NCBI GenBank assembly: GCA_024276655.1
Contig: JAJRWU010000264.1
Span: 1-34,102, forward strand
From: Planctomycetota bacterium
GTDB lineage: Bacteria; Planctomycetota; Planctomycetia; Pirellulales; Pirellulaceae
Length of the DNA stretch: 34,102 bases
Direction of reading: 5' to 3'
Part shown: one piece after another, positions 1-34,102 of the stretch
How the letters are laid out: each line of letters begins with the position of its first letter
How positions within the stretch are numbered: the stretch's first letter is position 1
Translations under genes and position numbers: made by a program
Notes under the pieces: model-generated
What the model saw: only the letters and a program-made list of their open reading frames with translations
Databases searched by the model: none
Told to the model about the DNA's origin: nothing

Positions 1-1337
1 ACGACGCCCGGCGCCGGCGCGAGTGCAACCACCGACGAGAACAAACCGCTCTGGCTGAGTTTCCGGGGGAAGGTGGTCGATTGCTCCTGGCGAGGATTCG
101 TGATCAGGCGGTGCAGCGTTCCGGCGGTGTGATCGAGCAAGAGAAAGTCGCCGTCGGGCAGTTCGCCGAAGCCCACGATTCGATGGGTGGTGTCGGCCAG
201 TTCGCGGTGGTCGACCACCTTTCCGTTCTCGTAGCGGAAGCCCCACAGTTTGCCGGTGTCGTAGTCGCCATAAATGTGAGTTCCTTGAAGCTCCTTCAGG
301 CGGTCGCCGTAGTAGGTCAGCCCTTCGGTGATCGAGGAAGATTCCGTGTGGCGATGGTCGATCGTGGGCGGCAGAATGGGAGTTGGTCCGCGAGGCCATT
401 CGGGATGGGTCGACTGCCGGCCCTCCATCACGGCCCAGCCGTAGTTGCCGCCGCGTTCGATGCGGTACAGCATTTCCCACATTTCCCAGCCGACATCGCC
501 GACCCACAAGCCGCCGGTTTTTCGATCGAAGCTCATCCGCCACGGATTTCGCAAACCATAGGCCCAAATTTCGCCTCGCACGCCCTTCATGCCAACATAA
601 GGATTGTCGGCCGGGATGCTGTAATTTTTTCCCTGGGCGGCGTGGTCGACATCGATTCGCAGAATGGACGACAGCAGGTCGCTGATATCTTGCCCGGTTT
701 TTGCTGGGTCGGGCGGGTTGGCGGGCCCGGCGTCGCCGGTGGAAATGTAGAGATAACCATCGGGGCCAAACTTCAAACAACAGCCGTTGTGGCCGCCCGA
801 CTTCCAGGTGATAAGTGTTGTTTCGCTGGCCGCGTCGATCGTGGGCGGGTTGGTTTCCGACAGGCGAAACCTCGCCACATGCGTTCCATGCTCAAGGTTC
901 GCCTCCTGGATGTAACATACATAGGCATACCGGTTTTGTGCAAAGTTCGGATGAAAGGCGATTGCGTACACCTGCTTCAGGCCGGGTATTTCCTTGGCGA
1001 AGTCGATGACCAAGTCGGCCGCCGCGACGTCAGCCTTATTCGGAAACGAGAAGATTTTTCCCGACTGCTCCACGACAAACAGTCGAGCGTTTCCAGGCGG
1101 CGAGGCGATGTCGAGGCACTGGTTGAACTTCAGCGCGGGAAAGACGCGTTCAGTGATATACGGAAGCGGTGGTTCGGGCGAACCGCTGATTCGCGAGGTG
1201 GTCCAGGCGGCCCGCTTCTGAACGCCAGCCGGCGGCGAGTCGGCCAGCGCGCTGCGGCTGAGAGCCAGGGAAACGAAAGAAACCAAAACCAAAGCCGCGA
1301 CGAATCTAGCTGTATATTCTGTGGCCATGTGGCGCAT
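1..1337 (-). CDS. PQQ-dependent sugar dehydrogenase-like secreted protein (3' end outside window)
   Basis: The minus strand is open from ATG 1337 to the window edge (445 codons, no stop), so the C-terminus is missing. The N-terminus has a hydrophobic signal-like stretch ending near SRSALADS. The body matches the soluble glucose/sorbosone dehydrogenase beta-propeller: a GGHNGCCLKFGPDGYLY blade, then STGDAG, then GLRNPWRMSFD followed by WVGDVG and an NYGW motif. This family oxidises sugars using PQQ in the periplasm. Start 1337 is chosen because AAGGAAG lies 7 nt upstream; an in-frame ATG at 1328 is the alternative. The gene begins 29 bp after the GHL10-like gene on the same strand, so it is probably the last gene of a three-gene operon. 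Planctomycete relatives often carry a cytochrome c domain at the missing end; that cannot be checked here. The substrate is unknown. Confidence 0.85.
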   Translation of the reverse strand, partial: MRHMATEYTARFVAALVLVSFVSLALSRSALADSPPAGVQKRAAWTTSRISGSPEPPLPYITERVFPALKFNQCLDIASPPGNARLFVVEQSGKIFSFPNKADVAAADLVIDFAKEIPGLKQVYAIAFHPNFAQNRYAYVCYIQEANLEHGTHVARFRLSETNPPTIDAASETTLITWKSGGHNGCCLKFGPDGYLYISTGDAGPANPPDPAKTGQDISDLLSSILRIDVDHAAQGKNYSIPADNPYVGMKGVRGEIWAYGLRNPWRMSFDRKTGGLWVGDVGWEMWEMLYRIERGGNYGWAVMEGRQSTHPEWPRGPTPILPPTIDHRHTESSSITEGLTYYGDRLKELQGTHIYGDYDTGKLWGFRYENGKVVDHRELADTTHRIVGFGELPDGDFLLLDHTAGTLHRLITNPRQEQSTTFPRKLSQSGLFSSVVALAPAPGV

Positions 1338-1366
1338 GTGTTCGCTTCCTTCAAAAAACGGTTTTA

Positions 1367-3613
1367 TCACGGCAGTGTTACGTCCCACACTTTGGCGCGG
1401 CGCGACTTGCCTTTGGGGCCCTCGACGTTGAGCGTCACGACGAATTCACCCGCCTTTTTATAGTGGTGGATAGGATGCCGCTCGCTGGAGGTTTCGCCAT
1501 CGCCAAACTTCCAACTCCAGGAAGTGATATCCCCATACGAACGATCGCGAAAGGCGACCAGCCGATCTTTCTGGCTGATCACGTGAAACGACCAATCGGC
1601 CTCGATCGGCTTGCGGAGACTTTTCTCGATGGGCATCAGGCGGAAGGCTGTTAAATCTGACGCATCGCCGTACATGGTTGTTTTGTGCGAAAGGTTCCAG
1701 AAAGCGGAGTAGCGTTTCGATTGCTCGTCGTCGTAGTCGAGAATCGCCCACGACATGCCGATCACCTTGTTCTCTAAGAGGTTCGTCTGAACGGCGCGCG
1801 AGCGGTCGGGCGGCGCGTAGTCGAACGGCGTGACAAAAAACTCCAGCACCAGCTTGCCGCTTTCGCCATGCTTGAAGTTGTATTGGTAGGCCGCGTTGGC
1901 GTAGGGCAACTGCTTGATCCAGGGCTGCGAGCCCCAAACCATCGCCCAGTCCTTGCCTTCGGCGGGCGTGAAAATATGGTAGTTCTGTGCATGGACGCCG
2001 TGAAACAGAAAGTGCGTGGCCAGCTTGCCGCGGAGCTTCGCATTGGGGTGCATCTGGCGAATGAGCGGCCCGCCGGAGAGGTCGCCATCGATCACGACCT
2101 CAAAGATATCGTTGTGCAGATCTGGGCTGGAAAAATCCCAGAAGTTGTCGCTGGCTTCGTAGAGAAAATACAGATGGTTCTGCCCCTTCACCCAGCCCAC
2201 TTTCACTTGGACGTCAAGATTCTCAGGATCTCGCTTATCGCCAATACCGGCCACCGTTTCGCGGAGTTGGTCCATGCCGATGGAATATGATTCCGGCACG
2301 AACGACCAGTCGTCGGGGTTGCCGTCGATGCGTGGAATTTTGTTGGCCGGAAACTGAAAAATTTTGAATTCGATGTCGGGCCGGGCAAGGCCCAGCGAAT
2401 CGGGGTTCGGTTCCTTACCGGCCGCGACTTTCGCCACGGCCAAGTCTTGCAACACTTCGTACGGCGGGTCGTAAGCCTTCTCACCCTTTTCGCGCGAAGT
2501 AAAAAAGTTGAACAGGTAGACGCCATCGGCGCCGGCTTTAATGAGTTGCGCCGCCGCGTGGCGATATTCCTCGGCGGAGAGATTTTTCTGGCCGCCAACT
2601 TTCACGCATTCGATGCCGCCGTACACCGGCGCCGTTGTGATGGCCTGCTTCCATTGGTCGATTGGCAGATCGCCGCGTTCGTACAAAAACTCCGAAACCG
2701 CGACAAAATCAACCCAGCCGTGCCGCACCCAGGCGGGAACGTCGCAGCCGAGTTCCTTTGCTGTTTTGGGAGTTGGCGGCCTACGGCCAAAATTCGAGGG
2801 CGGCCGCACCGAAAGCACCAAACGCCTGCCGCGCGTGCGCCCGACGTCGTCGAGCATGATGCGAATTCGTTTGACCAGCGAATTCATTTTCGCCACGCGC
2901 TCGTCGGCCGACCCGTCTTTGAAGAACTTGGGGAAGCGATTGAAATCGAGTTCGATGCCATCGCAATCGTAGCGACGCACCGCTTCCTCGATCAGCCGGA
3001 ATGTGTACTCCCGGACTTCCTCACGGCCAAAATCCAACGCTCCCTTGCCCTGATACTGCTTCGTTCCCAGGCGCCAGTCGGCATGGTCGACCATGAACTG
3101 CGTGCGGAGAAAATCGTTGCCGTGATCGTCGTTCATGCGAAACGTGAGCAGGGCCTCGCAACCGCGCCGCTTGGCTTCAGACAGCATGACCGCGTAGGGA
3201 TCGACTCCGGCGTCGAAGAAAGACTTCAGATTTTTGAACCGCTGCTTTTCGGAGGCCGGCCATTTGGTTCGCTCTTCCGGCGTGGACAGCGCGCCGCGCA
3301 TCGTGCCGACTTTCGTGGGGTAGTACATGACCTGCGCGTTGATGCACACCAGCACCGTATCGACCTTGCTGCCCTTGTAGGCGACTTCCTCGATCAACTG
3401 TTTTACATCGTCCAGCTTGACCGCAACCGGCCCTTTGCTATTGGCCTTGGTCGAGAGGCAGGAATCTCCGTCGAAGTTGTAGAGCACCCGCCGCGACCGC
3501 GCCGGTTTTTTGGCGAGAGCAGACTCTCCGCGCGCCGGCGAACTTGAGAGAACAGGGCCCGCCATGAGCGCGCCCATAAGAAGAAGGAGGAATCGGCGAG
3601 TGAAAACAGGCAT
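1367..3613 (-). CDS. Secreted GHL10-like glycosyl hydrolase with CBM9-like and PKD domains
   Basis: A 748-residue protein from ATG 3613. The reading frame stays open upstream to 3745, but the start at 3613 gives a clean signal peptide (MPVFTRRFLLLLMGALMAG) and the upstream residues look non-coding. Residues about 43-390 resemble the TIM-barrel family called glycosyl hydrolase-like 10, with the acidic strand motif YDCDGIELDFNRFP at about 215-228. Residues about 425-665 look like a CBM9/DOMON-type beta-sandwich (starting PRIDGNPDDWS). Residues about 675-748 are a PKD domain (SWSWKFGDGETSS). It is probably exported and acts on polysaccharide; the substrate is unknown. It lies 67 bp after the SGNH gene and 29 bp before the sugar dehydrogenase gene. 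A paralog with the same barrel motif is encoded at 5891-7525. No strong ribosome binding site is visible. Confidence 0.85.
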   Translation of the reverse strand: MPVFTRRFLLLLMGALMAGPVLSSSPARGESALAKKPARSRRVLYNFDGDSCLSTKANSKGPVAVKLDDVKQLIEEVAYKGSKVDTVLVCINAQVMYYPTKVGTMRGALSTPEERTKWPASEKQRFKNLKSFFDAGVDPYAVMLSEAKRRGCEALLTFRMNDDHGNDFLRTQFMVDHADWRLGTKQYQGKGALDFGREEVREYTFRLIEEAVRRYDCDGIELDFNRFPKFFKDGSADERVAKMNSLVKRIRIMLDDVGRTRGRRLVLSVRPPSNFGRRPPTPKTAKELGCDVPAWVRHGWVDFVAVSEFLYERGDLPIDQWKQAITTAPVYGGIECVKVGGQKNLSAEEYRHAAAQLIKAGADGVYLFNFFTSREKGEKAYDPPYEVLQDLAVAKVAAGKEPNPDSLGLARPDIEFKIFQFPANKIPRIDGNPDDWSFVPESYSIGMDQLRETVAGIGDKRDPENLDVQVKVGWVKGQNHLYFLYEASDNFWDFSSPDLHNDIFEVVIDGDLSGGPLIRQMHPNAKLRGKLATHFLFHGVHAQNYHIFTPAEGKDWAMVWGSQPWIKQLPYANAAYQYNFKHGESGKLVLEFFVTPFDYAPPDRSRAVQTNLLENKVIGMSWAILDYDDEQSKRYSAFWNLSHKTTMYGDASDLTAFRLMPIEKSLRKPIEADWSFHVISQKDRLVAFRDRSYGDITSWSWKFGDGETSSERHPIHHYKKAGEFVVTLNVEGPKGKSRRAKVWDVTLP

Positions 3614-3680
3614 GGGATTTATTTTTGGTGGGAGTTCGTAGGTGTCAAGCTGCCGCCATGGGGTGGGAAGCCAAGTGAAT

Positions 3681-4850
3681 TTACGGCTGGGAGTTGATAC
3701 CCGCTGGAGGAATGAGTAACGTCGACAACACCTGAGCATAAACACGGTGCCCGAAATCGTTGGGGTGGTTGACGCCGTTGCCGGTCAAATCTTGGTTTTG
3801 TTTCCGCTGGAAAAATTCCGTCCACAGGGAAGTCATGTCGGCCAAGGCGATTCCAGGTTCGCGGAGTTCGGCTAACGCGTCGCGATACCGTGGAAACAAC
3901 TCGTGCTGAAGTCGGGTCCAGTTGGGGTTGCCTAGCATTGAAGCTACGAGAATGAATTCGGTCCGGGGTAGCGTTTCACGGATTTTTGTCATGACCGCTT
4001 TTATGTTGGCTTGATATTCCAGGGCGGACCTTCCGGCGGCGTCGTTCATACCGAAGGCCACAATGATCAAGTCTGGCTGGGGCGCAACAACGTCGTCGAT
4101 CATCGACAACACCCAACGCGTGTCTTTGCCACTGACCGAAAGATTCGTCAGACGCACCGTGGTTTGGCGCCGTGCTTCCAAATGCTGCTGTAGCAGACCT
4201 GGGAACGATGGCTGGAACGGCGCCGCGCCCGCCCAGCCAGATGCGTTGCAGCCTGTCGAGATACTGTCGCCAATCAGCACGATGGATACCGGTTCATGAG
4301 CACGCAGCTTTTCAATGGTGCGCGGCAGCGCCTGCTCGTTGAACGTCGGTAAACGCGTTTTCCAGTCTTCTGGCGCGTGAGTGTACGTGATGCACGTTTG
4401 CATGTTGTGGTACTCAAGTTTGCCGCCGAAGAAAATCTCGCCGTTGCCATCACGATGCGTCAGTGCGTATTTTTGAGAACCAGCCGGCCGCCGCAGTTCT
4501 GCAAGTGTGCGCGAGACGATTCGCGAGTTGGCGGGAAGCGTAAGCTCTCGCGATTCCCGCTTCCAGTGGTAGTCCCGGCCTTCCTCATACGCGATATCTC
4601 CGGTGGAATTTCGGACGCTGAGAATCTTCCGCGCGGGAAACAAGAAGGAAGCCTTCGCTAGGCCTGTTTTTGGATCTCGGATGAACAACACGGGTTCGCC
4701 CTCGACCGTGTTTCCTTGCCAAACCGGCCGCAGAAGTTTCGGGTTGTATTTCCAGCGAGGTTGCGCTGGGTCGTCGGCTAAGGCGGAACCCATCCCGGCT
4801 ACCACGAAAAACACGGAGCTAAGAACAATGGCGCATAGCGAAGGCGCCAT
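3681..4850 (-). CDS. Secreted SGNH/GDSL-type esterase
   Basis: A 389-residue protein from ATG 4850, a start that gives a signal peptide (MAPSLCAIVLSSVFF... to SALAD). The frame is open up to 5012, but that extension is not hydrophobic and is unlikely to be translated. SGNH blocks are present: block I VLIGDSISTG with Ser196 as nucleophile, block II around SVSGKD (Gly241), block III FGMND (Asn269), and block V NHPNDFGH with His362. The usual Asp three residues before the catalytic His is not present in standard form. Residues 25-180 form an N-terminal domain, as in planctomycete carbohydrate esterases. The likely role is de-esterification of extracellular polysaccharide, possibly preparing substrate for the glycosidase encoded 67 bp downstream. 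It is probably the first gene of the operon ending at the window edge. Confidence 0.85.
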   Translation of the reverse strand: MAPSLCAIVLSSVFFVVAGMGSALADDPAQPRWKYNPKLLRPVWQGNTVEGEPVLFIRDPKTGLAKASFLFPARKILSVRNSTGDIAYEEGRDYHWKRESRELTLPANSRIVSRTLAELRRPAGSQKYALTHRDGNGEIFFGGKLEYHNMQTCITYTHAPEDWKTRLPTFNEQALPRTIEKLRAHEPVSIVLIGDSISTGCNASGWAGAAPFQPSFPGLLQQHLEARRQTTVRLTNLSVSGKDTRWVLSMIDDVVAPQPDLIIVAFGMNDAAGRSALEYQANIKAVMTKIRETLPRTEFILVASMLGNPNWTRLQHELFPRYRDALAELREPGIALADMTSLWTEFFQRKQNQDLTGNGVNHPNDFGHRVYAQVLSTLLIPPAGINSQP

Positions 4851-5565
4851 GGCCGAACAAAACCGCGGATAGCCGGCCGCGCTGCTGCTCGCGACGCCCT
4901 GATCGAGAAAGGACGCGAAACGAAAGGACTGTCGAAGTGCTAACTGAAATGGACTTTGCACGAAAATCTCCGTGGGTGAGGCGAGTCTGGGCCAAGCGTC
5001 CAGACCCCTCATGAGTATCTAACGCCGCGAATCGAACTGCAAGCATGTTTTTCGGGGTTGCACATCTCGAATCGAATTGCGACGGGGAATTTCAAGTCGG
5101 GAAACCTCGCCGAAAACTGCCGTAAGGCGAGCGGTGGATAAAAATTTACCAACGGTGTTTTCCCTCTTTTCAAGGGGAGCGAGAGAGCGTCGTCTGAACC
5201 AAGCAAGTCCCTTAAAAAGAGGATAATTCGTTTTTGCCGCCCGCCTAAATGCAGCTTTGTAATCCGCTCGTTCGGGTTCCCACATTTGAAGCTCTGCGGA
5301 TGTCGGCAATTCCACTGAATACTTTGTTCTTCCATCGACGATCTTATATGTGTCGAGGAACCGAGGCAAACACCACGCCGGCGGAGTCGTGCCAAAGGCG
5401 CGGTCATTTTGAAAATATCGGCCCAAGGAAGTACGACAGGAGCCCGATATTCCGTCTTTTTGAGGTCGAGTCGCCCATCGCCCTTAATTGGTTGCGGCAA
5501 GAAATCTCTGCAACGAGCGTGTTGTTTAACGCAATATTTGCAGCGGAAACTTTAGCGTGGGAGTC
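4851..5565. other. Non-coding divergent intergenic region
   Basis: About 715 bp between the SGNH gene (minus) and the small two-CxxC gene (plus). Several short frames cross it on both strands, but none has a recognisable motif, a good ribosome binding site or coding-like composition. The only structure I recognise is the family-B-like inverted repeat at 5126-5245. Promoters for both flanking genes must lie here, but I could not pick out convincing -35/-10 pairs. Confidence 0.6.
5126..5245 (+). repeat. Divergent family-B inverted-repeat element
   Basis: The left end reads ggcgagcggtggataaaa and the right end, reverse-complemented, reads ggcgggcggcaaaaacg. These match the ends of the 145-bp family-B elements at 9987-10131 and 18595-18739 (ggcgagcggcagatgaaaat / ggcgagcggcagaaaataac). 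The interior differs from both, so this is either an old copy or a subfamily sharing only the ends. It lies in the gap between divergent genes. Confidence 0.5.
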
Positions 5566-5901
5566 ATGCCTGTGGAAAGACTCATCCCCCAAAAAGTGGC
5601 GGGGCTTTGGTGGCGGTGCAAGATCGTTCCCAGTTGTGAATGCTGTGGAAACGACATGCAAATCACGCAGGAAAAGCAATGTTTGAAAATTGAATGCCGG
5701 GTGTGCAACACCCATATCAACCGCTGCTTATCTTCCGACGCCCTGTTGCAGACGCTCACCGATATCATGGCCAGCCATTTTTCCGAATGCGGCAAAGTCG
5801 AATCGGGCGATAACGGCATCGAGCCAACCAGCCGCCAACTCCCGGCCTACAACATCCTGCCGGTGGACGAGTCTTTTCCGTCGCTTCCTCTCATCGGTTA
5901 G
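5566..5901 (+). CDS. Small hypothetical protein with two Cys pairs (putative zinc ribbon)
   Basis: A 111-residue protein; I do not recognise the family. It carries CECCGNDM at about residues 25-32 and ECRVCNTHINRC shortly after. The spacing CxxC...CxxC suggests a small zinc-ribbon or rubredoxin-like knuckle (inference). There is no signal peptide or membrane segment, so it is probably cytoplasmic. ATG 5566 is preferred; a GTG at 5557 is in frame and also possible. Its 3' end overlaps the convergent GHL10-like gene by 11 bp, so transcripts of the two genes would be complementary at their ends. The Cys spacing and normal composition argue that it is real, but with no family recognised I hold this at moderate confidence. 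Confidence 0.55.
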   Translation: MPVERLIPQKVAGLWWRCKIVPSCECCGNDMQITQEKQCLKIECRVCNTHINRCLSSDALLQTLTDIMASHFSECGKVESGDNGIEPTSRQLPAYNILPVDESFPSLPLIG

Positions 5902-7525
5902 GCTTGATAAAAACTTCCAGCCAAACGATTTTTTGCGGCGGGCTTTGTTGCAGTGTGACTTCTATTTGGTTGGCGCCCCGGCGGACGAACTTGAGCGGCG
6001 CCTCAAATTGCAGCACCCGCTCCGCGACATACGCCACATGCGGGACGCCCCCTCCGGGAAGCGGCTTCAAGGGAATGGAGGGCGGGGCGTGAAGATCGGC
6101 CAGTGGCCGGCACGCCGCTTTGTTCATTCGCACCGAAAGCCGTGTTTGTTTCACACCGGTGTTTTGCGCCAAGCCGATCCGCACGATGGCCCGCCCACGG
6201 GTCGGTTGAGGACCGGTGTGTAGCCGAAACGAAATGGGCTGGCCGGAAGTGACGCTCGCCGGCAAACGGGGCCGGACGCCCGGCGGCGCTGGGTCGTGAA
6301 AACTGAGCACATGCCGGCGCGAACCCGCAAGCGCCGCTCGCATGCGGCCGGCGGCGTGCAGCAATTCTTGGTTTTCATCTCGGACGGTTGTCTTTCCATC
6401 GTCGGCGCGAAGTTGCAGGCGGAAGTCGTTGGTGTTGAAGTGGTTGAACAAATAGATCAAGTCAGCTCCTCGATCGAGCATGGCGGCCGTAAAACCGCGC
6501 TGCGTTTCGAGATCGTCTTTCATCAACTGGCCGCCCGACGCACTTTGAATCCATAAGTCGGACGCAGCGGCAAGCAGGTATTTGTGTTTGACCGACCCGA
6601 TTTGCTCTCGCCATTTTTCGATGGGAATATCGGTATCGGTGGGGCGCCAAACGCCCGAGAGGATCAGGATATCGGCCGACCCTTCTCGCACCCAGGTTAC
6701 GCCATCCATGCCGAGAGCGACGCCCGCTTCAAGAGTTGCGGGAATTCTCGCCGCGATTTTCACGGGATGCCCGCGTTTTTTGGCTGCTTTTTGAGCCAGT
6801 TGTTTTGCCCGGCGCATGAATTCGTTGAGATACCGTCGGCCGGACTTTTCCTGGTTGGGGCGGAAATGGTTGGGGAATCGCATCCAATCGAGTTCGACGC
6901 CATCGCAGTCATAACGCTGCAAAAGCTCTTCGACGAGCGCTAGGTAGTGGTCTCGAACTTCCTGGTGGGCGAAGTCGTAAGCGGCATTGCCCTTCCCGCG
7001 ACGAAATTCGGGGTGCATCTGCCAGAAAGTGCTCGATTTGGCGGGGTCGGTAATATAGTGCGTGTCGTTCATGCGGACCGACACCCAAGGCGAGATCTGT
7101 ACTTCACGACAACGCGCCACGCAAACAGCAATGGGGTCGACGCCCGCGCGGTGCGCCATCCACGCTCGACGGGGCCACTCGGAAACTTGGCGGTCTGGGT
7201 CTGGCAGGCTCCAGTAGGAATCCCAGACGTCGCTCTGGTAAATCGTCCTTTGATAATTGACGTTGAGAAACAAATAAGGCGTTTTGGCCCGTGCGTATTG
7301 ATCGACGAGTTTTTGAAAGGCGGCGACGATTTCCTCCTTGGTGTGGCTGCCGTCCAATTCAAACGCCGGCCGCAAATAAAGGTGGGCGATGCCGTCGGCC
7401 GCCAGATTGACAATCGGGCCGCGATTTAGGGCGTTTCCCGGTTCGGCCCGCGCCGTGCCGCCACAGGCGAAAATTGCGATCAGGAAGATGAAGATACTGA
7501 AGATGTTGGGTCTGCTGGTGTTCAT
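5891..7525 (-). CDS. Secreted GHL10-like glycosyl hydrolase (single barrel)
   Basis: A 544-residue protein with a clear signal peptide (MNTSRPNIFSIFIFLIAIFA, then CGGTARAE). The barrel carries the same motif as the gene at 1367-3613: RYDCDGVELDWMRFP at residues 204-218, preceded by SPWVSVRMND, which parallels TFRMNDDHGND in the paralog. Residues about 400-544 form a beta-rich tail; there is no CBM9-like or PKD domain. It is probably an exported polysaccharide-active enzyme of unknown specificity. The start at 7525 is the only one that gives the signal peptide. The gene is divergent from tpiA (273 bp gap) and convergent with the small Cys-rich gene, which overlaps its stop. It shares its family with the 1367-3613 gene but is not in the same operon. 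Confidence 0.85.
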   Translation of the reverse strand: MNTSRPNIFSIFIFLIAIFACGGTARAEPGNALNRGPIVNLAADGIAHLYLRPAFELDGSHTKEEIVAAFQKLVDQYARAKTPYLFLNVNYQRTIYQSDVWDSYWSLPDPDRQVSEWPRRAWMAHRAGVDPIAVCVARCREVQISPWVSVRMNDTHYITDPAKSSTFWQMHPEFRRGKGNAAYDFAHQEVRDHYLALVEELLQRYDCDGVELDWMRFPNHFRPNQEKSGRRYLNEFMRRAKQLAQKAAKKRGHPVKIAARIPATLEAGVALGMDGVTWVREGSADILILSGVWRPTDTDIPIEKWREQIGSVKHKYLLAAASDLWIQSASGGQLMKDDLETQRGFTAAMLDRGADLIYLFNHFNTNDFRLQLRADDGKTTVRDENQELLHAAGRMRAALAGSRRHVLSFHDPAPPGVRPRLPASVTSGQPISFRLHTGPQPTRGRAIVRIGLAQNTGVKQTRLSVRMNKAACRPLADLHAPPSIPLKPLPGGGVPHVAYVAERVLQFEAPLKFVRRGANQIEVTLQQSPPQKIVWLEVFIKPNR

Positions 7526-7798
7526 TGGGCGGGTTTTGTCTTTGCGGATTTTCTTCGGGGCGTGCGGTGCGATTTGTATTGGAGTATACCGGGGCCGTGT
7601 TGCGGAATCGACGCGCCGCCGAGCGCCGAACGCCCTCTTTCCAATATCTCGGCGGTCGGATAGGCTTCAGGGCGTTGAACTTACGCTCACGCGCGGGCGC
7701 ACCGTCGGCCGCTCTCTCTGCTCAAATAACCAAATATCTGTCTCGCTTTACGCGATCACGCCCAACACGCCGCCCTCAAAGACGGACCCCCATAAAAA

Positions 7799-8554
7799 AT
7801 GAGACGCCCTTTCATTGCCGGCAATTGGAAAATGAACCTCACTTTGGCCGAATGCACGGCCTTGGCCAAGGGTTTGGCCGCGCAAGTGGGAAAAACCGCG
7901 GCGTGCGATGTCGCGGTGTGTGCGCCTCATGTGTATTTGGCCGCAACGTTGGCCGCTCTGAAAGGATCGGCCGTGGCGCTGGGCGCCCAAGACGTCTATC
8001 ACCAAGCCAACGGCGCTTTTACCGGCGAAACGAGCGTGGCCATGCTGCAAGATATTGGCTGCCGTTATGTGGTTTTGGGCCACAGCGAACGTCGGCATAT
8101 TCTGGGCGAAACGAATCAAGACGTCTGCCGTAAAGTACACGCCGCGCTGGCCGGCGGCCTGACGCCGATCGTGTGCGTGGGAGAAACGCTGGAACAGCGC
8201 GAGGCGGAGCAAACCACCGACGTGGTCTGGGAGCAGTGTTTGGCCTCGCTGGCCGGTCTTTCCGCCAGCCAAGTGGCTGGGCTGGTTGTGGCCTATGAGC
8301 CGGTATGGGCGATCGGCACCGGCAAGGTCGCGACGAAGGAACAGGCGGAGCAGGTGCATGCCGATCTTCGCACAATTCTCGCAACACGTTACAATCCAGA
8401 CACGGCCGAGGCGGTCCGCATTCAATACGGCGGCAGTGTGAAGCCGGGAAACGCCGCTGAATTGCTGTCGCAACCGAATATCGACGGCGCCTTGGTTGGC
8501 GGCGCTTCGCTCAAGGTCGAAAGTTTTATGGGAATTCTGGCGGCGATTTCGTAG
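7799..8554 (+). CDS. tpiA: Triosephosphate isomerase
   Basis: A 251-residue protein of the usual family length, cytoplasmic. It interconverts dihydroxyacetone phosphate and glyceraldehyde 3-phosphate in glycolysis and gluconeogenesis. All catalytic residues are present: Asn9 and Lys11 in AGNWKMN, His95 in VVLGHSERR, and Glu167 in VAYEPVWAIGTGK. The phosphate-binding QYGGSVKPGN and the closing GGASLK are also present. The ribosome binding site is weak (ccccataaaaa before ATG), but the N-terminus MRRPFIAGNWKMN is canonical. secG follows after 27 bp. The 273-bp upstream gap is shared with the divergent GHL10-like gene; I see no convincing promoter in it. Confidence 0.97.
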   Translation: MRRPFIAGNWKMNLTLAECTALAKGLAAQVGKTAACDVAVCAPHVYLAATLAALKGSAVALGAQDVYHQANGAFTGETSVAMLQDIGCRYVVLGHSERRHILGETNQDVCRKVHAALAGGLTPIVCVGETLEQREAEQTTDVVWEQCLASLAGLSASQVAGLVVAYEPVWAIGTGKVATKEQAEQVHADLRTILATRYNPDTAEAVRIQYGGSVKPGNAAELLSQPNIDGALVGGASLKVESFMGILAAIS

Positions 8555-8581
8555 AAACGCCGCTCGGGTAGGAGAGACTCC

Positions 8582-9028
8582 ATGCAGATTCTTTTTGGAA
8601 TACTTTTGTCGGCGGTGGCTCTGTTTATGATTCTACTGGTGCTCGTCCAGCGAGGACGCGGCGGCGGTTTGGCGGGGGCATTGGGCGGCGCCGGCGGCCA
8701 GAGCGCTTTTGGCGCCAAGGCCGGCGATACGTTTACGTGGGTTACGATCGGCGCCGCGTTGTGTTGGATTTTACTCAGCGTGGCCGCGATCAAAATGCTC
8801 GACGACACCACCGCTAAGATCGGCGGCGATTTGTCGGCGCCGGAACTGAGGAAGCCACGATCGGGGCCCCGAAAACTGGCGATCAAAACGAAGCCGCGCC
8901 GGCCGGCGATTCCGAATCGGCCGCGCCGGCGGGTGCTCCAGATGGTGCTCCAACGGGTGATGCTTCCACGCCCGAGCCAGCGTCTGAAGAATAGCATCTT
9001 GTTCGTCGCGGACGTCGGCGGGAAATAA
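8582..9028 (+). CDS. secG: SecG protein-export subunit, tail apparently frameshifted
   Basis: SecG is a two-helix membrane subunit of the SecYEG translocon. Residues 1-80 look normal: helix 1 FGILLSAVALFMILLVLVQ, the glycine-rich loop RGRGGGLAGALGGAGG with QSAFGAKAGD, and helix 2 TWVTIGAALCWILLSVAAI. TAGGAGAG lies 7 nt before ATG 8582. After about residue 87 the frame as given turns into Arg/Pro-rich sequence and ends at 9028. From 8842 the -1 frame reads GTEEATIGAPKTGDQ and continues as an acidic Ala/Pro-rich tail ending ASTPEPASEE at stop 8992-8994, typical of planctomycete SecG. One missing G near 8842 would join the two. So the biological CDS is probably 8582-8994 with a single-base deletion or sequencing error. 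Confidence 0.88.
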   Translation: MQILFGILLSAVALFMILLVLVQRGRGGGLAGALGGAGGQSAFGAKAGDTFTWVTIGAALCWILLSVAAIKMLDDTTAKIGGDLSAPELRKPRSGPRKLAIKTKPRRPAIPNRPRRRVLQMVLQRVMLPRPSQRLKNSILFVADVGGK

Positions 9029-9037
9029 CGTCTGCAT

Positions 9038-9055
9038 TGGGAAATCGTTTTCCCA
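9038..9055 (+). terminator. Hairpin after secG
   Basis: A perfect 7-bp stem TGGGAAA / TTTCCCA with a TCGT loop, followed by the pyrimidine-rich ctctttctt. It sits between secG and yicC, in the position expected for an intrinsic terminator of the tpiA-secG unit, though the U tract is interrupted. Confidence 0.4.
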
Positions 9056-9101
9056 CTCTTTCTTAAAATATTGACGCTTAAGATATATTGTCGCTTATTA
9101 T

Positions 9102-9986
9102 ATGACGTTGCTTAGCATGACCGGCTTTGGCGAAGCGAGGCTCGAACAAGACGGGCTTTCGCTGGGCGTTGAAGTTCGTTCCATCAACAGCCGCTACTTC
9201 AAACTCTCCACGCGGACGCCGGAAGGTTATGCGCCGGTGGAGCCGCGAATCGAAAGTTTGGTTCGCAAGTTTGTCTCGCGTGGTTCGGTGCAAGTGAGCT
9301 TGCGGGTGGTGCGGGAGTTATCGGCTGACGACTTTCAAATCGACCCCGTCGTTTTGGGCGGGTATTACCGCCAACTCAACGAATTAAGCGGCGAATTGGG
9401 CGCTGAGGCGTTTACAAGGTTAGACGCCTTGCTGACGCTGCCCGGCGTGGCGGTTGAGCGGCAGCGAGCCAGTAGCGATGTTGAACAACGCTGGCCGTTG
9501 GTCCAGGAAACTCTCACCACGGCATTGGAGCGCCTGCGGCAAATGCGGCAAGAGGAGGGCCGGGCGATGGCCCAAGACCTACTCGAAAAATGTGCTGACG
9601 TCGCTGCGCAATTGACAACGGTGGAGCAACGCGCGCCGCTGGTGGCGGAGGCGTATCGGCAACGATTGACCGAACGGCTGAACAAACTGCTGGGCGAACA
9701 CGAAATCAATATCGAACCCCGGGATATTGTCCGCGAAGTGGGCATTTTCGCTGATCGTTGCGATATTTCCGAGGAGACGGTCCGCCTGCGCAGCCACTTG
9801 GCGCAATTTGAGGCGATCATGAAAGAATCGCAAAGCGGCAAGAAATTGGAGTTTCTCATCCAAGAGATGTTTCGGGAAATCAACACCATCGGCTCCAAGG
9901 CGAACAATGCGGAAATTGCCGCCTGCGTGATCGAAATGAAGTCGGCGGTGGAGCGGATGCGTGAAATGGTTCAGAATGTGGAATAA
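9102..9986 (+). CDS. yicC: YicC/YloC family endoribonuclease
   Basis: A 294-residue protein of normal family length. The N-terminus MTLLSMTGFGEARLE matches the conserved MTGFG signature. The C-terminal DUF1732 half carries LEFLIQEMFREINTIGSKA and the family ending ECxxE-like region, here AACVIEMKSAVERMREMVQNVE. YicC proteins are reported to be endoribonucleases; in many bacteria the gene sits next to gmk, as here. The start has no visible Shine-Dalgarno, and an AT-rich TATATT hexamer lies at 9084-9089, so a leaderless or very short leader transcript is possible. Its TAA stop abuts a family-B repeat at 9987, which with an A element fills the gap before gmk. Confidence 0.93.
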   Translation: MTLLSMTGFGEARLEQDGLSLGVEVRSINSRYFKLSTRTPEGYAPVEPRIESLVRKFVSRGSVQVSLRVVRELSADDFQIDPVVLGGYYRQLNELSGELGAEAFTRLDALLTLPGVAVERQRASSDVEQRWPLVQETLTTALERLRQMRQEEGRAMAQDLLEKCADVAAQLTTVEQRAPLVAEAYRQRLTERLNKLLGEHEINIEPRDIVREVGIFADRCDISEETVRLRSHLAQFEAIMKESQSGKKLEFLIQEMFREINTIGSKANNAEIAACVIEMKSAVERMREMVQNVE

Positions 9987-10131
9987 GGCGAGCGGCAGAT
10001 GAAAATTTACCTAATACAAGCACGAAGCGCAAGCGAGTGAATCAGCAAACGGTCATTCCCGCGTAGGTGGGAACCAAAAAATAGTCACGGACTCCCGCTG
10101 CATGCGGGTAAGTTATTTTCTGCCGCTCGCC
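9987..10131 (+). repeat. Family-B inverted-repeat element, copy 1
   Basis: 145 bp bounded by ggcgagcggcaga and its inverse tctgccgctcgcc. The interior contains two further short palindromes: attcccgcgtaggtgggaa and a ctcccgctgcatgcgggt stem. It matches 18595-18739 along its whole length in the opposite orientation. It encodes no protein of its own. The inner ATTCCC...GGGAAT core resembles short palindromes dispersed in many other bacterial genomes. It begins right after the yicC stop codon. Confidence 0.85.
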
Positions 10132-10139
10132 CTAAGCTA

Positions 10140-10240
10140 AGGAATAGTCCTGAATTTATATGCCGAATTAAAAGCCCGGCATTTTCAAAATGCCGGGCTT
10201 TTCTGAACGACAATCGGTAACTTATTTCAGGACTATTCCT
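10140..10240 (+). repeat. Family-A inverted-repeat element, copy 1
   Basis: 101 bp with perfect 15-bp terminal inverted repeats: aggaatagtcctgaa at 10140-10154 and ttcaggactattcct at 10226-10240. In the centre, 10170-10202 is a perfect hairpin with 16-bp arms around aaaagcccggcatttt, followed by T residues, which could also act as a terminator. It lies 8 bp after family-B copy 1 and about 50 bp before gmk. The gmk frame reads back into it, giving a false N-terminal extension. Confidence 0.9.
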
Positions 10241-10291
10241 GAGACTGGAAATTCGATCACACGCTTACTCAAGATGCGTTCTGAACACGCC

Positions 10292-10888
10292 ATGACTCCA
10301 ACGGAGCAGCAAGGGAAACTGGTGATCATTTCCGGGCCTTCGGGCGCCGGAAAAACCACGGTCGTGCGCGCGCTCTTGAAGACCTGCCCCTTGCCGCTGG
10401 TGTTGAGCGTTTCGGCAACCACGCGCCCGCCCCGCATTGGTGAACAAGACGGAGTCGACTATCACTTTCTCACCGACCAAGAGTTCCAGCAACGGCGTGA
10501 ACAAGGCGAGTTCCTGGAATGTTTTGAAGTTTTTGGTCGAGGGTGCTGGTACGGAACGCTGCGAGCCGAGGCGGCCTCTGGTCTTTCCAGCGGGAAATGG
10601 GTAATTTTAGAGGTGGATGTCGACGGCGCGCTGGCTGTTGTCGAGCAATACCCGGCGGCAATCACGATTTTCCTGGAGCCCGGCTCCCCTGAAGAACTCG
10701 AACGCCGTTTGCGGGGCCGAAAGAGCGACTCCGAAGAGGCCATTCAACGTCGTCTTGAAGTGGCCCGGCGAGAAATTTCGTTTGCGGAAAAATACCGCTA
10801 CCACGTCGTGAATGATCAGGTGGATGAGGCTGCGTTGAAACTCTGCGATATCCTAAAAAACGAGGAAAAGAACCCCCATGCTCGATGA
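10292..10888 (+). CDS. gmk: Guanylate kinase
   Basis: Guanylate kinase converts GMP and ATP to GDP and ADP in the cytoplasm. From ATG 10292 it is 198 residues, close to the family norm. The P-loop GPSGAGKT is at residues 15-22, and the GMP-binding region contains [21 protein letters not shown]. The lid region [18 protein letters not shown] is also present. The open frame extends back to 10190, but that part is translated from the family-A repeat and is not family sequence. ATG 10274 is an alternative start; neither has a strong ribosome binding site. The 3' end overlaps rpoZ by 11 bp, indicating one operon with rpoZ and coaC. Confidence 0.96.
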
Positions 10889-11141
10889 ACTCAAAGAAGA
10901 AGCGATTGTTAACAAAGTCGGCGGGCGATTCAAACTTTCCACCTTAATGCAAAAGCGTTTGGTCCAACTCAACGCCGGCAGCCGCCCGCTGGTTGAAACG
11001 GTGTCGACCAACCAAATGGAAATTGTGCTCCAGGAAATTCTGGAAGACAAAATCTATCTCGACGCCGTCGACATCATGCGCGTCACGGGAAGCAATTCCG
11101 ACGAACAAGACGCTCCGAAGCTCGACATTGGCGAGGTATGA
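10878..11141 (+). CDS. rpoZ: RNA polymerase omega subunit
   Basis: An 87-residue protein that helps assemble RNA polymerase by binding the beta-prime subunit. The conserved stretch [20 protein letters not shown] and the following NAGSRPLVE match the RpoZ/RPB6 fold. A good ribosome binding site (GAGGAAAAG) lies inside the end of gmk. The gene overlaps gmk by 11 bp and coaC by 4 bp (ATGA), so the three are very probably translationally coupled. The order gmk-rpoZ-coaC is a widespread arrangement. Confidence 0.93.
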
Positions 11142-11686
11142 TGGGGCTTCAGATCGTGCTCGGCGTCAGCGGCGGCGTGGCGGCGTACAAGTCGGCCATG
11201 CTGGCGAGCAGTTTGGTGCAGCAGGGCGCCAGCGTGCAGGTCGTGCTGACGGCAGCCGCCGAAAACTTCATCGGCGCCGCCACCTTTGAAGCCCTGACCG
11301 CGCAGCCGGTAGTGCGAGATGCGTTCGACGCCGCCTATCCGCTAGGTCCACATATTGCGTTGGCCGATAAAGCCGACCTCTTCTGCGTGGCGCCGGCCAC
11401 GGCCAATTTTCTGGGCAAGGCCGCCAACGGTATTGCCGACGACCTGCTCACCACGCTTTTTCTCTCCATCGCCGCGCCGGTGCTGCTCGCGCCGGCCATG
11501 AATTGCGACATGTGGGCCAAGCCGTCGGTCCAACGCAACGTGAAAACACTACAAGAGGATGGCGTGCATTTCGTAGGCCCGGAGGCCGGCTGGTTGAGCT
11601 GTCGGAAACAGGGGCTGGGCAGAATGTCGGCGCCGGAAAGCATTTGCCGCCGGATTGCGGAATTAGCGTCCTCGCTGGAAGCATAA
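11138..11686 (+). CDS. coaC: Phosphopantothenoylcysteine decarboxylase domain (CoaC only)
   Basis: A 182-residue flavoprotein equal to the N-terminal half of bifunctional CoaBC. It decarboxylates 4'-phosphopantothenoylcysteine to 4'-phosphopantetheine in coenzyme A synthesis. The N-terminus [12 protein letters not shown] binds FMN. His72 in [10 protein letters not shown] is the catalytic His. [10 protein letters not shown] at 118-126 is the PXMNXXMW motif, and [13 protein letters not shown] supplies the C-loop Cys155. The CoaB synthetase half is absent from the ORF and from the next 2 kb, so it must be encoded elsewhere. ATG 11138 overlaps the rpoZ stop, and GAGG precedes it closely; ATG 11141 is an alternative start. 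Confidence 0.93.
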
Positions 11687-11772
11687 TCCGAAAAACCTGC
11701 TTTTTCGCCTCTTTGAATCCTCTCCTAACCGCCTAAATTGCAAAGTGCGACCGATCTTCTCCCAATTCTCGC

Positions 11773-11802
11773 TTGACCCCGCTCTTGTTTGCTGAGTAGA
11801 GT
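11773..11802 (+). promoter_or_regulatory. Candidate promoter for the 11830 gene
   Basis: TTGACC at 11773-11778 and TAGAGT at 11797-11802, 18 bp apart, resembling a sigma-70 promoter. Transcription would start near 11809, about 20 nt before the Shine-Dalgarno GGAGG. Match quality is moderate (4 of 6 at -10). Confidence 0.4.
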
Positions 11803-11829
11803 TAAATGAGGGAAAAGGGAGGTGGAGCC

Positions 11830-12384
11830 ATGCACCCGGTTAATCGAAATTCTACAGTCGCTCGTTATTTCTCTGGTCTTACGGAACAGACCTTTCAGTC
11901 GCAATTGGGCGTGGTTGATACCGAGTTGATCGACTACATCAGCGATTTGCTGGTGCGGTTTATTCACAACGACGACATCTTCAAGATCCGCGACCTCAGC
12001 GGACGGCGCCTCGACGCCATCGGCCAAATGCTCAGAGAGGCCGACGCCCGCATCGGCCAGGCGCGGCGCGAAATTCACCAGCACATAGGCGATTTCACCC
12101 TCTTCTGGACCGGGCTCTATCCTGAGGCACTCCAGCCTGATCGTTCTTCCTCGGAGGAGCGAGCCGAAACATCGCCGCCGAGTAATTACGCCGTACTGGG
12201 AAAACGGGCGTATTTTATCGCCAGCACCATCCCCCTCGATCCTGAAAAAGACGCCTCCGGCAATCTGCTTCAGCGACTCAGCGACCGCTTCGAACTATGC
12301 GCCTACGGCCTGCGCGAAGTGCGGCGGGAATGGGAGCGCCGCGACGACGACGAAGGTTCGCCGCGTCCTTTCTTGATCAACTGA
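11830..12384 (+). CDS. Conserved planctomycete hypothetical protein
   Basis: A 184-residue protein; I cannot assign a function. ATG 11830 is chosen because a very strong Shine-Dalgarno (GGGAGGTGG) lies 7 nt upstream; the ATG at 11806 precedes that site. The sequence is soluble, largely helical and charged, with no signal peptide or membrane segment. Notable segments are YFSGLTEQTFQSQLGVVD, LIDYISDLLVRFIHNDDIF, and HIGDFTLFWTGLYPE near the middle, then GKRAYFIAST. From memory, similar uncharacterised proteins occur in other planctomycetes; I could not search. It has its own candidate promoter and is convergent with the acyltransferase gene 33 bp away. Confidence 0.8.
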   Translation: MHPVNRNSTVARYFSGLTEQTFQSQLGVVDTELIDYISDLLVRFIHNDDIFKIRDLSGRRLDAIGQMLREADARIGQARREIHQHIGDFTLFWTGLYPEALQPDRSSSEERAETSPPSNYAVLGKRAYFIASTIPLDPEKDASGNLLQRLSDRFELCAYGLREVRREWERRDDDEGSPRPFLIN

Positions 12385-12417
12385 GGCCGGGCGACGCCGT
12401 TGGTGAACCGGCGCTGG

Positions 12418-13643
12418 CTAGGGCGCGGCGTCGCGCGGTTGGTACAGCGGAGATTCTTGCGCGAGGGAATCGAGCATGCCTTGGAGGTCGGTTTCCAAAC
12501 GGGCCATGAGCGGGTCTTGCGATTTCTCCCGCGTCCGCTTGGGGCTGACCTCAATCGCCTCGCCGACTTGGAGCACCACGTGCAGCGAGCCATGCACCGT
12601 CGCGACATCGGTCAGGTCTTCCTCGATGCGTTCCACGGTTTCCAGCAAGCGGTCGACCGTGGGCAGCGAGGGAATGTAGTCGGGCATGTAGCAGGAAATC
12701 TGTTGCGAGAGGTAAATATCGGCGAGTTGCTCCCAGCGGCGGGCTCGTTCTTCGGGTGTGACCTTGCCGAGAACCATGTCGGGCAGCAGCTTGATGCGCA
12801 ACGCCTTCACGCGCGGCACGACGACTCCCGTCTTGGCTTCGCCCAGCCATTCTTCCTCCAGCGGTTGGAGCAGGCGGTCGATCAAGCCTTCCAAACGTTG
12901 CGGCCAATCACCTTCTTGAGGATCGCCAAAAAACTCGATTTCCTTGAGGCACAGCAACGCCCGGCTGACCTTATGGATGCGAGAAATGAGCGGCATGTGC
13001 CGTTGCGGCCGCCAACTGAAGCGATGTTCAATGGTCGACAGGATTGGGTCGAGCGTTGCTTCTAGATCGCCGCCAAAGAAATACTTGATCGCCACGGGGT
13101 GAACGACCACCTTGCCGTTGTGTTTCTGGCGTTTCTTGGCCGCCGCTCGGGCAATGAAACTCACGCCCTCCATCATGGCGTGCAGGCGGTCGTTGGTGCG
13201 AGAAACGGCGCCTTCGGGAAACACCACCAACGGGCGATCCGCGTCAGCCAGCATCGAGATCGCCGTGTTAATGGCCTTGCGGTCGATACCTTCGCGGTTC
13301 ACGCTAAAGGCGCCCATTTGGGAATGGCCCAAGCCATGAAGCGGCCTTGGTGGTAGAGGTGCCAACTGGCCATGGCGAATACGTGCGTTTTGGCCTCTCG
13401 GGCCAAGTAGCCGATCACGATGGGGTCGGCCGCGCGGCAATGGTTGGGCGTGAGCATCACGCCATGGCCGGCGTCCAAGGATTCACGCAGTAATTCAACG
13501 CCGCGGCATTCATGGCTGACCACGCCCGCCGAACGACGCAGCCAAATGCTGATCAGATCAAATTTCTGGATGAAACTGGGCCACCAGTTTCCCCGGTGCG
13601 CCGGTACGAAGTGGTACGGCTTTTCAATGATGATTTCTTGCAT
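12418..13643 (-). CDS. PlsC-like 1-acyl-glycerol-3-phosphate acyltransferase, split by a frameshift
   Basis: Two overlapping minus-strand frames together form one acyltransferase. The first (13643 to about 13318) carries motif I NHCRAADP, with His68 and Asp73 as the HX4D catalytic pair, and runs to GRFMAWAIPK. The second (about 13317 to stop 12418) continues with MGAFSVNREGID and motif III VVFPEGAVSRT. One base is missing in the AAATGGG run (plus-strand 13317-13323); adding one A restores AIPK-MGAFSV. The family transfers an acyl chain to lysophosphatidic acid at the inner membrane. About 200 C-terminal residues beyond the acyltransferase domain are of unknown role. The gene may be a real pseudogene or the sequence may hold an error. 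It lies 84 bp after cysC on the same strand. Confidence 0.8.
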
Positions 13644-13708
13644 AACCTTCGACCGTTTCCGTCAGCCCCCATTTCCTTTTTGACCACCATGCGGCCAAAG
13701 AGGCCGCC

Positions 13709-13744
13709 CACCGCTGGAGTTCACGCTTTAGCGTATTTTCCCCC
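13709..13744. repeat. Short family-D repeat, copy 1
   Basis: caccgctggagttcacgctt followed by tagcgtattttccccc. It matches 23146-23180 and, inverted, 33268-33301. The core ACGCTTYAGCGT is a small palindrome. It covers the last codons and the stop of cysC. Confidence 0.55.
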
Positions 13745-14375
13745 GTGAACGAAGGTAAGCGATCACTTCATCGGCCAGCGCCGGCGGCGATTTCTCCCCT
13801 GCCGCCAAATGGATTTCGGCCGCTTCCGGCGCCTCATAAGGCGCATCGATTCCCGTAAAGCCCGGCAGTTTTCCGGCGCGGGCCTGTTTGTAAAGCCCCT
13901 TGGGATCGCGCTGTTCGCAAATTTCCAACGGCGTATCGACAAACACTTCGATAAAATCGCCCTGTTTGCCCCGTTCGCCCTGCCGCTCAATCGCGGCCCG
14001 TGCTGCCTCCCGATCTTCTCGATAGGGGCTCACGAAGGCTGTCAACGCGACCACGCCCGCCTCGCAAAACAGTTCCGCCACACAGGCAATGCGGCGAATG
14101 TTCTCCGCTCGGTCGAGAGCCGAGAAACCCAGCCCAAACCGCTGGGCGAAGGCGTCGTCAAATGTTTCGGCCAGCATTGCGGGGCTGGCGTTGAGCCCGT
14201 GGCGGATGTTGTCGCCATCCAACACAAAACTGCCACACCCCAATTCGTGCAGCTTTTGGTCGACCAAATTCGCGACCGTGCTCTTGCCGCAGCCGCTCAA
14301 ACCCGTGAACCACACAACGCATCCTCGCGGGCGAACCACGGCGTGGGCATGCCAAGTGACTTGTGTCGAATCCAT
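13728..14375 (-). CDS. cysC: Adenylyl-sulfate kinase
   Basis: A 215-residue kinase that phosphorylates adenosine 5'-phosphosulfate to PAPS. The P-loop GLSGCGKS is at residues 25-32 and the substrate motif [10 protein letters not shown] at 53-62. [34 protein letters not shown] and [13 protein letters not shown] follow in normal family order. No sulfate adenylyltransferase is fused or adjacent. The C-terminal five codons and the stop fall inside a family-D repeat, so the tail may have been altered by its insertion. The gene is divergent from the alpha/beta hydrolase gene (249 bp gap, no promoter picked out). It may serve PAPS supply for sulfation rather than assimilation, because the neighbouring CysH looks like the APS type. 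Confidence 0.96.
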
Positions 14376-14624
14376 GAAGGGCCTTATGGGGAGAAACTTT
14401 TAGAAATAACCGGCGTTATTTCATTCTGTCTGATTTCGCGGAACAGGGTTGCCAATCTAGAGAGGGAAGCTCGTATTTGCAATGTCGGGCGGGGGAGAGT
14501 TTACGCTGGAGCGTGGGTTTGATTGTCGCACGCACAACCGCCGCCGCCACAAACGGCTTGAAATGAGGCTCGTGATCGATGATAGTTTTAGAGTGCATCC
14601 CAATGGCGTCTAAAAGGCAGACTC

Positions 14625-16862
14625 ATGATACGACGTATTTCTCTTTCCCGACACATGCAACGCGGCTGTCGTGCCGCGGCGGTATTGGTTTTGATGTTGT
14701 CGGTCTTGGCGGGGGCGGCTGCGGAGGCGAACGACCTGCGCGTGTTCCCAACTGGGCAACGGCCCCCCGACGCCCGGCTCAAGGCCCCCAAAGACCTCAA
14801 CGGATATTTTCCACTTCTCGTTCCCGAGAGCAAGGACGCCTGGGAAGTTCGGGCGGCCGAACTTCGCCGACGCGTACAGGTGGCGACCGGAATTTGGCCG
14901 CTTCCGGAAAAAACGCCCCTGAACCCCGTGATTCACGGTAAGGTTTCCAGGCCCGGTTTTACCGTGGAGAAGGTGTATTTTGAGAGCGTGCCGGATCATT
15001 TTGTTACCGGGCTGCTGTTCCGACCCGCCGACGGCAAGTCGAATGTGAAGCGCCCCGGCGTGCTTTGTCCACATGGCCATGGCGGTCGACTGCAAGATTA
15101 CGGCGCCGCCAGAATTCGCCAGTTGATTGCCGACGGCGCTGAGCGTTTTGAGAAATCGGGGCGCTATCCCAAACTAGCCCGATGCGCCCAACTGGCCCGC
15201 ATGGGCTGTGTCGTTTTCATTTTCGATATGCTCGGTTACGCCGACAGCACGCAAATCTCGACGCAGTTGGCCCACCGCTTCGCCAAACAGCGGCCGGATT
15301 TTGAAGGCCAGCAAAGCTGGGGCCTGTTTAGCACGCAGGCCGAAATGCGTCTACAAAGCATTATGGGAATGCAAACCTGGAATTCCATTCGCGCACTCGA
15401 CTTCCTGGAGCAATTGCCGGAGGTCGACGGCAGCCGACTGGCGGTGACCGGCGGCAGCGGCGGCGGCACGCAAACCATTCTCTTGTGCGCCATCGATTCT
15501 CGCCCCGCGGCGGCTTTTCCCAACGGCATGGTTTCCACCGCGATGCAGGGCGGTTGCACATGCGAGAACTGCACGTTGCTGCGAGTCGGTACGGGGAATG
15601 TCGAATTGGCGGCCTTGTTCGCCCCCAAGCCGCAAGCCATGACCGCCGCCAACGATTGGACCCGCGACATGATGTCCAAGGGCTATCCTGAGCTTCGTCA
15701 AGTGTATGCCATGTACGGCGCCCAGGAGAATGTCTACTGCCGGCCGTTGCTTTATTTTCCGCACAACTACAACTACGTCAGCCGCGCGACCATGTACGCC
15801 TGGTTCAACAAACATCTGAAAATGGGCTTGAAAGATCCTGTCTTGGAGGAAGACTACGAACCGCTGACTCCCGAGGAATATACGGTTTGGGATGCACAGC
15901 ACCCCAAACCCACGGGCGGCGAAGCCTACGAACGTTCGTTGACGAAATACTTGGCCGAACAATCCGACGCCCAAATAGCCGCCTTGATTCCTCACGATGC
16001 AGATACTTCGGCGCGTTATCGGGAAGTGGTTGGCGGCGCGTTTCGCTCCATCATCGGCCGAGGCCTGGCCCAGCAAAGCGAAATTGTGCGCACCAAGATG
16101 GGCGACCAGAAACAAGATGGCTTCATTCTCTTCAAAGACAAACTGCGGCTGCCGGCGCGCGGGGAAGAACTGCCGGTCGTTTCCTTGTTCCCCACCAAGA
16201 CGGCCTGGAACGGCGATGTCATCATCTGGCTCGATGGCCAAGGCAAGAGCGGCCTGTTGGACGCCTCCGGCAACGTTCGTCCGGAAGTATTGAAGGCGCT
16301 CCAAAGCGGGGCTTCAATCGTTTCGGCCGACCTCTTCCAACAGGGCGAATTTTTGGCGGATGGCCAACCGATTACGCAACAGCGAACGGTGAAGAATCCT
16401 CGCCAAGCCGCGGCCTTTACCTTCGCCTACAACGATACGCTCTTCGCCCGCCGCGTTCACGATATTCTCACACTCATCTCCTGGACCCAAAACGAAAAAC
16501 ATCAGGCCAAACGCATTCACTTGCTGGGCGTGAACGGCGCCGGCGTGCTGGCGGCAGCCGCAAGGGCCATCGCTCCGGAAGCCATTGATCGCGCCGCCAT
16601 CGATACCGGCGGATTTCGTTTCACCAACCTCACCTCCTACCTCTCGCCCGATTTTCTTCCTGGCGCCGTGAAATACGGAGATACGCCCGCGCTGCTCGCG
16701 CTCTCCGCTCCGCAGCCGTTGTGGGTGGCGGGAGAAAACGGCAAGCTGCCCAGCGTTGTCACGCGTAGTTACGCCGCATCGGGCCAGGCGAACAAGGTGG
16801 TGGCGGCGAAATCGACGAAAAACGTGCTTGATTCGGCCGTCAACTGGCTGATCGCGCCCTGA
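14625..16862 (+). CDS. Secreted alpha/beta hydrolase (acetylxylan-esterase-like)
   Basis: A 745-residue exported protein with a signal peptide (hydrophobic AAAVLVLMLSVLAGAAAEA). ATG 14655 is a possible shorter start. Residues about 75-430 form an alpha/beta hydrolase: the oxyanion-side GVLCPHGHGG at 145-154, FIFDMLGYADS at about 198-208, and the nucleophile elbow VTGGSGGGTQ with Ser278. It resembles the large Abhydrolase_7/acetyl-xylan-esterase group abundant in planctomycetes; the reaction is probably hydrolysis of an ester on a polysaccharide. The second half (about 470-745) looks like a degenerate repeat of the fold without a clear Ser. AAAGG lies upstream of the start. The family-A element at 16877 follows the stop closely. 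Confidence 0.85.
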   Translation: MIRRISLSRHMQRGCRAAAVLVLMLSVLAGAAAEANDLRVFPTGQRPPDARLKAPKDLNGYFPLLVPESKDAWEVRAAELRRRVQVATGIWPLPEKTPLNPVIHGKVSRPGFTVEKVYFESVPDHFVTGLLFRPADGKSNVKRPGVLCPHGHGGRLQDYGAARIRQLIADGAERFEKSGRYPKLARCAQLARMGCVVFIFDMLGYADSTQISTQLAHRFAKQRPDFEGQQSWGLFSTQAEMRLQSIMGMQTWNSIRALDFLEQLPEVDGSRLAVTGGSGGGTQTILLCAIDSRPAAAFPNGMVSTAMQGGCTCENCTLLRVGTGNVELAALFAPKPQAMTAANDWTRDMMSKGYPELRQVYAMYGAQENVYCRPLLYFPHNYNYVSRATMYAWFNKHLKMGLKDPVLEEDYEPLTPEEYTVWDAQHPKPTGGEAYERSLTKYLAEQSDAQIAALIPHDADTSARYREVVGGAFRSIIGRGLAQQSEIVRTKMGDQKQDGFILFKDKLRLPARGEELPVVSLFPTKTAWNGDVIIWLDGQGKSGLLDASGNVRPEVLKALQSGASIVSADLFQQGEFLADGQPITQQRTVKNPRQAAAFTFAYNDTLFARRVHDILTLISWTQNEKHQAKRIHLLGVNGAGVLAAAARAIAPEAIDRAAIDTGGFRFTNLTSYLSPDFLPGAVKYGDTPALLALSAPQPLWVAGENGKLPSVVTRSYAASGQANKVVAAKSTKNVLDSAVNWLIAP

Positions 16863-16876
16863 CGCCATCGTCGCCA

Positions 16877-16977
16877 AGGAACAGTCCTGAATTAACATAC
16901 CGAATCAAAAGCCCGGCATTTTCAAAATGCCGGGCTTTTCTGAACCACAACCGGATCTTTACTTCAGGACTATGCCC
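16877..16977 (+). repeat. Family-A inverted-repeat element, copy 2
   Basis: 101 bp, ends aggaacagtcctgaa and ttcaggactatgccc, with the same central hairpin aaaagcccggcatttt as copy 1 in the same orientation. The right end has diverged at its outer bases. It lies 14 bp after the hydrolase stop and 39 bp before the deacetylase gene, both on the plus strand. Confidence 0.88.
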
Positions 16978-17016
16978 AAGGCGCGTGCAATGGCTGAAAT
17001 ACGGGAGGCCCTCTGA

Positions 17017-18027
17017 ATGCCGCCTCAATGCCGAGAACTTTCTCGTCGCTGCTTTAACGCCGCGCTGCTGGCGGGCGCGGCCGGCGCGACGGCCTCCGGC
17101 CAAGAAAAATCGGGGCCGCGCCCGCCGGCGCAGATCGCGATCACGTTCGATTTGGAAATGAGCCGCCACTATCCAAAGCGCGGCATGACGGAGTGGGACT
17201 ACCAAAAAGGGAATCTCGACGACCCCACCAAACGCTATGCCGTACGCGCCGCCGAAATCGTCAAAAAACAGAGCGCCGCGATTCACTTCTTTTGCGTCGG
17301 CCGCGTGCTGGAACAGCCCGATATTGCCTGGCTCAAGCAACTCGCCGAAACAGGCCACCCGATTGGCAATCATACCTACGACCACGTCAACGTATTGGCC
17401 GCCACGCCGGCCGCGACACAGTTTCGTTTCCAACGCGCGCCGTGGCTGGTTGCAGGAAAATCGGCCGCCGAGATCATTCAAGACAACATCGTCCAAACGA
17501 ACGTCGCGCTCAAAAGCAGAGCCGGCGTCGCGGTGAACGGTTTCCGCACTCCCGGCGGTTTTCGCAATGGCCTTGCCGGCCGCCAAGACATCCAGAAAAT
17601 GCTGCTCGACCTGGGCTTCACGTGGGTCAGCAGCAAGTACCCGCCGCACGACGCCGGCCGGCCCAGGGAACAACCCGACGCCCGCATATTCAGCAACGTC
17701 GTGGCCGCCCAAGCACAAGCCCAACCGTTTGTGTATCCCAGCGGACTGATCGAAATTCCGATGAGTCCGATCAGCGATGTCTCGGCCTTTCGCACCCGTT
17801 TTTGGAAGTTGGAAAGTTTCTTGGAGGCGATTCGGCGGTCGGTCCAGTGGGCCATTGCCACCGGCGGCGTGTTCGACTTCCTCTGCCACCCTTCGTGCAT
17901 GGTGGTGGAAGACCCCGAGTTTCGCACCGTCAAGATGATCTGCGATACCGTGGCCGCCGCCGGAGAAAAAGCACAACTCGTCACGCTCGACGCCATCGCC
18001 GGCCGCCTAGCCTCCCAGCAGTTTTGA
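17017..18027 (+). CDS. Polysaccharide deacetylase (CE4/NodB family), exported
   Basis: A 336-residue protein with an N-terminal RELSRRCFNAALLAG segment that looks like a twin-arginine signal. The NodB-type fold follows: motif 1 ITFDLE (Asp45; the variant TFD-x-E instead of TFDD), motif 2 GNHTYDH with zinc ligands His119 and His123, motif 3 GFRTPGGF, and a late DFLCHPSC with a His. Such enzymes remove N- or O-acetyl groups from polysaccharide outside the cytoplasm. It is on the same strand as the alpha/beta hydrolase, separated by the family-A element, and convergent with the Rrf2 gene 7 bp away. The target glycan is unknown. Confidence 0.87.
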   Translation: MPPQCRELSRRCFNAALLAGAAGATASGQEKSGPRPPAQIAITFDLEMSRHYPKRGMTEWDYQKGNLDDPTKRYAVRAAEIVKKQSAAIHFFCVGRVLEQPDIAWLKQLAETGHPIGNHTYDHVNVLAATPAATQFRFQRAPWLVAGKSAAEIIQDNIVQTNVALKSRAGVAVNGFRTPGGFRNGLAGRQDIQKMLLDLGFTWVSSKYPPHDAGRPREQPDARIFSNVVAAQAQAQPFVYPSGLIEIPMSPISDVSAFRTRFWKLESFLEAIRRSVQWAIATGGVFDFLCHPSCMVVEDPEFRTVKMICDTVAAAGEKAQLVTLDAIAGRLASQQF

Positions 18028-18034
18028 CCTCGCC

Positions 18035-18463
18035 CTAGATGTAATACATGTCGTCGGCGGGCAATTCGATGCGGCTGGCCAGTTCGGCGAACGTGGTCTT
18101 GGCCAGCAGGCGCTCCTCCACCTGCCGGACTTCCTCCCAAGCCTCGAAAAGAACATGCGCCAACGCCGAGGGCTTCTCCGACGAAGCAGTTGGCGCGCTG
18201 CAGGGGCTGCCGACAACGGCCAGCACATCGGCCAGTGAAATTTGCTCGGGGGGCTTGGTGAGTTGATAACCCCCGGCAGCGCCGCGGGTGCTTTGCACCA
18301 AACCGGCGCCTTTAAGTTGGAGCAGGATTTGCACCAGAAAACGAGAGGGGACGCCATGCGCGGACGCAATATCGCGAATCCTGACGGGTTTACCCGTCTC
18401 GTGGCGATAGGCCAATTCCAGCACCGCAATGCAGGCATATTCGGCTTTGGCGGTTATGTTCAC
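18035..18463 (-). CDS. Rrf2-family transcriptional regulator
   Basis: A 142-residue winged-helix DNA-binding protein. The start MNITAKAEYACIAVLELAY and the helix-turn-helix region IRDIASAHGVPSRFLVQILL match Rrf2 proteins, followed by the wing STRGAAGGYQL. Family members with an iron-sulfur cluster carry three clustered cysteines; here only a single Cys (GSPCSAP) lies in that region, so it probably binds no cluster and may be closer to CymR-type regulators of cysteine metabolism (inference). It lies downstream of cysH on the same strand, with A and B repeats in between, which supports a sulfur-related role. GAGTGGGTG lies just before the start. Confidence 0.9.
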   Translation of the reverse strand: MNITAKAEYACIAVLELAYRHETGKPVRIRDIASAHGVPSRFLVQILLQLKGAGLVQSTRGAAGGYQLTKPPEQISLADVLAVVGSPCSAPTASSEKPSALAHVLFEAWEEVRQVEERLLAKTTFAELASRIELPADDMYYI

Positions 18464-18492
18464 CCACTCGCCCTTCGGGAAAGCTTGCGCTA

Positions 18493-18593
18493 AGGAATAG
18501 TCCTGAAATAAGTTACCGGTTGTCGTTCAAAAAAGCCCGGCATTTTGAAAATGCCGGGCTTTTAATTCGGCATGTAAATTCAGGACTGCTCCT
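18493..18593 (-). repeat. Family-A inverted-repeat element, copy 3
   Basis: 101 bp, reverse orientation relative to copy 1. Ends aggaatagtcctgaa and ttcaggactgctcct; the central hairpin is intact. It sits between cysH and the Rrf2 gene, both on the minus strand, and is immediately followed by family-B copy 2, mirroring the composite at 9987-10240. Confidence 0.9.
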
Positions 18594-18594
18594 A

Positions 18595-18739
18595 GGCGAA
18601 CGGCGGAAAATAACTTACCCGTACGCGACGGGAGTCCCGGGAGTGTTTTTGGGTTCCCACCCACGCGGGAATGACCGTTTGCTGATTCACTCGCTTGCGC
18701 TTCGTGCTTGTATTGGTAAATTTTCATCTGCCGCTCGCC
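18595..18739 (-). repeat. Family-B inverted-repeat element, copy 2
   Basis: 145 bp, the reverse complement of 9987-10131 with few differences. Ends ggcgaacggcgg and ctgccgctcgcc. It carries the same inner palindromes. One base separates it from family-A copy 3, compared with 8 bp at the other locus. Confidence 0.87.
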
Positions 18740-18752
18740 CTAAAACAGACGG

Positions 18753-19649
18753 TCAGTCGTTTTCGTCGAGAGAATGCAAGCCGCATTCGGTTTTTGCGGT
18801 TCCGCTCCAACGGCCGGCGCGGTCGTCTTCCCCAAACAAAATGGCCCGCGTGCATGGTTGGCAGCCAATGCTCGCGTAGCCTTGATCGTGCAAAGGATTA
18901 TACGGTATGTCGTGGTCGGTGATCATCTTCCAGATGTCTGATTTGGTCGAATTGGCCAACGGACTGATCTTCACCAACTGAAACTTTTTGTCCCAGCCGA
19001 CGATCGGCGTTTTGGCGCGGTCGGGGCTTTGGTCGCGGCGAATAGCGCTGGCCCAGGCGTGCATCCCCACGACCGCACGATGCAAAACGTTGAGCTTCCG
19101 GTCGAGGCAACATTGCGCGGGATTGATCGTGTGCAGAGGCCCGCCGTTGGCCGCTTCGTATTCCGCGACGGTGAGGTCGGGCCGCTTGAGTTCGACTTCC
19201 ATGCCGTACCGCTGCGCGACCCGGTCGCGAAGTTCGAGCGTTTCTTGAAACTGGTAGCCGGTGTCGAGATTAAAAATCGGCGTTTCGGCCGCAATTCCAG
19301 CCAGCATGTGAATAATGGTCATGCCTTCAGGACCAAACGCCGTGGCCATGGTGAACTTGGGCGAGAAACGTTCGACCGCCCACTCCAAAATCTGCTGGGG
19401 CGTCGCACTTTCCAGACGCTCGCTCTGCTGGGCCAAATCTTCCAGCAATTCGGCGGTGGGCTCTAGTTTGGCGACATCGGTCGACTGGTATTCATCGGTC
19501 GACTGGGCTTCATCGGTCGACTGGGCTTCATCGGTCGACATGGCTTCATCGGTCGACATGGCTGCGTCCGGAAAAATGACCTGGAGACGGGGAGAAGGCG
19601 GCTCTTCCAGAATCGGCCGCTCTGGCGTGCTGCGTGCAAGATGGTTCAT
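18753..19649 (-). CDS. cysH: Adenylyl-sulfate reductase (CysH family), with N-terminal tandem repeat
   Basis: A 298-residue reductase producing sulfite from activated sulfate. FGPEGM and FNLDTGYQF match the PP-loop fold. Cys180-Cys181 (AQCCLDRK) plus Cys263-x-x-Cys266 (GCQPCTR) are the iron-sulfur ligands that mark the APS-using (plant-type/assimilatory) branch, and Cys289 in ECGLH is the catalytic residue. Unusually, residues 31-60 are five copies of a six-residue unit (MSTDEA or QSTDEA), from an 18-bp DNA repeat. The start at 19649 is supported by an AAGGAG about 12 nt upstream, and a good promoter lies 60 bp further up. ATGs inside the repeat could give shorter forms. Confidence 0.94.
   Translation of the reverse strand: MNHLARSTPERPILEEPPSPRLQVIFPDAAMSTDEAMSTDEAQSTDEAQSTDEYQSTDVAKLEPTAELLEDLAQQSERLESATPQQILEWAVERFSPKFTMATAFGPEGMTIIHMLAGIAAETPIFNLDTGYQFQETLELRDRVAQRYGMEVELKRPDLTVAEYEAANGGPLHTINPAQCCLDRKLNVLHRAVVGMHAWASAIRRDQSPDRAKTPIVGWDKKFQLVKISPLANSTKSDIWKMITDHDIPYNPLHDQGYASIGCQPCTRAILFGEDDRAGRWSGTAKTECGLHSLDEND
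19470..19559 (-). repeat. 18-bp tandem repeat, five units, inside cysH
   Basis: Five in-frame 18-bp units (consensus ggcttcatcggtcgactg on the plus strand) at 19470, 19488, 19506, 19524 and 19542. They encode STDEA-type hexapeptides. Units 3-5 are nearly identical, suggesting recent slippage. Copy number may vary between strains. Confidence 0.93.
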
Positions 19650-19700
19650 GCCCCGTGCAGGCTCCTTCGATAAACCGCTTCAACAAAAGGCCTCAACGGA

Positions 19701-19720
19701 AAACAATGATACGTTTGTTT
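19701..19720. promoter_or_regulatory. Palindrome overlapping the cysH -10 box, candidate operator
   Basis: AAACAA-N8-TTGTTT, a perfect 6-bp inverted repeat over 20 bp. It covers the whole -10 hexamer of the cysH promoter, where a repressor would block transcription. The Rrf2 protein encoded nearby is the obvious candidate (inference). Confidence 0.4.
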
Positions 19721-19734
19721 AGCATCAAAGTCAA
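19706..19734 (-). promoter_or_regulatory. Candidate sigma-70 promoter of cysH
   Basis: On the minus strand, TTGACT (19734-19729), a 17-bp spacer, then TATCAT (19711-19706). Each box matches consensus at 5 of 6 positions. The start point would be near 19699, about 50 nt before the cysH ATG. Confidence 0.6.
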
Positions 19735-19908
19735 CAATCGAGTGAGGACGCTTATTATCTTCGGCACGAGCGAACCGGCGGCTTCAGCCATTAACGATTT
19801 TGCCGGATTTTCAAGCAAACAAAACAGGACCACGCCTTCTTGGTCTGGAGCACTCGCAAGTCGCGAAATACAGGTGAGCGACAAATTTTTCGGTTCTTCA
19901 GTGATTTT

Positions 19909-20010
19909 AGGAACAGTCCCGAAATAAGTTACCGATTGCGGCTCAAAAAAAGCCCGGCATTTTGAAAATGCCGGGCTTTTAATTCGGTATGTAAATTCGG
20001 GACGGTTCCT
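19909..20010 (-). repeat. Family-A inverted-repeat element, copy 4
   Basis: 102 bp, reverse orientation. Ends aggaacagtcccgaa and ttcgggacggttcct. Compared with copies 1 and 3, both ends carry a matching change (tcctga/tcagga to tcccga/tcggga), so the terminal pairing is kept. The central hairpin is intact. It lies between the epimerase stop and the cysH promoter. The rest of the 19650-20092 gap holds only the cysH promoter. Confidence 0.88.
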
Positions 20011-20092
20011 GAGTGGCTGATTGCAGTTTGATTCACTTGACACTGCAAATACCGTGTCAAATGAGAACCTCTCCGCCAAACGAAAGTTCGGG

Positions 20093-21070
20093 TTAGGGTT
20101 TTGGCGGAGCGGTGCGGCGAGTTTCCGCTATGACATCGCTGAGAATGGCGTCTAGATCGCGCCGCGGCGCCCAGCCCAGCAGCTTGCCGGCTTTTTCAAT
20201 GCAGGGAACCCGGCGGCGCATGTCTTCGAAGCCATCGCCAAAAACTTCCTCGTAAGGCGCGAGGCGAATTTCGGAGTTGCTATTGGCCAGGGCCTTGGTG
20301 CGTTGGGCAAGCTCCAAGATGCTGATCTCTTCGCTGGCGCCCAGATTCACCACTTCTCCACGGGCGGCGGGGGTTTCGAGCAAAAGAATCAACCCTTGTA
20401 CGATATCGTCGACATGCGCGAAACAGCGGGTTTGTGCGCCATCGCCATGCACGACCAACGGCTCGCCGGCCAAGGCCCGGGAAACAAAATTGGGAATGAC
20501 CATGCCGTACTGGCCGGTTTGCCGGGGGCCCACCGTATTGAACAAGCGGGCAATAACTACCGGCAGACGCGTTTCTTTCCAATGCGCCAAGGCGAGGAAT
20601 TCGTCGAGCGCTTTGGCGCAGGCGTACGCCCAACGATGCATTTGCGTGGGGCCTTCGAGGCGGTCGCCATCTTCGCGAAACGGTATGCTCTGCGATTTCC
20701 CATACACTTCCGAAGTGCTGGTGAGCAACACCGGTTTTCGATAGCGGCTGGCCTGCCGCAATACGGTGTCGGTCCCTTGGAAAATGGTTTCAATGGTTTG
20801 CACCGGCTTTTCCATGATCAGCCGCACGCCAACCGCCGATGCAAGATGGAAGATGGCGTCGGAATCACGAACTGCTTCCTGGGTGAGTTGTGTTTCGATC
20901 ACGTTGCCGACGAGCATTTCGAATCGAGGCTCCGCGACCAGATGTTCGATATTCGCGTAGCGACCGGTGGAAAGGTCGTCCAACACCAACACATGATGCC
21001 CGGCTGCGAGCAGTTGCTCCGCAAGATGCGAGCCGATAAAGCCGCACCCGCCGGTAATTAAATAACGCAT
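20093..21070 (-). CDS. NAD-dependent sugar-nucleotide epimerase/dehydratase
   Basis: A 325-residue extended short-chain dehydrogenase. The NAD-binding GGCGFIGS is at residues 7-14, DDLSTG at 31-36, and the active-site YACAK places Tyr149 and Lys153; TSTSEVYG supplies the Ser/Thr. It most resembles UDP-glucose 4-epimerase or UDP-glucuronate decarboxylase relatives, which make sugar precursors for surface polysaccharides; the exact substrate cannot be told from motifs. It is divergent from the QueD-like gene (161 bp gap) and lies upstream of the cysH region on the same strand, separated from it by 443 bp. Confidence 0.9.
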   Translation of the reverse strand: MRYLITGGCGFIGSHLAEQLLAAGHHVLVLDDLSTGRYANIEHLVAEPRFEMLVGNVIETQLTQEAVRDSDAIFHLASAVGVRLIMEKPVQTIETIFQGTDTVLRQASRYRKPVLLTSTSEVYGKSQSIPFREDGDRLEGPTQMHRWAYACAKALDEFLALAHWKETRLPVVIARLFNTVGPRQTGQYGMVIPNFVSRALAGEPLVVHGDGAQTRCFAHVDDIVQGLILLLETPAARGEVVNLGASEEISILELAQRTKALANSNSEIRLAPYEEVFGDGFEDMRRRVPCIEKAGKLLGWAPRRDLDAILSDVIAETRRTAPPKP

Positions 21071-21231
21071 GGACGCCTTTCTTCCGTACTTTCGTTTTCA
21101 AACACGTTCTAACGGGCTGCCGTCGTTCGATCACGAACTTGCCAACACAACCTACGAGATACTATACTCCACGCGGTTGAAAACGACACCTGGCAATCCC
21201 CGCCAATGCCTTTCCAGGAGACCACCACAGC

Positions 21232-21642
21232 GTGTTTCAGGTAACCCGAGAAATCGACTTCTGCTACGGCCACCGCCTTTTGAATTACGAGGGCAAATGC
21301 CGCCACTTGCACGGTCATAATGGCCGCGCCGTGATCACGATCGAATCGGAAACGCTCGACCACCGCGGAATGGTGATGGATTTTTCCGATATCAAAACGG
21401 TGGTCAGCGGTTGGATTGACGAAAACCTGGACCACCGCATGATTCTCAATCGGAACGATCCCGCGATTCCATTCTTGCAGGAGCAGTCGGAGCCGATTTT
21501 TATCATCGACAGCAACCCCACGGCCGAGAATATCGCGAAATTGATCTACGAATTCGCCGACTCCCAAGGCTTTCCGATCTTGGAAGTCCGGCTCTGGGAG
21601 ACGCCGCGAAGTTTTGCGGTGTATAAGAAGTCGGTGGCGTAA
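21232..21642 (+). CDS. 6-carboxytetrahydropterin synthase-like protein (QueD/PTPS family)
   Basis: A 136-residue protein starting at GTG 21232, with CCAGGAG about 12 nt upstream. Zinc ligands are His14 (YGHRLL), His27 and His29 (RHLHGHN), and Cys23 in GKCRHLHGHN fits the catalytic Cys. DHRGMVMDFSDIK, LDHRMIL, PTAENIAKLI and VRLWETPRSFAVY follow in normal order. QueD makes 6-carboxytetrahydropterin for 7-deazaguanine (queuosine) synthesis; PTPS relatives make biopterin. No queC, queE or queF is nearby, so the pathway is not certain. The sulfatase gene begins 30 bp later, so the two may share a transcript. Confidence 0.9.
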   Translation: MFQVTREIDFCYGHRLLNYEGKCRHLHGHNGRAVITIESETLDHRGMVMDFSDIKTVVSGWIDENLDHRMILNRNDPAIPFLQEQSEPIFIIDSNPTAENIAKLIYEFADSQGFPILEVRLWETPRSFAVYKKSVA

Positions 21643-21672
21643 TTGTTTCCTCTGGAGGCGTGAGTTTCCGTC

Positions 21673-23142
21673 ATGCACAACCAACCGACTTATCAAATGA
21701 CGCGCTGGTTCGTTTATTTTTGCTGCGTTTTATTACTGGCGCCGCTGGCGACGTTCGCGGCCCAAACGCGGCCGCCGAATATCTTGCTGATCGTCAGCGA
21801 CGACCAAGGCTACCGCGACTTGGGTTGCTTCGGCAGTGAGCAGATAAAAACGCCCCGGCTCGACCAACTCGCCCGACAAGGCGTGCGATTGACAAGTTTT
21901 TATGTTTCCTGGCCGGCCTGCACGCCCAGTCGGGGAAGTTTAATGACCGGCCGTTACCCGCAACGCAACGGCATCTACGACATGATTCGCAACGAAGCGC
22001 CCGACTACGGCTACAAGTACAAGCCGGCGGAATACGCCGCCTCGTTTGAACGCATCGGCGGTATGGATACGCGAGAAATCCTCTTGCCGAAAATGCTGAA
22101 GGAGTCGGGTTATCGCAGCGGAATTTTCGGCAAGTGGGATCTCGGCGTGCATCGCCGATTCTTGCCGCTGGCGCGCGGCTTCGACGACTTCTATGGATTC
22201 TCCAACACCGGCATCGACTACTACACGCACGAGCGTTACGGCGTGCCCTCGATGTTTCGCAACAACCAGCCAACCACCGCAGACAAAGGCGTTTATTGCA
22301 CGTATCTGTTCCAGCGCGAGGCCGTCCGATTTCTGCATGAAAATCACGACCGCCCTTTTTTTCTGTATGTGCCCTTTAACGCGCCGCACGGGGCTTCGAA
22401 CCTTGATCCTAAAATTCGCGGCGGCGCGCAGGCGCCGGAAAAATACCAAGCGATGTATCCCGAGCTTCAGGCCAAGGCGGGTTATCGAAAGGCCCAGCGT
22501 TACGGCAAGCCCAGCTTGGCGCCCAACGGCGCGCGGCGGCGTTTGCTGTATGCGGCTTCGATCACCTGCATGGACGGCGCCATCGGCGAACTGCTCGATC
22601 TGCTCGACCAATACAAAATCGCCGACAACACGCTGGTCATTTTCTTTTCCGACAACGGCGGCGGCGGCGGCTCCGACAACAGTCCGCTCAAGGGCGGCAA
22701 AACCTGGATGTTTGAAGGCGGCAACCGCGTACCTTGCATCGTGCGTTACCCCAAGCGAATTCCCGCCGATACCGTGAGCGACGCTTTTTTGACGTCACTG
22801 GAAATACTGCCCACGGTGCTCCAAGCCGCGAGCATTTCGGCGCCCAAGAACGTCGTGTTCGATGGTTTCGATATGCTGCCGATTTTGGCCGGCGAGACGC
22901 CTTCGCCCCGGCGGGAAATGTTTTGGCAACGCCGCGACGACAAAGCCGCCCGCGTCGGCCATTGGAAGTGGGTTGAGTCGTCGCGCGGCAACGGCCTGTT
23001 CGACCTTTCAAAAGATATCGGCGAACAGCATGATCTTTCCGAACAACGCCCCGACAAACTCCAAGAACTCAAGTCGCGCTTCGCCGCCTGGAAAGCCGAC
23101 ATGCAAGCCGCCGAACCACGCGGTCCTTTCCGCGATTATTAA
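21673..23142 (+). CDS. Secreted Cys-type sulfatase
   Basis: A 489-residue arylsulfatase-family enzyme with a signal peptide (FVYFCCVLLLAPLATFAA). The formylglycine site CTPSR is at Cys83-Arg87, and this Cys must be oxidised by a formylglycine-generating enzyme not present in the window. Metal ligands include Asp43-Asp44 (VSDDQGYRD), and FFSDNGGGGG plus GGKTWMFEGGNRVP match the later conserved block. It probably removes sulfate esters from a polysaccharide in the periplasm. GGAGG lies about 15 nt before ATG 21673; the ATG at 21697 is a possible alternative. The gene ends 3 bp before a family-D repeat. Confidence 0.95.
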   Translation: MHNQPTYQMTRWFVYFCCVLLLAPLATFAAQTRPPNILLIVSDDQGYRDLGCFGSEQIKTPRLDQLARQGVRLTSFYVSWPACTPSRGSLMTGRYPQRNGIYDMIRNEAPDYGYKYKPAEYAASFERIGGMDTREILLPKMLKESGYRSGIFGKWDLGVHRRFLPLARGFDDFYGFSNTGIDYYTHERYGVPSMFRNNQPTTADKGVYCTYLFQREAVRFLHENHDRPFFLYVPFNAPHGASNLDPKIRGGAQAPEKYQAMYPELQAKAGYRKAQRYGKPSLAPNGARRRLLYAASITCMDGAIGELLDLLDQYKIADNTLVIFFSDNGGGGGSDNSPLKGGKTWMFEGGNRVPCIVRYPKRIPADTVSDAFLTSLEILPTVLQAASISAPKNVVFDGFDMLPILAGETPSPRREMFWQRRDDKAARVGHWKWVESSRGNGLFDLSKDIGEQHDLSEQRPDKLQELKSRFAAWKADMQAAEPRGPFRDY

Positions 23143-23145
23143 CGC

Positions 23146-23180
23146 AACGCCGTTGGAGCGTACGCTTCAGCGTGTTTTTT
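23146..23180. repeat. Short family-D repeat, copy 2
   Basis: aacgccgttggagcgtacgc then ttcagcgtgtttttt. It matches 13709-13744 and, inverted, 33268-33301. The core ACGCTTCAGCGT is palindromic and is followed by six T residues, so here it could also end the sulfatase transcript. Confidence 0.6.
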
Positions 23181-23295
23181 GCGGCGCACGCCAAGGAGAT
23201 CCTCCAGTGCGATATTTTGTCGCCCTACTTCACACGATTGCCGTTGGAATCATGTGATAAATTAAAATCAGTTTTGAAAGAGCAGCCGAGGTTTT

Positions 23296-23637
23296 ATGCC
23301 AGACGTCACGATCTACCACAATCCGAAGTGTTCAAAGAGTCGGCAGACACTGGCCCTGTTGCGCGAGCGCGACATAGAGCCGCGAGTTGTTGAGTATTTG
23401 TCGGCGCCGCCCAACGCGATAGAGCTGGCTGAATTGGTGGAAAAACTGGGCGTCGAACCCCGCGAACTGATTCGCCAAAAGGAATACGCCGACCTGGGGC
23501 TGCCGCCCACCGACGACGCCCAAGCGTTGCTGGAGCTGATCGCGCAACATCCCCGAATCATGCAACGACCGATCGTCGTTTGCCGAGACAAAGCCTGCTT
23601 AGGCCGCCCGCCGGAGAATGTTCTGAAGATTCTCTGA
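23296..23637 (+). CDS. ArsC-family arsenate reductase-like protein
   Basis: A 113-residue thioredoxin-fold protein. IYHNPKCSKSRQTLALL holds the nucleophilic Cys12 with the CxxS/R context of ArsC, and QRPIVV gives the conserved Arg-Pro. The length matches glutaredoxin-dependent ArsC. It would reduce arsenate to arsenite in the cytoplasm; the related Spx/YffB branch is possible but lacks the fuller ArsC signature. No arsB, acr3 or arsR is nearby, so an arsenic role is not shown by context. GCCGAGG lies upstream of the start. Confidence 0.88.
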   Translation: MPDVTIYHNPKCSKSRQTLALLRERDIEPRVVEYLSAPPNAIELAELVEKLGVEPRELIRQKEYADLGLPPTDDAQALLELIAQHPRIMQRPIVVCRDKACLGRPPENVLKIL

Positions 23638-23644
23638 CCAACGC

Positions 23645-23664
23645 CGCGGGCCTAAAAGCCCGCG
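23645..23664. terminator. Hairpin between convergent arsC-like and SEC-C genes
   Basis: Stem CGCGGGC / GCCCGCG (7 bp) with a CTAAAA loop, in the 52-bp gap between convergent genes. It could terminate both transcripts. There is no clear U tract. The flanking ggtaacctattcacg resembles the right half of family A, so it may be a remnant. Confidence 0.4.
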
Positions 23665-23689
23665 ACGGTAACCTATTCACGAACCCGCC

Positions 23690-24535
23690 CTAGCGATTCC
23701 CGCAGCAATTCTTGAACATCTTGCCGCTCCCGCATCTGCAACGTCGATTCGATAGGGCTTTGGCCGCCCGGCGTTTTCGCGGCGTTTGCTGGCGCAGCGC
23801 CGGAGTTTCGACAAACAGCGTCTTTCCACCAGACTCAGCCTCCGAGAGATGTTGGGGCTCCGTTCCCGCATATCTGATGCACTCCGCCGCACCATGTTCA
23901 AGAAATCCGCGAATCAAGTGGCCTGGGTCAGTATCGGCGTCGTACGCAGCGGCGTGAAACGTCTGTTGCATATCGTCGAGTTGTTCGTCGTTTAGAACGC
24001 CCATGGGGAGCGCAGCGCCGGTGGTTGTGACGAAATCGCCAAAGTCGAGAAGCCGCGTCACAAAAACCGCGCCCGCTTCCCCCGATTGCGCAAGCCCCAT
24101 GTCGACCAGCAAATGCTCCTCCTCTGTAAACATGTCGCGTATACGGCAACCCACCCCTGGTTCAACGCTCATGATCGCGACCGTTGTGTAGGTGGAGTGC
24201 TGCATTGCTCGCAAGCAGGTCATCTCCACCGAATCAGGGTCGGGCGGGCATTCGCAGAGGTATTGCTCGATTGCGTTTCGCCCCTGCTGGTAAACCTCGT
24301 AGATGCAGTAGTCCGCCAGCACGGGCATTTCGCTTTCCGAGTTGAAGACGATCATCCCGCGGCGCAGCATACCGAGCCGCTTCGCTCCGGCGTCGATTTG
24401 TTCTTTGGAAAGTCTGCCAGCGAGCAGGTCATTCAACCGCATGCGAACGGGGCGAAGGCGTTTGTATTGCGCGACCAACTCCTTGAAAGTAGCGGTCTGC
24501 GGAGAAGCCCCTTTGGAAATACTGAAAAGGCCCAT
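23690..24535 (-). CDS. Hypothetical protein with C-terminal SEC-C motif
   Basis: A 281-residue protein. The C-terminus CRCGSGKMFKNCCGN is a SEC-C zinc-binding motif (CxCx..CC), which also ends SecA and many uncharacterised proteins. The preceding 260 residues are soluble and I do not recognise the fold. ATG 24535 is chosen because AAGGA lies 8 nt upstream; the frame is open to 24580, but that earlier start has no such site. There is no signal peptide, so it is cytoplasmic. It is convergent with the arsC-like gene and is followed upstream by a degenerate A element and the lactonase gene on the same strand. No functional partner is evident. Confidence 0.82.
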   Translation of the reverse strand: MGLFSISKGASPQTATFKELVAQYKRLRPVRMRLNDLLAGRLSKEQIDAGAKRLGMLRRGMIVFNSESEMPVLADYCIYEVYQQGRNAIEQYLCECPPDPDSVEMTCLRAMQHSTYTTVAIMSVEPGVGCRIRDMFTEEEHLLVDMGLAQSGEAGAVFVTRLLDFGDFVTTTGAALPMGVLNDEQLDDMQQTFHAAAYDADTDPGHLIRGFLEHGAAECIRYAGTEPQHLSEAESGGKTLFVETPALRQQTPRKRRAAKALSNRRCRCGSGKMFKNCCGNR

Positions 24536-24702
24536 GACGAACATCCTTGCAAATGGGTTGTTGAATACGCCACGACGCATTGTATGGCAATCTACTTGTT
24601 CATCTCAACCCGAGAAAAAGAGAAATACCGATCGACCGCCGGCCGCCTCACGAAATTCGCGGAAATGCAAATCGCGACGCGCGGAAAAAGAGAGACGTTC
24701 CG

Positions 24703-24770
24703 ATTCAGAAGCCTGCGTTTTGAAAATGCCAGGCATTTAATTCGGCAAGTTCATTCCGGACGATTCCCTA
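24703..24770 (-). repeat. Degenerate family-A element, copy 5
   Basis: A partial copy in reverse orientation. The end cattccggacgattccct and the hairpin half gttttgaaaatgcc remain, but the other terminal repeat is lost and the stem has mismatches. It overlaps the stop of the lactonase gene. Confidence 0.6.
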
Positions 24771-25916
24771 CTCTCGAATCATGATGCACGAGGGGCTGGG
24801 CAGCGCGGTCGGCTGGCCCAGCGCGGAAAGGCCGCCCGTTTTCGCATCAATGCGAAACACCACCACCTCATTGCTGGGCAGATTGGCGCAAAGCAGCAGT
24901 TCCCCGCCGGAGGTGATCGCCAAATTCTGCGGCCCCTTGCCCAAGCTGGGTTCAATGGCCAAGAGCGTTAGTCGGCCGTCGTTGCCGATGCGGTAAGCGG
25001 CGATGCTGTCGTGTCCGCGATTCGTCCCGTATAAAAACCGACCGTCGGGCGTGATTTTTACGTCGGCACAGTGGCTCACGCCGGAAAAATCATCGGGCAA
25101 TGTCGAAATGCTTTGCCGTTCCAGCAGAATGCCCGAATCGGTTTGGTAGTCGAACAGCGTGACTGAGTTGGCCAGTTCGTTGATCACATAAACGTATCGG
25201 CCGTTGGGATGAAACGTCAAATGGCGGGGCCCGGCGCCGGGCGCTGTTCGCACAAACGGTTGCTCGTTTGCCGTGAGTTGGGCGGTGGCCTGGTCGAGAC
25301 GATAACCCAGCACTTTATCGATCCCCAAATCGGCGCTGAAGACAAAACGGTTGTCAGGGCTGACAACAATACAATGCGCGTGCGGACCTTCCTGCCGCTG
25401 GGGATTCACGCTCGAACCTTCATGCTGAATAAACGAAACAGCCGGGCCCAAGGAGCCGTCGTCTTGCACGGGCAACGCCGCCACGCTGCCTGTTAAGTAG
25501 TTGGCCGCCAGCACCGACTTGCCCGTGGCGTCAACATCCAAATAACAGGACGCGGCGCCCAGGGCCGATTGCCGATTCAGCAATTTGAGTTTTCCGCTCT
25601 GGCCGACGATATCATAGGCCGAAACGAATTCATTCTCCTTGCCGCCAAATTTCCCCGGAGCATGGATCGCATAAAGATGTTCACCGTCTGGCGAGAGCGC
25701 CATGAAAAACGGGTTCTCCATGTCGGAGGTTCGCTGCAAAGGCCGCAACACGCCCGATGCAAGCTCCAGCCGATAGGCATGAATCGCTCCGTTTTCACCA
25801 GCGGCGAAAGCGGAAATAAAAACCAGCGGGTCCGCCGCGTGCAACGGTTGAGAAATATTGCCGAGCATTGAACAGGCAACCACCATAAATAAACAACGAG
25901 CAAAGGTTCTAAACAT
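24768..25916 (-). CDS. Secreted lactonase-family seven-bladed beta-propeller
   Basis: A 382-residue protein with a signal peptide (CLFMVVACSMLG...HAAD). Repeated blade motifs such as ALSPDGEHLYAIH, VSPDNRFVFSADLGID, FHPNGRYVYVINEL and ITPDGRFLYGTNRG match the YbhE/Pgl lactonase family. The cytosolic version hydrolyses 6-phosphogluconolactone; a signal peptide makes that role unlikely here, and another lactone substrate or a non-enzymatic role is more probable. GGAGAG lies just before the start. The family-A remnant at 25955 lies upstream and another overlaps the stop. Confidence 0.88.
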   Translation of the reverse strand: MFRTFARCLFMVVACSMLGNISQPLHAADPLVFISAFAAGENGAIHAYRLELASGVLRPLQRTSDMENPFFMALSPDGEHLYAIHAPGKFGGKENEFVSAYDIVGQSGKLKLLNRQSALGAASCYLDVDATGKSVLAANYLTGSVAALPVQDDGSLGPAVSFIQHEGSSVNPQRQEGPHAHCIVVSPDNRFVFSADLGIDKVLGYRLDQATAQLTANEQPFVRTAPGAGPRHLTFHPNGRYVYVINELANSVTLFDYQTDSGILLERQSISTLPDDFSGVSHCADVKITPDGRFLYGTNRGHDSIAAYRIGNDGRLTLLAIEPSLGKGPQNLAITSGGELLLCANLPSNEVVVFRIDAKTGGLSALGQPTALPSPSCIMIRE

Positions 25917-25954
25917 GGCTCACTCTCCAGCGGGATATCAGCACGAATGCATCG

Positions 25955-26029
25955 CCTAAAAGCCCGGCGTTTTGAAAATGTCGGGATTTTCTAAACTACA
26001 ACCAGTAACTTATTTCAGGACGAGCCCAA
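25955..26029 (+). repeat. Degenerate family-A element, copy 6
   Basis: A partial copy in forward orientation. It keeps taaaagcccggcgttttg, a mismatched stem partner and the right end taacttatttcaggacgagc; the left terminal repeat is missing. It lies between the DUF1501 stop and the lactonase start, opposite in orientation to the local transcription. Confidence 0.65.
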
Positions 26030-26046
26030 AGGCAATCGAAAACCGA

Positions 26047-27477
26047 TCAGGCGATGAGGTCGTGGATCACGTTTCCGGCGAGGTCGGTCAGACGATAGTC
26101 GCGCCCGGCGTAGCGGTAGGTGAGGCGTTTGTGGTCGAACCCCAACAGGTGCATGATCGTGGCGTGCAGGTCATGCACATGCACCGGGTTTTCGATGGCC
26201 TTGAATCCAAATTCGTCAGTGGCGCCGTAGGTTTGCCCGCCGCGCACGCCGCCGCCGGCCATCCAGACGCTGAACCCCCAATGGTTATGATCTCGCCCGT
26301 TGACCTTTCCCTGGTTGGCGCCGGCCTGCGGTAGTTCGACCGTTGGCGTGCGGCCAAATTCACCGCCCCAAAGCACGAGGGTGTCTTCGAGCAGGCCCAT
26401 TCTTTTCAGGTCGGTGAGCAAGGCGCCGATGGCGCGGTCGCATTGCCCGGCGAGGCGAGTGTGGTTTTCCTTGATATCGTCGTGGGCGTCCCAGGGTTGG
26501 CCGGCGCCGTGCCAAACCTGCACGAACCGCACGCCGCGCTCGACCAGCCGGCGGGCGATCAGAATCTGGCGGGCTTGCACGCCGGGTCCATAGGCGTCGA
26601 GCACATGTTGCGGCTCCCGGCTGACATCGAACGCTTCAGCCGCCTCGCGCTGCATGCGATACGCCAATTCAAACGATTGGATGCGTGCATCGAGCGAGGC
26701 GTCTTTCCCGCGTTGCTGGCGGTGGATGTCGTTCAAGTGGGCGAGGGCGTCGAGCTGGCGGCGTTGGTCGGCGCGGGTCAACGCCGGATTACGAATGTTC
26801 GAAATCAGCTTTTCGATATCTTTGTGCTGCGTGTTGATGTAGGCGCCCTGGTAGACGCCCGGCAGGAAAGCGGCCTGCCAGTTTTGCGTTTCCGTGATCG
26901 GATACCCACCGGGACACATGGCCACGAAGCCGGGCAGGTTTTGGTTTTCGGTGCCCAGGCCGTAGGTTGTCCAGGAGCCGAGGCTGGGCCGCACCAAACG
27001 CGACTCCCCGCAATTCATCAGCAACAACGAAGGCTCATGGTTGGGCACATCGGCGTGCATCGAGCGGATCACGGCGATGTCGTCGACATGCTTTGCGGTG
27101 TGCGAAACAATCTCACTGACTTCCGTACCGCATTCACCGTATTTTTTGAACTTGAAAGGCGAGCCGAACGCGGCGCCCGTTTTTCGCTCTGTTTTTAGAT
27201 TGACCGAGGGGAGTTCCCGCCCGGCGTATTTTTGCAGCATCGGCTTGGGGTCGAACGTGTCGACATGCGAAGGCCCGCCGTTCATGAACAGGTGAATGAT
27301 CCGTTTGGCCTTCGGGGCGAAATGCGGCGGCTTGGGCGCCAAGGGATTTCGCGCCGCGGCTTCGGCGGAATTCGGCGCCGCGAGCATCGAGGAAAGCCCC
27401 AACATGCCCATGCCCATGCCGCTGCGTTTGAGCAGATCGCGACGCGTCATCGACGATAATTGATTCATTTCAGACAT
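26047..27477 (-). CDS. DUF1501 protein, Tat-exported
   Basis: A 476-residue member of the sulfatase-related DUF1501 family, abundant in planctomycetes. ATG 27477 is chosen because GAGAGG lies 7 nt upstream; the frame also opens at 27492. The N-terminus has a twin-arginine signal (TRRDLLKRSGMGMGMLG). Characteristic segments are HLFMNGGPSHVDTFDPKP, NHEPS, VWHGAGQPWDAHDDIKENH, LWGGEFGRTP and GRDHNHWGFSVWMAGGG. The function is unproven; the metal-binding pattern suggests a phosphatase/sulfatase-like hydrolase. It normally pairs with a DUF1549/DUF1553 protein, as here, but the two genes are separated by 381 bp rich in inverted repeats. Confidence 0.93.
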   Translation of the reverse strand: MSEMNQLSSMTRRDLLKRSGMGMGMLGLSSMLAAPNSAEAAARNPLAPKPPHFAPKAKRIIHLFMNGGPSHVDTFDPKPMLQKYAGRELPSVNLKTERKTGAAFGSPFKFKKYGECGTEVSEIVSHTAKHVDDIAVIRSMHADVPNHEPSLLLMNCGESRLVRPSLGSWTTYGLGTENQNLPGFVAMCPGGYPITETQNWQAAFLPGVYQGAYINTQHKDIEKLISNIRNPALTRADQRRQLDALAHLNDIHRQQRGKDASLDARIQSFELAYRMQREAAEAFDVSREPQHVLDAYGPGVQARQILIARRLVERGVRFVQVWHGAGQPWDAHDDIKENHTRLAGQCDRAIGALLTDLKRMGLLEDTLVLWGGEFGRTPTVELPQAGANQGKVNGRDHNHWGFSVWMAGGGVRGGQTYGATDEFGFKAIENPVHVHDLHATIMHLLGFDHKRLTYRYAGRDYRLTDLAGNVIHDLIA

Positions 27478-27513
27478 GGCAATACCTCTCACTTGAACGA
27501 ATCATGCAATGAA

Positions 27514-27613
27514 TTTGCCACAGAGGACACAGAGCACTCAGAGTGTGATGTATCGGGGGTCGCCTATCGTTCTTAACTCTTTTCTCAGTGGCCTCTGTGT
27601 TCTCTGTGGCAAA
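27514..27613. repeat. CACAGAG-type inverted repeat
   Basis: Arms tttgccacagaggacacagag (27514-27534) and ctctgtgttctctgtggcaa a (27593-27613) pair over 21 bp with one mismatch. The element is 100 bp with a non-coding interior, like a small non-autonomous mobile or hairpin element. It lies between the DUF1501 and DUF1553 genes. Confidence 0.8.
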
Positions 27614-27672
27614 AACTATTTGGGGGACGCGTTGTGTATTTGCGTGTAAACAACGGCCTTGGAAGGCCATCA

Positions 27673-27822
27673 TATACCGCACGCGGCTGAAAATGTCGCT
27701 TTTTTCGTTTAACGGCAAGCCGAAGGCGGCTGTGTTTTGAGCCCACACGTTCGGGCAGAACAGAAAACGCAGTCGCCTTCGGCTTGCCGTTAAACGAGCC
27801 ATCGCCAGCCGCGTGAAGTATA
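27673..27822. repeat. Nested 150-bp inverted repeat (family C)
   Basis: Outer arms tataccgcacgcggctg (27673-27689) and cagccgcgtgaagtata (27806-27822) pair with two mismatches. Inner arms of 23 bp, beginning cgtttaacggcaagccg (27706-27728), pair perfectly with 27774-27796. An outer-arm relative, tatactccacgcggttg, occurs at 21163-21179. No coding sequence inside. Confidence 0.82.
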
Positions 27823-27858
27823 CAAATAAAATCAGACATTAAATTCTCGCTCGTCCGA

Positions 27859-30693
27859 CTAATCAACAAACATGAATTCATTCGACATCAACAACAGTTG
27901 GGCGAGTTGCTCCCAACGTTCGGGAGACGCAGTGTTGTTGGCGGCGTCGCTGGCTTCGGAAACGCCGAGCAAGTCTTGAAGCACCTTTATTTCCTGCTCT
28001 TGAGGCTCTCTGGCCAACACGCGGCGAAACAAGGCCGTAATACGTTGGGATGCGTTCTGAATGTTCCGCGTCGAGGCTGCCAGGGCCGTCGCTCGGTCGC
28101 GGACGAATTTTGAATTCATCAAAAACAACGCCTGCTGCGGCACCGTGGTTTCAGGACGCCGAGGCGAACTTTGATCGGGGCTGGCGAAATCGAAGGCCCG
28201 AAACAGATTGGGCAGATCTTGCCGGTCCACCTCACCGTAAACCGTGCGCCGCCGACTGAAGCCCGGCGCGACGATCTTTTCAGGACGGCCGGCCATTTTT
28301 TGGTCGAGTTCGCCAGAGGCGGCCAAAAGCGAATCTCGCAACGCTTCAAATTCCAACCGACGGCGGCCTTTCCGCCAATAGAACCGATTCTCAGGATCTT
28401 GCCGACGGTTCTCCGCCTGATCGGCGCTCGCTTGCTGGTACGTGGCCGAGAGCATGATCTGACGATGCAGTCGTTTTATCGACCAGCCATTTTCCAGCAG
28501 CGTGGCGGCCAGATAATTCAAGAGATCTAACTGTTCGGGCGGCGGCGCGAGAATGCCGAAATCGCTGGGGGTGGCGACCAACGGCTGGTCGAAATGATGC
28601 ATCCAAATGCGATTCGCCAGCACCCTCGCGGTGAGCGGATTATCGGCTGCTGTGATCGCGGCGGCGAGTTCGAGGCGTCCGCTGCCGTTTTGAAACGGCT
28701 GGCGCTTTTCTCCCGCCAACAAGTAAAGGAATTGGCGAGGAACGGCGTCGCCGGGCCGCGCATGGTTGCCACGAATGAAGACATGCTGGGCGACGGGCGT
28801 TGGGCGGTCGGCGATGACCATTGCCCGAGGAGGCGCCGAGGGGGAGTCGACGACGTGTTTGTCGATGGCGCGTTGGAGTTTGCCGTGCTGTTGCCGGTGG
28901 TCGCGGGAAAAATAGCCTGGCATGTCGGCCAAGGTTATTTCCGTCGGACCGCCTGGAGCGACCAGCACTTCGGCCAGTTGACGCCACTCTTGCGGCAGTT
29001 GTTCGAGCGAATTCGGAGCGGCGCCGTGCTCTTTCCACTTGGCGTAGGCTTGCTCGAACAGCGCGCCGTATCGGCGGGCGACATCAATCGGCGATTCCAA
29101 CGGCCGCTCCAGCAGCGCCGCGCGCACCAGCGGGTTCACGTTTTTCCACTTTTCGGCGGCGGGGTCGGCGAGCGCGGCCAGTGTTTTTGCGGCTGCGGCG
29201 GAAAAATTCTCGGGAGGCAATTGGAAGAGCGCCACCCAAGGTCCGAACAAGGGGTGATCGGGTTGGGCGTTTTTGGTCAGATATTTTCGCCAACGCTGCA
29301 CCATGCGCGGTTTGGAAGCCTCCCGCTTCAAGCGAATAAAGGGCAACTTCGCGATCTGCGCTTCGGAGATTTTTTTCGCCGTGGCCCTCACCAAGTAATC
29401 GGCCGCGTTGGCGCGGAACGATTCAGTGTATTCCTTGAGTATTTGGGCGACGTACGCATCGCGCGCCGCCTGGCGTTTTTCGAGTTCGGCCTTGAACGCG
29501 GCGTAGCCCGGCGTTTGGGTCGGATCGCCTAGAATGGGCAGTTCCGCCGGCTCAACCGTGCTGGCGAAAACCCCATAAAGCGAGTAGTAGTCTTTAGTGG
29601 GGATGGCGTCGTATTTATGATCATGGCAGCGCGCACAGCCGACCGTGAGCCCCAACAGGCCGCGCGTGACCACATCGATTTTGTCGTCAATATCGTCTTG
29701 GGCGTTGTTGAAACGCCGGCCCGTGGTGAGGAAACCCATGGCCGCCAGGGGCTGGTTGTCGGCGCTGAGGTCCAACTGGTCGGCCGCCAACTGTTCGGTC
29801 ACGAACCGATCGTAGGGCGTGTCGTTATTAAACGCCTGGATCACATAATCGCGGTAGGTGTAGGCGTACGGGAAACGTCGTTCGCGGGCGAAGGCGTAAC
29901 CTTTGGTGTCGGCGTAGCGAGCGACGTCCAACCAATGCCGCCCCCAGCGCTCGCCGTATCGCGGCGAAGCCAGCAGGCTATCAATCAGGCGTTGGTAGGC
30001 GTCGGGCGAGTTGTCGTTTTCAAAGGCGCGGACCTGTTCCCAAGTGGGAGGCAAGCCGAGTAGATCGAAGGTGGCGCGTCGGATCAAGGTTCTTCGGTCG
30101 GCTGGCGGTGACGCCGTTAGCCCCTTGCTTGCCAAACCGGCTGCAATAAAGGAATCGACCGGCGTTTGCGGTTTGTATTTCAAATGCGCTTGCGGCGGAG
30201 ACGGGCGGTGAATCGGCTGGAACGCCCAATGCTCGCCGAGCGCCGTGGCCGCCTTTTCTTTCATCGTGATCGGCGCAAGCAGCGCCGGGTCGACCTTGGT
30301 CCAGGGCAAACCCAGTCGCACCCATTTCTCCAACAACGCGATTTCCGCCGGCTGGAGCGGTTCGTCGGGAGGCATTTCGTAATCTCCCTCGCTGCGCAAG
30401 GCCGCTATCAAAATACTCTCCGCGGGCCGGCCGGAAACCGCCGCCGGTTCGCCGCTTTCGCCGCCCTTGAGCACGGCTTCACGGAAGTCGAGCCGCAGGC
30501 CGCTTTTTTGCTGTTCGCGTCCATGACATTCCCAGCAATGCTTGGCCAGCAGAGGACGAATGCTCTGCTCGAAAAACTGGAGGTGCTCTGGAGAAAATTT
30601 GGGGCTTTCGGCCGCTTCGTCAGCCAAGGCGAAATCTGGCGTCAGGCAAAGCAGGCAACACGCCAAGAGGATCGACCATGAGCGGGAAGACAT
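27859..30693 (-). CDS. PSCyt1/DUF1549/DUF1553 cytochrome-domain protein
   Basis: A 944-residue exported protein with a signal peptide (LLACCLLCLTPDFALA). The PSCyt1 c-type haem motif CWECH is at 53-57, inside LAKHCWECHGRE. DUF1549 covers about 170-380 and contains a second CARCH motif at 353-357 (VGCARCHDHKYDAIP). DUF1553 covers about 650-915, with LTARVLANRIWMHHF and ATPSDFG. This architecture is typical of planctomycetes and is thought to act in the periplasm with DUF1501 partners, possibly in polymer degradation; no activity is proven. A 6-bp inverted repeat (CGTCAT-N6-ATGACG, 30743-30760) lies in the 146-bp gap upstream. No strong ribosome binding site was seen beyond GGAG-like sequence. 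Confidence 0.95.
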   Translation of the reverse strand: MSSRSWSILLACCLLCLTPDFALADEAAESPKFSPEHLQFFEQSIRPLLAKHCWECHGREQQKSGLRLDFREAVLKGGESGEPAAVSGRPAESILIAALRSEGDYEMPPDEPLQPAEIALLEKWVRLGLPWTKVDPALLAPITMKEKAATALGEHWAFQPIHRPSPPQAHLKYKPQTPVDSFIAAGLASKGLTASPPADRRTLIRRATFDLLGLPPTWEQVRAFENDNSPDAYQRLIDSLLASPRYGERWGRHWLDVARYADTKGYAFARERRFPYAYTYRDYVIQAFNNDTPYDRFVTEQLAADQLDLSADNQPLAAMGFLTTGRRFNNAQDDIDDKIDVVTRGLLGLTVGCARCHDHKYDAIPTKDYYSLYGVFASTVEPAELPILGDPTQTPGYAAFKAELEKRQAARDAYVAQILKEYTESFRANAADYLVRATAKKISEAQIAKLPFIRLKREASKPRMVQRWRKYLTKNAQPDHPLFGPWVALFQLPPENFSAAAAKTLAALADPAAEKWKNVNPLVRAALLERPLESPIDVARRYGALFEQAYAKWKEHGAAPNSLEQLPQEWRQLAEVLVAPGGPTEITLADMPGYFSRDHRQQHGKLQRAIDKHVVDSPSAPPRAMVIADRPTPVAQHVFIRGNHARPGDAVPRQFLYLLAGEKRQPFQNGSGRLELAAAITAADNPLTARVLANRIWMHHFDQPLVATPSDFGILAPPPEQLDLLNYLAATLLENGWSIKRLHRQIMLSATYQQASADQAENRRQDPENRFYWRKGRRRLEFEALRDSLLAASGELDQKMAGRPEKIVAPGFSRRRTVYGEVDRQDLPNLFRAFDFASPDQSSPRRPETTVPQQALFLMNSKFVRDRATALAASTRNIQNASQRITALFRRVLAREPQEQEIKVLQDLLGVSEASDAANNTASPERWEQLAQLLLMSNEFMFVD

Positions 30694-30742
30694 ATGCGCA
30701 CGCGAGGCTGAAGGAGTGGGTGGGACGGCGATTTCAGCAGCC

Positions 30743-30760
30743 CGTCATTTTTTCATGACG
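30743..30760. other. Perfect 6-bp inverted repeat upstream of the DUF1549/1553 gene
   Basis: CGTCAT-TTTTTC-ATGACG. It lies 50 bp before the DUF1549/1553 start and 80 bp after the ELWxxDGT gene stop. It could be a weak terminator or an operator; nothing decides between them. Confidence 0.35.
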
Positions 30761-30839
30761 AACTTCGCCGCGACTATTTGGTAAGGCGGGAGTGTATGGC
30801 GGGTGGAGCGGCACCGAATACACGGCCCGTCTTCACTCT

Positions 30840-33146
30840 TTAGTAAACACCAGCGGAGTCGTTGAAGCAACCCGAAAAACAGGGCCCTTCGAGGGGGGCG
30901 AGGGGCTGGGTGGCTGATCTCCGCAGCTGATCGTCCGCTGTTATCCGGCGCGAGCGGTAGAGCGGCGTTGGCAACGTAACGCGCAATTGCATTGCTGGCG
31001 CTGGCGGCAAATCGGGAAGAGAAACCGCCAGCGTGTTTGCATTGATGGCTGGGGGCGATGCGGTGGATTGGTTTTCGAGCGGGTTGTGTTGAGAGTAGAG
31101 GGCGTCGGCGAAGAGGGCGTCCACTGCGGCGGTAAACTCCCCTTCGCCGTTGGCTTGGGCTCGGAGGACGGCAATAATTCCCAGGAGGTCGGAAATGTCG
31201 GCGACGCCGTTGGCGTCGACGTCTACAAACGGCGGCGTCGGCGGCTGCGTCGGTAGTGTGAAGGAAACGCCATTGTCGCGGAGGAAGCTAATCACAGCCA
31301 GTAAATCGTTGATATCAACGCCGCCGTTGTTGTTGACATCGGCCGGTAAAGCGTCGTTATTCCAAGGGTGGAGCACCGTTGTATCGAGAATTTGCAGGCT
31401 GGCGTCAACGCCGACGAAGCCGGCGGCGGCGGCGGAAATCGTGGCGGTTTGCGTTCCGTCGACGATCGCATCCTCCACGGCCGTGATCGGGAAGGTGACG
31501 CTGGCCGCGCCGGCGGGAATGATCACCTGCGCCGCAACGGTGGCTTCGCTGGTGTCATCACTAGCAAGGTTGACGGTTAAGGCCGCGCTGGTGTCCGCAC
31601 TATTACGAGTGACCGTGCCGGTGGCCACTCCGCCGCTTTCACTGATGGAGGCGGCGTTGATCGTGACGACCAGCGTCTCAGCGGCCTGGACGGCCCAAGG
31701 CTCTATACCTGTCACGCCATCGTCGGCGGTGAAAAAGATCGCACCTCCCACGGCAGTCATGGAGTGGCCAGACAAGCTGCTGCTGCCGCCGGGGTTGATA
31801 TCTTTGACCAACACCGTGCCGCTCGGCGTGCCATCGCTCTTCCAAAGCTCGCGGCCATTCGCGCCATCATCGGCGAGGAAAAAGACCTCGCCGCCCACAG
31901 CAGTCATGGAGCGAGGAAGCGAGCCGCTGCCGCCGGGGTTGATGTCTTTGACCAACACCGTGCCGCCGGGCGTGCCGTCGCTCTTCCAAAGCTCTCGACC
32001 ATTCGCGCCATCGTCGGCGCGGAAAAAGAGCTCGCCCTCCACAGCGGTCAAATAGCGGGGAAGCGAGCGGCCACTGGGGTTGATATCCTTGACCAGCACC
32101 GTGCCGCCGGCCGTGCCATCGCTCTTCCAAAGCTCAATGCTACTCGCGCCATCGTCGGCGCTGAAAAAGAGTGTGTTGCCCAAGACGGTCATGGAGCGGG
32201 GAAGCGAGCCGTTGCCGCCGGGGTTGATGTCTTTGACCAACACCGTGCCGCCGGGGGCGCCATCGCTCTTCCAAAGCTCTCGGCCATTGACGTCATCGAA
32301 GGCGCTGAAAAAGAGCGTGTCGCCCACGGCGCTCAAAGAGCCGGGAAATGAGCCGCTGCCGCCGGAATTGATATCTTTAACCAACACCGTGCCGCTCTCA
32401 GTACCATCACTCTTCCAAATCTCCTCGCCGTCGACGCCATCGTCGGCGGTGAAAAAGAGTGTACCGCCCACGGCGGTCAAAGCGGTGGGATTCGAGCTGC
32501 CTATGCCGGAATTGGTGTCTTTGACCAACACCGTGCCGCCGATTGTGCCATCGCTCTTCCAAAGCTCCTCGCCACTCGCGCCATCGTCGGCGGTGAAAAA
32601 GAGCGTGTCCCCCACGGCGGCGAAATTGCGGGGCATTGCGTTGCCGCCAGGATTGATGTTTTTGACCAACACCGTGCCGCCGATTGTGCCATCACTCTTC
32701 CAAAGCTCTTGGCCATTCGCGCCATCGTCGGCGCTGAAAAAGAGCGTGTCGCCCACAGCGGTTATAGAGCGAGGAAACGAGTTGCCGCCGGGGTTGATAT
32801 CCTTGACCAGCACCGTGCCGCCGGGCGCGCCATCGGTTTTCCAAAGCTCATCGCCATTGACGCCATCGTTGACGGTGAAAAAGAGCGTGCTTCCCACGGC
32901 AGTCAAATTGCGGGGGTTTGAGCTGCCGATGGGATTGATATCGGCCAAGAGGAAAGGCTCGCCCGCAGGCTCGCCTTCCGCTGCATCGGCCGGTATGGTG
33001 AGGCCAAAATCTCCGAAGCCGCTCAGGCAAAGCCGCTGTTCCAAACCTTCACCCGCCAACCGGGAGCTGCGGCGGCGTAATGCCTGCCTGTTTCTCGCCC
33101 GCCGATTTTTAGCTGGACGAGCCTTGCGTTTTGGCCAAACCACCAT
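30840..33146 (-). CDS. ELWxxDGT-repeat surface protein with Calx-beta-like and dockerin-like domains
   Basis: A 768-residue protein from ATG 33146, chosen because GGAG lies 7 nt upstream; the frame extends to TTG 33197 and ATG 33179. The N-terminus is very basic (RRARNRQALRRR) and then EGLEQRLCLSG, the planctomycete LExR-L-LS export/sorting signature. Eight full and one partial repeat of about 47 residues follow (ELWKSDGTxGGTVLVKDINPGG), each with an LFFxADDG strand, as in ELWxxDGT-repeat proteins. Next is a Calx-beta-like region (SESGGVATGTVTRNS) and two dockerin-like calcium loops (DVNNNGGVDINDLLAVI, DVDANGVADISDLLGII). It is probably an extracellular or surface protein. The ligand is unknown. 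Confidence 0.9.
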   Translation of the reverse strand: MVVWPKRKARPAKNRRARNRQALRRRSSRLAGEGLEQRLCLSGFGDFGLTIPADAAEGEPAGEPFLLADINPIGSSNPRNLTAVGSTLFFTVNDGVNGDELWKTDGAPGGTVLVKDINPGGNSFPRSITAVGDTLFFSADDGANGQELWKSDGTIGGTVLVKNINPGGNAMPRNFAAVGDTLFFTADDGASGEELWKSDGTIGGTVLVKDTNSGIGSSNPTALTAVGGTLFFTADDGVDGEEIWKSDGTESGTVLVKDINSGGSGSFPGSLSAVGDTLFFSAFDDVNGRELWKSDGAPGGTVLVKDINPGGNGSLPRSMTVLGNTLFFSADDGASSIELWKSDGTAGGTVLVKDINPSGRSLPRYLTAVEGELFFRADDGANGRELWKSDGTPGGTVLVKDINPGGSGSLPRSMTAVGGEVFFLADDGANGRELWKSDGTPSGTVLVKDINPGGSSSLSGHSMTAVGGAIFFTADDGVTGIEPWAVQAAETLVVTINAASISESGGVATGTVTRNSADTSAALTVNLASDDTSEATVAAQVIIPAGAASVTFPITAVEDAIVDGTQTATISAAAAGFVGVDASLQILDTTVLHPWNNDALPADVNNNGGVDINDLLAVISFLRDNGVSFTLPTQPPTPPFVDVDANGVADISDLLGIIAVLRAQANGEGEFTAAVDALFADALYSQHNPLENQSTASPPAINANTLAVSLPDLPPAPAMQLRVTLPTPLYRSRRITADDQLRRSATQPLAPLEGPCFSGCFNDSAGVY
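31690..32940 (-). repeat. Tandem ~144-bp repeats within the ELWxxDGT gene
   Basis: Nine units in a row, one at each ELWxxDGT motif. Plus-strand landmarks ttgaccaacaccgtgccgcc and ctcttccaaagctc recur about every 144 bp. The units are nearly identical in stretches, suggesting duplication or gene conversion. Coding throughout. Confidence 0.9.
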
Positions 33147-33221
33147 TTTCCCGCTCCAAATGCCAGTCAAAAACCCCATATACGGAAGCCTGCCCAATAT
33201 AACCCGCCGAGAGCCGCCGGT

Positions 33222-33249
33222 GTTACACTTCTCTCGGAATCTTTATCAA
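33222..33249 (-). promoter_or_regulatory. Candidate promoter of the ELWxxDGT gene
   Basis: On the minus strand, TTGATA (33249-33244), a 16-bp spacer, then TGTAAC (33227-33222). Moderate matches (5 of 6 and 4 of 6). The TTG 33197 start would be too close, which supports a downstream ATG. Confidence 0.3.
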
Positions 33250-33267
33250 AAATGTGTTTTCGTCTCG

Positions 33268-33301
33268 GACGCACCCTGAAGCGTACACTCCTACGGCGTT
33301 T
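33268..33301. repeat. Short family-D repeat, copy 3 (inverted)
   Basis: gacgcaccctgaagcgtaca then ctcctacggcgttt. Its reverse complement matches 23146-23180 at most positions. It lies in the gap between the ELWxxDGT gene and ptsI, where nothing else but a candidate promoter was seen. Confidence 0.5.
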
Positions 33302-33427
33302 GCCATTCCGCCCCGAAAACCGGAGAAATGCCTGAAACACGAGAAAACGTGGACGAGATGCCGCCAAACCGCTGCCAAGGCGGCCGGCGGATTTGTCAGC
33401 GGGCGAGCGCACTGGTACATTCGCGGC

Positions 33428-34102
33428 ATGCGAAAAGGAATTGCTGTATCTCCGGGAGTCGCGATTGGCACTGCGTATTGCCTGGACCAAATTTTTGTCG
33501 ACCCGCACTCCAAACGTCTCGAAGACGGCGAAGTTACCGCGGAGTTGGCGCGCTATGAAAAGGCCCGCGACAAAGCGGCGACCGATTTGGTTGCGCTGCA
33601 AAAAAAGGTGGCCGCCCAGGTGGGGCGAAATGAAGCCGCCATTTTTACAGTGCATGAATCGATTCTGCGAGATTCCGCCTTCACCAAGAAGGTTCGCCGC
33701 TGGATTGTCGACGACCGCATTCCCGCCCAAGCCGCCCTGCATCGATTCCTGGAGGAGTACAGTTCTCTTTTTACGCAAACCAAGGACGAATACCTGCGGG
33801 AGCGACTCAACGATGTGCGCGACGTCATCGTACGCATCAGCCAGCATCTGACCGAGGTCTTGCATCCTGAACAAACGTCGCTCGCCGGGCCGCTGATCGT
33901 AGTGGCCGACGAACTGCTGCCCTCACAGGCCGTCGCCTTGGGGAAAGTCGACGTTCACGGCATCGTCACGCAAGCCGGCAGCCAAACCAGCCATGCCGCC
34001 ATCATTGCCCGCAGCCGGGGGATTCCAGCCATTTCCGGCGTGCATGGCATTTTGAATCAGGTCAAAACCGGCGACACCATCGTGGTCGACGGCCGCTCCG
34101 GC
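33428..34102 (+). CDS. ptsI: PTS enzyme I (phosphoenolpyruvate-protein phosphotransferase), 3' end outside window
   Basis: 225 codons from ATG 33428, open to the window edge. The N-terminus MRKGIAVSPGVAIGTAY is canonical for enzyme I, and QAGSQTSHAAIIARS at about 182-196 contains the phosphorylated His189. Enzyme I takes phosphate from phosphoenolpyruvate and passes it to HPr, in sugar uptake or, in organisms lacking full transporters, in regulation. The PEP-binding C-terminal half lies beyond the window. No ribosome binding site is obvious. Neither HPr nor an EII gene is visible here. Confidence 0.95.
   Translation, partial: MRKGIAVSPGVAIGTAYCLDQIFVDPHSKRLEDGEVTAELARYEKARDKAATDLVALQKKVAAQVGRNEAAIFTVHESILRDSAFTKKVRRWIVDDRIPAQAALHRFLEEYSSLFTQTKDEYLRERLNDVRDVIVRISQHLTEVLHPEQTSLAGPLIVVADELLPSQAVALGKVDVHGIVTQAGSQTSHAAIIARSRGIPAISGVHGILNQVKTGDTIVVDGRSG

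Follow-up and report, generated by a model that had tools for sequence, protein, structure and literature searches.

A and B, two short elements that adjoin one another at two places in a planctomycete contig, are MITEs inserted with duplication of a 3-bp TNA target. To judge from their sequences, they are very probably non-autonomous families that carry the ends of two ISAzo13 subgroups and would be moved in trans by ISAzo13 transposase, and the two A+B pairs look like sequential insertions rather than one moving unit. The stretch analysed (the window, 34,102 nucleotides) is the whole of contig C197 of the draft genome G000, which comprises 5.96 Mb in 328 contigs.

The elements and their copies in the genome

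An earlier note on this DNA had described a composite of A and B at 9987-10240 that recurs, reverse-complemented, at 18493-18739. Both composites are present: B1 (9987-10131) and A1 (10140-10240) are separated by CTAAGCTA (8 bp), and in the mirror orientation A2 (18493-18593) and B2 (18595-18739) are separated by a single base. The copies of A that had been listed without B (16877 and 19909) were found as well, as was the B-like element without A at 5126, which has B-type ends around an unlike interior and TAA on each side. A and B are indeed separate units, non-coding as the note had it, and A was correctly located; its ends were not, since the 101 bp assigned to it include outer A/T bases that form part of the TNA target, the true core being GGAAC..GTTCC.

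So delimited, A is 99 bp long with 14-bp terminal repeats, and B is 145 bp long with 13-bp terminal repeats. Their predicted hairpins are strong compared with shuffles (z -10.7 for A1 and -6.4 for B1), and the identity between copies (95% for A1 and A2, 92% for B1 and B2) is far above chance. The view that A and B are unrelated is doubtful, as their right ends have GG-N(10-11)-AAATAASTTACC in common; all 28 exact occurrences of this pattern in the first sample have surroundings that we interpret as right ends of A or B, and one shuffled copy has none. Rfam gave no matches within the window. The features are as follows.

9984-9986, plus strand: TAA target site, the left target duplication of B1 and the stop codon of the yicC-like ORF 9102-9986
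9987-10131, plus strand: B1, a MITE with a 13-bp terminal inverted repeat GGCGAGCGGCAGA and an R-type core
10133-10135, plus strand: TAA, the probable right target duplication of B1, with one extra C at 10132
10141-10239, plus strand: A1, a MITE in which the ends GGAATAGTCCTGAA / TTCAGGACTATTCC surround the hairpin core GCCCGGCATTTTCAAAATGCCGGGC
10240-10242, plus strand: TGA, the right flanking triplet of A1; the left one is TAA at 10138-10140, with an unlike middle base
18494-18592, minus strand: A2, with TTA on both sides when read past B2 and one TAG
18595-18739, minus strand: B2, flanked by TAG at either end, one of these triplets overlapping the first base of A2
16878-16976, plus strand: lone A with target duplication CAA/CAA, the site being empty in the sister genome G001
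19909-20010, minus strand: lone A with flanks TCA/TAA
5126-5245, plus strand: B-type ends around a different core, flanked by TAA/TAA
24682-24768, minus strand: degenerate A-like element, 66% over its full length
25932-26027, plus strand: degenerate A-like element, 76%

By our reading, the core of the element at 5126-5245 appears to resemble that of a G001 element at L219 2505-2634. Other repeats were seen in the window: a 34-bp inverted repeat at 27705-27797 (TCGTTTAACGGCAAGCCGAAGGCGGCTG..), which looks like a further repeat family of G000 (28 islands in the first 60-contig sample); an inverted repeat at 27514-27613 (TTTGCCACAGAGGACACAGAGC..), which resembles a CAGAGGACGC core seen inside a shell of B ends in G221 (L244); 18-bp tandem repeats at 19470-19568 (GGCTTCATCGGTCGACTG..) within a PAPS reductase domain ORF (18753-19649); and tandem 141-144-bp repeats at 31635-32915 inside a large dockerin-like ORF (30840-33197). 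Elsewhere in G000, a DDE_Tnp_1-type reading frame (L121, C326:244-516) is broken by short tandem repeats (GRDDWAATTGPRRL..).

Both families are spread through the genome. A first look at G000 gave 555 A and 235 B candidates, only 40 of each being scored. In a sample of 1.44 Mb of the 5.96 Mb, composed of 100 contigs (the first 20 kb or less of each) and the window, A is represented by 67 distinct good copies and B by 48, which by proportion extrapolates to about 280 and 200 in the whole of G000. Matches to A in this sample total 203, the rest including many hairpins that have the A core and other ends. A third family, D, is 119 bp long and is represented in the same sample by 60 rows, three of them duplicates, leaving 57 distinct copies at a minimum identity of 75%; 38 rows are at least 97% identical.

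Target sites, empty sites and the origin of the pairs

The flanks were tested on 61 A and 51 B copies taken from the window, the 60 contigs sampled first and the 60 top-ranking search loci, of which those with clean GG..CC ends were kept (44 A and 37 B, with 17 A and 14 B dropped), a set enriched in best-matching copies. When the copies are aligned end to end, the flanks are mostly TNA on both sides. Identical flanking 3-mers were found in 17/44 A copies as compared with 4.8 expected (500 shuffles, maximum 11), and in 21/37 B copies as compared with 6.9 expected (500 shuffles, maximum 14). The free middle base agrees in 35/44 A copies (14.9 expected) and 23/37 B copies (14.1 expected), and among other duplication lengths from 1 to 10 bp none rose above shuffles for A or B. 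MITEs of the IS630/Tc1 type duplicate a 2-bp TA target; this type was rejected, as 2-bp identity occurred in 1/44 A copies (4.9 expected) and 1/37 B copies (6.2 expected), and it is 3 bp that exceeds expectation instead. A further flank test, made in the work on B shells, gave identical flanks in 20/26 cases against 9.1 (maximum 17), or in 22/27 if equal flanks are preferred, and D gave 44/56 rows against 17.9 shuffled (maximum 32), with duplicate rows left in. A candidate family C (GGAAAGCGTGG ends) was omitted as unconvincing: its contaminated set gave 8/161 against 3.8, with a shuffle maximum of 10.

The flanking triplet is the stop codon of an ORF in 9/67 A and 5/48 B copies (14/115 in all). 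TNA stop triplets make up about 8.5% of the tolerated TNA sites (807 vs 8640 noncoding), which predicts about 10 such cases, so that stop codons are not clearly enriched.

The sister genome G001 has a mean identity of 92-96% to G000 over the compared chains, with up to 97% in single blocks. The A copy at 16878 is absent from G001, where a single CAA replaces CAA-A-CAA; reciprocally, an A copy of G001 (L225, TTA-A-TTA) is absent from G000, and a B copy of G000 (L181 4252-4433, TTA-B-TTA) is absent from G001. The simplest reading of these empty sites, which occur in both directions, would be insertion in both lineages after their split, precise excision being an alternative that presence and absence by themselves leave standing. 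Between yicC and gmk, G001 has an unlike spacer of 88 bp in place of a clean empty site.

The same TNA sites mark the junctions of the A+B pairs. At 18493-18739 B2 probably landed on the border of A2, and it is probably the later of the two because one TAG duplicate of B2 overlaps the first base of A2. At 9987-10240 B1 occupies the TAA stop of the yicC-like gene, which is left intact, and A1 lies 8 bases further on. Another pair (L064) reads TAA-B-TAA-A with TAA also after A, and a pair in G001 (C38) reads TTA-B-TTA-A-TTA with A reversed. The difference in spacing within the window (8 bp versus 1 bp), which the earlier note had taken to favour independent insertion, fits separate insertions at TNA.

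A compound MITE, in which A+B was moved as a pair to both places, would account for the shared order and orientation (B then A) of both window pairs and of L064, and the A members would agree with it: A2 is second (tied) of 67 in kinship to A1, behind L167, and A1 is second of 67 for A2. Since they are mutually second-closest, the A members alone would leave room for a joint move; it is the B members, the junctions and the orientations that speak against it. Neither B copy of the window pairs is a near relative of the other (B2 ranks 18/47 for B1, and B1 ranks 12/47 for B2), the junctions are unlike (8 bp, or a shared TNA), A is reversed in the G001 pair, and 42/48 B copies lie more than 60 bp from any good A. 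A single composite unit is therefore very unlikely, and the separate insertion of A and B, which had been favoured from the outset, stands.

An A copy lies within 15 bp of 4/48 B copies, one of them overlapping and two in the window. The expected number of close pairs is 0.35 at random noncoding positions and 0.55 at random noncoding TNA sites, and by comparison with the latter P is 0.02 when the overlapping pair is set aside (three pairs) and 0.002 when it is included. As two of these pairs are the window's own, we claim no pairing preference: outside the window one non-overlapping pair and the overlapping pair remain in the 1.44-Mb sample, which is not clearly above chance. The count of copies and pairs that had been proposed thus bears out the genome-wide spread of both families and leaves a preference for pairing unproven. 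A and B are themselves targets of D. On visual inspection, four D copies in G000 stand at the same site of the B right end (L093 13378-13496, L199 9033, L169 8694 and L097 9651) and three in the A right end (L193 13766-13884, L100 and L111); the strict motif AA[GC]TTA precedes D in 6/60 rows, one of which (L087) is outside A and B.

ISAzo13 elements with matching ends

The earlier suggestion that a transposase with corresponding ends be sought was sound, as relatives of G000 carry such elements. The candidate partner of A is an ISAzo13 element of 1318 bp in G149 (C119; L315/L353), with a PF07592 match at E 4e-107 and TAA/TAA flanks, whose left end agrees with the A end GGAACAGTCCCGAA in 14/14 bases and whose right end agrees in 13/14. 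Its interior, as we read it, appears unlike that of A beyond the ends. Its transposase is split over two frames, an arrangement observed in two ISAzo13 elements (L353, 471-1788, and L310, 1455-2596), and GAAAAAAAGGGG lies near the frame switch of the G149 element, as in programmed frameshifting.

For B, the match comprises one end only, at two contig starts. These contigs (L290 and L303) belong to the Pirellulaceae MAG G407 and have the same first 138 bases, both from contig base 1, which encode a 38-aa protein C-terminus whose stop codon lies within an exact B end; TAA follows in one and TTA in the other, and the flanks are unlike. This looks like a multi-copy insertion sequence cut off by assembly. 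The C-terminus is 68% identical to that of G407:C458 (PF07592, E 8.5e-11). The 38-aa peptide alone had no Pfam or NCBIfam match, and a tblastn search of plasmids gave weak matches in nine cyanobacterial records (45-57% identity, E 0.01-0.6), one of which (Nostoc) belongs to a PF07592 protein, an ISAzo13 transposase (E 2e-67).

The exact 25-bp B end was found in 40 stretches of a collection of 84,980 species genomes, which may omit records near the window's genome. All are in records titled planctomycetes, two of them titled Ca. Kuenenia, which we take to be a planctomycete. A 22-base version of the end occurs in 12/396 genomes of the window's order and its reversed control in none, and IMG/VR gave no matches to the B shell. 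PF07592 was found in 10/14 genomes searched (G000, G001, ten others with the 22-base B end, G019 and G407), the exceptions being G178, G327, G138 and G221, and in 0/14 control genomes. G000 itself has eight PF07592 matches in five contigs, all partial and several at contig ends of the draft. Neither G000 nor G001 yielded an ISAzo13 element with A or B ends, the three readable G000 ends being D-type, and strict patterns applied to 159 contig ends of G000 revealed no A- or B-ended element running open into the contig end.

Some of these remnants have ends that resemble those of D. Three in G000 (C254, C93 and C26) end in ..NYTITPQILQ, a stop codon and TTTCACGAGCGATGC or a one-base variant, followed by TTA or TAA, and in two G001 remnants the protein terminus and stop run in the same way into TTTCACGAGCGATGC or a one-base variant; the remnant ends agree with the two D ends in 16 and 17 of 21 bases. 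A matrix of transposase C-termini, in which 17/20 loci were recovered, places two A-ended copies together (70%), D-ended copies in a second group (57-96%) and, in a looser one (34-70%), the B-ended G407 copies, a G001 copy (C58) and two cyanobacterial copies, beside others with further end types. The end of the C58 copy has the inner AAAATAA..TACC motif of B in common, and not the outer bases. In addition, the duplication of 3 bp by A and B agrees with the 3-bp target duplications given for the ISAzo13 family in the section of PMC10045372 available.

An origin from the IS5 family, whose IS1031 and IS427 groups also use TNA or similar targets, would fit the 3-bp TNA duplication too, and an IS5-type fossil in G000 (C55) begins after TAA. 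Four Pfam models, however, gave only three partial matches in G000, none with matching ends around it, and two models gave one match in G001; ISAzo13 elements with matching ends were found. We therefore consider IS5-derived MITEs most improbable.

From the ISAzo13 ends we infer mobilization in trans, in which an ISAzo13 DDE transposase would bind the ~14-25 bp ends of A or B, excise or copy the short hairpin element and join it to a 3-bp staggered TNA target, which would thereby be duplicated. Insertion would be tolerated at TNA sites between genes and at stop codons, the yicC TAA being an example. A and B would adjoin because both use the same TNA target, composites arising where one MITE landed in or beside a TNA adjoining another: at 18493-18739, A would have come first and B would then have entered a TAG overlapping the A boundary, and at 9987-10240, B would have entered the stop codon of yicC, within a few bases of A. 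Neighbouring repeats would then need no pairing mechanism beyond the common TNA target.

Shells, cores and known systems

B ends were surveyed in the G000 sample, regions of G001, most of the 30 loci of the 22-base search and 7 of the 40 exact-end loci, two of three flank bases being required to be equal; this set was not used for the duplication test. The survey yielded 72 B-ended elements from 14 sources (13 assemblies, with JAADGD and G217 taken as one), whose interiors fall into 16 clusters, or 15 without a chance match in a coding region (L064 12068); two of these, both from JADHUC, look akin. The representatives of 12/15 clusters fold with z of -2.3 or lower as compared with base-shuffles, down to -10.5, and the other three, including the largest (R), fall short of -2.3. 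In different planctomycetes the B end thus surrounds about 15 clusters of dissimilar cores, mostly predicted hairpins, and certain cores recur within other shells.

The R core (GCACGAAGCGCAAGCGAGTGA) is nearly confined to B in G000 (49/52, the other three being B-like or beside A), and in other genera it is found either lacking the B shell or enclosed by different inverted repeats (L146, L147, L148 and L154). The D core was found inside a B shell in G178 (L247), an element that the survey clustering had put under R. At L093 5690-6000 of G000, two adjacent elements agree in all 26 bp of the left end and differ in the core (R in one, T in the other), and the G001 counterpart (L232) is without the R-core element, a configuration that suggests exchange between neighbouring elements. 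Cores may be loaded by nested insertion followed by loss, by template switching between hairpins or by plain end-sharing, which occurs in some eukaryotic MITEs. We give an even chance to the proposal that pairs of ISAzo13 ends serve as exchangeable shells, which time and again take up palindromic cores and spread them, one core appearing in different shells. If this is true, the high-copy palindromes of planctomycetes would belong, at least in part, to the cargo that transposons pass from shell to shell, instead of forming repeat families of their own.

In the G000 sample the T core of A was counted 66 times in A and 112 times outside it, including B-like shells (L086 4008 and L079 3473). This recurrence outside A copies and the strong hairpins of A1 and B1 would also be expected of hairpins or terminators of the REP/BIME kind, dispersed by recombination or a RAYT and retained because they serve the host. 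Spread of that type is disfavoured because target duplications are present, 3 bp long, around elements with terminal repeats and with empty sites; a simple terminator scan missed the A hairpin and picked one in B, leaving a terminator function of A unsupported by that scan. We therefore regard the REP/BIME reading as highly improbable beside that of ISAzo13-type MITEs, although the hairpin cores may have a host role. For a large number of the hairpins between genes in a planctomycete genome, some hundreds if the sample is extrapolated, this would mean a specific origin, as ISAzo13-type MITEs that differ in place between sister species, and the constant shell with exchangeable hairpin cores makes the pickup and sharing of palindromes between genera testable.

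Like A and B, ISAzo13 insertion sequences (PF07592, Rhodopirellula transposase DDE domain) duplicate 3 bp of target, and their end types go with transposase subgroups, as far as the available text of PMC10045372 describes them. Most of their ends begin with GG, as do those of A and B, and have subterminal AAATAA or AATTTACC motifs; they are ~1.3 kb long with a gene, whereas A and B are gene-less and 99-145 bp long. RUP, NEMIS and Nezha are tied to IS families other than ISAzo13. These bacterial MITEs, named in the accessible part of PMC3733652, are like A and B short and gene-less, with terminal repeats and many copies. A and B differ from them in the TNA target, the ISAzo13 partner and the presence of one end type around many unlike hairpin cores. 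REP/BIME palindromes are not known to make target duplications and are linked to the RAYT tyrosine transposase. Like A and B, they are hairpins repeated many times between genes, according to the portions available of PMC3733652 and PMC2817692, but the A and B cores lie within transposon ends that target duplications flank. TIMEs (Tn3-derived inverted-repeat miniature elements) have miniature ends that yield mosaic elements, as here, their ends being those of Tn3 in the part of PMC4133298 at hand, and those of A and B being of the ISAzo13 type; that part makes no mention of palindromic cores being shared. The open-access literature searched, in the parts available, held no description of ISAzo13 MITEs. 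Judged on these open papers, two MITE families side by side are of a known kind, and what appears new is their assignment to ISAzo13, their presence and absence in two sister planctomycetes, and the pattern of shells and cores.
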